Origin: Bryobacterales bacterium
GTDB lineage: Bacteria; Acidobacteriota; Terriglobia; Bryobacterales; UBA6623
DNA: 64,000 nt
Assembly: GCA_022823865.1 (NCBI GenBank)
Contig: JAJEHF010000065.1
Span: 1 to 64,000, forward strand
Reading direction: 5' to 3'
Position 1 is the first letter of the stretch. Every line of letters starts with the position of its first letter. Below are positions 1-64,000 of this stretch, piece by piece. The position numbers and the translations under genes were made by a program. The notes under the pieces were generated by a model. The model was not told the DNA's origin, made no database searches, and saw only the letters and a list, made by a program, of their open reading frames with translations.

Positions 1-10
1 GCCGGCCTTG

Positions 11-317
11 CTACTGCCGGAATGAACCTAGGAAGTTACCCCATCCCCGCGCCACATTGCCTCGCTTTCTCACCCAATCCGTCTCGCGACAATGTGACAC
101 AAAACCCCGACGATTTATCGAATTAGTCTGAAAAACAACACCACCATCGACTGCCCCATCGCGCCCCCGCGACCCGGCTACCACACGCCGTCTCTCTCTC
201 TACTGCCGGAAAACCTCCGCTGTCGATTCACTCCCCCAACCGCACCGCCGCAGATTGCCCTTAACTCCTTCCTGCAGTAGCGAATCTACTTGAAAAATCC
301 TTGCACTACCGCAGGAA
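11..317. repeat. cluster of 12-bp CTACTGCCGGAA-like repeats
   Basis: The 353 bases before the transposase remnant hold no convincing gene. CTACTGCCGGAA occurs at 11-22 and 200-211. TTCCTGCAGTAG at 269-280 is its near reverse complement, and CTACCGCAGGAA lies at 306-317. The last two form an inverted pair that matches at 11 of 12 positions across a 25-nt spacer. They may be ends of a small mobile element or protein-binding sites, but nothing here decides which. A CT-dinucleotide run sits at 191-200. Confidence 0.4.
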
Positions 318-353
318 ATAATCCGAAAAATCCCGCACCAATCTATCTGAAAT

Positions 354-1544
354 TCAACACAAGCCCGCCCGGTTGGCCCCGCTGTGGAACCCCTTGTCGA
401 AACTGCACGCCTGCAACTGCGGGTACTGCGCCTGCGTCGCCCGCACCAGCGGGCAGGCCACCTCCACATCCTGCTCGCTCCACAGCACTTGCCAGTTCAA
501 CACGAACTGCTGCTCGCTCTCCACCACCGCCACCGGCACCCCCAGCTCCACCGTCCGGCCCGGCTTGCCCTTGGCGCACCAGCGCGTGTGCTCCTCGAAA
601 ATCGAGAACACCTTCTCCTCGTGCGGAATCGTTTCCCCCTGCAGCACCCGCCGCTCGATCTGCTCCACCTGCCGCCGCGCATGTCCTAGCAAACGCTCGA
701 TTTCCGCCAGCACCGCCGCCTCCGCCCCGCACGCCGCCAACTGCCGCTGCGACTGCTCCGCCCGCTGTACCAGCTGCCGCGCCGTGCGCAGGTACAAACG
801 CACTTGGCGCCGCCCCTTGCGCCCCTGACGGCGACCCGCTGTGCGCACCCGTTGGAACAGCTTGTAGGCCTTGCGCTGCCAATGCTCGCTCTGCCGCCAG
901 CCCGCCAGCCCGGACGCGCCACAGGCCGCTACCACCACCCGCAGCAGGCAGCGCAGGGCATCCCACAGCAAGCTCACGTCGGTCGGGTAATGCACGTTCG
1001 TCTCCACCACGAACGAGTCCACGCGCGCCTTGAGCGGCTGTTGCTCGGGCACGCCGAGCAAGCTCAAGCCCTGCTGCACCACCAGTTGGTTCAACTCCTG
1101 CAACAGCGCCGGGGTGATCAGGCTGACGTTGCGCACCACGCTGCGGTGCGAGAACTGCGGCCCGCAACCGGGCCCCGCCAGGCCCAGCAGGCAGCGCACA
1201 TCGCTGTGCTTGTTGGCCAGTTCGGCAAGGCGGTCGAAATCACACTTCAGACCTTGCTTGAGCAGGGCCAGCACCAGCACCGTCCACAGATCCAGGCCGG
1301 GGCGCCCGCGCCCCGGATCGGGCTGGGCGGACGACGGCGCGGTGCACTCGGCGGCGGCGCTGGAGTTGCCCAGCAGGTGCCGCTCGAGCACGGCGAAGAT
1401 CTGCTCGCGCAGCGCGCGGTTGCCGTAGAGTTGCTGGATGCCCTTCAGCACGGCGGGGATATCGTCGCGACTGCGGGGATCGATGACCAGCTCCTCGATG
1501 GGCACTTGGCCGAAGGCGAGTTGAGGGTTGTGGACGAGGCGCAT
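354..1544 (-). pseudogene. truncated ISNCY-type transposase
   Basis: A DDE transposase resembling the ISNCY family of insertion sequences, which would cut and move the element. The N-terminal helical region is intact, with LWTVLVLALLKQGL near residue 90 and the first catalytic segment (DSFVVETNVHYPTD) near 185. The second catalytic aspartate lies in CSFDKGFHS near the end. The protein then stops at once after GANRAGLC, so the C-terminal part that carries the third catalytic residue (the E of the ESAIN-type motif in this family) is missing. The intact family is roughly 80-90 residues longer. The copy is therefore probably inactive. No matched terminal inverted repeats or target duplication could be seen. 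Family assignment is by recognition of motifs. Confidence 0.75.
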
Positions 1545-1682
1545 GGGGTGTTGAGAACGAAGATCGAGCTAAAACCGCTGACATTTCGTGGAAATGTCCA
1601 ATAACTATCGCTGATTATAACCCACATAACGGACTTAAACCCTTTTGATTCAGTCAGGTATGCTTTTTGGCACGGGCACTAG

Positions 1683-1862
1683 GTAGAGAGCGCCCTGCGA
1701 GACAAAGGGTTTCGATTCGTTATTGACAGCGAGATCGAGAACAAACGCAATGTGTCGCGCAGTCTTGCCGCCCTAGCGAAGAAGGGCTCGCTTCAGATGG
1801 CGGCTGAGAAGCGCGAGCTTCACCCGCGGCAGTTTGTGCTTATTGATCGATCATCCCTCTAG
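1683..1862 (+). pseudogene. 59-codon ORF remnant
   Basis: An open frame that follows an in-frame TAG and ends at a TAG. It has coding-like composition (for example FRFVIDSEIENKRN and SLAALAKKGSLQM) but no good start codon or ribosome-binding site. It lies between the start of the transposase remnant and the PIN gene. I read it as the 3' end of a gene whose front was lost at the insertion-sequence junction. The family is not recognised. Confidence 0.35.
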
Positions 1863-2056
1863 CGGGGATCCCCGTCTAACATCGTATGTAATTCCCAATA
1901 TTCCATACCGCGAGCACGCTGTCTTGGGTCAGTCGCCGAAACCCGACGAAGTCCAATACTTCACCGATTCGGCCCGACGAGTCGCAGCGAGACTCTCGAT
2001 GTGGTCTGACCGAGCATCCCGTCGGGCTGCCATATGATCTCAGAGACGGGGCCATA

Positions 2057-2749
2057 ATGAACTCAATCGTGTACGTCGAGACATCGGTCATCAGTTATCT
2101 CACCGGTCGGCCTTCTCGGGATGTCGTGACCGCGGCGTATCAGGAGATTACGCGAGAGTGGTGGAAGAGTGCTCCAAGCAGGTTCTCGCTCGTCACGTCC
2201 GAACTAGTTGTCGCCGAGGCGGCCTCGGGCAATAGCGATGCCGCACTCGCTCGTCTCGCTGTCCTCGATACGATCCCATTACTCGACGTAACGGAGGAAG
2301 CTATCGAACTAAACCGGAAGCTGATCGATCTCCGGGCCGTGCCACACAAGGCTGCTGACGATGCCATGCATATTGCCACTGCCGCCGCCAACGGAGTCGA
2401 TTATCTCGTCACATGGAACTTCCGGCACATCGCCAACGCGACTATGCGCTCTCGAATTGAAGAGGTCTGCCGATCGTCAGGCTATGAGCCACCAGTCATC
2501 TGTACGCCTAATGAACTGATACAGACTGACCACACAAGTTCGCCGGGAATCATCACGCAAGCCACGAGGACCGATCCGATCATCGATGAACTCCGGGCAG
2601 TGCGCGAGGAGCACCTGGCCCGGTTCGGTTACGATCTCGATGCGATCTTCCAAGACATTCGAGCCAGACAGGAAACTTCCGGGCGTGAGTATCTCCGGCG
2701 CCCCGCTCGCGAAGTCGTTCCCGTGAGCGCGGACCCGTCTACTCGCTAA
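2057..2749 (+). CDS. PIN-domain (VapC-like) toxin fused to an antitoxin-like tail
   Basis: Residues 1-155 are a PIN ribonuclease domain of the subfamily that begins (I/V)YxETSVxSYLT. Acidic residues expected to bind Mg2+ are E8, E49/E54, D101/D102 and D115, and the domain closes with the usual GYEPPVICTPNEL. In relatives I know, the toxin ends at this point. Here the frame continues through a linker (about 156-172) into TDPIIDELRAVREEH...FGYDLDAIFQDI (173-216). That segment matches a small protein normally encoded separately next to these toxins. Likely role: RNA cleavage in a toxin-antitoxin module, possibly self-restrained in cis. A TATGAT hexamer at 2033-2038 is a candidate -10. The neighbourhood is decayed mobile DNA, which suggests transfer. 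The PIN assignment is firm. The fusion interpretation is inference. Confidence 0.85.
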   Translation: MNSIVYVETSVISYLTGRPSRDVVTAAYQEITREWWKSAPSRFSLVTSELVVAEAASGNSDAALARLAVLDTIPLLDVTEEAIELNRKLIDLRAVPHKAADDAMHIATAAANGVDYLVTWNFRHIANATMRSRIEEVCRSSGYEPPVICTPNELIQTDHTSSPGIITQATRTDPIIDELRAVREEHLARFGYDLDAIFQDIRARQETSGREYLRRPAREVVPVSADPSTR

Positions 2750-3010
2750 TCCGGGCGAAGAGCCGCTCTCGGGATCCGTGCGTTACCAGCGGACAGGCGC
2801 GGGAGTGAGTCTCCGGAACAACAACGTGTCGGATATGACTTATGCGGTGGCCAGTCGAATTCAACAGCCTCTTCCACAACTCGTCGAAGGGTCTTGTCCA
2901 GAAGTTGCACACTCTTCCTCCGATAACCCCGTGAGCCCGCCGACGGCGGTCAGCAGCGACCGGTTCGGATACAAGTGCCCTGCCTGAACCACCGCCTTCC
3001 TCTCGATCCT

Positions 3011-4456
3011 TCAGAGATCGTGGCGCTCTATGGACTTCCGGTCTTGCTCGACATCTTCGAACCACTCCTCCAAGCTGGCCAGCATCCGGCACACGCGGTC
3101 AGGATGCTGGGCCGCAACATCGCGCTGCTCTCCCGGATCGGACGATAGGTCGTAGAGTTCTGGCGATTCCGGTTGCTGGGGCTTCAGGTTCGGCACGGGC
3201 AGCGGTGCCAGCACGCTCGCGGGATTCTCCTTGTGCTTGATATCGGCCTCGACGAAGGCCGCCGTGCGGGCGCGGTCTTCGTCAGAGACGCACAGATCGT
3301 CACTAAAGAAGCGCGTGCCGCGGATCATCGGCCGGACCAATTTCCAATTCCCGTCGCGCATGGCAGCGTTGGTGCCGATGTCGGGCCAGTAGAAGTTCCA
3401 CTGCCAGAACTGACGCGGCTCGGCCTGCAAGGGCCGCCCCGCCAGCAGCGGCGCTAGGTCGCAGCCATCGAGCGGCGGGCCGGGCGGCCGCTCCACGCCC
3501 GCCAGCGAGAGCAGGGTTGGCATCCAGTCCGTGAAGTGCGTCAGCTCGTCGGCATAGCGTCCTCCAGGCACGGAGCCAGGCCACCGCACTACCATCGGTA
3601 CGCGGATACCGCCTTCGTAAATCCAGCCCTTGCTGCCTCGCAACCCGCTGTTGTAGCGCTCGTTGAAGGTCGGCTCCCCGGGCTCCAGCATGTACGGAGG
3701 GTTGAAGAACGCGGGACCGTTGTCGCTGGTGAACGCCACGATGGTGTTCTCCGCAAGGCCCGTCTCTGCCAGCGTGTCGAGGATGCGCCCGATCCCGGCG
3801 TCCATGCGCTCGATCATTGCGTAGGTCGTAGCGACGATACGGCTCAGGCCCCGCTCGCGGTAGGGGGCGATCCACTCGTCGCGCGCTTGGAAGGGCGAAT
3901 GCGGGGCGCTGTAGGGCAGGTACAGGAAGAACGGATCGTTCCGATGCCGGCCGATGAACTCTTCGGCCTCAGCGGTCAGCAAGTCCGTCAGATAGGTTCC
4001 GTCGGAGGGCGCGACGCTGTCGTTACGGCGCAGATGGTAGCGGTAGTAGTCTGTCCAGCCGCCGCAAAAGCCGGTGAACTCGTCAAAGCCGCGCGCGTTG
4101 GGCTCGAAGCGTCGGTCGAACGTGCCGTTATGCCACTTGCCGACCAAGCTCGTCGCGTAACCGGCGGAGCGGAACGCATCCGCCAACGTCACCTCGCGCA
4201 GGGCAATTCGATCAAGGCCGTGGATCTCGTGCTGCGTGATCGCTCCGGTCCGGTGCGGATAGCGCCCAGTGAGCAATGCGGCTCGGGCCGGGGCGCAGAT
4301 AGGCGAGGCGGAATAGTGCTGGCGGAAGCAGGTGCCCCCGGCCACCAGCCGGTCCAGGTGCGGCGTGCGCACCGTTCCATCGCTGAAGCAACCGAAGTCG
4401 CCGTAGCCCATGTCATCGGCCACGATGAGAATCACGTTCGGACGCGTGGAAGCCAT
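3011..4456 (-). CDS. formylglycine-dependent sulfatase
   Basis: A 481-residue type I sulfatase that hydrolyses sulfate esters, probably on a polysaccharide or small sulfated sugar. The start was chosen at MASTRPNVILIVADD, where the fold begins. Longer versions would only add low-complexity residues translated from the divergent gene. D14/D15 belong to the metal site. C54 in CAPAR is the C-x-P/A-x-R cysteine that is converted to formylglycine, which requires a maturase encoded elsewhere. No signal peptide is visible from this start, which is unusual beside the exported sulfatases downstream. It is divergent from the Gfo/Idh gene with 85 bp between the starts. The substrate cannot be predicted. 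Confidence 0.9.
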   Translation of the reverse strand: MASTRPNVILIVADDMGYGDFGCFSDGTVRTPHLDRLVAGGTCFRQHYSASPICAPARAALLTGRYPHRTGAITQHEIHGLDRIALREVTLADAFRSAGYATSLVGKWHNGTFDRRFEPNARGFDEFTGFCGGWTDYYRYHLRRNDSVAPSDGTYLTDLLTAEAEEFIGRHRNDPFFLYLPYSAPHSPFQARDEWIAPYRERGLSRIVATTYAMIERMDAGIGRILDTLAETGLAENTIVAFTSDNGPAFFNPPYMLEPGEPTFNERYNSGLRGSKGWIYEGGIRVPMVVRWPGSVPGGRYADELTHFTDWMPTLLSLAGVERPPGPPLDGCDLAPLLAGRPLQAEPRQFWQWNFYWPDIGTNAAMRDGNWKLVRPMIRGTRFFSDDLCVSDEDRARTAAFVEADIKHKENPASVLAPLPVPNLKPQQPESPELYDLSSDPGEQRDVAAQHPDRVCRMLASLEEWFEDVEQDRKSIERHDL

Positions 4457-4541
4457 TCGCAGTCGGAAGCCGGGGCCTTCGGGAATCGAATTCGCCGATG
4501 TGACGGGTATCATAGTCGAACTGATCCCAAGGAGGCTCGAC

Positions 4542-5894
4542 ATGCCAGATCCGGTCCCCAACCGCCGCAATTTCATCGGTGCTGCCGCGGGCAGCCTGCT
4601 GCTCGTCCCGGGCGCTCGCCCGGCCGCCCAACCCCGCCGCGTGGGCATTGTCGGGCCGGGCTGGTACGGCAAGATCGACCTGTTCCGGCTGATCCAAGTC
4701 GAGCCGGTGGAAGTGGTCGGAATGTGCGACGTCGACAGCCAGATGCTCAAGGCAGCGGCCGAGATGACGGCCACCCGCCAGAAGTCCGGCAAGACCCCCC
4801 GCACCTACTCCGACTACCGCGAAATGCTGCGGGAGCAGGAGCCGGACCTGGTCTTGGTCGCGACGCCCGATCACTGGCACGCCCTGCCCATGATCGCCGC
4901 CTGCCAAGCCGGCGCCGACGTCTACTGCCAGAAGCCGATCGGCGTCGATATCCGCGAGGGCCAAGCGATGCTCGCAGCCGCGCGCAAGCATGATCGAGTG
5001 GTGCAGATCGGATTGCAGCGCCGCTCGACGCCGCACCTTGTCGAAGCCAAGAAGCGCATCGTAGAGGACGGCTTGCTGGGCGAGATCGGGCATGCCGAGG
5101 TCTGCTGCTACTACCACATGCGTGCGCGCGGCAACCCTGCCGACGCCGAGCCCCCAGCCCATCTCGACTACGAGATGTGGACGGGCCCGGCCCCGATGCG
5201 CCCGTACAACGAGCTCGTCCACCCGCGCCGCTGGCGGGCGTTCATGGAATACGGCAACGGAATCATGGGCGACATGTGCGTCCATATGCTCGATGCCGTG
5301 CGCTGGATGACAGGGCTTGGCTGGCCCGAGCGGGTGTCCTCGAGCGGCGGCATCCAAATCCAGAAGGACAGCAAGGCCAACATCGCCGACTCGCAAGTCG
5401 CGACATTCGAATACGACCAGTTCCCGGTTGTCTGGACGCACCGCAGCTGGGGCACGGCACCCGACCCGGGCTATCCTTGGGCCTTCTTCATCTACGGCTC
5501 CAAGGGCACGCTGAAAGGCAGCGTCCACGGCTGGGACTTCGTCCCGGTCGACAAGAACGCCAAGGCGCTGCAAGGCCGGAACAAGACCGAGGTCGACCAG
5601 TACCCCGAGGACAAGACCGAGCCCGATCTCGAACTGCACTCCGCGCACGCGGTGCGCTACCACATGAAGGACTGGTTGCAAGCGGTCGACGAGCGGTCGC
5701 GGCCGGTAGCCGACATCGAGGAGGGGCACAAGTCCACGACGGCCTGCATCCTCGCCAACATGGCCATGCAGCTGGGGCGTTCGCTGGAGTGGGATGCCGA
5801 GCGGGGACAGGTAAGGAACGACAGCGAGGCCAACCGACTGCTCGCCAGGCCGTACCGCAAGCCTTGGAAACACCCCGATCCGGCCAGCGTCTGA
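4542..5894 (+). CDS. Tat-exported Gfo/Idh/MocA-family oxidoreductase
   Basis: A 450-residue NAD(P)-dependent sugar or sugar-derivative oxidoreductase. It starts with a twin-arginine signal (PNRRNFIGAAAGSLLL), so it is probably exported folded with its cofactor. The Rossmann motif (GIVGPGWYGK) follows at about residue 35. The family's EKP motif appears as QKP in VYCQKPIGVD near residue 130. The start is fixed by a strong AAGGAGG at 4529-4535, six bases before the ATG. It is divergent from a sulfatase gene, a pairing common in polysaccharide-degrading Acidobacteriota and Planctomycetes. The substrate is unknown. Confidence 0.9.
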   Translation: MPDPVPNRRNFIGAAAGSLLLVPGARPAAQPRRVGIVGPGWYGKIDLFRLIQVEPVEVVGMCDVDSQMLKAAAEMTATRQKSGKTPRTYSDYREMLREQEPDLVLVATPDHWHALPMIAACQAGADVYCQKPIGVDIREGQAMLAAARKHDRVVQIGLQRRSTPHLVEAKKRIVEDGLLGEIGHAEVCCYYHMRARGNPADAEPPAHLDYEMWTGPAPMRPYNELVHPRRWRAFMEYGNGIMGDMCVHMLDAVRWMTGLGWPERVSSSGGIQIQKDSKANIADSQVATFEYDQFPVVWTHRSWGTAPDPGYPWAFFIYGSKGTLKGSVHGWDFVPVDKNAKALQGRNKTEVDQYPEDKTEPDLELHSAHAVRYHMKDWLQAVDERSRPVADIEEGHKSTTACILANMAMQLGRSLEWDAERGQVRNDSEANRLLARPYRKPWKHPDPASV

Positions 5895-6270
5895 ACACTG
5901 AGCGTGGCGGCTGCCGCCGCATTGCACTGACCGCATTCGGATGCGGACATATAAGAGCCTCCTTGCGCAGCGGTCCGAAGCAAACACCCGCGATCAGCCT
6001 GGGCAAGCTCGCCGAGGACCGACGCTCGGGCTCTGCCCGGCAATGCCCCGGGGATTCGCTTGGTCTCGGCTCGAATTTGGTCCGCGCGCTGTGCAACACC
6101 AGCCGCTCGCTCCCGCACGCTTCCCTGCAAGGGTCGGCAATACCACGAAGCATGTGGAACGCTCTTTTGCGCCAACGGGACGTTTCTCGGCAGATGCGGG
6201 ACCGATTTGCTAGAATCCCATGTCAACGCTGCTGGTCAGCGGTCTGTGGAACAAGAGAGGACTACCCAAC
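5895..6270. other. intergenic region with candidate terminator hairpin and promoter
   Basis: No gene is visible here. GCGGC (5907-5911) and GCCGC (5916-5920) could form a short GC hairpin just after the oxidoreductase stop codon. TAGAAT at 6211-6216 is a plausible -10 for the secreted protein that follows, and would give a leader of about 48 nt. An in-frame ATG at 6220 lies almost on the expected transcription start. It was not taken as the translation start because the signal peptide begins at 6271. Confidence 0.3.
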
Positions 6271-6900
6271 ATGAAAGTATCAGTCGCAATCGTGCTCGCC
6301 TGCCTGGCTCTGCCCCTCGCAGCCGAAGACATGAGCTTCTTCATCACGAGCAAGGGGCCGGGTGACGGTGCCAACCTCGGCGGACTTGCAGGGGCCGACG
6401 CCCATTGCCAATCGCTCGCGCAAGCCGCCGGCGCCGGCGGCAAGACGTGGCGCGCCTACCTGAGCGCCGCAGCCATGGACGGCAAGCCGGCCGTCAACGC
6501 TCGCGACCGGATCGGGAGCGGGCCCTGGTTCAACTCCAAGGGAGTCCAGGTCGCGGCCAACCTCGACGAACTCCATTACTCGAACGTCGGGCTCGGCAAG
6601 GAAGGCTCGCTCAACGAGATGGGCGGCGTGGTCAACGGCCGGGGGGACTCGCCGAACCAGCACGACATCTTGACCGGGTCCCAGCTCGACGGCACGGCGT
6701 TCTCCGACGGTGCCGACCACACGTGTGGCAACTGGACCAAGAACGGAGAGGGCAGCGCCCAGGTCGGACACCACGACCGCACCGGCGGGGGGCAGGTCCC
6801 GTCCTCTTGGAACTCGGCCCACGGCTCCCGCGGCTGCAGCCAGGCCAACCTGGTGGCCACCGGCGGGAACGGGTACTTCTACTGCTTCGCCACCGACTGA
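6271..6900 (+). CDS. secreted endostatin/lectin-like protein
   Basis: A 209-residue exported protein. Residues 1-19 are a classic signal peptide (MKVSVAIVLACLALPLAA). The mature part begins FFITSKGPGDGANLGGLAGADAHCQ, a pattern I associate with bacterial proteins of endostatin or C-type-lectin-like fold. Three cysteine regions (HCQSLA, HTCGNW, GCSQ/YFYCF) probably form disulfides. The start follows AGAGAGGA, about 10 bases upstream. It is a stand-alone gene followed by a strong stem-loop. It may bind carbohydrate or the cell surface, but function is not shown by the sequence. Confidence 0.75.
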   Translation: MKVSVAIVLACLALPLAAEDMSFFITSKGPGDGANLGGLAGADAHCQSLAQAAGAGGKTWRAYLSAAAMDGKPAVNARDRIGSGPWFNSKGVQVAANLDELHYSNVGLGKEGSLNEMGGVVNGRGDSPNQHDILTGSQLDGTAFSDGADHTCGNWTKNGEGSAQVGHHDRTGGGQVPSSWNSAHGSRGCSQANLVATGGNGYFYCFATD

Positions 6901-6926
6901 GCCCGGCGGCATCTTGAATCGGCCGC

Positions 6927-6961
6927 GCCGACACCCCGTCGCACATGATGGGGGTGTCGGC
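6927..6961 (+). terminator. 11-bp perfect stem-loop
   Basis: GCCGACACCCC at 6927-6937 is the exact reverse complement of GGGGTGTCGGC at 6951-6961, with a 13-nt loop. It lies between the secreted protein and the PQQ dehydrogenase. No T-run follows, so it could be a weak or Rho-assisted terminator or an mRNA-stabilising hairpin. Confidence 0.55.
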
Positions 6962-6979
6962 CCAGGCCCTTGACCGCGC

Positions 6980-6985
6980 TACAAT
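6980..6985 (+). promoter_or_regulatory. candidate -10 (TACAAT) of leaderless PQQ dehydrogenase gene
   Basis: TACAAT ends six bases before the GTG start, so transcription should begin at or next to the start codon. No Shine-Dalgarno sequence is present and the -35 is weak. Confidence 0.5.
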
Positions 6986-6991
6986 CCGCTG

Positions 6992-8863
6992 GTGCGCCTG
7001 ACACGTCTGGCCGCGCTCGGCTTGGTGCTCCCGCTCGCGCCGCTGGCTGCGCAAGAGTGGCACTACTACGGCAACGATCCGGGCGGCACGCGCTATTCCC
7101 CGCTCGATCAGATCACGCGCGAAAACGTCAACCGCTTGGAAGTCGCGTGGGAGTTCGATTCCGCGGATTTCGCGGACGGCCGCACCGGAACGCCTACGCG
7201 GTCCGCCTTCGAAGCCACGCCGTTGATGATCGACGGCGCGCTCTACCTGCCCACGCCGATGGACCGCCTGCTGGCCCTCGACGCCGCCTCGGGGCGCAAG
7301 CTGTGGGAGTTCGACGCAGAACTGGATCGGACGCGCCGCTTCAACCTGTTCATAAACCGCGGCCTCGGCTATTGGAAGCAGGGCGACACCGAGCGCCTGC
7401 TGCTCAGCGGCCAGGCGGGGTCGCTATTCTCGATCGACCGCAAGACCGGCAGCCTGGATCCCGCTTTCGGCAACGGCGGCGTCTTGCGAGCCGCCCCGGC
7501 CGAGCTCCCGGAGGATACGGCCGGCGGCTATGGCTTGACATCGCCCGTCTCGCAATGCGCCGGGACACTGATCGTCGGCGGCCGCGTCACGGACGGTATG
7601 CCGCGCGGCCCCAGCGGTGACGTGCGCGGCTTCGACATCCACACCGGCCAGCTGCGCTGGCGGTTTCACACGGTTCCCCGCCCGGGCGAGTTCGGCCAAG
7701 AGACCTGGGGCGGCGATTCTTGGCAGCAGCGCGGCGGCACGAACCTGTGGACCATGGCCAGCGTGGACGAGGAGCTGGAATTGGCGTACGTGCCGCTCGG
7801 ATCTCCCTCGTATGACTACTACGGAGGCGACCGCCCCGGAGCGAACTTGTTCGGCAACAGCCTCGTCGCGCTCGACTGCCGGACAGGCAGCCGCCGCTGG
7901 CATTTCCAGACCATCCACCACGACCTGTGGGACTGGGACCTGCCCTCGCAGCCCTCGCTGGTCGAGATCGTGCGCGACGGCAGGCCGGTCAAGGCCGTGA
8001 CCATCGCCACCAAGACCGGCTTCCTGTTCGTGTTCGACCGCGCGACCGGCGAGCCGCTGTTCGAGATCGAGGAGCACGCCGTGCCGGCCGGGGATCTGCC
8101 GGGAGAGTACTACCATCCCACGCAGCCCAGGCCCGTGCAGCCCAAGGCGTTCATCCGGCAGTCGATGCGCCCCGACGAAATCACCTCGGTCACCGAAGAG
8201 TCCCGCGCCGAATGCTTGGCGATGCTCGAAGGCGCCTCCATCGAAGGGCCGTTGTTCCGTCCGCGCCTGACGCGCATGACCGTGTTCTTTCCCGGCACCA
8301 ACGGCGGAACCAATTGGGGCGGAGGGGCGTTCGATCCCGAAACGGACACGTTCTACATCAATTCGATGGACGTCGGCTCGCTGGCGGCCATGCTTCCCAG
8401 GGGCGAGGACTCCGAGGTTCCCTGGCGCAGCCGGTCGGGGCCGCAGGGGCGCTTTTGGGACTCCAACCTGTACCCCTGCCAGCAGCCGCCGTGGGGGCAG
8501 TTGGCGGCGATTGACCTCAACACCGGCGAGTTCCGCTGGCAGGTGGTGCTAGGCGAGTACGACGAACTGACGCGCCTGGGCATCCCCCCGACCGGTGCCT
8601 CGAACCTGGGCGGCCCGATCGTCACCAAGGGCGGGCTGGTTTTTGTCGCCGCGACCAACGACAAGCGGCTCCGGGCCTTCGACAAGGACAGCGGCGAGCT
8701 GCTGTGGCAGTACCGCCTGCCCGCCAGCGCTCACGCGACGCCCATGACGTACATGGTGGACGGCCGCCAGTACCTGGCGATCGCGGTGGGGGGCGGCAAC
8801 AAGTACAACCCGGGCAGCTTCCTGGCGAAGATCATGTCGTTCCGCCTGCCCGACCCGCCGTAG
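6992..8863 (+). CDS. PQQ-dependent quinoprotein dehydrogenase (glucose-dehydrogenase type)
   Basis: A 623-residue secreted eight-bladed propeller that oxidises a sugar or alcohol in the periplasm using PQQ and passes electrons to a quinone or cytochrome. Residues 1-20 are a signal peptide ending in AAQ. The mature start, EWHYYGNDPGGTRYSPLDQI, is the family hallmark. Repeated W-type propeller motifs follow (GRKLWEFDA, QLRWRFHT, SRRWHFQT, FRWQVVLG, ELLWQYRLP). IHHDLWDWDLPSQP is the conserved central segment. It lacks the five N-terminal membrane helices of Gcd, so it is a soluble type. The start is GTG. The substrate is not predictable. Confidence 0.92.
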   Translation: MRLTRLAALGLVLPLAPLAAQEWHYYGNDPGGTRYSPLDQITRENVNRLEVAWEFDSADFADGRTGTPTRSAFEATPLMIDGALYLPTPMDRLLALDAASGRKLWEFDAELDRTRRFNLFINRGLGYWKQGDTERLLLSGQAGSLFSIDRKTGSLDPAFGNGGVLRAAPAELPEDTAGGYGLTSPVSQCAGTLIVGGRVTDGMPRGPSGDVRGFDIHTGQLRWRFHTVPRPGEFGQETWGGDSWQQRGGTNLWTMASVDEELELAYVPLGSPSYDYYGGDRPGANLFGNSLVALDCRTGSRRWHFQTIHHDLWDWDLPSQPSLVEIVRDGRPVKAVTIATKTGFLFVFDRATGEPLFEIEEHAVPAGDLPGEYYHPTQPRPVQPKAFIRQSMRPDEITSVTEESRAECLAMLEGASIEGPLFRPRLTRMTVFFPGTNGGTNWGGGAFDPETDTFYINSMDVGSLAAMLPRGEDSEVPWRSRSGPQGRFWDSNLYPCQQPPWGQLAAIDLNTGEFRWQVVLGEYDELTRLGIPPTGASNLGGPIVTKGGLVFVAATNDKRLRAFDKDSGELLWQYRLPASAHATPMTYMVDGRQYLAIAVGGGNKYNPGSFLAKIMSFRLPDPP

Positions 8864-8885
8864 GCGGACGAGCGGCCGCGGAAGT

Positions 8886-10247
8886 TCAGCCTGCCGTTCC
8901 GAGGGGCGCGTTCGGCCTCCCCGGCCACACCCGCACCATTCCCGCAACCGCCCGTAGCGAGGTCCAGACCACGAAGGACCACCATACGGCGTTCAGGGCC
9001 CATGGCGATGAGGCGTCAGCCCACACGATGATCGCTCCGCCCGCCACCAAGGCGGCGAGCACAACATTGCGCAGGAAGCGAAAGTCCCCGGTGCCGAAAT
9101 GCACCCCGTCCGTGCCGAAGGTCAGCCCGCTGATTGGCTGGCAGGCTGCCGCGATGCGCCAAGGCACAGCGAAGAGCGCCGCTGCCGAGGCCGGGATGTA
9201 GAGCCGCAGCATCCAAGGCTCCGCCACAAGCATGACCACGCCCAAGGCCGCTCCGGTGGCCAGCGACCACTGGCAGACCACCCGCGCCACATCCCGGCCC
9301 GCGCTCCTGTCAGCATTTCCGAGAAAGTAGGCGATCAGGCTCTGCCCGAGGATCGCGAAGGAGTCGAGGAAGAGCGCATTGAAGAACCAAACGCTGCGGA
9401 TCACCTGGTGGACCGCGCCGGCACCCACGCCGATCAGCGTGGCCTTGCGGGTGCCCAAGATCAGGAACGCGTTCAGGGAGACGGCCCGAAAGACCAGGTG
9501 CACGCCGGCCGAGAGCAGGCCGCGGATCGGGTGCAGGTCGAGGGCGTCCGGCCAGCCCAGCCTCCGAAACGCCGCAGCGGCGGCCCATGCGGCCCCGACC
9601 CAGTGGCTGATCGCGCTGGCCAGCGCCGCCCCCTCGACACCCATCGCGGGCAGCCCTGCCATGCCGAAGATCAACAACGGATCCAACGCGACGTTGAGCG
9701 CATTCATGCCTCCTGCCACCAGCAGCGGAGTGCGCATGTCTTGGGCGCCTCGCAGCGCGCCAAAGGCAGCGAAGCTGGCCAACAGGGCCGGAGCCCCGAC
9801 AAAGCGCCAGCGCAGGTAGTCGACCGTCAGGCCTTGCACCTCTCCTTCGGCGCCCATGGCGCCGGCGATGTTTCCGGAAAGCGCCAAGCCGATGGCTGCC
9901 GCAGCGGCGCCCATGAGCAGCGCCACCAGGACGGCCGCCAAGCACATGCGGGCGGCGCTGCGGCTAGGCGAACCGGCCAGCGCCTCCTCCCCGCAAAGAG
10001 TGGCGACCTTGGTCTGCGTCGCCACGCCCAAGAAGCTGAACGACCAGAACACGGCCGAGAGGACCATCGTCCCGACGCCGAGGGCGGCCAGGGCTTCCGC
10101 TCCGAGCCGCGCAACGAACGCAGTGTCGATCAAGCCAGTGAGCGGTTCGGCCAGTAGGGAGCCGAGAATCGGCAGGCTCTGCGCCAGCACTGTCAGGTGC
10201 GGACGCGCCACGAAGGGATGGACCTTCTGCAAGCCCCATTCTTGCAA
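8886..10247 (-). CDS. MATE-family efflux transporter (DinF-like)
   Basis: A 453-residue inner-membrane protein with about 12 hydrophobic segments, in the MATE/DinF family that exports drugs or metabolites by Na+ or H+ antiport. PLTGLIDTAFVARLG near residue 35 and the repeated half starting around residue 245 fit the internal duplication of this fold. The start used is TTG; a later start is possible because the conserved region only begins near residue 16. It is convergent with the PQQ dehydrogenase, with 22 bp between stops, and divergent from the esterase gene. Confidence 0.88.
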   Translation of the reverse strand: MQEWGLQKVHPFVARPHLTVLAQSLPILGSLLAEPLTGLIDTAFVARLGAEALAALGVGTMVLSAVFWSFSFLGVATQTKVATLCGEEALAGSPSRSAARMCLAAVLVALLMGAAAAAIGLALSGNIAGAMGAEGEVQGLTVDYLRWRFVGAPALLASFAAFGALRGAQDMRTPLLVAGGMNALNVALDPLLIFGMAGLPAMGVEGAALASAISHWVGAAWAAAAAFRRLGWPDALDLHPIRGLLSAGVHLVFRAVSLNAFLILGTRKATLIGVGAGAVHQVIRSVWFFNALFLDSFAILGQSLIAYFLGNADRSAGRDVARVVCQWSLATGAALGVVMLVAEPWMLRLYIPASAAALFAVPWRIAAACQPISGLTFGTDGVHFGTGDFRFLRNVVLAALVAGGAIIVWADASSPWALNAVWWSFVVWTSLRAVAGMVRVWPGRPNAPLGTAG

Positions 10248-10283
10248 GGGCTTCGGACATCGTGCGAGAATGACTCTCGCTGC

Positions 10284-10931
10284 ATGCCCGGGATCCTCTA
10301 CCTACACGGCTTTTGCTCGAGCGCCAAGTCCGCCAAGGGGGTGTTCTTGGCGGAGCGGTTCGCGGAAATCGGGGTCCCCGTCACAGTGCCGGAACTCGAC
10401 TGTGGTGACTTCCGCAACACGACCCTTACGCAGCAGCTCGGCCTGGTTTCGCGCCTGACCGCTGAATTGCGCCCAGACTTGCTGATCGGCTCAAGCCTCG
10501 GCGGCTATCTGGCGGCGCTGCACGCGGCGCGCGCTCCGGAGCGCGTGCCGCTGTCGGTCTTGCTAGCGCCGGCCTTCGACTTTGGGAACCGGCTGGGCCG
10601 CGCCTTGGGGGCAGCGACACGGACGTGGCAAACCCTGGGCCAGCACGAGTTCTTCCACTACCGAACGCGGCGCAACGAGGCCCTGGCGTGGGGCTTCCTA
10701 GAGGACGCCCGGCACTACGAACCGTTCCCCGACGTGCATACCGCGACCCGAATCTTGCACGGCCGGCACGACGAGGGCGTTCCAGCCAGGCTGTCGGAGC
10801 GGTTCGCCCGCGCGCGGACGAACGTCGACTTGGAACTGCTCGACACTGACCACCATATGCTGGACAAGACCGTCGAGATCTGGTCCAGAATGAAGCGCTT
10901 CCACGGCGAAGCGCTGGCACTGCGCGGCTAG
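10284..10931 (+). CDS. YqiA-type alpha/beta-hydrolase esterase
   Basis: A 215-residue cytoplasmic esterase of the YqiA/UPF0227 type. It starts [18 protein letters not shown], with the oxyanion HGF motif directly after the start. The nucleophile serine is in GSSLGG near residue 72. The acid and base residues are likely within HGRHDEGVP and DTDHHML. The start was chosen there because earlier in-frame residues look non-coding. It diverges from the MATE gene, and its 3' end overlaps the glutamine amidotransferase gene tail to tail by 4 bp. The substrate is unknown. Confidence 0.85.
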
Positions 10932-11503
10932 GCTTCGTAGCGTTGGCGCAGAAAGTTCGCCAGCAGCTGCTTGCCGCACGAAGTCAGGATGGATTCGGGA
11001 TGAAACTGCACGCCTTCGACCGGCAGGCTGCGATGCCGGACGCCCATGATGACGCCATCATCGGTCCAAGCCGAGATCTCCAGCTCCTCCGGCAGTGATT
11101 CGCGTTCGATGATCAGGGAGTGGTAGCGGGTCGCGACGAAGTCCTGCTCCAAGCCGGCGAAAACGGACCGGCCGTCATGCTTGACCAGGCTCGTCTTGCC
11201 GTGCATCAAGGCCGGGGCACGGATCACCTTGCCTCCGAACGCTTCGCCGATCGACTGGTGGCCCAGGCAGACCCCCAAGATTGGCACCTCCCCCGCCATC
11301 TCTTGGATCAGCTCAACGGAAATCCCGGCTTCCTTGGGAGTGCACGGGCCGGGCGAGACGAGGATTCGCTCCGGTCTCAGCGCGCGGATCTCCCGCACAG
11401 TCACTTCGTCGTTGCGCCTGACCACTAGCGACGCTCCGAGCTCGCCGAGGTATTGCACCAGGTTGAAAGTGAACGAGTCGTAGTTGTCGACGACGAAAAT
11501 CAT
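10928..11503 (-). CDS. trpG/pabA: anthranilate/aminodeoxychorismate synthase glutamine amidotransferase
   Basis: A 191-residue class I glutamine amidotransferase that releases ammonia from glutamine for the TrpE or PabB partner in tryptophan or folate synthesis. It begins [20 protein letters not shown], the standard N-terminus. The catalytic cysteine is in GVCLGHQSI, and the histidine-glutamate pair is in GVQFHPESI near the C-terminus. It is a full-length, stand-alone copy with no trpE or pabB beside it, so it may serve both pathways as in Bacillus. Confidence 0.93.
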
Positions 11504-11522
11504 CGCTCCTTCTATTCTCACC

Positions 11523-11762
11523 TGTCCGCCTTTGGCGCTCTCTGGTGGCGCGACCAGCCCCACCGCGAATCTCACGATCCCAACCGGTGCGCGGAACCAC
11601 CAGATCCACTTGGTCCTCGAAGTCCGGGACGACCGCCCGGAAGTGCGCCTCACCAACTACCGCCGGATCGTCCTGGACATATCCGCCCACGAGCCTTGGA
11701 GCGATTCGCCCCCAGGCCGCGGGCCCCGTCAGCCCGACCTGTTGCCGATCCCCAGGCCCTAG
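11523..11762 (+). pseudogene. C-terminal fragment of a DUF1593-like (Sde182-type) protein
   Basis: The frame reads [13 protein letters not shown], then [21 protein letters not shown]. This closely resembles the end of DUF1593 cellulose-binding or nucleoside-hydrolase-like proteins (IHLILEVTDDG...LTRYRR). The rest of that protein, normally several hundred residues, is absent; upstream lies the trpG/pabA start. I read it as a relic. The similarity is from memory of the family. Confidence 0.4.
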
Positions 11763-11792
11763 GCACAGGCTGCGAGAATTGCCCGGGCGCGC

Positions 11793-13007
11793 TCACCAGT
11801 TGGTGATCGAGCCGTCGGGTCGGCGGTATAGCGAGATCGGCCTGTCCTGCTCGGTGATCTCCAAGACAAGGTCGGCCCTGCTCGGGTCGAACTCGATCCC
11901 CAGGCCGGGCTTGTCTTTCGGGTACAGCTTCCCGGCCCGGAAGTCATAGGACTCCGGCAGGTGCGGCGCCCGCGGATCGCCCGTGCCGCGCATCTCCATG
12001 AGAGCCGGTCCTGGAAGGGCGCAAAGGCAGTGCACCAGGGCCGCCTCCGCAACGGGACCGGTGAAGTGCGGGATCAATCCGACGTAGTGGGTCTCGCATA
12101 GCGCGGCGTGCTTCATGTATTCGGTGATACCGCCCGAGTTCGGCAGCGTGACCCGGGAATAGTCGAACAGCTGGTTCTCGACGAGCATGCTCGAGTCCCA
12201 GCGGTCGCCGTAGTGCTCGCCCACGGCGAGGGGTGTCTTCACCATCGGCCGCAAGGTGCGATAGACCTCCGGGTTCTCCGAGCGAATCGGGTCTTCGACG
12301 AACAGGGGGCGCAGCGGCTCGATCAATCCGCACAGGCGCACGGCGTCGGGCAGATCGAAGCGGGTATGGAAATCGATGGCCCAGTCACCGTCGTCGCCGA
12401 CTCCCTCGCGGACTTCCCGGCACATCTCGAACGTGCGGTCGACCATCTTGCGGTGGTGGTAGCCGTTGTCGCGATCGGGAGCATCGGCACCGTGAAAACG
12501 GAACGCGCGGTAGCCGAACTCGATGCAGGCCTGCGCGGTTTCCCGGAGACTTCCCGCCGCCGGGAATCCGGTTGCGTAGCACTCGACATGATTGCGCGTC
12601 AGCCCGCCGAGGAGTTCGTAGACCGGCACGCCGAGTGCCTTGCCCTTGATATCGAACAGAGCGAGATCTAGAGCCCCCAGAGCGTGAATCTTCTCGCGCC
12701 CGGGAGGGTAGAAATACTGACGATACATGAGCTGCCAGAGATGCTCGATGCGCGACGGACTCTCGCCAACGACGATTCCGGCGAGCTGCTCGACAGAGTC
12801 TTTGTGGCCTCCTTCGCCAATGCCGGTGATCCCCTGATCGGTCTCGACGGTGACGATGTGACTCGATTGGTTGAAGATGGGGCGCGCGCCTTCGCCACCT
12901 ACGTGGTAGTAGCGCACGCGGGTGATTCTCATCGGTGGGAGAGCCGCTCTTAGGCTGGCGGCGGCGAAGCTGAACGCGAGGGATCCGAGCAAGGTCCGGC
13001 GGTGCAT
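11793..13007 (-). CDS. exported enolase-superfamily sugar-acid dehydratase (DgoD-like)
   Basis: A 404-residue mandelate racemase/muconate lactonizing enzyme relative. The N-terminus MHRRTLLGSLAFSFAAASLRAA looks like a Tat or Sec signal, so this normally cytoplasmic type of enzyme may be periplasmic. The barrel carries the Mg2+ ligands in AIDFHTRFD, LFVEDPI and LAVGEHYGDRWD, and the spacing resembles galactonate dehydratase. SGGITEYMK and GLIPHFTGP follow, with a likely catalytic histidine. Expected reaction: dehydration of an aldonic acid to a 2-keto-3-deoxy acid. The start is supported by a -10 seven bases upstream. Neighbours are pectin-type enzymes. Confidence 0.88.
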   Translation of the reverse strand: MHRRTLLGSLAFSFAAASLRAALPPMRITRVRYYHVGGEGARPIFNQSSHIVTVETDQGITGIGEGGHKDSVEQLAGIVVGESPSRIEHLWQLMYRQYFYPPGREKIHALGALDLALFDIKGKALGVPVYELLGGLTRNHVECYATGFPAAGSLRETAQACIEFGYRAFRFHGADAPDRDNGYHHRKMVDRTFEMCREVREGVGDDGDWAIDFHTRFDLPDAVRLCGLIEPLRPLFVEDPIRSENPEVYRTLRPMVKTPLAVGEHYGDRWDSSMLVENQLFDYSRVTLPNSGGITEYMKHAALCETHYVGLIPHFTGPVAEAALVHCLCALPGPALMEMRGTGDPRAPHLPESYDFRAGKLYPKDKPGLGIEFDPSRADLVLEITEQDRPISLYRRPDGSITNW

Positions 13008-13014
13008 GGCACCT

Positions 13015-13020
13015 AGCCTA
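13015..13020 (-). promoter_or_regulatory. candidate -10 (TAGGCT) of leaderless dehydratase gene
   Basis: On the minus strand TAGGCT ends seven bases before the ATG. There is no Shine-Dalgarno sequence in the gap. Confidence 0.4.
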
Positions 13021-13175
13021 CACCTTGATTTCTGGCACCGCCAACCCCCGCCGTTGCAGTCTTGCTGGGAACTCGAGTTCGCCCCCGAGCCCGCTTGCGA
13101 CATCGCCCTGGCGTCGCGATCCGGAGGCGGCCCGGCTCGGGATTTCAAGTGCCGAGCACGGCCATCTAGGGCAGA

Positions 13176-14258
13176 TTATGCCGCGCGCCAGCGCGGGTAG
13201 TCCTTGTCGAGCAGCTCGGCCGCCCAAGTGCCGTGATAGCTATACCCGCTGCGCCGCTCGACGCCGATCTCAGAGAAATCGTAGCGATACACCGAGTCGC
13301 GATCCAGGTACAGGGGACGGTTGGTGCCGAGTTCGTAGAACCGGGCCCAGAGCGGGGGCGCGGCCGGGTCTTGGACCAAGACGCGCTCGACGCGGCCGTC
13401 GGAGCTGGGAATCCGCCGGACCCGGACCCCGGACATGGCGACCGAACGCAGCCAGCGCACCGCTCCCTCGATCGCCGCAACGATCTCCGGCGTGGGGTTC
13501 TCGACCGACATCAGGAACCGCACGATGCCCACAGACTCGCCTCCGGAGAGGGATGGCGGCTCGTAGGAGCGGGCCCATGCGGGCTCGAGCGTCCGCTCGT
13601 CGTGCTGGGCGCACCACACAGTGAGCTGACCGTCCTGCTTGATTTGAGAGCGCAGGATCACGTCGACGCCCCTCGCGACCGCGGCGACAGCCCTGTCGCG
13701 GCGCGGTTGGTCTACGAAACCATACGGCGCATCTGCCGCGCCCGCGTCGCGAAGGAGCGTCAGCACGTTGCTCATCGCGGTGTCGTTGTATGTGATCCGG
13801 GAGTAGTAGCCCTCACGTAGCGGAAAATACTGGGGCCAGCCGCCGTTCGGGTACTGGGCCGCGAAGAGGTAATCCATTCCGCGCTCGAAGGCTTGCCGGT
13901 ATCTCGCGTCGCCGGTGCTATCAACCACCAATGCCAGAAATCGCATCGGTGTCGTGGTGGCGCCGTTGTCGATGGTGGGGCGACCGCCATCGTCGGGCGA
14001 CGATGGCGGCGTCAGCAAGTCTGTGTTCTTGGGCCAGCCGCCCTCCGCCGTTTGATACGCAATTACGCTGTCTGCGGCCGCACGGGCCTCGCCTGACGCA
14101 TACCACTCTCGCGGCTGGCGAAGGATTTCGTCACCCCATGCGACTGGGGGGAGGTCGGACACTTGGCCGCACGCAGATGTCAGGATCGCCAGCGCTGCCG
14201 CTGGCACAGCGCGGTTCAGCCATGGCCTGCGGCCAGAGTCACTTGGAGCTAGTGTCAT
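13176..14258 (-). CDS. pectate lyase, PL10 type
   Basis: A 360-residue exported lyase that cleaves polygalacturonate by beta-elimination. A hydrophobic N-terminus ends in ILTSACGQ, a possible but weak lipobox. The alpha/alpha-barrel repeats are clear: YQTAEGGWPKN, DNGATTTPMRFLA, QYPNGGWPQYFP, YSRITYNDTAM. WCAQHDERTLEPAWARSYEPPSLSG holds the expected catalytic arginine and substrate residues of PL10. It starts ATG, directly preceded by an in-frame GTG. It lies in the same direction as the carbohydrate-binding and GH43 genes upstream, which suggests a pectin-degrading unit. Confidence 0.9.
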   Translation of the reverse strand: MTLAPSDSGRRPWLNRAVPAAALAILTSACGQVSDLPPVAWGDEILRQPREWYASGEARAAADSVIAYQTAEGGWPKNTDLLTPPSSPDDGGRPTIDNGATTTPMRFLALVVDSTGDARYRQAFERGMDYLFAAQYPNGGWPQYFPLREGYYSRITYNDTAMSNVLTLLRDAGAADAPYGFVDQPRRDRAVAAVARGVDVILRSQIKQDGQLTVWCAQHDERTLEPAWARSYEPPSLSGGESVGIVRFLMSVENPTPEIVAAIEGAVRWLRSVAMSGVRVRRIPSSDGRVERVLVQDPAAPPLWARFYELGTNRPLYLDRDSVYRYDFSEIGVERRSGYSYHGTWAAELLDKDYPRWRAA

Positions 14259-14321
14259 CACCGCAAGCGCCCCGCGTCCGATTCCTGCACCAGTGGCAGC
14301 CTCAACCCGACCTGTCGCAGT

Positions 14322-14930
14322 TCAAGGCGACTCTGGGGTGTGCCCAGGGTCGCTGGTCAACACCCATGCGTCCATCTCGAAGCCGTCCTCGCGCATCGAG
14401 AACATCACCGTGTGGCGGCCGGGCTCGTCGATGTCAAGCCAGATCAGGCCTGACACGCCGCAGTGCTGCTCGGCAGTGCGCTGTTTGCTCGCCCAGGTCC
14501 ACTCGTGCTTGCCCTCGCACCATTGCATGCGCTGGCCGGAATCGGGCCACGAGCCGTCAATGCCGACGTGGATCCCGTTGTCTTCCGTGCCGGTCGAATA
14601 GGCGCGCACCCAAACGAAATAGCGACCGGGGTTGGTGATCGAGACGTCGTATTCCAAGACCGCCATGACGCCGGGCTCGTTCGTGAAATTCTCGCCGCGA
14701 ACGAGCTCGTCGTCGTGAGTTGTGCGCGTGTCAGGCAGCACTTCGACGTAAGCGTCGCTACCTGCGCCCTTAGAATGTGCCCCGTCGGAGACGATCACCC
14801 ATTTCCGCACTTCGGCCAGTTTCTGCCGGTCAAAGTTCTCCGCCTCCACTGCGAGCAGCCCGTTTCGCTCGATCGGGATTTCGGCGCTCGCTACGAGGCA
14901 CGTGGCGAGGAACAAGAATGCCGAACGCAT
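14322..14930 (-). CDS. secreted carbohydrate-binding-type protein
   Basis: A 202-residue protein with signal peptide (residues 1-16, ending ASA) and a single beta-sandwich. It contains EAENFDRQ and FVWVRAYSTGTEDNGIHVG, and then WPDSGQRMQWCEGKHEW and SMREDGFEMDAWVLT. This pattern recurs in C-terminal carbohydrate-binding domains of marine polysaccharide degraders, such as the GH115-like C-terminal domain. No catalytic domain is present. It may help bind polysaccharide for the neighbouring lyase and GH43 enzyme. The start is backed by a TACAAT six bases upstream. Confidence 0.75.
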   Translation of the reverse strand: MRSAFLFLATCLVASAEIPIERNGLLAVEAENFDRQKLAEVRKWVIVSDGAHSKGAGSDAYVEVLPDTRTTHDDELVRGENFTNEPGVMAVLEYDVSITNPGRYFVWVRAYSTGTEDNGIHVGIDGSWPDSGQRMQWCEGKHEWTWASKQRTAEQHCGVSGLIWLDIDEPGRHTVMFSMREDGFEMDAWVLTSDPGHTPESP

Positions 14931-14936
14931 CCCGAG

Positions 14937-14942
14937 ATTGTA
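14937..14942 (-). promoter_or_regulatory. candidate -10 (TACAAT), leaderless
   Basis: On the minus strand TACAAT ends exactly six bases before the ATG of the carbohydrate-binding protein. Confidence 0.5.
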
Positions 14943-14968
14943 TCCGCAGCCTCTGCGCGATGGATCAG

Positions 14969-16453
14969 TCACTCGATAGCCCGATATCGGAAGTCTTCGA
15001 CCCGAACGGTGCCGGAGCCTCGTGCATAGACCCCTAGCTTGGCGCTCGAAAAGCCGCCAAGGCTGTTCGTTTGGAACCCGGAAACTTCGAGGCCGCGCGG
15101 GTGCTGGGTCCAGTTTGACCCGTCCTCGGAGAAATAAAGGGCGACGTCATGCTCGAACATGCGGATCTTGAAGCGGCGGCAGCCGGCGCACGGCGCGGCG
15201 TCTCGCAGGAACGGCCGGCCGCCCTTGATCAGGACAGCCTGCCCGTCGAGATAGCCGATGCCGGCGAAAGCCTCCGGCCCGTAGTAGAGAACGAACCCAA
15301 CCTCCGGCGAGCCCTCGATGTCGATCGCCACTTCGGCCTCGTAGTTGTGGTCGGACGCGAGTGCATGAAGAACCCGAAGACGGTCGCCTGCGGCGTCGAA
15401 CTGCACGGCACCGTCGGAAATCGAGTATTGGTCCGTCGAGTCGATTCCGTCGAAGTGCCACTGGAGGGAGAGTTCCGGACCTTCGAAACCCTCGGACTGA
15501 AGGCGGTAGTTCTGCACCGAGTCGGCTTCGAACCCATCGCCATCGGGCGAGCTGATGTCGTACCAGCCGCCGTCCTTCCATGCGACCGGTTCGACGAGCG
15601 TCTGCCGCCCCATCGTCCGGTATCCGTTCTCGTAGCCGTGGTAGACAATGAACCACTGTTCGCCGGGCCCCTGCACAACGGTCCCGTGCCCTTTGGACCA
15701 CCACGGTTCAAGGCGGCTCCAGGTCCGCACGATGGGATTCAGCGGGCTGTTCTCCCACGGACCGAGCGGCGACTTCGACCGTGCGGAGACGACCATATGC
15801 GACGTGGAGGGCCCGGCCGTGCCGCCCTGCGCGGACGTCAGGTAGTAGAAACCCCCGTGCTGAAGCAGCTTCGGCGACTCCAAGCAGAAGCACTCGGTCA
15901 CCCATTCGCTCGGGTACTCCCAGCCGTCGTAGACCTTGCTTGGCTTGCCGAGAACGGACAGGCCGTCGCCGGCCAGCTCGACTGCGCGCCCGCCGTTCAA
16001 GTGGAGGTAGCGTCGGCCGTCCGGCCCGGCGACATGGCCGGGATCGATTCCGCCGACCTCGAGATCGATCGGTTCCGACCACGGCCCTTCCGGCTGCGCG
16101 GCAGTCGTCACCCAGTTCGTGCCCCCTGCCGGGAAGTAGAGAAAGAAACGATCCGCGTGCTTGACTAAGTCCGGTGCCCAGACGGTGCCAACATGGCGCC
16201 GCAGCGCGTGAGCGAGCGGCTCCCAGCTGTACAGATCGCTCGAGCGCCAGATGAGCAGACCGGGCACGCGGTCGAACGACGAGTGCGTCATGTAGTAGGC
16301 GTTTCCGTCGCGGACGACCGTTGGGTCCGGAAAGTCTCCCGTGAGAATGACTGCCGGCCCTGGACCCGTCGGGGGCCTGTCTTCAAGCGACGCGACCGGG
16401 ACCGAGCTGCAGGCCCCGAACAACGCCGCGAGCGTCATCAATGCGATCCACAT
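14969..16453 (-). CDS. GH43-family glycoside hydrolase with C-terminal beta-sandwich
   Basis: A 494-residue exported, probably lipid-anchored enzyme (N-terminus MWIALMTLAALFGACSS). The five-bladed propeller of GH43 spans about 40-330: general base in GDFPDPTVVRDG, the pKa-modulating aspartate in VWAPDLVKH, and the general acid glutamate in ECFCLESPKLL. The C-terminal 170 residues form a DUF1349-like or concanavalin-like domain often attached to GH43. Typical substrates are arabinan, xylan or galactan side chains. TACAAT at 16479-16484 is a candidate -10 giving a short leader that contains CTGGAG. It sits upstream of the carbohydrate-binding and PL10 genes. Confidence 0.9.
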   Translation of the reverse strand: MWIALMTLAALFGACSSVPVASLEDRPPTGPGPAVILTGDFPDPTVVRDGNAYYMTHSSFDRVPGLLIWRSSDLYSWEPLAHALRRHVGTVWAPDLVKHADRFFLYFPAGGTNWVTTAAQPEGPWSEPIDLEVGGIDPGHVAGPDGRRYLHLNGGRAVELAGDGLSVLGKPSKVYDGWEYPSEWVTECFCLESPKLLQHGGFYYLTSAQGGTAGPSTSHMVVSARSKSPLGPWENSPLNPIVRTWSRLEPWWSKGHGTVVQGPGEQWFIVYHGYENGYRTMGRQTLVEPVAWKDGGWYDISSPDGDGFEADSVQNYRLQSEGFEGPELSLQWHFDGIDSTDQYSISDGAVQFDAAGDRLRVLHALASDHNYEAEVAIDIEGSPEVGFVLYYGPEAFAGIGYLDGQAVLIKGGRPFLRDAAPCAGCRRFKIRMFEHDVALYFSEDGSNWTQHPRGLEVSGFQTNSLGGFSSAKLGVYARGSGTVRVEDFRYRAIE

Positions 16454-16688
16454 CAAGCCGACTCCAGCTTCGTTCCCGATTGTAGGGGCTGCTTGGCCCG
16501 TCCCCACGCAGCGTCCGGAACTGGCAGGGCCGAGCGACTCTGGGCTGACAGCGGGTTGATCGAGGCCGGCGGGAGAAGCAATGTCACGGCAGGTCTGACA
16601 CCGGAGAGACAATCAGGCACACTATGATCGGGCCAGTTCAAGCGGCAACGCCTGCCGCGCAGCGACTGGGGAGAATCTGGAGTCCACC

Positions 16689-17783
16689 ATGAATCGGAGA
16701 ACATTCGTTACCGCCACAACTCTGGGCGCCGCCGGCAGCGCCTGCTCTGCGGAGCCCGAAGCGACCGAAGCGGCCCTTCCGCCGATGCGCATGCATGTCG
16801 GGGCGCAGCGGAGCCCCACGAACAAAGAGATGCTGCAATTTCTAAAGCGCCACGGCGTGGACCACTGCTGCGGTTACCCGCCACATCCGGGCGAGCGCGG
16901 CCACTGGTCGGTCGAGGATCTGGTCAAGACCCGCGAACTGTGCGAGTCCGAAGGCGTTGCGCTGGACATGGTCGCGCTTCCCTTCCTCGCCTCGTCCCAC
17001 ATCGACCGCGAGAGCCGGGGCGCGATCATGTTGGGCGAGTCTCCGCAGCGCGACCGCGACATTGACGATATCCACAAGATGATCGAGGGCTGCGCGAGCG
17101 CCGGAATCCCGGCCTTCAAATACAACATGAGCATCTTGGGCGTGCTCCGAACCGAGCCCACGCCCGGAAGGGGCGGCTCTCTCTACTCGACTTGGCGCTT
17201 GGACGAGGCGGTGGCCGATCCGCCCCTCACGCGGGCGGGCCGTGTCGACGAGGACACGGCGTGGGAGCGCATCACCTACTTCCTCGACCGGGTGATTCCG
17301 GTCGCGAACGAGTTCGGCATCCGCGCCGCGTGCCACCCGCACGATCCGGGCGTTCCGCCGGAGGGCTACCAAGGCGTGGCCCGCGTGCTGGGCACGCCCG
17401 AGGGCCTGTACAGGTTCATGGGGATCCAAGAGAGCCCCCATCACGGCTTTAACCTCTGCCTCGGCACGACCTCTGAGATGCTCCAGGACCCGGCAACGCA
17501 GATTCACGATGTGATTCGCCGCATCGGCGGCGCCAAGAAGATCTTCAACATCCACTTCCGCAACATCGTGGGCAAGCGCGACAGCTTCCAAGAGGTCTAT
17601 CCCGACGAGGGCGACATGAACATGGTGGAAGTCGCCCGAACGCTGTGGGAGGTCGACTATCCCTACATGTTGATGCCCGACCACATGCCGCGCCATGACG
17701 ACGACCCGAACCGCCGCCAAGGCTTCGCGTACGGGTTCGGCTACATCAAGGGCCTGCTGCAGGCGCTGCGGGAGACCGCCTGA
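16689..17783 (+). CDS. Tat-exported mannonate dehydratase-like (UxuA family) enzyme
   Basis: A 364-residue TIM-barrel protein of the D-mannonate dehydratase family, which converts mannonate to 2-keto-3-deoxygluconate in glucuronate breakdown. Supporting motifs are ACHPHDP, HGFNLCLGTTSEM, FNIHFRNIVGKRDSF and DEGDMNMVEVA, then YMLMPDHMPRH. It begins with a twin-arginine-like signal (MNRRTFVTATTLGAAGSAC), which cytoplasmic UxuA lacks. A GGAG lies about 8 bases before the ATG. Divergent from the GH43 gene. The reaction in this exported form is not proven; it could act on a related sugar acid. Confidence 0.82.
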   Translation: MNRRTFVTATTLGAAGSACSAEPEATEAALPPMRMHVGAQRSPTNKEMLQFLKRHGVDHCCGYPPHPGERGHWSVEDLVKTRELCESEGVALDMVALPFLASSHIDRESRGAIMLGESPQRDRDIDDIHKMIEGCASAGIPAFKYNMSILGVLRTEPTPGRGGSLYSTWRLDEAVADPPLTRAGRVDEDTAWERITYFLDRVIPVANEFGIRAACHPHDPGVPPEGYQGVARVLGTPEGLYRFMGIQESPHHGFNLCLGTTSEMLQDPATQIHDVIRRIGGAKKIFNIHFRNIVGKRDSFQEVYPDEGDMNMVEVARTLWEVDYPYMLMPDHMPRHDDDPNRRQGFAYGFGYIKGLLQALRETA

Positions 17784-17865
17784 GCCAGATCGTCGGGCGG
17801 CCTAGCGCCCCCCGCAAGAGAGGCGTCGCAACGGGGACCTGCGGCCGGCCGCCGACTCCGCGTCT

Positions 17866-20800
17866 TCAGAAGTGATACCGCACTCCGATCTGCGCCTGCA
17901 GCGGACCCGTGCCATAGACCTGCTGGTTGTTGCGGTCATATGCGCCGCTCGCATCGCGCAGGCGCTGGAACGAGGCCGCCGGGCCGATTACCGCGCCGGT
18001 CGCCAGGTCCAGCCCCGGGCCGTAGATCGAGTTGAAGCTGCCGTACTCGACGTTTGCCGCGTTGAAGGCGTTGAACAGTTCGAGCGAGAGTTCCATGCGC
18101 GACCGCTCCGAGAAGCGAAACTCGCGCAAGATGCGCATGTCCCAGTTGCTCATGGCGCGGTTTCGGAAGGAATTCCGGGCGAAGTACCTCCCGGGCGATT
18201 CCAGCGCCCGGTCATGGGCGATCTGATCCCCGTTCAGGTCCTGTCCCGCGAACGGATTCAGCGGCGGCGCGCTCGTGGCGCGGACAATCGCCGACCAAGA
18301 GAAGCCCAGTGGCAGCGCGACGGTGGCATAAGCCGTCAGCTGGTGGCGCATGTCCAAGCTGCCCGGGCCCCAAGCGTCCTCGGGGCGGCCGTTGTCGGTG
18401 TAGCGCGGCTCCCAGAAATAGCCGTCGTTGACGTCGCTGGTCAGCGCCCTGGCATAGGTGTAGTGGGTCGCGAACAACAGGCGCTTGCCCCTGTATTTCC
18501 AGTTCGCTGTCATGCCGTCGTAGTTGGCCCGTCCGATAGATTCAATGACGCCCACCGTGCCAAGTTCGGGAGCGGGCCTGTTGGAGGTGTCGTAGAACGG
18601 TATCCGGGCCGGATCATCGGGGCGCACGACGGCCGGCATCAGGTTGTAGTTCCTCATGCCATGCAGGCGGCTGACCCGGTGGCGCATCCACTGCAGGCCA
18701 ACGACCGAAGCGTCGGTCAGCTCGTACTCGAAGGCGAGCGTGTACTTGATCGATCGAGGGTTGCGGAAGTCCGGGCTCACCGTCTGCGGGGTTGCCCCGG
18801 CATACCTGTCGCCGTCGAGCACGCGGGCGACTTCGTCCGGGGAAAACACAGGCAATTCGGCCAGCGGATACTGGTTCAGGTCGATCCCGGCAGCCAGGAA
18901 CTGCTGGTATACCGTCGCGTGCTTGGTCGGCAGCGCAACCGGGAGGTTGAAAGCCGGCTCGCGAAACGCCTTCGTCGACGCGTTGAAGAAGACCGGCGGC
19001 GTGATCGCGTGGAATATGCCGGCGCTGCCCCGGAGCACGAACCTGCGCGACGATCCCTGACGGCTGTAGGCGAAGCCTATGCGCGGCATCCACTGGCCCA
19101 GGTCGTCGGGGAGCGAGCCCGGCGAGACGGCTCCGAACGAGAATCTAGCCCGGCTCACGCGCTCGATCAGCAAGTCGTTGCCAACTTCGGGAGTCTGATT
19201 GAATTGCCCCGCCCAGCGAAACCCCATGTCCAGGGTCAGGCCGGGAGCCGCCCGCCAGGAGTCTTGGAAATAGAGGGCGGCGTGTCCCAAGCGCTGCTGT
19301 CCCAGGGTGTTGCCGACTTGGCGGAGGAAGATGCCGGGCGCGTCGAAACGGTTCGGGATGGCCCCCCCGGGCGTCAAGATGTCCAGCACTTCGTCCGGGT
19401 CTGAGCTGAAGGGCGTGAAGAAGCCGAACTGGGCGAATCCGAACTGGTCATCGATCCAGACGCGATCGATCTCGCCGCCGAACTTGAGGCCGTGCGCTCC
19501 TCGGTGGACCATCAGGCTGTTGGTCAGCTTCGGGCGGATGTCGGATTGAGTCGTGGGCAGGATGAAAGAGCTTCCGAAATCACCGATGACCGTGGATATC
19601 AGCGGGTCTTCCCCGTTGGGCAGGCGCGGCCGCTCTTCACGCGTGATCGTGAACCGCAGCTGATTGACCACGTTTGGCGACAACAGGCTGGTCAGCTGGG
19701 AGGTGAAGAAGTGGATGGAGTCCTGCTCGGTCCCGTTGGAACTCAGCGCCGTGGTGGTCCTAGCTTGCACGGGGCCTTCGTTGGTCGCGGCGTTCCTCCC
19801 GTCGGCATTGCTGAAGTTGTAGCGGACCATGAACTTGCCGCCGCCCGAGAAGTGGTAGTCCAGCCGCGGCGTGAGCGCCAGCGCGTCGTTCGTGGCCTCG
19901 AACCCGGTCTCAAGGCTCTTGTAGTAGTCGAACGCCTCCGGCCCTCGCTCCCGGTCGGCGGAGGCCAGCAAGGGGAACTCGACGTATCGCGGGCTCACGC
20001 TCGCCTGGCGCTCGATGGCAAAGAACCAAAACGCTCTGTCGGCCCGGATCGGGCCTCCCAGCGAGCCTCCGAACTGCTGGAGCTTTTCCAGTACCTTGGC
20101 CCCGAACGGATCTGCCCGGCCAAGCCGCGGATGGCGGATCTGGTAGAACGCGTCGCCGTGCAGCTCGCTGCCCCCGGACTTGGTCGAGACGTTGACTACG
20201 CCCGAAATCGTGCGCCCGTACTCAGCCGTGAAGCCCGACGTGACCGCTTGGAACTCCTGCACGGCGCTCTGCGGGACGGTGATGACCTTGCTGGCCCGCT
20301 CCCCGCCCTGGATGCCGCCGAAGAAGGACTGGTTATAGTCAGATCCGTCCACCATGACGTTGGTGTAAATCCCGCGCATGGCCGCGAAGGACAACTGGCC
20401 TGTGGCTCGCGAGACTTGCACGCTCGGCGTCAGCAGGGCGAAGTCGTGAAACCTGCGGCCGTTGATCGGCAGCTCGTTGAACGTCTGGCTGGCAACCACG
20501 TTGCTGGATGCCGGCAGCATCGCGTCCAGCATGGATGCCGAGACATCGACCGTGACGTACGTGACCTCCAGGGCGAGCTCCAAGTCGACCTGCACCGTGC
20601 CGCCGACGCTGACCGTGATGCCATCGGCCGTAGTGGGCGCGAAATCCGGACTGGCGGCGGTAACCAAGTACTCTCCGGGCACGAGCGAGCCCGCCTGAAA
20701 CCAGCCAGTGACGTCAGAACGGACGGTGCGCTCCAGCCCGCTGGCAAGGGCGGTGACGATTACCTCGGCATCCGGGATCGGTCTCGCGTCGGGACCGTTC

Positions 20801-20970
20801 ACTTGGCCGACGATGCGCCCGAGGTTGGCATCGAACTGCGCCGCGAGCCGACCGCCGGGCGGCACCAGCGCCAAGAGCAGGCACGCTCCCAAGGCAGCTG
20901 TCAACAAACGGGGACCGGGGGCACGGGATGCGGCGATCTTGCCCCCGCTTGGCGTGCTCCCTTTCATCAC
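17866..20970 (-). CDS. TonB-dependent receptor, Oar-like
   Basis: A 1034-residue outer-membrane transporter. Order: signal peptide (to about residue 45, ending LAAQ), carboxypeptidase-regulatory-like domain (about 50-135; GRIVGQVNGPDARPIPDAEV), plug (about 145-275; SSNVVASQTFNELPINGRR and TAEYGRTISGVVNVSTKSGG), then a long barrel ending in IGVRYHF with the terminal phenylalanine used for outer-membrane insertion. This architecture is typical of the expanded Acidobacteriota receptor family that imports oligosaccharides or other large solutes. No dedicated SusD-like partner is visible. An ATG at 20967 follows the GTG used here. Confidence 0.93.
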   Translation of the reverse strand: MMKGSTPSGGKIAASRAPGPRLLTAALGACLLLALVPPGGRLAAQFDANLGRIVGQVNGPDARPIPDAEVIVTALASGLERTVRSDVTGWFQAGSLVPGEYLVTAASPDFAPTTADGITVSVGGTVQVDLELALEVTYVTVDVSASMLDAMLPASSNVVASQTFNELPINGRRFHDFALLTPSVQVSRATGQLSFAAMRGIYTNVMVDGSDYNQSFFGGIQGGERASKVITVPQSAVQEFQAVTSGFTAEYGRTISGVVNVSTKSGGSELHGDAFYQIRHPRLGRADPFGAKVLEKLQQFGGSLGGPIRADRAFWFFAIERQASVSPRYVEFPLLASADRERGPEAFDYYKSLETGFEATNDALALTPRLDYHFSGGGKFMVRYNFSNADGRNAATNEGPVQARTTTALSSNGTEQDSIHFFTSQLTSLLSPNVVNQLRFTITREERPRLPNGEDPLISTVIGDFGSSFILPTTQSDIRPKLTNSLMVHRGAHGLKFGGEIDRVWIDDQFGFAQFGFFTPFSSDPDEVLDILTPGGAIPNRFDAPGIFLRQVGNTLGQQRLGHAALYFQDSWRAAPGLTLDMGFRWAGQFNQTPEVGNDLLIERVSRARFSFGAVSPGSLPDDLGQWMPRIGFAYSRQGSSRRFVLRGSAGIFHAITPPVFFNASTKAFREPAFNLPVALPTKHATVYQQFLAAGIDLNQYPLAELPVFSPDEVARVLDGDRYAGATPQTVSPDFRNPRSIKYTLAFEYELTDASVVGLQWMRHRVSRLHGMRNYNLMPAVVRPDDPARIPFYDTSNRPAPELGTVGVIESIGRANYDGMTANWKYRGKRLLFATHYTYARALTSDVNDGYFWEPRYTDNGRPEDAWGPGSLDMRHQLTAYATVALPLGFSWSAIVRATSAPPLNPFAGQDLNGDQIAHDRALESPGRYFARNSFRNRAMSNWDMRILREFRFSERSRMELSLELFNAFNAANVEYGSFNSIYGPGLDLATGAVIGPAASFQRLRDASGAYDRNNQQVYGTGPLQAQIGVRYHF

Positions 20971-20999
20971 AAACTCTTAACGGAACGCCGAAACACAGC

Positions 21000-21029
21000 T
21001 TAGCGCTAGTTAATTCCAAGATACGCTAA
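21000..21029. promoter_or_regulatory. inverted repeat TTAGCG-N18-CGCTAA upstream of the TonB receptor
   Basis: TTAGCG at 21000-21005 and CGCTAA at 21024-21029 are perfect inverted copies 30 bases upstream of the receptor start. This is a possible operator. The arms are short, so chance is not excluded. Confidence 0.25.
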
Positions 21030-21127
21030 ACGCTTGGTGGCGTCGGGCTGCTCGAGGCGACCGCGGTCGGAGCGCGCGGCCTGGGCGAACCTGGCGGGTC
21101 CCAGGCGGCAGCCTGTCCTTGCGAGCG

Positions 21128-22210
21128 CTAGATCGCGAACACCAGCGGCTTCTTGGCCGTCGAGGCGGTCACCGTGACTTCCAGCGGGCGGCTGAAGTTG
21201 ACGTGGTAGCCGCCGTGCAGGGGGTTGTGGCGGCTCGGCTGGATCTCGCCCGAGGCGGAGATGGCGCGGGCCAGAAGGCTGTACGCCCCCTCTCCGGGCG
21301 GCTCCCAGGCGAATTGCCAGCGCGTCCAACTGTAGCGATGCTGCGGCCCGACCAGTTCGGCCCGCCGCCAGGAATCGCCGCCGTCGCAGCTCAGTTCCAC
21401 CGCCGCGACGGCCTCCGGGCCGGCCCACGCGATGCCCTCGACCAGCCTCGTCCCCTCCGCGACGCAATCTCCCTGCCGCGGGCGGATGATCTCGGACTTC
21501 GGCAGCATCATTCCCACCACGTCCTCGCTAATGCCGCGCGCGGTCTTGCGCCGGACCGTGTACTTGACGCTCTGAAAGAAGCCGCGAAACGGCGCGTCGA
21601 CCACCCGCAGGGCGCTAAGCCACTTCACCGAAGCCACGCCATACCAACCGGGCACCACGAGCCTGGCCGGAGACCCGTGCTCTACCGCCAGCGGCTCGCC
21701 ATTCATCCTCAGCGCGATCAGCGTGTCAGGATGCAGGGCCATGTCGAGCGGCAAGCTGCGCGCGAAGCGCACGGCCCCTTCGGACCCGCCTTCGAGACCG
21801 CTGTCCGCGCCTTCGAAGACCACTTCCAGCGCACCGTCTTCGATTCCGGCCGATTCCAACAGCAGCCGCGCCTGAACGCCGCTCCACTCGGCGTTGCCGA
21901 CCGCGCCGGCGCCCCACTGCACGCCGGGCACCTTGCCCTCGAGAAACGACCTGCCGTTGCCCGCGCACTCGAGAGTGGCCACCAAGCTGGATTGCGGCAT
22001 CCGCTCGAGATCGCCGTGACCCAGCCGAATCTCGCGCTCGACGCAGCCGGTTATGCCCAGGGTCCAGCCGCCGGGCTCGATCTCCGGGCTGTCAAAGTGA
22101 TTGCGGACATAGAAGCTCTCGTTCGGCGTGATCCAGTTGCTGAGCGCGTCCACCGGCGTCTCGCTGTTCTCCGGAGACCTCGTGACGACTCGGCGACCGC
22201 TTGCTGGCAT
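21128..22210 (-). CDS. sulfite-oxidase-family molybdopterin oxidoreductase
   Basis: A 360-residue protein of the sulfite oxidase/SorA-like family. The molybdenum-coordinating cysteine lies in ATLECAGNGRSF near residue 83. GSPARLVVPGWYGVASVKW is the conserved molybdopterin-binding segment. Residues from about 235 onward form the immunoglobulin-like dimerisation domain (IAWAGPEAVAAVELSCDGGDSWRRAEL). No haem domain or signal peptide is seen from this start. Sulfite released from sulfur compounds is a plausible substrate. The start at MPASGRR was chosen because a TATGAT lies exactly six bases before it. Confidence 0.87.
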   Translation of the reverse strand: MPASGRRVVTRSPENSETPVDALSNWITPNESFYVRNHFDSPEIEPGGWTLGITGCVEREIRLGHGDLERMPQSSLVATLECAGNGRSFLEGKVPGVQWGAGAVGNAEWSGVQARLLLESAGIEDGALEVVFEGADSGLEGGSEGAVRFARSLPLDMALHPDTLIALRMNGEPLAVEHGSPARLVVPGWYGVASVKWLSALRVVDAPFRGFFQSVKYTVRRKTARGISEDVVGMMLPKSEIIRPRQGDCVAEGTRLVEGIAWAGPEAVAAVELSCDGGDSWRRAELVGPQHRYSWTRWQFAWEPPGEGAYSLLARAISASGEIQPSRHNPLHGGYHVNFSRPLEVTVTASTAKKPLVFAI

Positions 22211-22216
22211 GCCCCC

Positions 22217-22222
22217 ATCATA
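22217..22222 (-). promoter_or_regulatory. candidate -10 (TATGAT), leaderless
   Basis: On the minus strand TATGAT ends six bases before the oxidoreductase ATG. Confidence 0.5.
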
Positions 22223-22373
22223 CACGCGTATCCCATTGATTGCACTCAGGTTAATCACCGTATTGTTGATCGGAATTGCGGGGGAATCAAGCTCGGGACG
22301 CGCGGGGCCGCCCGGCAGATCGCCACTGGGAGGCAGCGGCCTGTGTCGGGCAGGGTGGCCCGCGCTGGGCTGC

Positions 22374-22379
22374 TATCAT
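22374..22379 (+). promoter_or_regulatory. candidate -10 (TATCAT), leaderless der
   Basis: TATCAT ends seven bases before the der ATG. No ribosome-binding site could fit in the resulting transcript. Confidence 0.45.
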
Positions 22380-22386
22380 CCCGGTC

Positions 22387-23697
22387 ATGGAGCCGGCCAG
22401 GCCGCCGCAGCTTGTAATCGTGGGGCGGCAGAACGTTGGCAAGTCGACGCTGTTCAACCGGATCACTAGCTCGAGAAGGGCGATCGTCGGCGACTACGCC
22501 GGCCTGACCCGCGACCGCATTCGGCTGCCCGTCAAATGGCAGGGCAAGGCGTTCGAGGTGACCGACACTGGCGGCATGACGTTCTTTGACAAGGAGGAAA
22601 TCCCCACGCTGGTCAGCGATCGGGTGCGGCATGCGATTGACGACGCCGACCACGTGATTTTCATCGTTGACGGGCGGACGGAACTCACGCCGACCGATTA
22701 CGAACTGGCCCAGCTGCTGAGACGGGGCGGAACCCGGGTCAGCGTGGCCGTGAACAAGTGCGACACTCCCGCCCTGAACTCGCTGGCGCTGCAATTCAGC
22801 GAACTGGGCTTCCCGTCAGTCTTCCCGATCTCGGCCGAGCACGGGCTCGGCATCGACCCCTTGCTCGCGGACGCGACGCATCGATTCCCGCCAGACGACG
22901 CCAGCGACGACGACCAGGATCGCCCGATCCGCATCGCCATCCTGGGCAGGCCGAACGTCGGCAAGTCCACCTTGCTCAACCGGCTCGTCGGAGGCGATCT
23001 CGCAATCGTGTCGGCGGTCCCGGGCACGACTCGCGACGCCGTGGATGCCGAGGCCGTGCATCGCGACCAGCGCTTCGTGTTCGTCGACACGGCCGGGATC
23101 CGGCGCAAGAGCAAGACCAAGGAGATGACAGAGAAGCTCAGCATCGTCATGGCCCAGCGCCACTTGCGCATGGCGGGCGTGGCGCTGCTGCTGGTCGATC
23201 CCCGCGAGGGCATCACGGCGCAGGACACGCACATCGCGGGCTATATCCACGACGCGGGCAGGGCGTGCATCGTCGTCGCCAACAAATGGGACATCGCCGG
23301 CCGGGCGCAAGGAGAGTTCCGCCGGCACGTGCGCGAGGAGCTCAAGATGCTGCCGTACGCCCCGGTTGCCTTCGTTTCGGCCCTCACGGGCCTGCGCGTG
23401 CAAAGCCTGTTTCCGCTGGTCCGGAAGGCTGACAGGGCCGCGCAACAGCGCGTCGCGACCGCCGAGCTGAACCGATTCCTGGCGGAACTGGATATGGAGC
23501 GCGTTACGGTGCCGGGGCGCAAGCCGAAGTTCACGTACCTCACGCAAGTGGCAACGCGGCCGCCGACATTCTTGTTCTTCGGAAGCCACAAAGGCCCGCT
23601 GCACTTCGGGCTCGAGCGCTACCTGATCAACCAAATCCGGGAACGCTTCGGCTTTGAGGGCACGCCGATCGTGGTGCGCTCGCGCGGCCGCCGCTAG
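22387..23697 (+). CDS. der: ribosome-assembly GTPase Der (EngA)
   Basis: A 436-residue double GTPase needed for 50S subunit maturation. The first G domain has the P-loop GRQNVGKST near residue 13, DTGG and NKCD. The second has GRPNVGKST near 188, DTAG and NKWD. The C-terminal KH-like domain ends in FGFEGTPIVVRSRGRR, the normal Der terminus. The tandem G domains make the assignment unambiguous. Earlier in-frame residues are rejected because the family starts a few residues before the first P-loop. Confidence 0.97.
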   Translation: MEPARPPQLVIVGRQNVGKSTLFNRITSSRRAIVGDYAGLTRDRIRLPVKWQGKAFEVTDTGGMTFFDKEEIPTLVSDRVRHAIDDADHVIFIVDGRTELTPTDYELAQLLRRGGTRVSVAVNKCDTPALNSLALQFSELGFPSVFPISAEHGLGIDPLLADATHRFPPDDASDDDQDRPIRIAILGRPNVGKSTLLNRLVGGDLAIVSAVPGTTRDAVDAEAVHRDQRFVFVDTAGIRRKSKTKEMTEKLSIVMAQRHLRMAGVALLLVDPREGITAQDTHIAGYIHDAGRACIVVANKWDIAGRAQGEFRRHVREELKMLPYAPVAFVSALTGLRVQSLFPLVRKADRAAQQRVATAELNRFLAELDMERVTVPGRKPKFTYLTQVATRPPTFLFFGSHKGPLHFGLERYLINQIRERFGFEGTPIVVRSRGRR

Positions 23698-23725
23698 AGG
23701 CGTTTCGGGACTGCTCTACGGGCGG

Positions 23726-24250
23726 TCAAGAGGCCCTGGAGGCGCTCGTCCGCGACCGCCGGACGCCGCCCGTCCCGCTGGTCTCGATGTGAACCGGCTT
23801 GCGGGGCGTCTCGTCGTCGGCCCAGCCCAGCTTGCGCAACAGATCCGAGACGCACAGCAGCGTCATTGGCGTCGGCGATTCCACTTGGATATCGATAATT
23901 CTCTGGACCGAGTCCTGCAAGCTGACGTGGTCGCCGTCCGTCAGCAGGTACACCTCGGAGACGGCGGGCTCGGTGGCGAGCTCGGCGATGCTCTTGTCGC
24001 CCTTGAGCTCGTCTACGACCTTGCGGATCTTCTGCAGGGAGAGCTTTTTGCGGCGCAGTCCCACGATGACCGAGACCAGCAACACTTCCGTCGGGTTGTA
24101 GAGGCGGCGACGACCCTTCTGCATCGGGGTCACGACCCCCTGCTCGTCCCACCACTGCAGCTGACGCAGGCTAACTCCGGTCAATCCAGCAACATCCAAG
24201 CTGCTGTAGATCGGACCTAGCCCCGGCCTTCCGTTAGATCCTAGAGTCAT
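23726..24250 (-). CDS. MerR-family transcriptional regulator
   Basis: A 174-residue regulator with an N-terminal MerR winged helix (about 15-85): YSSLDVAGLTGVSLRQLQWWDEQGVVTP, with GRRRLYNPTEVL as the wing. A helical region (KLSLQKIRKVVDELK) leads to an effector-type tail without metal-binding cysteines. The tail is basic and serine-rich (VRRSRTSASRAS). The regulated genes are unknown; it lies downstream of thiS on the same strand and convergent with der. Confidence 0.85.
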   Translation of the reverse strand: MTLGSNGRPGLGPIYSSLDVAGLTGVSLRQLQWWDEQGVVTPMQKGRRRLYNPTEVLLVSVIVGLRRKKLSLQKIRKVVDELKGDKSIAELATEPAVSEVYLLTDGDHVSLQDSVQRIIDIQVESPTPMTLLCVSDLLRKLGWADDETPRKPVHIETSGTGGVRRSRTSASRAS

Positions 24251-24346
24251 CTCCAACCCTTTCGCGCCTCCGAATGAACTAAATCACGGTGTTGCAAAGG
24301 ATACCAAACCCGCCGACGACTGTCCGGCGATCTCCGGCAAACCACC

Positions 24347-24547
24347 TCAGCCCCCACCGACGAACCGCACCACTTCGATTCTGTCACCGGATCGTAACAC
24401 AGTCTCCGCCCAGTGCATCCTCCGGACGATTGCGCGGTTGCGCTCAACCGCTACCGCGTCCTCGTCCAGCCCCAGTTCCAGTATCAGATCCCGCACGGAG
24501 GCTGCGGGCGACAACGTGCGGGGCTCGCCATTGAGCGTGATCGACAT
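24347..24547 (-). CDS. thiS: sulfur carrier protein ThiS
   Basis: A 66-residue beta-grasp protein that carries sulfur as a C-terminal thiocarboxylate for thiamine thiazole synthesis. It starts MSITLNGEPRTL, has the AVERNRAIVRR strand, and ends RFVGGG with the required terminal glycine pair. A perfect TATAAT lies 21 bases upstream. No thiG, thiF or thiE is adjacent, so it is an isolated copy. A related MoaD-like role is less likely given the length and sequence. Confidence 0.88.
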   Translation of the reverse strand: MSITLNGEPRTLSPAASVRDLILELGLDEDAVAVERNRAIVRRMHWAETVLRSGDRIEVVRFVGGG

Positions 24548-24568
24548 CGCCACCGGGGACACTGCGAG

Positions 24569-24574
24569 ATTATA
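24569..24574 (-). promoter_or_regulatory. -10 (TATAAT) of thiS
   Basis: A consensus -10 on the minus strand. The predicted leader is about 15 nt. Confidence 0.5.
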
Positions 24575-24640
24575 CCCCACGGAGTCACCGGCGCCAGCTT
24601 TTTTTTGACGCGAATTTGCCGCCATCTCCAGCGTTCGCCG

Positions 24641-24684
24641 GCTTGCGCGCAAGCTGGATCGCGACCCGGCGGAAGCGCTACAAT
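24641..24684 (+). promoter_or_regulatory. candidate nqr promoter with 14-bp palindrome
   Basis: TACAAT at 24679-24684 is the best -10 upstream of nqrA and would give a leader of about 210 nt. A perfect palindrome, GCTTGCGCGCAAGC, at 24641-24654 lies just upstream of the -35 area and could be an operator. No gene is seen in the 350 bases between thiS and nqrA. Confidence 0.35.
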
Positions 24685-24899
24685 AGAAGGTGTCGGCAAG
24701 CCCGGCTCACGTTTCGCGCCTCGCGGCTGCTGCCATGTTCCCCCACAGTTTCGGAATTGTGCGCTACTCAGCCGTTCCTGCGTGGACGAGAGTGCCGACA
24801 ACAGGCTAGGGGGGCCAGCCGGCGGGCGCGGAACGGGTTGCAGGAGCACTGCCAGCACTGACAGCGCCGATCGCGGATTCCTTACCGACCGAGGAGTAT

Positions 24900-26273
24900 A
24901 TGGGGCTGCACAAAGTTCGCAAGGGACTGGACTTACCTATCGGGGGACAGCCTGCGCAGCAGATCGAGCCGGCTGCCGCTCCCTCCCACGTGGGCCTGCT
25001 GGCAGAAGACTACGTCGGCATGAAGCCGACCATGCTGGTCGCGGTCGGCGACAGCGTCCGGCGCGGACAGGCGCTGTTCGAGGACAAGAAGACTCCCGGC
25101 GTCCGCTACACGGCTCCCAGCGGCGGCACGGTCACTGCGATCAATCGCGGCGAGCGGCGAGCGCTGCAGTCGGTGGTGCTGCAGCTTGACGCAACCGAGC
25201 TGCAAGGCGGTCACGACTGCGTAGAGTTCGAGTCGTACACCGGGCGCCACCCGTCCGAACTCACCTCCGAGCAAGCCCGCTCCCTGCTGGTGGAGTCCGG
25301 CCTGTGGACAGCGCTGCGCGCCCGGCCGTTCGGACGGATTCCCGCCGTGGACGCCAAGCCCCACTCGCTGTTTGTCACGGCCGCAGACACGGATCCCCTC
25401 GCGGCTGACGTCGACGCCGTCATGGCTGGCAACGAGGCGCGCTTCGCCCGCGGCCTGGAAGCGCTCGCCAAGGTGGCCGCCGGGGCGCCGATCTTCGTGT
25501 GCAAGACCAAGGGCAGCTCTGTCGCCGCGCCGGCCGGCGACAGCTTCCGCCTGGAGGAATTCGAAGGGCCGCACCCCAGCGGAACGGCCGGCCTGCACAT
25601 TCACGTGCTAGATCCGGTGGACCGCAACAAGCAGGTCTGGCACCTCGGCTACCAAGACGCGATCGCGATCGGCAGGCTGTTCGAAAACGGCGTCCTGCCG
25701 GTCGATCGAGTGATTTCGCTGGCCGGGCCGGCAGTGCACCGGCCGCGGCTGCTGCGGACGCGCCTAGGGGCCTCGACCTCAAGCCTCACGAACCGCGAAA
25801 TGGACGCCGGAGAGACACGCGCGCTGTCGGGCTCGGCGCTCTCCGGCCGCCGCGCCGAGGGAGAGATCTTCGGATACCTGGGGCGCTACCACACGCAAGT
25901 CACCGGCTTGCACGAGGACAGCCGGCGGAGGCTGCTGGGATGGCTCGCGCCCGGCACCAGCACCTTCTCGGTCATGCGGCTGTTCCTGAGCTCGTGGATC
26001 CCGGGCCGGAAGTACTCGTTCACGACCACGACCAACGGCTCCGTCCGCGCGATGGTCCCGGTGGGCTCCTACGAGAAGATCATGCCCCTGGACATCCTGC
26101 CCGCGCCGCTGCTGCGCTCCCTGCTGATGCCGAACCCGGAGCGGGCCGAGGAGCTCGGCGCGCTCGAATTGCTCGAGGAGGACCTGGCGCTGTGCTCGTT
26201 CGTGTCGCCCGAGAAGGCCGAGTTCGGCAGCCTGCTGCGCGACATCCTCACCACGCTCGAGAAGGAAGGCTAG
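24900..26273 (+). CDS. nqrA: Na+-NQR subunit A
   Basis: A 457-residue peripheral subunit of the sodium-translocating NADH:quinone oxidoreductase, located on the cytoplasmic face. It starts [16 protein letters not shown], the standard NqrA opening, and carries [24 protein letters not shown] and the C-terminal [29 protein letters not shown] lies at 24891-24896, four bases before the ATG. It is the first gene of a complete nqrABCDEF-apbE-nqrM operon. Confidence 0.96.
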
Positions 26274-26307
26274 CCCGCCCCGCACCGGCAACGACTATCG
26301 AACCGAC

Positions 26308-27525
26308 ATGCGCGCGATCCTCGACACCCTAGAAAAGCAGTTCCGGCCGGGCGGGCGACTGGAGCGCATGTACCCGCTGTACGAGGCGATGGACACGTTC
26401 CTGTACACGCCGGGCCACACGACGCGCGGGGCGGCCCACGTGCGGGACGGGATCGATGTCAAGCGCATGATGGTCACGGTCGTCCTCGCGCTGCTGCCTT
26501 GCGTGGCGATGGCCCTGTACAACACCGGCTACCAGGCCAACCTGGCGATCTCGCAGGGCGCCCAGCCGCTGGACACCTGGCAGACGGCCGCGCTGAACGC
26601 GCTGGGCTTCGCAGGCTTCGACCCGAGCGACATTCTCGGCTGCATCTTGCACGGCGCGCTGTACTACCTGCCCGTGCTGATCGTCACCTTCGCGGTCGGG
26701 GGAAACTGCGAGGCCCTCTTCGCGGTGGTGCGCAAGCACGAGATCAACGAGGGGTTCTTGGTCACCGGGATGCTGTTCCCGCTGGTCCTGCCGCCTACCA
26801 TTCCCTTGTGGCAGGTGGCGCTCGGCATCGCCTTCGGCGTGATCATCGGCAAGGAGATCTTCGGCGGCACGGGCATGAACATCTTCAACCCGGCGCTGAT
26901 GTCGCGGGCCTTCCTGTTCTTCGCCTATCCGGCGCAGATCTCGGGCGACCAAGTCTGGATCGCCGCCGATACGACGGTCGACGGCAGCAGCGGCGCCACC
27001 TGGCTGGCCGAGGCCGCGCTCACCGGCCCGGAGGCGCTGGCGGGCGGAAGCGCGAGCTGGATGCAGGCGTTCCTGGGCCTGGTGCCCGGCTCGATGGGCG
27101 AGACGTCCACGCTGGCCTGCCTCATCGGAGCGCTCGTCCTGGTCGCCACCGGAATCGGCTCGTGGCGCATCATGGTGTCAGGAGCGGTCGGCTCGCTGCT
27201 GATGGTGCAGTTGCTCAACGCCATGAACTCCGCCACCAATCCGCTGATGAACGTTCCCTTCGAGTGGCACGTGGTGCTCGGCGGCTGGGCCTTCGGCCTG
27301 GTGTTCATGGCCACCGACCCGGTGTCCTCGGCGCATACTAACAAGGGGCGCTATGTGTACGGATTCCTGATCGGGGTGCTCGCGATCTTGATCCGCGTGA
27401 TCAATCCGGCGTTCCCCGAAGGGATGATGCTGGCGATCCTGTTCATGAACATGTTCGCCTCGCTGATCGACCACTTCGTGATCCAAGCCAACGTCAAGCG
27501 CAGGAGGGCCCGCTATGCGGCATAA
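26308..27525 (+). CDS. nqrB: Na+-NQR subunit B
   Basis: A 405-residue membrane subunit with about ten transmembrane helices that holds riboflavin and a covalently bound FMN and forms part of the sodium path. The FMN-attachment threonine is T231 in [26 protein letters not shown] and [13 protein letters not shown] are conserved. The 3' end overlaps nqrC by 11 bp. ApbE, encoded downstream, should attach the flavin. Confidence 0.96.
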
Positions 27526-28288
27526 CGCGCTCTACACGATCCTGTTCTCGGGGGCGGTCTGCGTCGCCTGCGCCGTGTTGGTCTCGTCGGCCGCGGTCTC
27601 GCTGAAGGAAAACCAGCTGCGCAACGCGGCGCTCGACAAGCAGCGCAACGTGCTGTTCGCGGCGGGGCTGGCCCAAACCGGCGAAGACTTGGACGCGAGC
27701 GAAGTCCAGCGCCGCTTCGAGGGCATCCGCTCGGTGGTGATCGACCTGCGGACCGGCGAGCGCACGGACATCGACCCGACCGGCTTCGACCAGGCCAAGG
27801 CGGCCAAGGATCCTGCCACCAGCCGGGAAGCGCCGCAGAACCGGGCCTCGGTGAGGCGGCTGCCTGACCACGCCTTGGTCTACGAAATCATGGACGGGGA
27901 CGAGCCGTCGACGGCGGTCGTGCCCATCGAGGGCTACGGCCTGTGGTCCACCCTGTACGGCTTCCTCGCGGTCGGGCAGGACGGCAACACCATCGAAGGA
28001 ATCACGTACTACCAGCACGGCGAGACCCCCGGGCTTGGCGGCGAGGTGGACAATCCCAACTGGAAGTCGCTCTGGCCGGGCCGCAAGATCTACGGCGCCG
28101 CCGGCGAACCGGCGATCCGGGTGATCAAGGGCACGGCCGGCTCGCCTGCCGACGCGCCGCACGAGGTCGACGGTCTCACCGGGGCGACGATCACCAGCAA
28201 CGGCGTGACGTCGATGCTGGACTTCTGGCTCGGCGATTCCGGGTTCAAGACCTATCTCAGGCAATTCCAGGAGGGGCAAGCCCTATGA
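27515..28288 (+). CDS. nqrC: Na+-NQR subunit C
   Basis: A 257-residue subunit with one N-terminal membrane helix and a periplasmic FMN-binding domain. T225 in [13 protein letters not shown] is the covalent FMN site, the same residue number as in Vibrio. [18 protein letters not shown] is conserved. A Shine-Dalgarno AGGAGGG lies inside the end of nqrB. The stop overlaps the nqrD start in ATGA, indicating translational coupling. Confidence 0.96.
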
Positions 28289-28911
28289 CAGCAGCCAGCT
28301 CCAAGACCCTGCTAGACCCGCTGTTCGAGAGCAATCCGATCGCCCTGCAGGTGCTCGGCATCTGCTCGGCGCTGGCGGTCACCACCAAACTCGAGACCGC
28401 GCTGGTGATGTGCCTTGCCGTGATCAGCGTGCTGGCGCTGTCGAACGTGTCGATCAGCCTGTTGCGCAACTTCATTCCCGGCAACGTGCGCATCATCGTG
28501 CAGCTGACCATCATCGCCTCGCTGGTGATCATGACCGACCAGGTGCTGAAGGCCTACATCTACGAGATCAGCAAGCAACTGTCGGTATTCGTCGGCCTGA
28601 TCATCACCAACTGCATCATCATGGGCCGCGCCGAGGCCTATGCCATGCAGAACGGCCCCCTGGACAGCCTGCTGGACGGGCTCGGCAACGGCCTCGGCTA
28701 CAGCGCCATCCTGATGGCGACCGCCTTCTTGCGAGAGCTGCTGGCCCAGGGCACGGTCTTCGGGGCGGTGGTGCTGCCCAAGGTGCACGACGGCGGCTGG
28801 TACAACCCCAACGGGCTGCTGGGCATTTCGGCGGGGGCGTTCTTCATCATCGGCCTGTTCATCTGGGCGCTGCGCAGTTGGAAGACCGACCAGGTCGAAC
28901 CGGAGGGCTAG
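28285..28911 (+). CDS. nqrD: Na+-NQR subunit D
   Basis: A 208-residue membrane subunit with six helices, half of the NqrD/NqrE pair that binds an iron centre between them. Conserved segments are [31 protein letters not shown] and [12 protein letters not shown]. The start overlaps the nqrC stop and is preceded by AGGAGGGG at 28269-28276, which fixes it. Residues further upstream in this frame belong to nqrC read out of frame. Confidence 0.96.
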
Positions 28912-28915
28912 GATC

Positions 28916-29530
28916 GTGGAGCAGTACCTGAACCTCGCCATCAAGGCGATCTTCGTCGAGAACCTCGCGCTGGCCTTCTTCCTGGGCATGTGCTCGTTCC
29001 TGGCCTGCTCGAAGCGGGTCAACACGGCGCTCGGCCTGGGTGCGGCGGTGATCTTCGTGCAGACGGTCACCGTGCCGATCAACAACCTGATCTACAACCG
29101 CCTGCTCAGCGACGGAGCGATGGCGTGGATCTCCCCCGGACTGGCCGACTACGACCTGTCGTTCCTCGGATTCCTGTGCTATATCGGCACGATCGCGGCC
29201 ATGGTGCAGATCGTGGAGATGACGCTGGACCGCTACGCGCCGGCGCTGTACGCCGCGCTGGGGGTGTTCTTGCCGCTGATCGCGGTCAACTGCGCGATCC
29301 TGGGCGGCTCGCTGCTGATGGTGGAGCGGACCTATACGTTCGGCGAGAGCGTCGTCTTCGGCTTCGGCTCGGGGATCGGCTGGGCGCTGGCGATCATAGC
29401 GCTGGCCTCGATCCGCGAGCGCCTGCAGTACAGCAACATACCGCTGGGACTGCGCGGACTGGGCATGACGTTCGTCCTCTCGGGCCTGATGGCAATCGGC
29501 TTCATGGCCTTCGGAGGAATCCAACTCTAG
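28916..29530 (+). CDS. nqrE: Na+-NQR subunit E
   Basis: A 204-residue six-helix membrane subunit homologous to NqrD in inverted topology. It starts with GTG ([26 protein letters not shown]) and includes [14 protein letters not shown] and [13 protein letters not shown]. The cysteines in GMCSF and VNCAI fit the iron site shared with NqrD. It begins four bases after the nqrD stop. Confidence 0.96.
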
Positions 29531-29560
29531 ACAGCCAACCGGGGAGTTCACGGAGCCAAG

Positions 29561-30790
29561 ATGATCACTGTCCTGCTCGGGGTCGCCATGTTCACGGGCG
29601 TCATTCTGTCGCTCGTCGCATTGCTCATGGTGGCCAAGAACCGCCTGGTCTCCAGCGGCGCCGTCAAGATCGGCATCAACGGGGACCCGGAGAACTCCCT
29701 GACCGTGCAGTCCGGGGGCACCCTGCTGAACACCCTGGCCGAGAACAAGATCTTCATCGCTTCCGCCTGCGGCGGCAAGGGCAGCTGCGGCGTGTGCACC
29801 GTGACAGTCTGCGAGGGCGGCGGAGCGATGCTGCCGACCGAGGCCAGCCACATCAACCGCGGCCAGGCCCGCGAGGGACTGCGCCTGTCCTGCCAGGTCA
29901 AAGTCAAGAACGACATGGAAATCCGGGTGCCCGACGAGGTCTTCTCGGTCAGGCGCTGGATTTGCAAGGTGCGGTCCAACGACAACGTGGCGACCTTCAT
30001 CAAGGAACTTGTGCTGGAACTGCCGCCCGGGGAATCGGTGCCGTTCCGGGCCGGCGGCTACATCCAGATCGCCTGCCCGCCGCACACGGTGAATTACAAG
30101 GATTTCGAAGTAGCCGAGGAGTACCGCCCGGATTGGGACAAGTTCAACCTGTGGCGCTATGTCTCGACGGTCGGCGAGTCGGTCGAACGGGCCTACTCGA
30201 TGGCGAACTATCCCGAGGAGCTGGGCATCATCATGCTCAACGTGCGCGTGGCCTCGCCCCCGCCCCGTGCCCCGGAAGGCACGCCGCCGGGCAAGATGTC
30301 GTCGTACATCTTCAACCTCAAGCCCGGGGACGATGTCGAGATCGCCGGCCCGTTCGGGGAGTTCTTCGCCAAGGACAGCAAGGCGGAGATGGTGTTCATC
30401 GGCGGCGGCGCGGGCATGGCGCCCATGCGGTCGCACATCTTCGACCAGTTCCGCCGCATCTGCACGGAGCGCAAGGTCACGTTCTGGTACGGGGCGCGCA
30501 GCTTGCGCGAGGCCTTCTACCTGGACGACTTCGACATGATCCAGCGCGAGAACCCGAACTTCGAATGGCACCTGGCGCTGTCGGACCCTCTCGACGAAGA
30601 CAACTGGACCGGCTACACGGGCTTCATCCACCAGGTGCTGCTCGACAACTATCTCAAGGACCACCCGGCGCCCGAAGACTGCGAGTACTACATCTGCGGG
30701 CCGCCGCCGATGATGACGGCGTGCTTCGCCATGCTCGACAGCCTCGGGGTGGAGCCGGAGAACATCCTGTTCGACGACTTCGGTGGCTGA
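29561..30790 (+). CDS. nqrF: Na+-NQR subunit F (NADH-oxidising)
   Basis: A 409-residue subunit that takes electrons from NADH. It has one N-terminal membrane helix, then a 2Fe-2S domain with C70, C76, C79 and C111, at the same numbers as in Vibrio. The FAD domain ([12 protein letters not shown]) and the NADH domain ([30 protein letters not shown]) follow. It ends FDDFGG. The 3' end overlaps apbE by 8 bp. Confidence 0.97.
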
Positions 30791-31844
30791 TTCCGGCGCG
30801 GCCCGCCGCGGGGCGCACTTGGTTCATCGGGCCGCGACCCTGAGCGTCGCGCTGGCGGCGCTGTGCGGCTGCGCCAGCCGAGAGCCGCCCCCGCCGGCGC
30901 TGGAACTGGCCGGGCCCACCATGGGCACGTCGTACCGGGTCACGCTGCCGGGGGCCCCGCGAGACGACGGAGCGATCGGCGCGGCCGTCCGCCAGACGCT
31001 CGACCGGGTCGATGCCCTGATGTCGACCTACCGGGCCGACTCGGAGGTGTCTCGCCTCAACCGGCACGAGTCCTCCGAGCCGCTGTCCATCTCGGCGGAG
31101 ACCCACGCCGTGCTGGCGGCGGCGCAAGAGGTCAGCTCCGCCACGCGCGGCGCGTTTGACATCACGGTCGGGCCGTTAGTCGACGCGTGGGGCTTCGGCC
31201 CTCGGGAAGCCTCCGCGCCTCCATCCGAGGAGACAGTCCGCGGGCTCATGGAGCGGACAGGCTGGCAGAAGCTGGCGCTGGACGCGCAAGGCCCCGCGGT
31301 CCGCAAGACGGTCCCGCAGCTGCGGATCGATCTATCGGCCATCGCCAAGGGCTACGCCGTGGACCTGGTCGCGGAGGCCTTGGAGCGGCTGGGCTACGGC
31401 CATTACTTGGTCGAGGTGGGCGGGGAGGTCCGGGCGGCGGGCGTGCGGGCCGACGGCAGCCTTTGGCGCGTCGGCGTGGAGCGCCCCGACAGCATGGGCA
31501 GGAGCGTGCTCCGAATCCTGCACCTGAGCGACACCGCGGTCGCGACTTCCGGCAATTACCGCAATTTCCGGGAAGCTGACGGCCAGCGCTTCGGCCACGT
31601 GCTCGATCCCCGCACGGGCCGGCCGACCGCGAACCGCGTCGTTTCGGCGACGGTGCTCGATCCCAGCGCCATGCGCGCCGACGCGCTGGCGACAGCGCTG
31701 CTCGTGCTTGGCGAGGGCGACGGCATGGCGCTGGCCGAGCGCGAGGATCTGGCCGTCTTGCTGCTGGTCGAAGGGGCCGGCGAATCGCTGCGCGAGTTCA
31801 AATCGGCGAAGTTCCGTGCGAAGATGGAAGACGAGTCGCCATGA
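30783..31844 (+). CDS. apbE: FAD:protein FMN transferase
   Basis: A 353-residue exported lipoprotein (lipobox LCGC near residue 30) that uses FAD to attach FMN to threonines of NqrB and NqrC. Conserved parts are [10 protein letters not shown], the [15 protein letters not shown] region, [22 protein letters not shown] and [12 protein letters not shown]. It starts with GTG overlapping nqrF and ends in an ATGA overlap with nqrM. Its place inside the operon ties flavin attachment to complex assembly. Confidence 0.95.
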
Positions 31845-32077
31845 GCGTAGTGTTGCTTGCGATTGCCTTTGTCGGGATCGCGATGGCCATTATGGCTATC
31901 GGGCTCCTCTCCAAGAATCGCTGCCTGCGCGGCTCCTGCGGCGGACCGGACGTGCTGGACGCCCAAGGCGAGTCCTTGCGCTGCGGCGCGTGCCCGCGCC
32001 GGGACGAGGAAGCGGCCGATTCCGGCGATCAGACCACGCTGCCGCCGGTCACGAGCACGACCGAACCGGTCACGTAG
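31841..32077 (+). CDS. nqrM: Na+-NQR maturation protein NqrM
   Basis: A 78-residue protein with an N-terminal membrane helix and four cysteines (NRC, GSCGG, RCGAC). This matches NqrM/DUF539, which delivers iron to the NqrD/NqrE site. The usual CDC ending is replaced by RCGACPRR plus about 28 extra polar residues. Its 3' end overlaps the convergent SDR gene by 49 bp, so the tail may be an extension into formerly intergenic DNA. Confidence 0.88.
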   Translation: MSVVLLAIAFVGIAMAIMAIGLLSKNRCLRGSCGGPDVLDAQGESLRCGACPRRDEEAADSGDQTTLPPVTSTTEPVT

Positions 32078-32847
32078 TCCGACAGCGACGAGGCCAGGAA
32101 TAGCACCGGGCCGGCGGCATCTTCCGGCGTGCCGTGGCGGTGCAAGGGAATGTGCGGTATGGCCGCGTCGCGCTGGCGCTGCGGGATACCGAGGGCGATC
32201 CCGGTCGAGGTCTTGTCGCCTCTCTCCTTCGCTTGCGTCAGGCGGGACTCGATGAAGCCGTAGGCTACGGCATTGCAGCAGACGTTGAAGCGACCCCACT
32301 CCTTGGCGATGGTCTTGGTCATGCCGACGATGCCCATCTTGCCTGCCGCGTAGTTGATCTGGCCGGCATTTCCGGCTACGCCCGAGGTCGAGCTGACATT
32401 GACGATCTTGCGGCACGGCGGTCGGCGGCCCGCCTCCATGTCGGCCTTGGCCGACTCGCGCAAGAAGGGAGCGGCGGCGCGGACGATGCGGAACGGGGCC
32501 CTGAGGTGGACATCCAGCATGGCGTCGAACTGGTCGTCGCTCATCTTGTGGATCACGCCGTCCCAGGTGTAGCCGGCGTTGTTGACGATGATGTCCAGCG
32601 AGCCGAAGGTGTCGAGGGCGGTCTTGACGAGCCTGTCGGGCACTTCCTGGTCCGTGACGCTGCCCACGCAGACGGCGGCGGACCCGCCGCTTTCGCTGAT
32701 TTCGGCGAGTGTCTGCTCGGCAGGTTCCGGATCCAGATCGTTGACGACCACGTTGGCGCCGTGCTCAGAAAGCAGCTTGGCCACGGCCTTGCCAATGCTG
32801 CGTCCCGATCCGGTAACGATAGCGGTCTTTCCGGCTAGCAATTGCAT
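32029..32847 (-). CDS. short-chain dehydrogenase/reductase (FabG-like)
   Basis: A 272-residue NAD(P)-dependent SDR. The cofactor motif is TGSGRSIGKAVAKL, the NNAG motif follows, and the catalytic triad is serine in VNVSSTSG with YxxxK in INYAAGKMG. It ends in VTGGSVV. The insertion around residue 195-215 (QAKERGDKTSTGIALGIPQRQ) is longer than in FabG itself, so it may be a 3-hydroxyacyl or other alcohol dehydrogenase. TATGAT on the minus strand ends nine bases before the ATG. It is convergent with and overlaps nqrM. Confidence 0.88.
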   Translation of the reverse strand: MQLLAGKTAIVTGSGRSIGKAVAKLLSEHGANVVVNDLDPEPAEQTLAEISESGGSAAVCVGSVTDQEVPDRLVKTALDTFGSLDIIVNNAGYTWDGVIHKMSDDQFDAMLDVHLRAPFRIVRAAAPFLRESAKADMEAGRRPPCRKIVNVSSTSGVAGNAGQINYAAGKMGIVGMTKTIAKEWGRFNVCCNAVAYGFIESRLTQAKERGDKTSTGIALGIPQRQRDAAIPHIPLHRHGTPEDAAGPVLFLASSLSDYVTGSVVLVTGGSVV

Positions 32848-32856
32848 GATCTAGCC

Positions 32857-32862
32857 ATCATA
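32857..32862 (-). promoter_or_regulatory. candidate -10 (TATGAT) of SDR gene
   Basis: It ends nine bases before the ATG on the minus strand. The predicted leader is zero to a few nt. Confidence 0.35.
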
Positions 32863-32925
32863 GAACGAACGCGGCGAACGTCCGTCCGATGCGCGGGAGC
32901 CTGCTCGACCAGCCTGTTGCGCGAC

Positions 32926-33405
32926 TCAGCGGGCCGGTCCGGAATCGTAGCCGCGCTCGATCACAAAGTCCGTTTCGTACATGCTGTACACGGCCGGCGA
33001 CAGGCCCAGCTCCTTATAGGCAGCCTGGGCAACGTGATTCTCGTGCTCAACGTACAGGCGCACCCCGCAAACCCGCTCCTCGGCGGCCAAAGTCCTGACT
33101 CGCTCGTAGAGTGCCTTGAGCACTCCCTTGCGCCTGTAATCGGGGGCTACATAGACGTTTTGCAACCACCAAAACGTGGCATTCCGCCAGTCGCTCCATT
33201 CGAATGTCAGCGCCAGCTGGCCGACAATGCGGTCATCCAGTTCAGCGATGAGGTAGAACCCTCGCGACGAGTCGTTCAGCTGTGCAGTGACGCCTGTGCG
33301 CAACCGCTCGGCATCGAGTTCGACGCCTTCCGACTCCACCGCGAGGCGCTGGTTGAAGTCAATGATGGTCTCTAGGTCTGCTGGCTGTGCCCGGCGGATA
33401 TCCAC
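32926..33405 (-). CDS. GNAT-family N-acetyltransferase
   Basis: A 159-residue acetyltransferase. It starts with GTG at VDIRRAQPADLETI. The acetyl-CoA-binding motif A is in VYVAPDYRRKGVLKALYERV near residue 90, followed by VRLYVEHENHVAQAAYKELG. A TACGAT exactly six bases before the GTG supports this start over an upstream ATG. The substrate is unknown; it could modify a small molecule or a protein N-terminus. Confidence 0.87.
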   Translation of the reverse strand: MDIRRAQPADLETIIDFNQRLAVESEGVELDAERLRTGVTAQLNDSSRGFYLIAELDDRIVGQLALTFEWSDWRNATFWWLQNVYVAPDYRRKGVLKALYERVRTLAAEERVCGVRLYVEHENHVAQAAYKELGLSPAVYSMYETDFVIERGYDSGPAR

Positions 33406-33411
33406 GCCTTC

Positions 33412-33417
33412 ATCGTA
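33412..33417 (-). promoter_or_regulatory. candidate -10 (TACGAT), leaderless
   Basis: On the minus strand it ends six bases before the GNAT GTG start. Confidence 0.45.
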
Positions 33418-33494
33418 GCGCCGGCCGGAGCCAGTCCCGGCGTGGGCTCGCACCCGCCAATCGCGGACTCTAGCCGATGGATTTTCGAGGGAAT

Positions 33495-34370
33495 TCAGTC
33501 CTGCACGGCGACAGGTCCACGGACCTCTGTCAACTGCACGCCTCCCGTGCCGCTTCTCAGTGTCAGGCTGCCTTCGACCCGGCTTACGGAGACGTTGCCG
33601 GTGCCGTCGCGCAGGTCGACGGATCCGCCGATATCTTCGATCTCCATGTTCCCGGTGCCGTCTCTCACTCTCAGGTCGCCGCCAACTTCGGAAATCTTGA
33701 TCTCTCCCGTGCCGTCATCCACCGTGACGCTGCCCTGAACATCTGTGATGGTCAGCGGGCCGGTGCCATCCTTGACCTGCAAGCTGCCGCCGATGGCGCG
33801 GACTACCGTAGCGCCGGTGCCGTCCGTTACGGACACGTCGCCGGGAACACCCTCAATCTCGATGTCGCCCGTGCCGTCCTTCAGCTGCAGCGCGGCGACG
33901 TTGCGAACCAAGATCTCGCCGGTGCCGTCCTGGACGGCGAGCGCCAAGCGGCTGGGGACTGTCAGTTCCAAGTCCAGCGTCGCATTCCGGAACATCCGCC
34001 CCCGGGAGGGAATCTTGGCTTCGACGTAGGCGTCAGCCCCCTCGGTGTTGGACAAGAGTTGGATCCGTTGCACGGCTGCTTCGGACTTGGCGCACGCTTT
34101 GCCCGTCACCCGGATCTGGTTCGAATCTGCGGCCCCATGGACAACAAGACCGCCCTCGGCGGCATCGACATTAAGGCGCTCGATGGCAGTCGCGTCGATC
34201 GTGACTTCCAGGTCAGCGGAAAACCGGCAGGGAGGCGCGGCAAGACCCATGCCGCCCGGCACTGCGCCAGCAATCACGAGCAATGCGAGCGCCGCCGGCA
34301 GCGGACCCGACCAGCGCCGTGGCATCAGCGGCCAAGCGGTACGAGTCGCGATCATTGATACAACCTGCAT
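33495..34370 (-). CDS. exported 18-residue-repeat beta-solenoid protein (DUF4097/GIN-like)
   Basis: A 291-residue protein with an N-terminal hydrophobic signal (about 20-45). A 100-residue leading part follows, then eight repeats of 18 residues built on DGTG (for example VKDGTGPLTITDVQGSVT). Each repeat reads as two beta-strands with a DGTG turn, which predicts a right-handed solenoid like the adhesin-head GIN/DUF2807 and DUF4097 families. Two cysteines (PPCRF, GKACA) may bond. The start is set by GGAGG five bases upstream, so this gene has a leader. Function is unknown; surface adhesion or a structural role is a guess. Confidence 0.75.
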   Translation of the reverse strand: MQVVSMIATRTAWPLMPRRWSGPLPAALALLVIAGAVPGGMGLAAPPCRFSADLEVTIDATAIERLNVDAAEGGLVVHGAADSNQIRVTGKACAKSEAAVQRIQLLSNTEGADAYVEAKIPSRGRMFRNATLDLELTVPSRLALAVQDGTGEILVRNVAALQLKDGTGDIEIEGVPGDVSVTDGTGATVVRAIGGSLQVKDGTGPLTITDVQGSVTVDDGTGEIKISEVGGDLRVRDGTGNMEIEDIGGSVDLRDGTGNVSVSRVEGSLTLRSGTGGVQLTEVRGPVAVQD

Positions 34371-34573
34371 GAATCCTCCGATTGTGTGACGCCCGCTGCC
34401 GAGCGGCAGGACGCTGCGCCTGCCATCCAGCACTACTGTGTCACACCTCGCGACCTGCCGGGCCGACAAACGGCTCCATCGGTCACTGCAACAACAACAC
34501 GCCAAGCACCGAGAAGTTGCAGCGGCCCACGGATCCCTGGCGCTACTCAAAGCGCGGGCGTCACGAGAGGCCG

Positions 34574-35260
34574 TCAGAATCTCAGGCCGAACCGGGCCCC
34601 TGCCGCCAGCCAGCCGTTGTCAACTGCAATAAGGGCGACGTAGGGCCGCACGAACAGCCTGCCAAACTCCACGGTGACCCCGCCGCGCAGCAGCACGTCC
34701 ATTTCCCTGCTTCTTGTCAGGATGTCGCCTTCGATGATGCGCTCGACCCTGTGACTCTCGGCGGTGACGATCAGTGAGGGAATCACGGCAGGGCCGGAAT
34801 CGGGCAAGGTGAACCGACGCCCCAGCGCCACCCCGCCCCCGAAGAAGGGATCGGCGCGGTAGGGGATGGAGCGGAAGTCTCTCGACGAGACGCCCTCGGA
34901 CCCGAAGGTCCCGACCGGGCACAGCGAGAGCGACGACGTGATGGCTTCGTAGGCTACCGTCGCCCGGACATTATGGAACTCGAACTCCTGATCGAACTGG
35001 TCAGCGCCCGAGAACCTCAGGTAGCTGGTTACCGCAGCCACGCGGCCCATCTTGACTCCGCCGCTGCCCCCAAACCCCGTCATTGTGTGGGACCACTCGC
35101 GCCGGATGGCTCCCGACGCACCTACGAACCCCCGGCCGCTGAAGCCAAGACAAGTCTGTGCCTCGAGGCCGGTGGCGACCGGCCCCAATACGGACGACGC
35201 CAGCAGCAGGCGTCCCAACAGCACCGCAACGGGTCGGCGGTGCCTAGTCGCCACGGTCAT
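34574..35260 (-). CDS. secreted beta-barrel-like outer-membrane protein
   Basis: A 228-residue protein with signal peptide (to about residue 37, ending GLEAQ). Alternating polar and hydrophobic strands follow (MGRVAAVTSYLRFSG, VTVEFGRLFVRPYVALIAV), ending GARFGLRF with the C-terminal phenylalanine recognised by the BAM machinery. Size fits an eight-stranded barrel. The family is not recognised. It lies about 200 bp downstream of a divergent spacer and on the same strand as the solenoid gene. The start is less certain, with upstream alternatives. Confidence 0.6.
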   Translation of the reverse strand: MTVATRHRRPVAVLLGRLLLASSVLGPVATGLEAQTCLGFSGRGFVGASGAIRREWSHTMTGFGGSGGVKMGRVAAVTSYLRFSGADQFDQEFEFHNVRATVAYEAITSSLSLCPVGTFGSEGVSSRDFRSIPYRADPFFGGGVALGRRFTLPDSGPAVIPSLIVTAESHRVERIIEGDILTRSREMDVLLRGGVTVEFGRLFVRPYVALIAVDNGWLAAGARFGLRF

Positions 35261-35612
35261 CCCATTGCTCCGCGATTCCTGCATCTCATCCCGCCAGGCA
35301 GTCTCCGGATGGCCCAGCAATAACCAGGACAACCGAAGCAAGCGCGGCCTTCGGCTGGCCCGGCCAACACGGTAGCATCAGCTACCGAGCGGCGCGAGTC
35401 GCGCGCTTTGATTCAGCTTGCACAGACTTGTCCGACGGCTTCAGGCCTGTATAGGAAACCCGATCACCACCCGGAGCGACATGGTCTTGCATTGAAGTGG
35501 GACTGACACCGCGGCCTCGCGGGGGACAGCCGCGCCGAAGCCATGATCAGGTCTCGAGACGGATCTAGCGCCAAGGTCTGATTCGCGCCAAGCAATGCGA
35601 CACTAGTAGCCC
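35261..35612. other. divergent intergenic region
   Basis: I see no gene, repeat or clear promoter in this stretch between the divergent beta-barrel and nucleotidase genes. Confidence 0.3.
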
Positions 35613-36914
35613 ATGTTGGTTGGCTCGATTCTCCGCGTATCGTTGCTGCTGCTGGCCGCGCTAGCGGCCCAATGCGCCAACGTCGAGCAGGTCACGATCC
35701 TGCACCTCAACGACCTGCATGCTCGACTGCTGCCTGACGAGCAAGGCCGGGGAGGCTTCGCACATGTCGCGACGGCGATCGAGGAAGAGCGCGCCAGGGC
35801 TGAGCATGCGGTCGTGCTGCATGCGGGCGACATGGTACAGGGCTCGCCGGTTTCAACGATCTTCGAAGGAACCCCCGTCTTCGAGGTAGCGAACAGGCTC
35901 GGCTTCGACGCCCACTGCCTCGGAAACCACGAATTCGACTACGGCTGGGAGAAGATCGCCGAGTTCCGGCGTGTCACGGACGCTCCGATCCTAGCCGCCA
36001 ACGTCCTCAACTCCGAGGGCAAGCTACTGGTGCCAGCGACCGCAGTGCTGACAGCCGGCGAGATTCGGATCGGGATCGTCGGAGCCCTGACAGAGCGCTT
36101 GGCCAGACTGATCAAGCCTGCACAGTCCGGACCTTGGCGCGCAACCCCATTGGTGGAGGCCTTGCGCGAACCTGTCGCCGAGATGAACGAAAGGGCGGAT
36201 CTCGTCGTCGTTCTAGGACACCTCTTTGACGACGAAGACGAAGCGATCCTGCGCGAGCTGCCAGATGTTGACGTGCTCGTAGGCGGACACGACCACGGGG
36301 GCAGGGACACGGAACTCCTCATCGACGGGCGGATCGGGATCAAACTGCGCCCCTATGGGCGCGAGCTCGGGCGTCTCGATATAGCCTTCGACCGCGACGC
36401 GGGACAGATCGTCCAGCATCGCTGGCGGAGAATCCAGATTTCCCAAGGCCGCTTTCCGCCCAAGCCCGCTATCGCAGCCCTCGTCGATCAATGGGAGTCC
36501 AAAGTCTCGGAACGGGTAGACGTCGAGATTGCCGAGTGTGTCCGCGCTCTGGGTCGAGACGATGTCAAGCGCATGATCGAGCGGGCCCTGCGCGAAGCGA
36601 CCGGAGCGCAGATCGCCTACATGAACCGCGGGGGCGTGCGCGACTCCTTGACGGAGGGCACCGTGATGGCGCGCCACATCTGGAACATCCTGCCCTTCGA
36701 CAACTTGCTGGTGGAAGCCACCGTCCGCGCCGACCAGCTGCCCGAAGAGGCCCGCGCCGGCCAAGACCTCGAGCCCGGCCGGATGTACAGCTTCGTGACC
36801 AACGACTATGTGGCGGGGCTGCCCGAATATGCCGGGATCGACTTCACGGCCCGCGAGCTAACGCTGCGCGACGCCGTCCTGGACTGGGTCAAGGCACGCG
36901 CGCGCGTCCCTTGA
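35613..36914 (+). CDS. 5'-nucleotidase/UshA-family metallophosphatase
   Basis: A 433-residue exported hydrolase of nucleotides or UDP-sugars. Signal peptide at 1-19, then the metallophosphatase domain: ILHLNDLHARL, HAGDMVQGS, LGNHEFDYG, VVLGHLFDDED and GGHDHGG supply the dinuclear metal ligands. The C-terminal 5'-nucleotidase domain holds NRGGVRDSLTEG and FVTNDYVAGLPEY. The C-terminal domain is shorter than in E. coli UshA. No ribosome-binding site is evident. Confidence 0.9.
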   Translation: MLVGSILRVSLLLLAALAAQCANVEQVTILHLNDLHARLLPDEQGRGGFAHVATAIEEERARAEHAVVLHAGDMVQGSPVSTIFEGTPVFEVANRLGFDAHCLGNHEFDYGWEKIAEFRRVTDAPILAANVLNSEGKLLVPATAVLTAGEIRIGIVGALTERLARLIKPAQSGPWRATPLVEALREPVAEMNERADLVVVLGHLFDDEDEAILRELPDVDVLVGGHDHGGRDTELLIDGRIGIKLRPYGRELGRLDIAFDRDAGQIVQHRWRRIQISQGRFPPKPAIAALVDQWESKVSERVDVEIAECVRALGRDDVKRMIERALREATGAQIAYMNRGGVRDSLTEGTVMARHIWNILPFDNLLVEATVRADQLPEEARAGQDLEPGRMYSFVTNDYVAGLPEYAGIDFTARELTLRDAVLDWVKARARVP

Positions 36915-36941
36915 GCCGCGCGGCCGCGCTCGGGCGGGACC

Positions 36942-37382
36942 TTACTGGCCTCGACGCTCCTTGTCGTACGGTGCGCCAGTGCCGGAAGAGCCCAAGAAGA
37001 ACTTTTGCCCGTCCTCGAACGTCACGTCACGCCCGTTGGCCCGGTTGGAACGATCCTTGGCCTGATAGCCGTCGACCACGATCACCGCTCCGATCTTGAT
37101 CGTGTCGCGCTTGAGGCCTCTGCGCAGCAAGCTGTTGGGCGTGCCGCCCTCGACCATCCAGATTTCCTTATTGCCGTCCTCGTCAGTGACCTCGAGGTGG
37201 ATCCACGTGTGCGGGTTCACCCATTCGACGCGCACGACCGGCCCTTTGAGAATGAGCGGGCGGTTGGGGTCGAACTCAGCGCCGAATGCGTGGTGCGCGT
37301 TGAGCGGCGCGACACCCGCCAGCAGCATCCCTAATGCCACCGCCACGGCCTGCAGCCGAATCATCCCTTGTTTGTTGATCAT
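36942..37382 (-). CDS. DUF6152 family secreted protein
   Basis: A 146-residue exported protein: signal peptide ending APLNA, then HHAFGAEFDPNRPLILKGPVVRVEWVNPHTWIHLEVTD, typical of DUF6152. The beta-strand-rich body ends with GQKFFLGSS. The paired histidines at the mature N-terminus could bind metal. It is the last of four same-strand genes for exported proteins of unknown function. No activity is known for the family. Confidence 0.85.
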   Translation of the reverse strand: MINKQGMIRLQAVAVALGMLLAGVAPLNAHHAFGAEFDPNRPLILKGPVVRVEWVNPHTWIHLEVTDEDGNKEIWMVEGGTPNSLLRRGLKRDTIKIGAVIVVDGYQAKDRSNRANGRDVTFEDGQKFFLGSSGTGAPYDKERRGQ

Positions 37383-37414
37383 TGCTGTTGTTCCTCGCTT
37401 GCGGGCCGTTCCGC

Positions 37415-38464
37415 CTAGTCGTCGGACTTGCCCAGCACGTCCTGTTCCAATATGCGGGCTCCCCGCAAGATGCCTTCGAACGAGTAATTGGCCTCGTGGC
37501 AGGCGTACTCGTAGACCCTGCTCTCGGTCGCCGGCCAAACGTACTCGCCGCTCCAGGGCTCCGTCCACACCGTCGGATCCTCGACCGTGAACTGGTAGCG
37601 CAGGGTCTTGTCGTCAATGCGCGAGAAGCGCTCGACCACGTGCAGGTCGCGCGTAGCCCCCGATAGCGCCGGGCGGTCGCTGAAATTGGTCGTGTCGACC
37701 ACCAGCGTGTCGCCCTCCCAATGCCCGATCGAGTCGCCCAGCCAGCCGCGGACGTCGTCGGGGGCATGCTCGGAATTCAGGCGGATGATGCGCGCGTCGT
37801 GCACCATCTCGACCAGGATCATGACGTAGTCGTCGGTCTGCACGATCCGCTTCAGGTTGTTGTACAGCACCGGCAGCATGGGCGGGCCCCCGGTGGAGCC
37901 GAACCCCAGCAGGCAGCGCTCCGCGAGCGGCCTCAGCTCGGGGTCGTCATACGGGCCGGGTTCGACCCCTTCCTTGATCCACCAGGCCTCGCCTTTATTC
38001 GGGCGGCTGCGCTTGCGCCGCTCGGCGAGCCGCGCCTTGGCTGCCGGAGTCATCTCCGGATGGCGCCCGTTCTTCGGATCAGTGATGATCGAGGTGCGCC
38101 ATTTCCCGTCGATCTTGAAGGCCCCGCTGCCGCGGTCGATCCAGAACGAGTTGTAGCCCCCGACGTTGCCGGCCGCGCCGGTTGACCCATCGCCGCCTTC
38201 CGGAGGCGCTCCCCGTTCCGGGTCGGTGGCCGCGTTGCGGCGGGCCATGTATTCCGCCTCCTTGCGGGCGATCTCCTGCGCTTCCTCGTCGGTGAGCGTG
38301 AGCTTGTCGCCGAACTTGGCAGGGCGTTGCAATGGCGTCAGGGTCGCGATGTCATAGGTCCCGGACAGGTCTGGCCGCTCGGCAGCGGCCTTCGAGTCGT
38401 CGGCCGCCCAAACGGGCGCGACGACCATCGCCAGGGCGGCGATGAGCAAGATACGATTCGACAT
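37415..38464 (-). CDS. secreted protein of unknown function, GxWEGDTLVV family (copy 2)
   Basis: A 349-residue exported protein with signal peptide ending VWA. The C-terminal third carries GHWEGDTLVVDTTNFSD, RDLHVVERF and TEPWSGEYVWP, and ends near YACHEANYSFEGILRG. The same motifs occur in the gene just upstream, so the two are paralogues. A proline/glycine-rich segment lies around 80-115. These proteins are frequent beside DUF6152 in Acidobacteriota, but no function is known to me. There are 32 bp to the DUF6152 gene, consistent with cotranscription. Confidence 0.75.
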   Translation of the reverse strand: MSNRILLIAALAMVVAPVWAADDSKAAAERPDLSGTYDIATLTPLQRPAKFGDKLTLTDEEAQEIARKEAEYMARRNAATDPERGAPPEGGDGSTGAAGNVGGYNSFWIDRGSGAFKIDGKWRTSIITDPKNGRHPEMTPAAKARLAERRKRSRPNKGEAWWIKEGVEPGPYDDPELRPLAERCLLGFGSTGGPPMLPVLYNNLKRIVQTDDYVMILVEMVHDARIIRLNSEHAPDDVRGWLGDSIGHWEGDTLVVDTTNFSDRPALSGATRDLHVVERFSRIDDKTLRYQFTVEDPTVWTEPWSGEYVWPATESRVYEYACHEANYSFEGILRGARILEQDVLGKSDD

Positions 38465-38569
38465 GACAGGTCTACCTCCCTTCTGCGGGCCGGAATCTCG
38501 CGCGCGAGCCCGACCCTGCGGCATGCTCGCAGCCGAACCAGTCCACGCTGCGCACGTCGGACATGGCGG

Positions 38570-39421
38570 CTACCTCTCCAGCGGGTGGCGGCGATACTCG
38601 CCGAAGAGCAGTTCCTCGACGAATTCGACGCACTTGAAGTCCATCAGGCGGGCGTCCTTTTCCACGCGCCGGTACAGCGGCATGGAGATCTTCCACGGAC
38701 GCGTGAAGACCTCCGGATCGGAGATCTCCGCCTCGTATTGGATGTGATACGGAGAACTGAGGGTGTACCGCTCGGTCACGCGCAGCTGGTTGCTGTGGTG
38801 CGTGCCCGACCGGTCGAACCAGGTCTGGTCGCTCAGCCCGGTGACCTCCACGACAAGAGTGTCACCCTCCCAGCGCCCCACCGACTGGCCCATCCAGGCA
38901 TCGGTCTCGGCAGGGCCGACATCGCGCATGTAGATCTCGCGCACGGCGCCGGCGAACTCGTAGGCGATGAACACCGAATCTTCGTTCTGGAAGATCTGGA
39001 ACGGGAACGGCATGTACGTGGCGCGCGGCACGCCCGGCAGGTAGCACTTCACCTCCGGGTCCCGCTCGATCCAGTGGGCCCGGTTCTCTTCCCGCCGCTT
39101 GGCCGCCTCCGGCTTGTACGGGATCTTGCCGCCTTCCACCACGCCCATGCCGCCAGGCACCGCGCCGACGGCGCCGAGCCCCAATACGGGCACGGCCGGC
39201 AGCGGGCCGTGCGGACCGTCCCGGAGCATCATGGCGGGACGCGCCATGTGGCGCTCGATGTCGTAGTTGGCAGTGTTGAGGGCCTGCCAAATGCCGTTCA
39301 GGTCTGGCTTGCCGTCGGGCAGGCGGGACGGTTCGAAATCGGCCGACTGGGCCCACACCGGCAGGGCCACGGCCGAGAGTGCAAGTGCGATCGCAAGCAG
39401 TCGGGTCACAACATCACGCAT
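38570..39421 (-). CDS. secreted protein of unknown function, GxWEGDTLVV family (copy 1)
   Basis: A 283-residue exported protein: signal peptide ending VWAQ, DGKPDLNGIWQALNTANYD at the mature start, then GRWEGDTLVVEVTGLSD and LRVTERYTL, which align with the neighbouring copy. It ends KCVEFVEELLFGEYRRHPLE. The start at MRDVVTRLL was chosen for the best signal peptide. Same strand as its paralogue, the DUF6152 gene and the NHL protein. Function unknown. Confidence 0.75.
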   Translation of the reverse strand: MRDVVTRLLAIALALSAVALPVWAQSADFEPSRLPDGKPDLNGIWQALNTANYDIERHMARPAMMLRDGPHGPLPAVPVLGLGAVGAVPGGMGVVEGGKIPYKPEAAKRREENRAHWIERDPEVKCYLPGVPRATYMPFPFQIFQNEDSVFIAYEFAGAVREIYMRDVGPAETDAWMGQSVGRWEGDTLVVEVTGLSDQTWFDRSGTHHSNQLRVTERYTLSSPYHIQYEAEISDPEVFTRPWKISMPLYRRVEKDARLMDFKCVEFVEELLFGEYRRHPLER

Positions 39422-39506
39422 GATACCGCTTTTGCGCACCCGAGCGGCACGCCCTAGAAAAGCCCGGCCGGCCGCGCAGCCACATCCGGTCCCTCGATGC
39501 TGCGCG

Positions 39507-40478
39507 TCAATTCCCGCGGACGAACTTCTGGATCCTGCCGTTCACCGTTTCGGCGGCGTAGATGGCCCCGTCGGTGCCCACGGCAATGCTGTGCACTTGG
39601 TGCAGCTGCCCCGGCTCCGAACCGTCCGAGCCGAACCAGCCGAGCACCTCTCCCTCGAGCGACAGCTTCGAGATCCGCCCCAGGTCTCCGTCGCACATCC
39701 ACAGCACCTCGGCACGCCGGTCGTAAGCCAGATTCCACGGCGTGCCAAGGCCGTTCCACGTGGCCATGTGCTCGCCATCGGTGTCGAAGACCTGGATGCG
39801 CTTGTTGCCGCGATCCACGGCGTAGAGCCGGTCCCGGCTGTCTACGGCCACGCCGTGGACTAGGTCGAACTGGCCGTCTGCCGTGCCCGGCCCGCCCCAA
39901 TGCTTGACATACGTGCCGGAGGGGTCGTACTTGACGATGCGAGTGTTGCGATAGCCGTCGGCGATGTAGACGTTGCCATCGCTGTCGTGCGCCACGCCCG
40001 CGGGACGGTTGAAGGCGTAGGGGGCTTCGTTGCTGCCAAGGCTGGCGGCGAATCCTCCGATCATCAGCAGCGTGCGGCCCGCGGCAGAGTACTTGTACAC
40101 GGCGTGCGAATCGCGCGCCACCAGCCAGATGCCACCGTCCGGTCCGACCGCCATGCCGTGAGCGGTAGCCTGATGGGTCGACACGGTCTTGTCTTCCTTC
40201 CAAGACTGGATCAGGCTGCCATCGCTGGAGAACTGAATCAGCGGATGGGAGCCGCGGTTGTAGAACCAAACGCCGCCTTGGTGATCGACCGCGACAGCCA
40301 TGCCCGCGCCGGACACGTAGCCGTCCGGGAACTCGCCCCAGCCAACGACCGGCTTGTACGGCAGCTCTGGCTGCGCCGCAAGTGGCAGCGTCAGCAAGAC
40401 AAGACTTGCGAGGAGCAACGGCGCCCAGATCGGGGCAACAGCGCGACTACGCGAGCGGAGGTAGAAGCTGATGGGCAT
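39507..40478 (-). CDS. exported NHL-repeat six-bladed beta-propeller
   Basis: A 323-residue protein with a long signal peptide (ending PLAAQ near 35) and repeated NHL blades: GMAVAVDHQGGVWFYNR, GMAVGPDGGIWLVAR, GVAHDSDGNVYIADGYRN, GVAVDSRDRLYAVDRGN, SIAVGTDGAIYAAETVN. It resembles peptidyl-amidoglycolate lyase-like propellers, but the catalytic residues cannot be assigned with confidence. TATGCT ends seven bases before the ATG, marking the probable promoter of the four-gene secreted-protein run. Confidence 0.82.
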   Translation of the reverse strand: MPISFYLRSRSRAVAPIWAPLLLASLVLLTLPLAAQPELPYKPVVGWGEFPDGYVSGAGMAVAVDHQGGVWFYNRGSHPLIQFSSDGSLIQSWKEDKTVSTHQATAHGMAVGPDGGIWLVARDSHAVYKYSAAGRTLLMIGGFAASLGSNEAPYAFNRPAGVAHDSDGNVYIADGYRNTRIVKYDPSGTYVKHWGGPGTADGQFDLVHGVAVDSRDRLYAVDRGNKRIQVFDTDGEHMATWNGLGTPWNLAYDRRAEVLWMCDGDLGRISKLSLEGEVLGWFGSDGSEPGQLHQVHSIAVGTDGAIYAAETVNGRIQKFVRGN

Positions 40479-40485
40479 GCGCCGG

Positions 40486-40491
40486 AGCATA
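40486..40491 (-). promoter_or_regulatory. candidate -10 (TATGCT), leaderless
   Basis: On the minus strand it ends seven bases before the NHL-protein ATG. Confidence 0.4.
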
Positions 40492-40671
40492 GCAGATGCT
40501 GCGGTTCGGGCGAGTCTTGCCCCCACTCCCCATTCCTCCTAGCTCGTGGGGCCCTCTTTGGCCAGACTCGGCGAGCCAGCTACTGGTGCCTCGATACAGT
40601 GCTCAGAATTCCGCCGGACTCGATGCTGCCGTCTCCAAGAGCTTGCGAGATACATCATGATGCATAGGGTG

Positions 40672-40677
40672 TATGAT
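40672..40677 (+). promoter_or_regulatory. candidate -10 (TATGAT) of vapBC
   Basis: It ends seven bases before the antitoxin ATG. The AT-rich flanks repeat GATGCAT on both sides (about 40660 and 40682), which suits autoregulation by the ribbon-helix-helix antitoxin. Confidence 0.45.
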
Positions 40678-40684
40678 TAGATGC

Positions 40685-40936
40685 ATGAGGACCACGCTGA
40701 GCATCCACGATGGCCTGTATGCCGACATCAAGAAGTTGGCCAAGGAGTCCAACAGGAGCATTTCGTCGATCGTCCACGACTTTCTCCTCGAATCCCTGAT
40801 TCGGCGCAGCAATAGGAGCCGTGATCCAGTCGAACTTCCGGTGTTCCATGGAACCGGAACCCGGCCGGGCGTTGACATCACCGACAACGCTGGCCTCCTC
40901 GCGATCATGGAGGACAAGGGCGATGGTCCTGCCTGA
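40685..40936 (+). CDS. VapB-type ribbon-helix-helix antitoxin
   Basis: An 83-residue antitoxin: MRTTLSIHDGLYADIKKLAKESNRSISSIVHDFL forms the DNA-binding ribbon-helix-helix. The tail LPVFHGTGTRPGVDITDN is the toxin-neutralising arm seen in this subfamily. It overlaps the toxin gene by 14 bp. It should repress its own promoter with the toxin bound. The start is at the second in-frame ATG, fitting the -10 position. Confidence 0.88.
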   Translation: MRTTLSIHDGLYADIKKLAKESNRSISSIVHDFLLESLIRRSNRSRDPVELPVFHGTGTRPGVDITDNAGLLAIMEDKGDGPA

Positions 40937-41387
40937 CGTCAATGTCTTGATTGCGGCGTATCGAGCCGATTCCCTCGAGCATGAGCGGTGTCGCACTTGG
41001 TTGATGTCAGTTGTGCACGGTGACAATGCCTTTGCGGTCTCTGAACTCGTCCTCAGCGGTTTCCTCCGTATCGTCACCAATCCGCGAGTGTTCAGCAATC
41101 CATCCCCGTTCAGCAGTGCACTTGAGTTTGTGGACGCGATCCGGGACTTGGACCATTGCGTTGACTTACGTCCGAGAGATCGGCATTGGAGAATCTTCAC
41201 TAAGCTCTGCGGGCAGGCCGAAGCAAGAGGGGACTTGGTCTCGGACGCCTACCACGCGGCCTTGGCAATCGAGTCTGGTTCGGAGTGGATAACGCTGGAC
41301 AGCGACTTCGCACGGTTCCCTGGATTGAAGTGGGGCCGGCCGCCACTACTGCACCAAGTGATCCAGCAGTCTGGCGAGGCACCATGA
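40923..41387 (+). CDS. VapC-type PIN ribonuclease toxin
   Basis: A 154-residue PIN toxin: MVLPDVNVLIAAYRAD with catalytic D5, VSELVLSGFLRIVTNP with the next acidic residue, and LVSDAYHAALAIESG and WITLDSDFARFPGL with the last aspartates. It matches the TA subfamily paired with this antitoxin type. Expected activity is Mg2+-dependent cleavage of an RNA, perhaps tRNA. Translation is coupled to the antitoxin by overlap. Confidence 0.9.
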   Translation: MVLPDVNVLIAAYRADSLEHERCRTWLMSVVHGDNAFAVSELVLSGFLRIVTNPRVFSNPSPFSSALEFVDAIRDLDHCVDLRPRDRHWRIFTKLCGQAEARGDLVSDAYHAALAIESGSEWITLDSDFARFPGLKWGRPPLLHQVIQQSGEAP

Positions 41388-41514
41388 TCGAGCGGACTGC
41401 TCGCGGGTGGCTCGTCTCACACATAGGAATTTGAAATCACGGTGTCAAGACGTGGAGATCGCAGGGACCACCATCGCGCGTGATCGTGGCGGGCTGACAA
41501 CGCTTCGGCCGTGG

Positions 41515-41520
41515 TAAGCT
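41515..41520 (+). promoter_or_regulatory. candidate -10 (TAAGCT), leaderless
   Basis: It ends six bases before the TTG start of the isomerase-like gene. CTGACA at 41494-41499 is a possible -35 with a short 15-nt spacer. Confidence 0.35.
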
Positions 41521-41526
41521 TCCACT

Positions 41527-42420
41527 TTGTTCAATCCCATCCTCTTCTCGGTGAGTTACTCGGGGTCTTGGGGGCAGGCTAGTCTGTCGGTCGAGCAATT
41601 CGTCGAAAAGGCCGCCGAACTCGGTTATCAGGGCGTCATGCTTGGAGGCAAGCGCCCACACCTGAGTCCGCTTGACTGGAACGACGCTGCTCGCGCCGCC
41701 CTCCGCCGGCGCATCGAAGCCGCGGGCCTCGAGCACGTCGTCGTGGCGGGCTACAACAACTTCACGGCGGATCTCGAGCACGCCGAAGTTCCGATGAGGG
41801 AGATCCAGGTTGCGTACGTGACAGAACTGGCGCGACTGACTCAACAGATCGGCGGAAACAAGGTGCGGATCTTTACCGGCTACGAGCATCCGTCCGAGGG
41901 ATACCTGCCTCAATGGAACCTTGTGGCCGATTGCCTGAAGGAATGCGCCCACAGCGCCGCGGAGTTCGGAGTCACTCTGGCTGTGCAGAATCACCACGAT
42001 ATAGGGGCTGACTTCCGATCGCACAGGGACCTGCTCGAAGCCGTGGGAGAGCCGAACTGCCGCGCAGGATTCGACGCATGGTCGCCCGCCCTGCACGGCG
42101 TGGACATAGCAGAGGCGGCACGAGCGATGGCCTCGCTGACGGTTCACACGACCGTAGCCGACTATCAGCGCCGGCCTCGCTTCGTTTACGAACCGGACGC
42201 CGTCAACTATCGGTCAGTGACGCCCTACTCGCAGGCCGTTCCCATGGGGGAAGGGTTCCTGGACTACCAAGGCTTCTTTGCGGGGTTGCGGAGCGGCAGT
42301 TTCGATGGGACGGTGGCGTACGAGATGTGTTCGCCGCTGCTGGGAGGCGGATCGGAGGAGAATCTCGACCGGCATGCAACGAAATTCTTGGAATACCTGA
42401 AGGCATTGCCCCCGGGCTGA
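41527..42420 (+). CDS. xylose-isomerase-like TIM-barrel (sugar phosphate isomerase/epimerase)
   Basis: A 297-residue AP-endonuclease-2-type TIM barrel. Motifs: FSVSYSGSWG, AAELGYQGVMLGG, GNKVRIFTGYEHP, VTLAVQNHHDIGAD and FDAWSPALHG with expected metal ligands (E/H/D), and VAYEMCSPLLGGG. Likely reaction is isomerisation or epimerisation of a sugar or inositol derivative. It begins with TTG. It lies about 260 bp before the microcompartment operon on the same strand, so a role in the same sugar pathway is possible. Confidence 0.82.
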   Translation: MFNPILFSVSYSGSWGQASLSVEQFVEKAAELGYQGVMLGGKRPHLSPLDWNDAARAALRRRIEAAGLEHVVVAGYNNFTADLEHAEVPMREIQVAYVTELARLTQQIGGNKVRIFTGYEHPSEGYLPQWNLVADCLKECAHSAAEFGVTLAVQNHHDIGADFRSHRDLLEAVGEPNCRAGFDAWSPALHGVDIAEAARAMASLTVHTTVADYQRRPRFVYEPDAVNYRSVTPYSQAVPMGEGFLDYQGFFAGLRSGSFDGTVAYEMCSPLLGGGSEENLDRHATKFLEYLKALPPG

Positions 42421-42683
42421 ACTAACAGGGTCTGCCAGCCCGGGCTGCATGTCGCGTCCGGAGCTTGCCGCTGGAAGCACCCGCGCATTGGACGCTACCA
42501 TGCGTCGGGCAGATCGCCGCACCTCACGATGCCGACACCGGCGTAACCAGCACCTCAACCTGTGATTGAGCCGGCCCACTTTCGGGCGTGCGAGTCCGCG
42601 TCCCGCGGGCCAACCGATGGTGCCGCGCAGCTACGGGGTGCATTGCACCGGCCCGCCGGAAACCGATACGCTAGGAATTCGCC

Positions 42684-43481
42684 ATGGTGAAGACCGAACG
42701 CGAGTTCGCGGCCGACATCGTGCAGGTCGGCAAGCTGGTCTACAGCAAGGGGTGGGTCGCCGCCAACGACGGCAACATCTCGATCCGCCTCGACGACGAG
42801 CGCATCATGTGTACGCCGACCGGGGTGTCGAAAGGCATGATGCACGTCGACGACATCATCATCGTCGACTACGACGGCAACAAGATCTCCGGCCGCCTCG
42901 AGCGCACGTCGGAGATCAAGATGCACCTGAAGATCTACGAGTTGCGCGAAGACATCGACTCCGTGGTGCATGCGCACCCCCCGACGGCGACAGGCTTCGC
43001 CGCGGCAGGACGCGCCCTGAACACAGCGCTATTGCCGGAGGTGGTGATCGGTCTCGGCTGCGTGCCGCTGGCGGACTACGGCCTGCCCGGCACGGACGCG
43101 CTGACCGAGCCGATGCTGCCGCTGATCCCGCAGTACGACGCGCTGCTGCTGGGCAATCACGGCGCGGTGACGTACGGCAAGGATGTCATGCAGGCATTCT
43201 TCCGCATGGAGACCGTCGAACTCTTCGCGCGCATCAATTTCGTCGCCGAGATGCTGGGCGGAGCGCGCCCGCTGCCGCGCCTGGAAGTCGACAAGCTGTT
43301 CGAGTCGCGCGGCCGCTACGGCGTCGCCTCGCGGGCTGAGCAGCAACCCGGCTGCCCGGTCTCGGCCGAGGATGTGTCCGGGCAGGCACCGGGCGCATCG
43401 ATCGGCGACAATGGTATTTTCGTGACCCGGGACGAATTAGTCCAACTGCTGGAAGAAGCGATCCGGGCCAGAGGAGGGTAA
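42684..43481 (+). CDS. class II aldolase with probable encapsulation peptide
   Basis: A 265-residue zinc aldolase of the L-fuculose/L-rhamnulose-1-phosphate type, which splits the sugar phosphate to DHAP and lactaldehyde. Catalytic E77 is in TSEIKMH. The zinc histidines are H96, H98 and H159, and GNISIR and TPTGVSKG bind phosphate. After the catalytic domain (to about 215) comes a flexible linker, then an amphipathic helix, FVTRDELVQLLEEAIRA, at 246-262. This is how enzymes are targeted into bacterial microcompartments. The shell genes follow directly. No Shine-Dalgarno sequence is seen. Confidence 0.9.
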   Translation: MVKTEREFAADIVQVGKLVYSKGWVAANDGNISIRLDDERIMCTPTGVSKGMMHVDDIIIVDYDGNKISGRLERTSEIKMHLKIYELREDIDSVVHAHPPTATGFAAAGRALNTALLPEVVIGLGCVPLADYGLPGTDALTEPMLPLIPQYDALLLGNHGAVTYGKDVMQAFFRMETVELFARINFVAEMLGGARPLPRLEVDKLFESRGRYGVASRAEQQPGCPVSAEDVSGQAPGASIGDNGIFVTRDELVQLLEEAIRARGG

Positions 43482-43488
43482 TTAACTC

Positions 43489-43770
43489 ATGGGTGAGGCT
43501 CTAGGACTAATCGAGACCCGCGGATTCGTTTCCTTGGTGGAATCCGCCGATGCCGCGGTCAAGGCAGCCAACGTCACGTTGGTGGGTTGGGAGAAAATCG
43601 GCTCGGGCTACGTGACCGTACTGATGCGCGGCGACGTAGCCGCGGTCAAGGCTGCCACCGACGCCGGCGCGGCGGCCGCCCGCCGCGTTGGCGAGTTGAT
43701 CTCGGTCCACGTCATCCCGCGGCCGCACAGCAACCTGGACCAGATCTTCACGATCTCGCCCTCCGACTAG
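43489..43770 (+). CDS. microcompartment hexameric shell protein (BMC-H)
   Basis: A 93-residue single-domain BMC protein forming the hexagonal facets of the shell. [28 protein letters not shown] and [23 protein letters not shown] are the PF00936 signature. [15 protein letters not shown] is the usual end. GAGGAGGG at 43471-43478 is a strong ribosome-binding site, in contrast to the leaderless genes around. It is the only BMC-H gene in the locus. Confidence 0.96.
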
Positions 43771-43811
43771 GCCGTACCCTCGGCTGAGTTCCGCAGCGGA
43801 GAATCTGCCCA

Positions 43812-44090
43812 ATGGTCCTTGCGCGCGTCGTTGGCAACGTGGTGGCCACGCGCAAGGATGCGCGGCTGGAGGGCAAGAAGCTGCTTGTCCTGCAGCACCT
43901 CACGCCCGCCGGCGCTCCCCGCGATCAATACGTGGTCGCCCTGGACACGGTCGGGGCCGGCGACGGGGAGCGGGTGCTCTGCGTGGCCGGAAGCTCGGCC
44001 CGCATGGCTTCCGGCATGAAGGACACCCCGGTCGACACGGCGATCGTGGGCATCGTCGACGAAATCAGCATGCTGCCGGGAGAGGGCTGA
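43812..44090 (+). CDS. microcompartment pentameric vertex protein (BMC-P), copy 1
   Basis: A 92-residue EutN/CcmL protein that caps shell vertices. LARVVGNVVATRKDARLEGKKLLVLQ and VVALDTVGAGDGERVLCVAGSSAR are the PF03319 signature, ending in VGIVDEISM. The stop overlaps the next start by one base. Three different BMC-P copies in a row are characteristic of the planctomycete/verrucomicrobial-type compartment. Confidence 0.95.
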   Translation: MVLARVVGNVVATRKDARLEGKKLLVLQHLTPAGAPRDQYVVALDTVGAGDGERVLCVAGSSARMASGMKDTPVDTAIVGIVDEISMLPGEG

Positions 44091-44356
44091 TGCGGCTGGC
44101 ACGCGTGGTGGGCAACGTCTGCGCCACCGTCAAGGATCCCCAGCTGGAAGGCCTGAAGCTGCTGCTGCTGCAGCCTGTTGATGCCGCCGGGGCAGATGTC
44201 GGCACGCCGCTCGTCGCGCTCGACGCGGTGGGCGCGGGTGCCGGGGAGACCGTGTACTGGTCGGGGCGGCGCGAGGCCTGCCTGGCATTCGACCCGCAAG
44301 TGCCTTCCGACGCCAGCGTGACCGGCATCGTCGACTCCGTCGCAGGACAGCGGTAA
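44090..44356 (+). CDS. microcompartment pentameric vertex protein (BMC-P), copy 2
   Basis: An 88-residue EutN/CcmL protein: RLARVVGNVCATVKDPQLEGLKLLLLQP, VALDAVGAGAGETVYW, ending VTGIVDSVAGQR. It is coupled to both neighbours by TGATG- and TAATG-type overlaps. Sequence divergence from the other two copies suggests that each has its own position or permeability. Confidence 0.94.
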   Translation: MRLARVVGNVCATVKDPQLEGLKLLLLQPVDAAGADVGTPLVALDAVGAGAGETVYWSGRREACLAFDPQVPSDASVTGIVDSVAGQR

Positions 44357-44649
44357 TGCTGCTCAGCAAGGTGGTGGGCGAGGTCGTCGCCACGCACAAC
44401 CACGCCACGCACGACGCGCTCAAGCTGCTGCTGGTCCGCCAGATCAACCGGGCCGGCGCCGAGCACGGCGCGCCGCTCGTCGCGGTGGACACGCTAGACG
44501 CGGGAGTGGGAGACACGGTCCTGCTGACACTCGACGGCTGGGCAGCCATGACCGCCGTCAGGCGTGCCAGGGCGCCCATCGACGCCGCCGTCATCGCGAT
44601 CGTGGACTCTGTCGACTGGCTCGATGCCGAGCCGGCCCGAGCCGATTAG
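44356..44649 (+). CDS. microcompartment pentameric vertex protein (BMC-P), copy 3
   Basis: A 97-residue EutN/CcmL protein and the most divergent of the three: LLSKVVGEVVATHNHATHDALKLLLVRQ, VAVDTLDAGVGDTVLL, VIAIVDSVDWL. The histidine-rich HNHATHD replaces the usual charged loop. It is the last gene of the shell operon; the oxidative enzymes usual for such compartments are not next to it. Confidence 0.93.
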   Translation: MLLSKVVGEVVATHNHATHDALKLLLVRQINRAGAEHGAPLVAVDTLDAGVGDTVLLTLDGWAAMTAVRRARAPIDAAVIAIVDSVDWLDAEPARAD

Positions 44650-44666
44650 GAACGGCGCTCGATTGA

Positions 44667-44672
44667 TACGAT
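44667..44672 (+). promoter_or_regulatory. candidate -10 (TACGAT)
   Basis: It ends eight bases before the ATG of the propeller gene, so a leaderless or near-leaderless transcript is likely. Confidence 0.35.
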
Positions 44673-44680
44673 GACGGGGT

Positions 44681-45892
44681 ATGCGGCGGGTTAGCCGTCG
44701 GTGTTTCCTGGCCGCCGCGACGGCGCCGCCAGTCGCCCGCGCGGTCGGCAGGGGGACGCGCCTGCAAGTCCGCTCGACCGAATTCCCGGACGGGCTGACA
44801 GGACGCGACATCACGCGCCTGACCGACCCGGCCGTCTTGCACCACCTGCCGGGCTCGCACCTCAGGTGCGCCGCGCGCAACAACAACTTCTTGCTGGTTG
44901 CCGCCGAGCACGGCGGCGCGAGGCACTTCCACCGCCTGGATCTGAAGCGCGAACGCCTGGTCCAGCTCACCGAAGGAGAGCCCGTCCACCCGTACGCCGC
45001 GCACCTGCGGCGCAACGACCGCGGCTTCTACTACCTGCAAGGCAACGAGCTGCTACAGGCAGACATGCAGGGAGGCGGTCAGCGAAGGCTGTTTGCCTGC
45101 CCGGAGGGCTGGGCCCTGACAGGCGACCTGGACATTTCGAGCGGAGAGCGCTACGCCGCCTTGATCGAAATCGCGGCAGACCACGTCGAGCCGACGCCCG
45201 AGCGGCAGTTCGCCCGCGAGCCGCATTGCCGCGTGCGCATCGTCGAGATCTCGCGCAACCCCTCCCGCGGCAGGAACTGGGTGGCAGCGGAGGAGCGCCG
45301 CTGGCTCTCGTCGCCGCGCTTCCGCCCTTGGAGGTCACAACTGCTCTACGCTCGCGAGGGGCCCTGGCGAAGGGTCCGCCGGCGGCTGCAGCTGGTCAAC
45401 CTCGACGGCAGCGGCAAGACCAGCCTGCGGCCGTCGAAGGGGGCCGAGCGCATCGGAGCGTCGTACTGGGCATCCGACGGGGGGCGCCTGCGCTTCGTGA
45501 GCTTTCCGGACGGCGAGAAATGGGCGGCGGGCATTCGCAGCATCCAGCCGGAGACCGGCGAGGAGACGGCCGACACCCCGTGCTCGGGGTTCGACTGGAT
45601 GACCGAGAACGCGGACGGCAGCGCGATTATCGGCGCGAGCCGGCGCCCGTCAGGGCCCAACATCTACGTGCTGTTCCCTCGCATGCGGCGCGAAATCACG
45701 CTGTGCGAGCACCTCAGCAGCCTCAAGCCGTATCCGCTGGCAGGCAGCGACAGGGCCGACCCGCGCGCGGCAGCGCCGGCGCCGGCGCTGGCGCCGGACA
45801 GCGCAACGGTCTATTTCTCCTCGGACTGGGAGGGCCTGCCGGCGGTGTACCGGATGCCAATCGACGACTTGGTCGAGACAGTGCTGGAATGA
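44681..45892 (+). CDS. oligogalacturonate-lyase-like (PL22-type) beta-propeller
   Basis: A 403-residue exported protein with an arginine-rich signal (MRRVSRRCFLAAAT). GRDITRLTDPAVLHHLPG, LVAAEHGGARHFHRLDLKRERLVQLTEG and VYFSSDWEGLPAVYRMPI follow the seven-bladed oligogalacturonate lyase pattern. The region where PL22 enzymes carry the Mn2+-binding Q-x-H-P-H (before SPDG) reads PAPALAPDS, with no histidine. Either the metal site is lost and the protein only binds ligand, or it has another function. It follows the shell genes by 31 bp. Confidence 0.65.
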   Translation: MRRVSRRCFLAAATAPPVARAVGRGTRLQVRSTEFPDGLTGRDITRLTDPAVLHHLPGSHLRCAARNNNFLLVAAEHGGARHFHRLDLKRERLVQLTEGEPVHPYAAHLRRNDRGFYYLQGNELLQADMQGGGQRRLFACPEGWALTGDLDISSGERYAALIEIAADHVEPTPERQFAREPHCRVRIVEISRNPSRGRNWVAAEERRWLSSPRFRPWRSQLLYAREGPWRRVRRRLQLVNLDGSGKTSLRPSKGAERIGASYWASDGGRLRFVSFPDGEKWAAGIRSIQPETGEETADTPCSGFDWMTENADGSAIIGASRRPSGPNIYVLFPRMRREITLCEHLSSLKPYPLAGSDRADPRAAAPAPALAPDSATVYFSSDWEGLPAVYRMPIDDLVETVLE

Positions 45893-45950
45893 CGGCCGCT
45901 GGAGCTCAAGGCCGGCCGCGAGCCGAGAGGCTTGCGCGGGCATCTCAGAT

Positions 45951-45979
45951 TTGACATCCCGCACCATCCCGGATAGGTT
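45951..45979 (+). promoter_or_regulatory. sigma70-type promoter TTGACA-N17-TAGGTT
   Basis: A consensus -35 (45951-45956) and a TAGGTT -10 (45974-45979) are separated by exactly 17 bases. The TTG start lies 14 bases after the -10. Confidence 0.6.
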
Positions 45980-45993
45980 GGAATCTCAAGCCC

Positions 45994-47475
45994 TTGGCGA
46001 CCCTAGCTCCCATCTTCCGGGAAACCGAAATCCTGCTCACCGGAGCGAACGGTTTCCTAGGCAAAGTCATCCTCGCTCTGCTGTTGGACCGCTTCCCTGA
46101 AGTGAAGCGGATTCACGTGCTGGTGCGGCCTCGCTCCGAGGTGTCCGCCGAGGACCGGTTCGAGCAGGAGGTCCTGGACTCCCCGCCCCTGCAACCGCTG
46201 GTGCGAAAGGCGGGCCGGGAGGCCCTGCGGGAGCGCATCAACGTGCTGTCGGGGGATGCCTCGACCGACCGTGCCGGGCTCGCGGCGGACCAGGTGGGCG
46301 AGCTGGCCGGCCGGGTGGGCCTCGTGCTCAATTGCGCGGGCCTGGTCGAGTTCTTCCCACCGCTGGACCTGTCCCTGCGGGCGAACGTCGATGCGGTCGA
46401 GCGCCTGCTCGAGCTGTGCAGCCAGCTCAACGCCAAGCTGCTGCACGTCTCGACCTGCTACGTGGCCGGCGAATCCGACGGCTTGGTAGAAGAGACCGAA
46501 GCGGTGCTCGGCTACTATCCGCGACGGTCGGGGCCGCAGGACACCAGCTTCAGGGCCGCCTCCGTGCTGGCCGACTGCCGCGAGGCGGCGGCCGCGGCCG
46601 GGGATGGCCTGCAAGCGGCCGAACGCGCCAGCGCGCTCACGGAGCTGGGCCGCGTCCAGGCCGCCAAGTGGGGCTGGGTCAACACCTACACCTTCTCGAA
46701 GAGCCTCGGCGAGCAGTTGCTTGCGTCCCAGGACGAAGTGCCGTACGCCATCGTGCGCCCGGCCATCGTGGAGAGCGCGCTGCGCTACCCGTTCCCAGGC
46801 TGGATCGAAGGCGGCCGCACCGCCGCGCCGCTGGCGCTGATGGCGCTGGGCGGCCTGCTGGACTGGCCCGCCCGGCCGGATCTTAGCCTGGAGATCGTGC
46901 CGGTGGACCTGGTCGCCGCCGGAACTCTCGCCGTGGCGGGCGCGCTGCTGTCCGGACGATCCCGACAGGTCTACCAACTCGCTAGCTCGGACGTGAACCC
47001 GTATCCCCTGGAGGATCTGATCGGCCTGCTCTGCGACGAGACGCGAGCGAACGGCAACCAAGTCCGGAAACCGCCCCTGTGGCTCGATCCCCTGCCCCGG
47101 CTGCGCTTTCTCAGCGCGATGCAAGCCGAGCGCCGGCGCGAAACGCTGCGAGCCCGCATCAAGCGTGTCCAAGGCCTGCTCGAGCGCGCCGGCCAGAGCC
47201 AGCGGGCCGCGCAACTGCGGATCCTGGAACTGCAGATGGGATTTCACGAAGAGACGTTCCGGCAGTACACGCCGTTCATACTCGACCATCGCTACGTGTT
47301 CGAAGCGGTCAACATCAGGCGGTGCTACGAGCGGCTCGACGCCGCGGATCGCGACTTGCTGCCGTGGAACCCCGAAGCGATCAATTGGCCGGAATACTGG
47401 CGCAAGTGCCAGATTCCAGGCATTCGGAAATGGGTGCAGCCCGAAGCGGTGAGACAATGGGCTTTCCAGCTCTAG
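45994..47475 (+). CDS. fatty acyl-CoA reductase-like extended SDR
   Basis: A 493-residue NAD_binding_4 (male-sterility/FAR) type reductase that makes fatty alcohols or aldehydes from acyl-CoA or acyl-ACP. The cofactor loop is [44 protein letters not shown] follows, the catalytic YxxxK is in [10 protein letters not shown], and [19 protein letters not shown] closes the domain. The C-terminal 150 residues are a helical FAR-type extension. It could feed ether lipids or wax esters. It starts with TTG; the TTGACA promoter just upstream supports this. Confidence 0.83.
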
Positions 47476-47503
47476 GCGTGCCGCCACCGAGGAGCTGCGG
47501 GCC

Positions 47504-48553
47504 ATGAGGACAGTCGATCTGCGCAGCGACACGGTCACGCGCCCCACTGAGGCGATGCGGCAGGCCATGTACGAAGCCGACGTCGGCGACGACGTCTTCG
47601 GCGAAGATCCGACCGTGAACTTGCTCGAGCGGCGCGCGGCCGAGCTGGTTGGCAAGGAAGCGGCCGTGTTCGTGCCGTCGGGCACGATGGGAAACCAGAT
47701 CGCCCTGGCGGTGCATACCTCGCCCGGGCACGAGGTGATCTGTGACGAGCACTCGCACGTGGTGATGTACGAGATGGGCACGCTGGCGCGCTTCTCCGGG
47801 TGCCTGGCGCGCGCGGTGGCGACGAGCGACGGGATCCTCGACTGGCCCGCGATCAGCCCGCGCTTGCGGGCCGCGTCCAACCACTTCCGGGGAACCGGGC
47901 TGATCAGCCTGGAAAACACCCACAATTACGCCGGGGGGCGCGTTTACCCCATGGAGACCTTGCGCTCCATCCGGGCCGAAGCGCTAGCCGCCGAAGTGCC
48001 CGTCCACATGGACGGGGCGCGCGTGTTTCACGCCGCTGCCGCGCTCGGGGTCAGCCTGCCGGAAATCGCGGCCACTGTGGATTCGCTGACCTTCTGCCTG
48101 TCCAAGGGGCTGGGGGCGCCGGTGGGCTCGCTGCTGACGGGAGACCGCCACTTCATCGAAGAGGCACGGCTGATGCGCAAGGCCCTCGGAGGGGGCATGC
48201 GCCAAGCCGGAGTGCTGGCCGCGGCCGGGCTGGTTGCTCTCGAGCAGAGCCCCGCCAACATCCCCGCGGCCCATGCCGACGCCAAGTTCCTGGCCGAGTC
48301 GCTGGCGAGGGTGCCCGGCATCTCCGTCAACCCCGACGAGGTGGAGACGAACATCGTCTTCTTCGACATCTCGCGCTCCGGCCTGACCAACGCCGAGTTC
48401 ACGGGCTCGTTGCGGGAGGCCGGCGTGCTGGCCCTCGGCCTGGCGCCGGGCCGGATTCGGATCGTGACGCACCAAGACGTCGACCGCGAAGGCTGCGAGC
48501 GGGCCGTCGAGGTGATCGCCGCAACCTGCGCCGCGCCTGCCACCCATCATTGA
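47504..48553 (+). CDS. ltaE: low-specificity L-threonine aldolase
   Basis: A 349-residue PLP enzyme that cleaves threonine or allo-threonine to glycine and acetaldehyde. [16 protein letters not shown] at the start, [10 protein letters not shown], and [15 protein letters not shown] with the PLP lysine are diagnostic. A GAGGAG lies about 11 bases before the ATG. It lies 28 bp after the reductase gene on the same strand. Confidence 0.95.
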
Positions 48554-48560
48554 GTACCGC

Positions 48561-49787
48561 ATGCTGTTGTTGCGCCACATTTGGGCCCCCCTGACCCTGG
48601 CAGCGGCCTGCGGCCTGCAGGCACAGGTGCTGTTCGACGCCTCGCCCGGAAGCCCGCTCCGCTTTCATCCCAGCGACCGCGCCGTGCTGGGGGGCGACCG
48701 CAACCGCAGCGATTTCGAATGCCAGGTGGAACCGCAGTCGCCCCGCTTGGGCTTCGACCTCAAGTTCACGGCCGGGTATGTGGTTCGAGTGCCCGCCCGC
48801 ACGGTTGGAACCGCCGGAGACAGCCTGCGCATCCTGTTCCGGGTCAAGCCTACCGGCGCCGATCGCGCCGCGGCTGTCTACTTCCGCCAGAATTTCGACA
48901 TCCCGCACGTCACCGCCGACAGCGGCACGGCCACCTTCCCGGGTCGCTTCGTCGTGGGCCCGGGGCAGTACGAGGTCGATTGGCTGATGCGAAACCGGCA
49001 GGGCCGGGTCTGTTCGGCACATTGGAAGGCCAATGCCCAAATGCCCGCCCGCACGTCGCTGCTGGCCGCGGCGGCACCCACGAATCTGATCCGGCCCTAC
49101 CGCGAGCACACCTTTGCGGACGAGCCGCCCGTGGCGCGGGCGACAGAATCGCCCGGCGGGCTGCATATCGCGCTGCTGGTCAACCTGGCGCCTCTGGACC
49201 GCAGCCGCTTCAAGCTCAACGCCCACGAAATCGAGAGCCTCGTCACGATGCTCCGCACACTCCACCGCGAGCCCAGCCTGGGGCTGTTTAGCCTGACCGC
49301 CTTCCATGCTTACAGCCGGCAGGCGGTATATGCGGTCGAGCGCCGGCCGGGGCTGGACTTCGCAGCGCTCGGAAAGGCCATTGAGTCCATGTCGCCGGGA
49401 ATGGTCGACGTGGACGCCTTGGCGGACGAGGACGGCGACGAGCACTTCCTCTCGTCCCTGCTCAACAGTACCTTCGACGCCTCGCGCGAGCGTCCCGACG
49501 CGGTCGTGATCATGGGGCCGAAGATCGACCGCGACGCCGCCATCTCGCCGGAGCTGCTGAACATCGCGGCCCAGCCCGGGGCGATCTTTCAGTTCTCCTT
49601 CGACCGCAACCCGCGCAGCTACCCGTGGCCCGGGGCGATCGAGGCGGCCCTGCGGCCGCACGGGCTGGTCCATGCCAACGTGGCCCGCCCGCAGGACTTC
49701 AGCCGCGCCCTGGCCGGTTTCTTGGACGCGATGGGCGCCTCGCCCGCCGACGCCCGCGCCGAAGTCGCCGGACCCCCGGCGAACTGA
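48561..49787 (+). CDS. secreted protein with VWA-like domain, unknown function
   Basis: A 408-residue exported protein (signal ending GLQAQ). Residues about 55-165 look like a beta-sandwich. About 190-395 resembles a von Willebrand A-type fold (GLHIALLVNLAPLDRS; PDAVVIMGPKIDRD; FQFSFDRNPRSYPWPG) without a clear MIDAS motif. I recognise the type only as a recurrent acidobacterial hypothetical. It sits eight bases after the threonine aldolase stop. Confidence 0.55.
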   Translation: MLLLRHIWAPLTLAAACGLQAQVLFDASPGSPLRFHPSDRAVLGGDRNRSDFECQVEPQSPRLGFDLKFTAGYVVRVPARTVGTAGDSLRILFRVKPTGADRAAAVYFRQNFDIPHVTADSGTATFPGRFVVGPGQYEVDWLMRNRQGRVCSAHWKANAQMPARTSLLAAAAPTNLIRPYREHTFADEPPVARATESPGGLHIALLVNLAPLDRSRFKLNAHEIESLVTMLRTLHREPSLGLFSLTAFHAYSRQAVYAVERRPGLDFAALGKAIESMSPGMVDVDALADEDGDEHFLSSLLNSTFDASRERPDAVVIMGPKIDRDAAISPELLNIAAQPGAIFQFSFDRNPRSYPWPGAIEAALRPHGLVHANVARPQDFSRALAGFLDAMGASPADARAEVAGPPAN

Positions 49788-49800
49788 CACCCGCAACGGC

Positions 49801-49806
49801 GATAAT
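49801..49806 (+). promoter_or_regulatory. candidate -10 (GATAAT) of sulfatase gene
   Basis: It ends nine bases before the ATG that begins the signal peptide. Confidence 0.35.
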
Positions 49807-49815
49807 GGTGCTGTC

Positions 49816-51285
49816 ATGCGCCTATCGCTCTACCTGCTTGCAATCGCGACGGCCCTTCCGGCAGCGGCCCAGACCGCGGCCGAACGGCCCAACATCGTGT
49901 GGATCTTCTCCGAGGACCAGTCCGACCATTTCGGGCCGTTCCAAGCCTCCCTCGCCAAGACGCCCAACATCGACCGGATGGCACTGGAAGGCGCCAAGTT
50001 CACGAGCGCGTTCGTGACCGCGCCGGTCTGCTCTCCGTCGCGATCGGCCCTGGTCACGGGCATGTACCAGACGACCATCGGCGCGCACAACCACCGCAGC
50101 GGGAGGGGAGATCTCAAGATCAAGCTGCCCGGCGACGTGGAGCCGGTCCCGGCGATCCTGCGCCGGGCGGGCTACTACGTCACCAATGGCCGCTACGGCG
50201 ATGACGGGACGCTCTCCAAGGGCAAGACGGACTACAACTTCGAATACGCCGCGGACCTGTACGACGGCGCGGACTGGGCCGGTCGCGCCGACGGCCAGCC
50301 GTTCTTCGCCCAGATCCAGCTGCGCGGCGGCAAGCGCCGCAACCAGCGCACGCTGGAGCCCCTCAAGGCCGTGCAGACTGGCGGCATCGACCCCAAGAAG
50401 GTCAAGCTGCCGCCCTACTACCCGGATCACCCGCAGATGCGCAAGGACTGGGCGCAATACCTCGAGTCGGTCGAGCACGTCGACTGGGAGGTCGGCAAGA
50501 TCATGGAGCGACTCGAGCGGGAGGGCGTCGCCGACAACACCGTCGTGTTCTTCCTCACCGACCACGGCGTGAGCCATGCCCGCGGCAAGCAGTTCCTGAA
50601 CGAGGAGGGCACGCGCGTGCCGCTGGTGGTGCGGGCGCCGGGCAGGATCGAGCCCGGACTGGTGCGGGAAGACCTGGTGGCCCACATCGACGTAACCGCG
50701 TCATCGCTGGCGTTCGCGGGACTCGACGTCCCCGGCTGGATGGAAGGGCGGGCGCTGTTCGGCCAGCAGGCCGAGCCGCGCGAGTACGTTGTCTCCGCCA
50801 GGGACCGCTGTGACGAGACAGTCGACCTCATTCGCAGCGTGCGCACCGAGCGCTTCCGCTATATCAGGAACTTCGTGCCGGAGCGCCCGCACCTGCAGCC
50901 CAACCGCTACAAGGACAGCAAGGCGGTGATCCAGGCCCTGCACAAATTGCGGGCCGACGGGAAGCTGTCGCCGAAGGTCGAGGCGATGTTCTACGGCGAG
51001 CGGCCCGAAGAGGAGCTCTACGACCTCGAGGCGGATCCCTGGGAGATGCGCAACCTGGCCGGCGACGACGCGCACGCCGCGACCTTGGCCGAGCTGCGCT
51101 CCATCTTGAAGGGGTGGATCAAGCAGACCGGCGACCGCGGCCAAGAGCTCGAAGACGCCGCTCGCTACGGCGCGGACATGGCGGTCTACCTCAAGGGGCA
51201 GCAGGGGGAGCAAGGCGAGATCCTCAAGCGCAACATTGCCGACACCGAGGCTTGGCGCGAGGCGCGCGCCAAGGCTCTGCGGTAA
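49816..51285 (+). CDS. secreted formylglycine-dependent sulfatase
   Basis: A 489-residue exported sulfatase: signal peptide at 1-19 (ending AAAQ), NIVWIFSEDQSDHFG with metal ligand D34, and C72 in CSPSR as the formylglycine site. FFLTDHGVSHARGKQFLNEEG and the C-terminal ELYDLEADPWEMRNLAGD are standard. The start at MRLSLYLLAI gives the signal peptide; the in-frame region before it belongs to the previous gene read in another frame. It resembles heparan-N-sulfatase-like enzymes, but the substrate is undetermined. Confidence 0.92.
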   Translation: MRLSLYLLAIATALPAAAQTAAERPNIVWIFSEDQSDHFGPFQASLAKTPNIDRMALEGAKFTSAFVTAPVCSPSRSALVTGMYQTTIGAHNHRSGRGDLKIKLPGDVEPVPAILRRAGYYVTNGRYGDDGTLSKGKTDYNFEYAADLYDGADWAGRADGQPFFAQIQLRGGKRRNQRTLEPLKAVQTGGIDPKKVKLPPYYPDHPQMRKDWAQYLESVEHVDWEVGKIMERLEREGVADNTVVFFLTDHGVSHARGKQFLNEEGTRVPLVVRAPGRIEPGLVREDLVAHIDVTASSLAFAGLDVPGWMEGRALFGQQAEPREYVVSARDRCDETVDLIRSVRTERFRYIRNFVPERPHLQPNRYKDSKAVIQALHKLRADGKLSPKVEAMFYGERPEEELYDLEADPWEMRNLAGDDAHAATLAELRSILKGWIKQTGDRGQELEDAARYGADMAVYLKGQQGEQGEILKRNIADTEAWREARAKALR

Positions 51286-51313
51286 CCGTCCGGGGCGGCT
51301 GCCGCAGTGCGGC

Positions 51314-51319
51314 TACAAT
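51314..51319 (+). promoter_or_regulatory. candidate -10 (TACAAT), leaderless
   Basis: TACAAT ends six bases before the ATG of the OsmC-like gene. Confidence 0.5.
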
Positions 51320-51325
51320 GTGCGC

Positions 51326-51790
51326 ATGGGCGATCTCATCCACACTTCCAAGATCCGCATCCACCAGGATCAGCCCCCCGAGCGCCGCGCCTACATCGAA
51401 GGCTTTGAAGAGCCGCTGGAATTCGGCGTCCACGGGGGGATCAAGCACTTCTACGGCATGGAGCCGCGGCGCGACCTTCCGGCCACGCTGGACCACATGG
51501 TCGCGGCGGTGGGCGGTTGACTGACCGGCACTCTGTCAGGGGCCCTGGCAGTCCGTAAGATCCCGAACCATCCCGATCGCGTACAGAGCGACATCGAGGG
51601 GGACATCGAAAACGTCGACGGCGTCATGCGCATCACGCGGATCCGCGTGCACTACCGCCTGAAGATCCCGGCCGGCACCCGCGACCGCGCGCAGCGCGCC
51701 CTGGACACCCACCAGGTCAAGTGCCCGGCCGCGATGAGCGTCAAGGGATCGATCGACATCGAAACCAGCGCGGACATCGAAGAGATCTGA
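51326..51790 (+). CDS. OsmC-like peroxidase, probable selenoprotein (TGA = Sec65)
   Basis: A 154-residue OsmC-family thiol-dependent peroxide reductase read through an in-frame TGA at codon 65 (51518-51520). Before it: IRIHQDQPPERRAYIEGF and DLPATLDHMVAAVGG. After it, in the same frame and without a shift: LTGTLSGALAVRKIPN, QSDIEGDIENVDG, HQVKCPAAMSV and a normal TGA stop. In this family the residue between GG and LTGT is the peroxidatic cysteine, and C133 (KCPAA) is its partner. TGA therefore sits exactly where cysteine, or selenocysteine in known OsmC-like selenoproteins, belongs. A hairpin follows at once. The sequence alone cannot exclude a nonsense mutation or a sequencing error, and no sel genes lie in the window. 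Confidence 0.8.
51518..51553 (+). promoter_or_regulatory. candidate bacterial SECIS hairpin
   Basis: Starting inside the TGA, GACTG (51519-51523) can pair with CAGTC (51549-51553). CAGG (51537-51540) pairs with CCTG (51544-51547) around a GGC loop about 20 nt after the TGA. A G at the loop start and this distance fit the general bacterial SECIS pattern. An alternative hairpin is CTGAC (51521-51525) with GTCAG (51535-51539). No folding energy was computed. Confidence 0.5.
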
Positions 51791-51806
51791 GCCGACCCGC
51801 TCAAGG

Positions 51807-52697
51807 TCAGTGCTCTTTGTCGATGTCGCGGTGCTGCACCCGCACGTTGCGGCCCGCGGCCGCGAAGCGCTTGGCGGCGGCTTCAGCGAGGTAGACCGAC
51901 CGGTGTCGGCCCCCGGTGCAGCCGAAGTAGATCGAAAGGTAGCTCTTGCCCTCGGCCGCGTAGCGCGGCACCACGAAGTCCAGCAGGCCCATCGCCCGCT
52001 CTAGGAACTCCGCGGTCTCCGAGTACGACTCGAGAAACCGAACCACGCCGGCGTCCTTGCCGGTGAGATGCCGACAAGCCGGCTCGTAGTTCGGATTCGG
52101 CAGGAAGCGCACGTCCAGGACCACATCGCCGTCCAGCGGCGGTCCGTACTTGAAGCCGAAGCTGCCGACCGTCACGCGCAGGTCGGAATCGTCGGGCCGG
52201 CCTTGGAAGATCTCCAGCACCTTGCGCCTCAGGTCGTGGACGTTGAAGCGGCTGGTGTCAAGTTCGAGATCGGCCAGGGCCCGGATCGGCTGGAGCAAGG
52301 CCCGCTCGGCGGCCACGCTCTCCGCGACGCTGGCACCGCCCGCCGGATGCGGCCGGCGCGTCTCGCTGAAGCGGCGCTGCAACACCGCGTCGGCGGTTTC
52401 CAAGAACACCAAGCTGGCCGGCAGCGACTTCTGGATCTCGGCGAAGGTGGCGGGAAACCGGCTCAGCCCGGTGCCCTCGCGAATGTCCACCACGAGCGCC
52501 GCCCGGCCGGCGTCCTGCGTGAGAGGGCCGGCCTCCGCAAACGGCTTCATCAAATCGACCGGCAGGTTGTCGACGGTGTAGAAGCCGGCGTCCTCGAGCG
52601 CTCGCAGCACGGTCCCCTTGCCGGAGCCGCTCAAGCCGGTGACGACCACCAAGCGAGCCTGGGCGACGCGCGCGAGGCCCCCAGGCCCGCCCGCCAT
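51807..52697 (-). CDS. rapZ: RNase adapter / nucleotide-binding protein RapZ
   Basis: A 296-residue RapZ/YvcJ protein. The Walker A is in VVTGLSGSGKGTVLRALED, followed by GFYTVDNLP and a Walker B-like VVDIREG. The C-terminal domain has GFKYGPPLDGDVVLDVRFLPNPNYEP and IYFGCTGGRHRSV, where the conserved GCTGGxHRSV lies. In E. coli it controls GlmS through small RNAs; the role outside Proteobacteria is less clear. It lies two bases after the hpf stop, so it is cotranscribed. Confidence 0.95.
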   Translation of the reverse strand: MAGGPGGLARVAQARLVVVTGLSGSGKGTVLRALEDAGFYTVDNLPVDLMKPFAEAGPLTQDAGRAALVVDIREGTGLSRFPATFAEIQKSLPASLVFLETADAVLQRRFSETRRPHPAGGASVAESVAAERALLQPIRALADLELDTSRFNVHDLRRKVLEIFQGRPDDSDLRVTVGSFGFKYGPPLDGDVVLDVRFLPNPNYEPACRHLTGKDAGVVRFLESYSETAEFLERAMGLLDFVVPRYAAEGKSYLSIYFGCTGGRHRSVYLAEAAAKRFAAAGRNVRVQHRDIDKEH

Positions 52698-52699
52698 GG

Positions 52700-53269
52700 C
52701 TAGCTGCCCTCGACCAGCTCCGCCGCGCCGTCGCGACGGCGCAGCAGGACATTGATCTTGCCGCTGCCGGCGTCCCGATACGAGACATAGTCACGGTCTC
52801 CGCCCTCGAGCAGGAGAAACGCCTCGTCCTCGGTCATGGGCTTCGGCTCGACCGCCCCGGAGCGCACGATACGGGAGGGCTCAGGCGGTGCCTCGGCTGT
52901 CGGCTCGCTCGCTACCGCCCGCCGTATGGAATCCGCCACGACGACCGACGGAACGTCTCGCTGCGTGCCGGGCCGGTGTGTGTCGATGATCTTGTGCTTG
53001 TTGCGCACGGCCTGCCTTTCGAGCTTGTCCAGCGCGGCGTACACGGCGGCAAAGGTGGTGCTGCCCGTGCTGGCCACGACCAGCGTGTGGCGCAGCGCGC
53101 GCAGCATGACTTCCGCCTCGCAGAGATGGCGCTGCTGCGACAGCCTCACGTGGGTCTCGAGATCGTTGCGCCGGGTCAGGATCCGCTGGATCTTGGCCAG
53201 CTTGCGCTCGACTTTTGCGAGCTCGCGCTGCGTCAAGTCCGCCTTGCGGCCCGTGTACTCAATTCTCAT
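52700..53269 (-). CDS. hpf: long-form ribosome hibernation promoting factor
   Basis: A 189-residue HPF of the long type. The N-terminal domain (about 1-95; MRIEYTGRKADLTQRELAKVERKL and FAAVYAALDKLERQ) binds the 30S subunit. A proline-rich linker leads to a C-terminal dimerisation domain (about 140-189; EPKPMTEDEAFLLLEGGDRDYVSYRD) that joins ribosomes into 100S dimers. A purine-rich GGGGGG sequence lies before the start. It forms an operon with rapZ; the rpoN and ptsN genes often found here are absent. Confidence 0.95.
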   Translation of the reverse strand: MRIEYTGRKADLTQRELAKVERKLAKIQRILTRRNDLETHVRLSQQRHLCEAEVMLRALRHTLVVASTGSTTFAAVYAALDKLERQAVRNKHKIIDTHRPGTQRDVPSVVVADSIRRAVASEPTAEAPPEPSRIVRSGAVEPKPMTEDEAFLLLEGGDRDYVSYRDAGSGKINVLLRRRDGAAELVEGS

Positions 53270-53503
53270 CTCGTCCCCCCTATCCGCCCGGCTGGGAGGC
53301 GCGGTGAATCCTGGCAGGAACCGCGGCCTTCCTGGCCAATCGGGCGGATACTAGCCTTAGGTTGGGTTGAATATGACGGATAATGCATCGAACTTAGAGT
53401 ATAGCAGCGTACTAACTTTCCTATTCCTAACGAGTTACGGACTCGCAGGGCACTCTTGGGATGTCGGTGGGCGCAGGCCGGTGGTAGGATGCTGATTCTC
53501 TCG

Positions 53504-54214
53504 ATGTGGCGTTCATATCTTCTGACGTACCCGTTCTTGGCGGTCTATGTCCTGCTGGCGGTGCCCACATTCGTGCCGGTCACTTGGATCACGGGCTCGA
53601 TCCGACCGATCTATTGGATGGCCCAGCTGGGCTGTCGCATCGCATTCTGGCTCTGCGGCGTGCGGCTGCGCGTGCTGGACCGCCAACGGGCGTTTGAGCA
53701 TCCGTGCTGCGTGTTCGTGGCAAACCACGTCAGCAACCTTGAAGCTCCGGCGCTATTCGCGACCCTGCCGCGCATCGCGGTCATCATGAAGGAATCGCTC
53801 GGCCGCATTCCGCTGCTCGGATATGCCATGCGCCTGGGCGGCTTTATCTGCGTTGACCGCAGCGCGAAGGACTCGCGCAGGAAAGCCCTGGACGAGGCTC
53901 TGCGGACACTCCGGAGCGGGATCTCGATGCTGATCTTCCCGGAGGGCACGCGCAACCCCGCCGGGCCGCTGCTGGCCTTCCGGCCGGGCCCGTTCCAACT
54001 GGCGATCGGAGCGGGAGTGCCGGTGGTGCCGATCACGATCCACGGAGCCCAGGCGCTGATGCCCCGGGGAACGACGTATACGCGGCCGGGGGTCGTCACG
54101 CTGCGATTTCACCCGCCGGTCGAAACAGCCGGATTGACCGAGAAGGATCGCTTGGACCTAATGACCCGGGTACGCGCTTGCATGCAAGCCGCGATCGATG
54201 CCGATCTGGACTAG
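53504..54214 (+). CDS. 1-acyl-sn-glycerol-3-phosphate acyltransferase (PlsC family)
   Basis: A 236-residue inner-membrane acyltransferase for phosphatidic acid synthesis. One or two N-terminal helices are followed by the acyltransferase motifs. Motif I reads NHVSNLEAP, so the usual H-x4-D is H-x4-E here (codon GAA). Motif III, IFPEGTRNP, is standard, and VPVVPITIHG is motif IV. The start could also be the ATG at 53489. TAGGAT at 53485-53490 is a possible -10 that favours the later start. Confidence 0.9.
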   Translation: MWRSYLLTYPFLAVYVLLAVPTFVPVTWITGSIRPIYWMAQLGCRIAFWLCGVRLRVLDRQRAFEHPCCVFVANHVSNLEAPALFATLPRIAVIMKESLGRIPLLGYAMRLGGFICVDRSAKDSRRKALDEALRTLRSGISMLIFPEGTRNPAGPLLAFRPGPFQLAIGAGVPVVPITIHGAQALMPRGTTYTRPGVVTLRFHPPVETAGLTEKDRLDLMTRVRACMQAAIDADLD

Positions 54215-54243
54215 CGCCGCCAGGGCGGGCGACCGGCGCGCCT

Positions 54244-55710
54244 TCAGGCCAGCAAGCCGCGGACCACGTTCCCGCGCACATCGGTCAGCCGGAAATCGCG
54301 CCCTTGATGCCGGAATGTGAGCTTGGTGTGGTCCAGGCCCAGGCAGTGCAGGATCGTAGCCTGCAGGTCGTTGACGGCGACCGGGGCCTCGGCGACCTCC
54401 AAGCCCAGCTCGTCGGTTCGCCCGACGGCACTGCCCGGGCGGATCCCGCCGCCTGCCAGCCACATGCTGAAGGCAAGCCTGTGGTGGTCTCGCCCGCGGC
54501 TTTCCTCGCGGCTGGGAGTGCGGTCCTCGACCATCGGAGTCCGCCCGAACTCCCCGCCCCACACGACCAGGGTGGAATCGAGCAAGCCCCGTTCCTTCAG
54601 GTCGGCGACGAGCGCCGCGGACGGTTTGTCCGTCGCAAGGCACTCTTTCTCGATGCCTTTCTTGAGCTCGGCGTGATGGTCCCAGCTGGCGTGCACGATC
54701 TGCACGAAGCGCACGCCGCGCTCGACCATGCGCCTGGCCAGCAAGCAGTTGCGCCCGTACTGGGCGGTCTCCTTCTCGTTGACTCCGTAGGCGTCCAATG
54801 TCGCGTCCGACTCGCCCGAGAAATCGAGCAGTTCCGGAGTGGCCATCTGCATGCGGAACGCCAGCTCGTAGGACGCGATACGCGCTTCAACCTCGGGATC
54901 GCCGCTCGCGGCTCGGTGCACTGCATTGAGGTCGCGCAACGCGTCGAGCCGGGCGCGCTGGGAGGCGCGGCTGTATCCCGGCGGATTGGACAAGTGCAGC
55001 ACCGCGTCGCCTGTGCTGCGAAACGGGACGCCCTGATAGCTGGACGGCAGGAATCCGCTCGACCAAATGCCGCTTCCCGCGTCGGCGCCGCTGCCCGAAT
55101 TGAGCACGACGAAACCGGGCAGGTCGCGGGACTCGCTGCCCAAGCCGTAGGCGACCCAAGCGCCCATCGAGGGATGGCCGACAAACGGGGTGCCGCAGGC
55201 CATCATGAGCTGGCCCGTGTGATGGTTGATCTGGTCGGTCGTCATCGACCGGACCACGCACAGGTCGTCGACGCATCCGGCCGTGTGCGGCAAGAGTTCC
55301 GAGACGGCCAGCCCGCTCTCGCCGTGCCGGTCGAAGCGGCGCGGGCTAGCCCAGATCTTGGCGTCGGGCTTGATGAAGGCCAATTCGAGGTCTCCAGCGA
55401 GCGAGTCGGGCAGTGGCTGTCCGTCCCATCGGCGCATCGAGGGCTTGGGATCCAGGAGGTCCAGCTGGCTCGGCCCGCCAGCCTGGAAAAGGAAGATTAC
55501 GCTTTTTGCGGTGGGCTCGAAGTGCGGCTCCCGCTGGCGGAGCGGATCGGCGGCCTCCGCGGGATGGCCGTCTTCGGCCAGAAGAAGCGAGAGCGCTATC
55601 GATCCGAGCCCGCAGGCCGAGTCCCGCAAGAATCGGCGGCGGTGAGGCAGCGGCAAGTCGGCTACAGGGCTAATCCGACGCCGCGCCTGCGCTCCGTCAC
55701 CTACACCCAT
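54244..55710 (-). CDS. DUF1501 family protein, Tat-exported
   Basis: A 488-residue protein with a twin-arginine signal (HRRRFLRDSACGLGSIALSLLL) and the DUF1501 pattern: VIFLFQAGGPSQLDLLDPKP, HHTGQLMMACGTPFVGHPS, FVQIVHASWDHH, VVWGGEFGRTP and the final LTFRHQGRDFRLTDVRG. The fold resembles the sulfatase/phosphatase superfamily. Partners (DUF1549/DUF1553 cytochrome proteins) are usually adjacent, but none is here, so this is an orphan copy. TATGCT on the minus strand ends eight bases before the ATG. Confidence 0.9.
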   Translation of the reverse strand: MGVGDGAQARRRISPVADLPLPHRRRFLRDSACGLGSIALSLLLAEDGHPAEAADPLRQREPHFEPTAKSVIFLFQAGGPSQLDLLDPKPSMRRWDGQPLPDSLAGDLELAFIKPDAKIWASPRRFDRHGESGLAVSELLPHTAGCVDDLCVVRSMTTDQINHHTGQLMMACGTPFVGHPSMGAWVAYGLGSESRDLPGFVVLNSGSGADAGSGIWSSGFLPSSYQGVPFRSTGDAVLHLSNPPGYSRASQRARLDALRDLNAVHRAASGDPEVEARIASYELAFRMQMATPELLDFSGESDATLDAYGVNEKETAQYGRNCLLARRMVERGVRFVQIVHASWDHHAELKKGIEKECLATDKPSAALVADLKERGLLDSTLVVWGGEFGRTPMVEDRTPSREESRGRDHHRLAFSMWLAGGGIRPGSAVGRTDELGLEVAEAPVAVNDLQATILHCLGLDHTKLTFRHQGRDFRLTDVRGNVVRGLLA

Positions 55711-55718
55711 CGGAAGTC

Positions 55719-55724
55719 AGCATA
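55719..55724 (-). promoter_or_regulatory. candidate -10 (TATGCT)
   Basis: It ends eight bases before the DUF1501 ATG on the minus strand. Confidence 0.35.
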
Positions 55725-55948
55725 CCAACGCGCCTTTCGTGCGGGCCATAGATCCCCAGCAGCTTGAGAACCATCACCTGCAGCTACCCGCATGATCACG
55801 CATCGGGTAAGCGCTCAAACCGCGCGCATCCAGGTCACTGCTGTCTAACCTCTTATATAACGATCAAATCCGGTGCGGCGACCACTGCCGAACTGTGGGG
55901 CCTGGGAGAATTGCTTGCAAGTTATTCCCGTGTATTGCACGCGTTGGC

Positions 55949-55954
55949 TAGGAT
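55949..55954 (+). promoter_or_regulatory. candidate -10 (TAGGAT), leaderless
   Basis: It ends six bases before the ATG of the nucleotidyltransferase antitoxin gene. Confidence 0.4.
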
Positions 55955-55960
55955 GAGGTC

Positions 55961-56377
55961 ATGCGGCGCCAGTTTCGGGCCGGGCCAGACGAGCGCGAGC
56001 GCATCGAGCGCACGCTAGTCGCCGTGCTCGAGAGCGAGCCGGATCTGGAGTTTGCGTGGCTCCACGGGTCGTTCCTCGTAGCCGACAAGTTCCGCGATAT
56101 CGATATCGGCGTTCACCTAAACGCGCCGGCCGAAGTCCGCTCACAGCGCGGGCTGGAGCTGTCAGTGCGTCTGGATCAGGACATCGGATTCCCGATTGAC
56201 GTGCGCGTGCTCAACGACGCTCCCGTAACGTTTCTGTTTCATGTCTTCCGGGAAGGACGCCTGCTGCTCAGCCGAAACGACGAGCGCTTAGCCGACCTTA
56301 TGGAACGGACAGTGCGGGAGTATCTGGACGCCGCGCCGTTGCTGCGGCAGGCCACCATCGAGGCTTACGGGGCGTGA
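55961..56377 (+). CDS. MntA-type nucleotidyltransferase antitoxin
   Basis: A 138-residue minimal nucleotidyltransferase. LHGSFLVADKFRDIDIGVHL holds the G-S...D-x-D metal motif, and a third aspartate is in PIDVRVLND. Proteins of this type pair with a HEPN toxin and block it by adding AMP to its active-site tyrosine. The stop overlaps the partner's start (GTGA), so the two are made together. Confidence 0.9.
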   Translation: MRRQFRAGPDERERIERTLVAVLESEPDLEFAWLHGSFLVADKFRDIDIGVHLNAPAEVRSQRGLELSVRLDQDIGFPIDVRVLNDAPVTFLFHVFREGRLLLSRNDERLADLMERTVREYLDAAPLLRQATIEAYGA

Positions 56378-56796
56378 CTCTCAACCCGGACGTGATCCGC
56401 ACTCGGAGCGCGGAAATCGAGGAGTCCGTGGAGCGGCTAGAGTCCCTGGCCGAGATCCCCCTCGCCGAATTCCTCGCTGATCGGGACGCGCAAGACATCG
56501 CGTGCTACCGCCTGCTCGTAGCGATCGAGGCTGCACTTGCGCTCTGTTACCACGTGTCGTCACGGCGGCTGCGCACTGCGCCGGCGGACTACGCCGGCTG
56601 TTTCGGACTACTTGAAGACGCTGGCATCCTCGCACCCGACCTCACCGAGCGGCTAAAGAACATGGCAAGGTTCCGGAACCTGCTGGTTCACGTCTATTGG
56701 AGGGTTGACTACCGACACGTACATGCCGCGCTGCGGAAGAATCTGGGGGATCTGCGAGCGTTCTCGGCGGCGATCGTGTCGTTGCTAGAAGGCTGA
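56374..56796 (+). CDS. HepT-type HEPN ribonuclease toxin
   Basis: A 140-residue all-helical HEPN (DUF86) protein. RFRNLLVHVYWRVD contains the R-x4-H-x-Y active site; the tyrosine is the target of AMP addition by MntA. Expected activity is RNA cleavage, for example of tRNA ends. It starts with GTG overlapping the antitoxin stop. Confidence 0.9.
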   Translation: MTLNPDVIRTRSAEIEESVERLESLAEIPLAEFLADRDAQDIACYRLLVAIEAALALCYHVSSRRLRTAPADYAGCFGLLEDAGILAPDLTERLKNMARFRNLLVHVYWRVDYRHVHAALRKNLGDLRAFSAAIVSLLEG

Positions 56797-56951
56797 AGCA
56801 CCGCCGGTTAGCTCCAGTGCTGCGGCCGAAATCGCACGCGATCGTTAGAACATTCGCGGCAGGATTGGTACAATGAACACTGTCGCCGGCGTTTCCCGCG
56901 TCGCCGTATCGGTTTCCAGGGCGCTTCCCCCTGCTGCGAGGACGATCCGAC

Positions 56952-57392
56952 ATGTCGCGCTACTTCACTCTGCAAGAAGCGGAGAGCCTGATTCCCACAG
57001 TTCAGGAGGGCCTGAAAGCCGCGATCAGCGCCAAAGAGCGCATCGGAGAGATTGACCAAGCCATGCAGAACCTGTCAGCGCACATCTGCATGGTTGGCGG
57101 CGCCGAGATCAATCCGGACAAGATCGCGCGCCAGAAGCTCGAACGCATCTCGCTGGTGCAGGTGATCGACGATCGAGTCTCGGACATCCAGAGCAGCGGG
57201 TGCTTGGTCAAAGACCTTGACCTTGGCCTGCTGGACTTCCCCGCCCTGCTGAACGGGGTCGAGGTGTACCTGTGCTGGAAGCTGGGCGAAAGCCGGATCG
57301 AGTGGTGGCATTCCACCCAAGAAGGCTATTCGAGCCGGCGCAGGATCATGGACGAGTTCGGCGACGACAGTCCCGAGCCGCTGCCGAACTAG
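56952..57392 (+). CDS. DUF2203 family protein
   Basis: A 146-residue cytoplasmic protein of DUF2203. RYFTLQEAESLIPTVQEGLKAA begins the helical front. GCLVKDLDLGLLDFPALLNG and VYLCWKLGESRIEWWHS are the family core. Function is unknown. TACAAT at 56869-56874 is a possible -10 with a leader of about 75 nt. It is not obviously linked to the TA pair upstream. Confidence 0.9.
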   Translation: MSRYFTLQEAESLIPTVQEGLKAAISAKERIGEIDQAMQNLSAHICMVGGAEINPDKIARQKLERISLVQVIDDRVSDIQSSGCLVKDLDLGLLDFPALLNGVEVYLCWKLGESRIEWWHSTQEGYSSRRRIMDEFGDDSPEPLPN

Positions 57393-57426
57393 CCTCGCCT
57401 AGCCGCCCCGTGCCGCAATCCGCGCA

Positions 57427-58809
57427 CTAGCGATAGGGCAGGTCGGCGCGCTCGCTCCAGCTGTCCTCGGTGCGAGCGAACCAATCCATCGTGAGCTCAT
57501 CCAGCTCTGCCTGCACGGCGGCGTGCTCGGGCCTGCCCGCTAAATTCTGCAGCTGGAACGGATCGGCTACGTCGTCGTACAGCAGCCAGGCTCGGTCTTG
57601 GTGCCGGGCATAGGTGTAGCGCTCGGTACGCACCCCGCGCCAGGCCGGGAACTCGGCGCGCTCGGTCGGTGTGTAGCTCTGGGCGTAAACGGATTCCGGA
57701 GGGGCAGCGTTCGGGCTCCCGCCGTGCTCGGCGGCCAGCAGGTGACGCGACAGGTCCGTGCCCGAAACGGTCTCGGCCGCGGGCAGTCCGGCCAGCCCCA
57801 GCAGCGTCGGCACTACATCGACGTGAGACGCTGGCAGCGTCAACTGCTGGCCCGCCGGAACGGCTGCCGGATAGTGCACGATGCCGGGCACCTGGAGCGA
57901 CTCGGCCCACGGCTTGCGCTTGAGCACGGTGCCCTGTGAACCCAGCATGTCGCCGTGGTCCGACGTGATCAAGATGACGGTGTTCTCGAACTGGCCCGTG
58001 GACTTCAGCGCGTCGACGATTCGCCCGACCTCGTCATCGAGGAACGTGATGGCCGCATAGTAGCCGGCGATGTCCTGCCGCGAGCCCATCGCGCGGCCAG
58101 CCCGCAGTTCGACGGGCCCGTTCCAGTTCTCCCGCATCTTGAGCAAGTTCGGGTCGTACATGTTCATGTACGCCGGCGGTGCCACGTAGGGGTTGTGCGG
58201 CGGCCCCCACTGGACGTAGGCCAAGAACGGCGTCTCGGTATCGCTGCCGATGAAGTCGATGATCTCGTCGGTGAACGCCGTGGCCGAGTAGCCCTCGATC
58301 TGGATCGGCTCCGGGGAGTCCCGGAAGTACTGCATGTTCCAGTAGTTGTGGGTGCAGATGTTGGCGGCCCAGAAGTCGAACCCCTGGCGCCGTTCGGGCC
58401 GGACATAGCCCGGCAGACGCTTGCCGCCCTCCAAGTGCCACTTGCCGGCGAAGGCGGTGCGATAGCCGTGTTCCCGCGCGATCTCGGCTATCGTGATTTC
58501 GCTGTCGGGCAGCGGCGCGTCGTTGACATCCACGCCATGCTCGTGGCCGAACCGCCCGGTCAGCAGCGTTCCGCGCGCAGGGCAGCAGACCGGGCAATTC
58601 GCGGTGACATTCCGAAGCAGGGCGCCGTTCGCCGCGAGGGCGTCCATGTTGGGCGTGCGCACGTCCGGATTGCCCATCGCGCCGAGGTCCATCGCCCGCC
58701 ACTGGTCGGGCATCAGCACCAAGACGTTCGGCCTGGGCAGGCGCGGGCCGACGCAGGCCGAGCCAGCGGCAGCCGCGGCGGAGGCAAGGAACGCCCGGCG
58801 GTTCATCAT
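57427..58809 (-). CDS. Tat-exported formylglycine-dependent sulfatase
   Basis: A 460-residue sulfatase with a twin-arginine-like, lipoprotein-like leader ([19 protein letters not shown]). NVLVLMPDQWRAM contributes metal ligands. The formylglycine site is C75 in CCPAR. AFAGKWHLEGG and LITSDHGDMLGSQG are conserved. The C-terminus carries the usual LLYDDVADPFQLQNLAG. The three sulfatases in this window are only distantly alike, so they probably have different substrates. A second ATG three bases inside is an equal start. Confidence 0.92.
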   Translation of the reverse strand: MMNRRAFLASAAAAAGSACVGPRLPRPNVLVLMPDQWRAMDLGAMGNPDVRTPNMDALAANGALLRNVTANCPVCCPARGTLLTGRFGHEHGVDVNDAPLPDSEITIAEIAREHGYRTAFAGKWHLEGGKRLPGYVRPERRQGFDFWAANICTHNYWNMQYFRDSPEPIQIEGYSATAFTDEIIDFIGSDTETPFLAYVQWGPPHNPYVAPPAYMNMYDPNLLKMRENWNGPVELRAGRAMGSRQDIAGYYAAITFLDDEVGRIVDALKSTGQFENTVILITSDHGDMLGSQGTVLKRKPWAESLQVPGIVHYPAAVPAGQQLTLPASHVDVVPTLLGLAGLPAAETVSGTDLSRHLLAAEHGGSPNAAPPESVYAQSYTPTERAEFPAWRGVRTERYTYARHQDRAWLLYDDVADPFQLQNLAGRPEHAAVQAELDELTMDWFARTEDSWSERADLPYR

Positions 58810-58918
58810 GTGGGCCAGAATGCCAGCCTCGCGGGAGCAGTGTCAACCACGCGACCGTTGCATGATCGAAGCCTCCGGCTGGACGGGGTGTCGCCGAGAT
58901 GGCCTCGACGACGCCGAA

Positions 58919-60316
<1,398 letters not shown>

Positions 60317-60353
60317 TGAGAGCCCGCAGTATGAGCCTATTGTAACGAGCCAC

Positions 60354-61181
60354 CTACAGCCGGTAGGCTTCGATGGCCGTTCCGCCGAGCACCCGGTCGC
60401 GCTCGTCCGCGCTGAGTCGCGCGGCAAAGCCGGCCACCAGCTCGAACCAGCGGGCATAGCCCACCGCCACCAGGCACATCGGCCAGTCCGAGCCGTACAT
60501 GAGCCGCCGCGGACCGAACGCGTCCAAGACGGCATCCATGTACCGGGCAAGCTCTGCCTCGCTCCAACGCTCCCAGTCCGCCTCGGTCGCCATTCCGGAG
60601 ATCTTGCAGTAGAGGTTGGGCCGCCGGGCGAGGTCTCGGATCGCGGCGCGCCAAGCTCCAAAGGAGCCGTCTCGGATCCTGGGCTTGCCGATGTGGTCAA
60701 GCACGAATACCTGGTCGGGGTGCCGGTCGACGAATTCCAGCGCCTGGGGCAGGTGGCGCTCGAAGATGAGGATGTCGTACACCAAGCCCGCCGCGGTGAC
60801 GGCGCGCACGCCGTCGTTGAAGTCCCGGCGCAGCATGTACTCGTCGTCCGGCTCGTCCTGCAGGACATGCCGGCACGCACGCAACCATGGGTCCTGTGCG
60901 AGCTCTTCCAATGTGCCGCGCGCGGCGGGGTCGACCAGCGGAACCCAGCCGACCACCCCGCGGATGAAGTCGTTCTCGCGGGCGTGCGCGAGCAGGGCGC
61001 GGGTCTCGGACAGCGTCTGCCTGGCCTGTACCGAGACGACGCCGTCCACGCCGGCAGCCTCGATCTCCCGGCGCAGGTCGGCAGGGAGAAAATCGCGCCG
61101 CAGGGCCCGCATCGAATCGGAGATCCACCCGTATTCGGCCGGATCGTAGCGCCAGAAATGGTGGTGCGAGTCGACGATCAA
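60354..61181 (-). CDS. amidohydrolase-2 lactonase (L-fuconolactonase-like)
   Basis: A 275-residue TIM-barrel hydrolase: IVDSHHHFWRYDPAEYGWI at the start, VDGVVSVQARQTLSETRALL, LDHIGKPRI, CKISGM and LMYGSDWPMC are the COG3618 pattern. Such enzymes open L-fucono- or L-rhamnono-lactones. It lies 12 bp downstream of an aldo/keto reductase on the same strand, which fits oxidation then lactone hydrolysis of a deoxyhexose. Confidence 0.9.
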   Translation of the reverse strand: MIVDSHHHFWRYDPAEYGWISDSMRALRRDFLPADLRREIEAAGVDGVVSVQARQTLSETRALLAHARENDFIRGVVGWVPLVDPAARGTLEELAQDPWLRACRHVLQDEPDDEYMLRRDFNDGVRAVTAAGLVYDILIFERHLPQALEFVDRHPDQVFVLDHIGKPRIRDGSFGAWRAAIRDLARRPNLYCKISGMATEADWERWSEAELARYMDAVLDAFGPRRLMYGSDWPMCLVAVGYARWFELVAGFAARLSADERDRVLGGTAIEAYRL

Positions 61182-61193
61182 GCGAATCGCGCC

Positions 61194-62132
61194 TCAGCGA
61201 GGGTCTTGGTTCTCTTCCAGGCCGGTGGACCAGATCTGGTTGCGCACGGGGTCGACGAGTTCGCGAATCTCGTCCAGCAGCCCGTCCGGCTCCTCGAAAT
61301 CGAACGCCTTCAGGTTGCGATCGACATGCCGGCTCTTGGACATTCCCACCAGCACGCTGGCCGTGTGCGGGTAGTCGTAGCAGTACTTCAGCGCCGCTTC
61401 CGAGACATCGACGCCGCGGGCGCGGCAGTGCTGCGCCACCTGTTGCCCGACTTGCTGCACCTGCTCCGAAGCGAGGTGCCACGGCGGCGCCCCGCGCTCG
61501 GTCAGGATGCGCAAGTGCAGCGGCGAGGCGTTGATCAGGCCGACCCCGCGCTCGGCGCAGGTCGGTCTCAGCTCGCTGTCCAAGTCGTCCACCATCAGGT
61601 TGTAGCGGGCGTAGGAGAGGATGCTGTCGACCTCGGCCCGCTCCGCCACGTCCCGCAAGATGCCCAGCGGCAGCGCCGTGATGCCGACGTAGCGACACTT
61701 TCCGGCGCGCTGCAACTCGCGAGCCACCGGCAGGGCCTCGTTGATGACCTGCTCGCGGTCCACGAACTCGATGTCGTGCATCTGATAGATGTCCACGTAG
61801 TCCGTGCGCAAGCGGCGGAGCGACTCGTCGATGCTCGAGCGCACGCGCTCGGCCGAGAAGTCGAACGCATCGAAGTCGTAGCGTCCGCACTTGGTGGCGA
61901 GCACGATGTTCTTGCGGCGGGGCCCGAGGGCCTGGCCGAGCCGCTCTTCGGAGAGCGTGCGACCGTAGTAGGGCGAGGTGTCGAAGAAGTTGATCCCCAG
62001 GTCGATCGCCATGTGCACGGCGCGCTCGCCCTCGCGCACGTCAATCTCCTCGAACTCGTTGCCCAGCGGCGACGCGCCGTACCCGAGAACCGAGACTTCA
62101 AGGTCGGTGCTTCCGAGCTTGCGGTATTCCAT
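61194..62132 (-). CDS. aldo/keto reductase (L-fucose/L-galactose dehydrogenase-like)
   Basis: A 312-residue NAD(P)-dependent AKR. MEYRKLGSTDLEVSVLGYGASPLG opens the barrel. Catalytic D, Y, K and H lie in NFFDTSPYYG, LATKCGRYD and YQMHDIEF. The conserved lower part (YNLMVDDL, GLINASPLHLRILT) matches L-galactose/L-fucose dehydrogenases that oxidise the sugar to a lactone. It is upstream of and cotranscribed with the lactonase, and divergent from murQ. Confidence 0.9.
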   Translation of the reverse strand: MEYRKLGSTDLEVSVLGYGASPLGNEFEEIDVREGERAVHMAIDLGINFFDTSPYYGRTLSEERLGQALGPRRKNIVLATKCGRYDFDAFDFSAERVRSSIDESLRRLRTDYVDIYQMHDIEFVDREQVINEALPVARELQRAGKCRYVGITALPLGILRDVAERAEVDSILSYARYNLMVDDLDSELRPTCAERGVGLINASPLHLRILTERGAPPWHLASEQVQQVGQQVAQHCRARGVDVSEAALKYCYDYPHTASVLVGMSKSRHVDRNLKAFDFEEPDGLLDEIRELVDPVRNQIWSTGLEENQDPR

Positions 62133-62227
62133 AGAACAGATCGGCTACCCTGCTGATGGCAAGGGATAGCCAGCTTAGCAGTTCCGGCGGGGCCGCCCGC
62201 CGGGAGCCGCCGAGACCGCCCAGTCCG

Positions 62228-63130
62228 ATGACCGAAGGCCTGCCCGCCACCGAAGAGCGGAACCCGCGCTCGGCCGGGATCGACCTCGCTACCACCGAAC
62301 AGGTGTTGGCCGTCATCAACGCCGAGGATGCGCGCGTGGCGGAGGCGGTCCGGGACCAGATCCCGCAAGTCGCCAGGGCACTGGACGCCATCGTCGACCG
62401 CTGGGACCGCGGCGGGCGGCTGTTCTACTGCGGGGCCGGCACGAGCGGCCGATTGGGAGTGCTCGACGCAGCCGAGTGCCCGCCGACCTTCGGCACTCCC
62501 GACGACCGCGTCACGGCGGTGATCGCCGGCGGCGCGGAAGCGCTGCTGCGCTCCGTGGAGGGAGCCGAGGACAGCCCCGAAACCGCTCGCGCGGACCTGG
62601 AAGGGCAGGGCTTCTGCGGCCGCGACGCCTTGGTCGGCATCGCTGCCAGCGGACGCACTCCATACGTGCTGGGAGCGGTCGAGCACGCGGCCGCGATCGG
62701 TGCGGTCACGGTCGGGCTGAGCTGCAACCCGGGCTCTGAGCTGGAGCGGGCGGTCGACTACCCCATCACGCCGGAGGTAGGGCCAGAAGTGGTCACGGGG
62801 TCGACGCGCATGAAGAGCGGCACGGCGCAAAAGCTGGTGCTGAACATGCTCTCTACCGGGCTGATGATCCGCACGGGCTGCGTGCTCGGCAACTTGATGG
62901 TGAACGTCCAGGTCAAGAACGCCAAGCTGGCGGACCGCGCCGAACGGATCGTGCGCGAGGTCTGCGGCTGCGACCCCGAGAGCGCCCGCGCCGCGCTGGA
63001 AGCGGCCGGCTTCAACGTCCGGCTCGCTATTCTGATGCTAAGGCGGCAGCTGGACCGCGACTCCGCCGAGTCGCTGCTGGCGCGCTTCGGCGACAACCTG
63101 CGCCGGGCACTGGAGACAGACGATGACTGA
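62228..63130 (+). CDS. murQ: N-acetylmuramic acid 6-phosphate etherase
   Basis: A 300-residue SIS-domain enzyme that removes lactate from MurNAc-6-phosphate in peptidoglycan recycling. GAGTSGRLGVLDAAECPPTF, GIAASGRTPYV and GSTRMKSGTAQKLVLNMLST are diagnostic. The start at MTEGLPATEERNP matches the normal N-terminus; an earlier in-frame ATG at 62156 would add 24 atypical residues. It overlaps the following esterase gene by 8 bp. Confidence 0.95.
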   Translation: MTEGLPATEERNPRSAGIDLATTEQVLAVINAEDARVAEAVRDQIPQVARALDAIVDRWDRGGRLFYCGAGTSGRLGVLDAAECPPTFGTPDDRVTAVIAGGAEALLRSVEGAEDSPETARADLEGQGFCGRDALVGIAASGRTPYVLGAVEHAAAIGAVTVGLSCNPGSELERAVDYPITPEVGPEVVTGSTRMKSGTAQKLVLNMLSTGLMIRTGCVLGNLMVNVQVKNAKLADRAERIVREVCGCDPESARAALEAAGFNVRLAILMLRRQLDRDSAESLLARFGDNLRRALETDDD

Positions 63131-64000
63131 TCGATTCCACCCCACCCGCAAGGGGCTGCTCGCCGCGGCATTGGCGGCCGCGGCTTGCGCCGGCACGCTG
63201 ACGGCCCAGCCGCGCCGCCCGCAACTGGAATCTCCGACGGTATTGGCGGACGGCCGCATCCAATTCCGAGTCGCCGCGCCGGACGCGCAGACGCTGCGCT
63301 TGCAGGCGCCGTGGGCCGGCAGCGACCTCGAGTTCGAGCGCGGCGAAGCCGGGACGTGGTCGCTAACCGTCGGCCCGGTGCCGCCTGCGATCTACAGCTA
63401 CACCCTGCTGCTGGATGGCGTGCGCGTCCTGGATCCGCACAACACCGCGGTCAAGCGCTGGCTCGGGGGCAACGCCAGCCTGGTCGAAGTCCCGGCGCCC
63501 GAGCCGGTTCCGTACGACCTGCGGGACGTGCCGCACGGCTCGCTGCACGTGCACTACTACGCTTCCGAGGCGGGCGGTGCTAACCGCAGGCTTCTCGTGT
63601 ACACGCCGCCCGGATACTACGACGAGGCGGACAGGCATTACCCGGTGCTGTACCTGCTGCACGGCTCGGGCGACGACGAGACAGCCTGGATGGAGGTGGG
63701 CAAAGCCAACCTCATCCTCGACAACCTGATCGCGTCCGGGGCCGCCGAGCCGATGCTGGTCGTCATGCCGAACGGGCACCCGGTGCCGTGGGCCGCGCGC
63801 CGCCGGGGCATCGGATCCGACAACACGCAGCGGTTTCGCGATGACCTGGTCCAAGGCGCGATGCCATTGGTCGAATCGCTGTATCGCGCCAAGAGCGGAC
63901 CGGCCCAGACAGCCGTCGCCGGCCTGTCGATGGGAGGCGGGCAGTCCCTGTATTGCGCCGCCACCGGCCTGGACCGCTTCTCGTGGGTGGGGGCCTTCTC
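63123..64000 (+). CDS. secreted CE1-type esterase (partial, runs off the window)
   Basis: At least 292 residues are present and the end lies beyond the window. Signal peptide (LLAAALAAAACAGTLTAQ), an N-terminal immunoglobulin-like esterase domain (about 38-125; ADGRIQFRVAAPDAQTLRLQ), then the alpha/beta hydrolase: VYTPPGY, YPVLYLLHGSGDDETAW, MLVVMPNGHP and the nucleophile in GLSMGGGQ. It resembles feruloyl or acetyl-xylan esterases. The start ATG lies inside the murQ 3' end, so translation is probably coupled. Confidence 0.9.
   Translation, partial: MTDRFHPTRKGLLAAALAAAACAGTLTAQPRRPQLESPTVLADGRIQFRVAAPDAQTLRLQAPWAGSDLEFERGEAGTWSLTVGPVPPAIYSYTLLLDGVRVLDPHNTAVKRWLGGNASLVEVPAPEPVPYDLRDVPHGSLHVHYYASEAGGANRRLLVYTPPGYYDEADRHYPVLYLLHGSGDDETAWMEVGKANLILDNLIASGAAEPMLVVMPNGHPVPWAARRRGIGSDNTQRFRDDLVQGAMPLVESLYRAKSGPAQTAVAGLSMGGGQSLYCAATGLDRFSWVGAF

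Follow-up and report, generated by a model that had tools for sequence, protein, structure and literature searches.

Introduction

OsmC-like selenoproteins have been known since 2005, with selenocysteine (Sec, U) in a UxxT motif (Zhang et al., 2005; PMC1088965). A 2026 review gives them a single OsmC row, with the same UxxT motif (PMC13188914), and NCBI models them as the NCBIfam family OsmC_like_Se (NF041052). Most OsmC-fold proteins that have been tested are thiol peroxidases; Escherichia coli YhfA, which is without the Arg and Glu of Ohr/OsmC, is uncharacterised and has no known activity (PMC8945050). Our search of the literature, mostly open access, found no description of an acidobacterial OsmC selenoprotein.

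Here we analyse an OsmC-type gene in a 64,000-nt stretch of DNA from a Bryobacterales bacterium (contig JAJEHF010000065.1, positions 1 to 64,000; hereafter the window). A first-pass annotation, made from the sequence without database searches, had read the gene as encoding a probable selenoprotein. The observation itself, an OsmC-type gene with an in-frame TGA at the reactive site, is confirmed.

The motif of the window protein is GGULTGT, or UxxGT, with the threonine at +4 instead of +3, and thus departs from UxxT. The protein scores 16 bits against NF041052, for which the cut-off is 95; two other subfamily sequences (L064 and L063) score 28 and 22 bits. The nearest NCBIfam model is OsmC, at a sub-threshold 24 bits. 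For comparison, a true NF041052 member (L074) scores 179 bits, carries U-L-L-T (AFULLTQ) and shares about 17% identity with the window protein, and the genome that holds it (G524) also has a member of the UxxGT subfamily. One detail of the first-pass reading changes: the window protein lies outside the family that NCBI models, in a sister subfamily. These scores and motifs lead us to treat the gene as belonging to a distinct subfamily within the known OsmC selenoprotein kind. Separately, two loci with stop-free frames of 738–803 codons (L075, G401:C31; L076, G190:C24) contain two tandem NF041052-like stretches each, possibly OsmC domains that were duplicated or fused to something else.

Reading frame and coding constraint

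The features of the locus are as follows.

51314..51319, forward strand: TACAAT, resembling a -10 box, 6 nt upstream of the ATG and likewise spaced in most members of the genus
51326..51790, forward strand: osmC-like selenoprotein gene, 154 aa with Sec at codon 65, called from the open frame, the Pfam OsmC match, TGA orthologues and purifying selection upstream and downstream of the TGA
51518..51520, forward strand: predicted Sec-UGA, codon 65, at the OsmC/YhfA reactive-cysteine position; Cys in orthologue L034
51533..51551, forward strand: predicted bacterial SECIS hairpin CUGUCAGG-GGC-CCUGGCAG, apical loop GGC 20 nt after the UGA, within the invariant codons 64–75
51722..51724, forward strand: Cys133, predicted resolving partner of Sec65; the sole Cys, family-invariant and matching the second Cys in E. 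coli OsmC and YhfA

The first-pass annotation had the frame continue through the TGA at codon 65 into the second half of an OsmC domain, including the partner C133, with the TGA at the reactive cysteine of the family. All of this was borne out. The frame is open from codon 65 to a terminal stop, also TGA, at 51788–51790. With C placed at codon 65, Pfam OsmC (PF02566) matches residues 55–147 (E 5e-11; 43.3 bits, cut-off 27.5), as it does all 12 of the 12 members of our alignment A3, and position 65 aligns with the reactive Cys of both E. coli OsmC and YhfA. Under the standard code the ORF stops at 51520, after 64 residues, and the second half of the gene has no in-frame ORF of 60 residues or more, so ordinary gene calling is expected to truncate the gene. 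By itself, an open frame of 89 codons is weak evidence in such GC-rich DNA, since 12% of base shuffles are open as well.

Purifying selection is more informative. Against six relatives at 82–88% identity, dN/dS (NG86) is 0.05–0.11 before the TGA and 0.06–0.17 after it; the equally low values past the TGA argue that the downstream part is translated and selected. Synonymous divergence is about 0.8–2, near saturation, everywhere outside codons 64–75, which show zero nucleotide changes across eight related sequences. Of the other 142 codons, 14 are invariant in these eight, in runs no longer than two, and the nucleotide invariance of codons 64–75 stops at the end of the hairpin 3' arm. Judged from these alignments, conservation of the gene as read through the TGA is far beyond chance.

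Upstream, the spacing of TACAAT (or TACSAT) to the ATG is conserved in the genus and the remaining DNA diverges. Positions 51314–51325 have no Shine-Dalgarno-like sequence before the ATG. This suggests that TACAAT is a likely promoter element and that the transcript is leaderless or nearly so.

Selenocysteine machinery

The source genome (6.07 Mb, 231 contigs, 94% complete) encodes selA (518 bits), selB (369.6 bits) and selD (302 bits), each above its curated cut-off, together with an above-cut-off tRNA-Sec with a UCA anticodon. All four genes that the first-pass annotation named for checking are thus present. Two peroxiredoxin-family (AhpC/TSA) genes of the same genome each contain one in-frame TGA:

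G000:C75:2244-2612 (L089): AhpC/TSA gene with in-frame TGA, context GGUTREM
G000:C68:28473-28868 (L090): AhpC/TSA gene with in-frame TGA, context DWUPFC

In both, a hairpin follows the TGA with its loop at 20–23 nt, and one of the two shares the GGC loop; at -7.2 and -7.4, their energies narrowly miss the published model's limit of -7.5. L089 and L090 are likely further selenoproteins. The complete machinery and these two genes support the earlier view that this bacterium uses selenocysteine, and on all genomic evidence the source organism is a maker of selenoproteins.

Conservation of the UGA

We searched 150 related genomes and obtained 26 full-length orthologues. One internal TGA stands at the aligned position in 25 of them and a Cys in the remaining one (L034, context GGCMTGT). 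The genome of this lone Cys orthologue (G075) is without selB (best match 112 bits, where the cut-off is 242), and L034 keeps neither of the two hairpin types described below; its loop reads CGA. Among the TGA-bearing genomes tested, selB scored above cut-off in all but G147, a fragmented, 85% complete assembly with no selB match, where the absence is probably due to incompleteness.

The same TGA protein occurs at 99% identity in four other genomes of the genus, and the nearest named records for the gene are Bryobacterales (Acidobacteriota) metagenome-assembled genomes, also at 99% protein identity. More distant genomes that keep the TGA include one assembled as a single contig (G008) and one in three contigs (G014). 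With the TGA common to near-identical and distant genomes, including a single-contig one, a base error is very unlikely.

In a phylum survey of an even draw of 396 Acidobacteriota genomes, each match that covered the codon contained a single TGA; apart from the window gene there were 31 of them. Nine of the 31 were read individually, and all nine have the TGA at the aligned position. Outside Acidobacteriota, a TGA orthologue was found in one Eisenbacteria and one HR33 genome (two loci). One genome (G229) has two copies of the subfamily, on C298 and C440, with the TGA in both. In G055 the osmC gene and selB are on the same strand with 776 bp between them, but they were not accepted as an operon: an opposite-strand von Willebrand-like ORF intervenes, and there is no tRNA-Sec at that place.

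Two hairpins

The stem CUGUCAGG/CCUGGCAG in the window has 8 bp and an energy of -10.3 kcal/mol, and the hairpin fits published bacterial SECIS limits (as quoted in PMC13188914). Of the structure proposed in the first-pass annotation, the inner stem is real and longer than stated, but the outer stem GACTG/CAGTC is not kept: a close relative (L028) has CAGCT there. Close relatives that keep the TGA also keep the hairpin, which is invariant among them. Folded as a single sequence, the region is not unusual for such GC-rich DNA (z = 0.42), and 1.6% of synonymous shuffles reach an equally good fold, so the case for it rests on the comparison of relatives. Because nothing in it varies, the hairpin is backed by invariance and not by covariation. 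An Rfam search of the window returned no match.

All other lineages examined have a different hairpin, roughly GGCGCRCU-GG(A/C)-RGYGCGYC, whose loop lies 26 nt past the UGA. Over 18 distinct sequences, 97% of the cells of this 26-nt hairpin are paired and three pairs show two-sided changes. Its covariation score was reached by none of 500 shuffles, and sliding the partner by 1–3 columns reduces pairing to 23–62%. One covarying pair couples a synonymous site with a residue-changing one (LEVR versus LEAR).

Of the eight pairs of the 26-nt hairpin, four are left in the window lineage (G014 and the genus of the window gene), where it is broken; the other lineages have 3–5 of the eight pairs of the 20-nt hairpin, which is absent there. 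The 26-nt type is most simply taken as ancestral, since it occurs in every other lineage examined, other phyla included. From these alignments we infer that the SECIS of the window lineage was rebuilt 6 nt (two codons) upstream, without an indel and with the frame unchanged. The heptamer CUGGCAG is apical in L032 and forms the 3' arm in the window. A diverged homologue (L047, in G148) has Cys in the context AARCLVTTF and a decayed 26-nt hairpin with a CGA loop, which looks like a fossil SECIS left by a Sec-to-Cys change.

Fold and reactive residues

The AlphaFold2 model (pLDDT 82.5) has the OsmC fold. Its top Foldseek matches are OsmC/Ohr proteins (probability 1.00; best PDB match E. coli OsmC), at a high rmsd of 11–14 A, so active-site details cannot be read from the model. 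A phmmer search of the single protein against PDB gave no match, and a profile search against PDB matched OsmC/Ohr with E-values from 5e-4 to 0.6. In the alignment with OsmC and YhfA of E. coli, invariance is limited to A61, position 65 and C133. For comparison with the catalytic Arg/Glu of Ohr/OsmC, R20 and D56 are invariant in the family, in an alignment to OsmC/YhfA at about 17% identity. By hhalign, YhfA is slightly ahead (E 1.4e-4 versus 3.1e-4 for OsmC), and E. coli YhfA likewise has GG ahead of the reactive residue and a matching pattern in the preceding helix.

Interpretation

If the TGA were a true stop, the locus would be a pseudogene or encode a truncated protein of 64 residues. The end of the standard-code ORF and the ease with which GC-rich DNA stays open over 89 codons would fit. 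Selection past the TGA nevertheless equals that before it, the same TGA with an intact downstream frame recurs in more than 50 orthologues, and a Cys version appears only where selB is missing; we regard this reading as highly improbable and, on the comparative evidence, already refuted. A sequencing or assembly error is less credible still. The TGA is one base away from TGC or TGT and the draft assembly comprises 231 contigs, but many independently assembled genomes share the codon, G008 and G014 among them, and by that count this explanation too is already refuted. If the UGA were decoded as some other amino acid, such as Trp or Gly, or passed by unspecific readthrough, the frame would equally be open. 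This reading is very hard to reconcile with a gene that also ends in TGA, with the presence of SelB and a tRNA-Sec that has a UCA anticodon, with Cys at this position in homologues and with a hairpin under selection. The machinery, the conserved TGA and hairpin, and the Cys orthologue in a selB-less genome all support the selenoprotein interpretation first put forward in the first-pass annotation.

The substrate leaves more room for doubt. It is quite possible, if not our preferred view, that the selenoprotein is a YhfA-like redox protein acting on another substrate (e.g. persulfides or other electrophiles) and not a hydroperoxide reductase. The GG and helix pattern and the slight hhalign preference point that way, towards a protein whose activity is not known. 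Against this stand the record of tested OsmC-fold proteins as mostly thiol peroxidases (PMC8945050) and the nearest NCBIfam model, which is OsmC, though sub-threshold.

Hydroperoxide reduction is the role that we prefer. With near certainty, the gene would specify a Sec-bearing OsmC-fold enzyme made by hairpin-directed Sec insertion, most likely acting in hydroperoxide reduction, with a SECIS rebuilt 6 nt nearer the UGA. By known bacterial Sec biology, SelB carrying Sec-tRNA-Sec would bind the hairpin that starts 12 nt after UGA65, and Sec would be inserted there in place of termination. From Ohr/OsmC biochemistry (PMC8945050) we infer a peroxidase role: the most likely reaction is the reduction of organic hydroperoxides, or of a related oxidised substrate, in which Sec65 would become oxidised and form a selenenylsulfide with Cys133, to be reduced in turn by a dithiol, e.g. 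of a lipoylated protein. In the window lineage the hairpin appears to have been rebuilt closer to the UGA than in all other lineages examined.

More broadly, we think it probable that this is a second OsmC selenoprotein subfamily, almost always with Sec, that spans Acidobacteriota and at least two other lineages, is missed by current models and had its SECIS relocated by 6 nt (26 to 20) without an indel. The bacterial selenoproteome would gain a subfamily so far overlooked, in which a standard-code reading stops after codon 64 and which the NCBI seleno-OsmC model misses. The Sec/Cys pair, with a close Cys version in a selB-less genome, would allow a clean test of the benefit of selenium in an OsmC-fold enzyme. 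Two hairpins on orthologous genes with an almost constant protein would make a testbed for what SelB recognition needs and, if the relocation is true, a natural before-and-after pair for SECIS rebuilding inside coding sequence.

Comparison with known systems

The OsmC selenoproteins of Zhang et al. (2005) and NF041052 share with the window protein the OsmC domain, a Sec at the reactive position that starts the central helix and a second conserved Cys; they differ in having UxxT where the window protein has UxxGT. E. coli YhfA (COG1765), OsmC and Ohr have the same fold and the same two reactive positions, but all three use Cys where the window protein would use Sec, and YhfA and OsmC are 16–17% identical to it. 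Set against the bacterial SECIS consensus (model in PMC13188914), orthologous genes of the subfamily carry hairpins of two unrelated kinds, one with its loop at 20 nt and the other at 26 nt.
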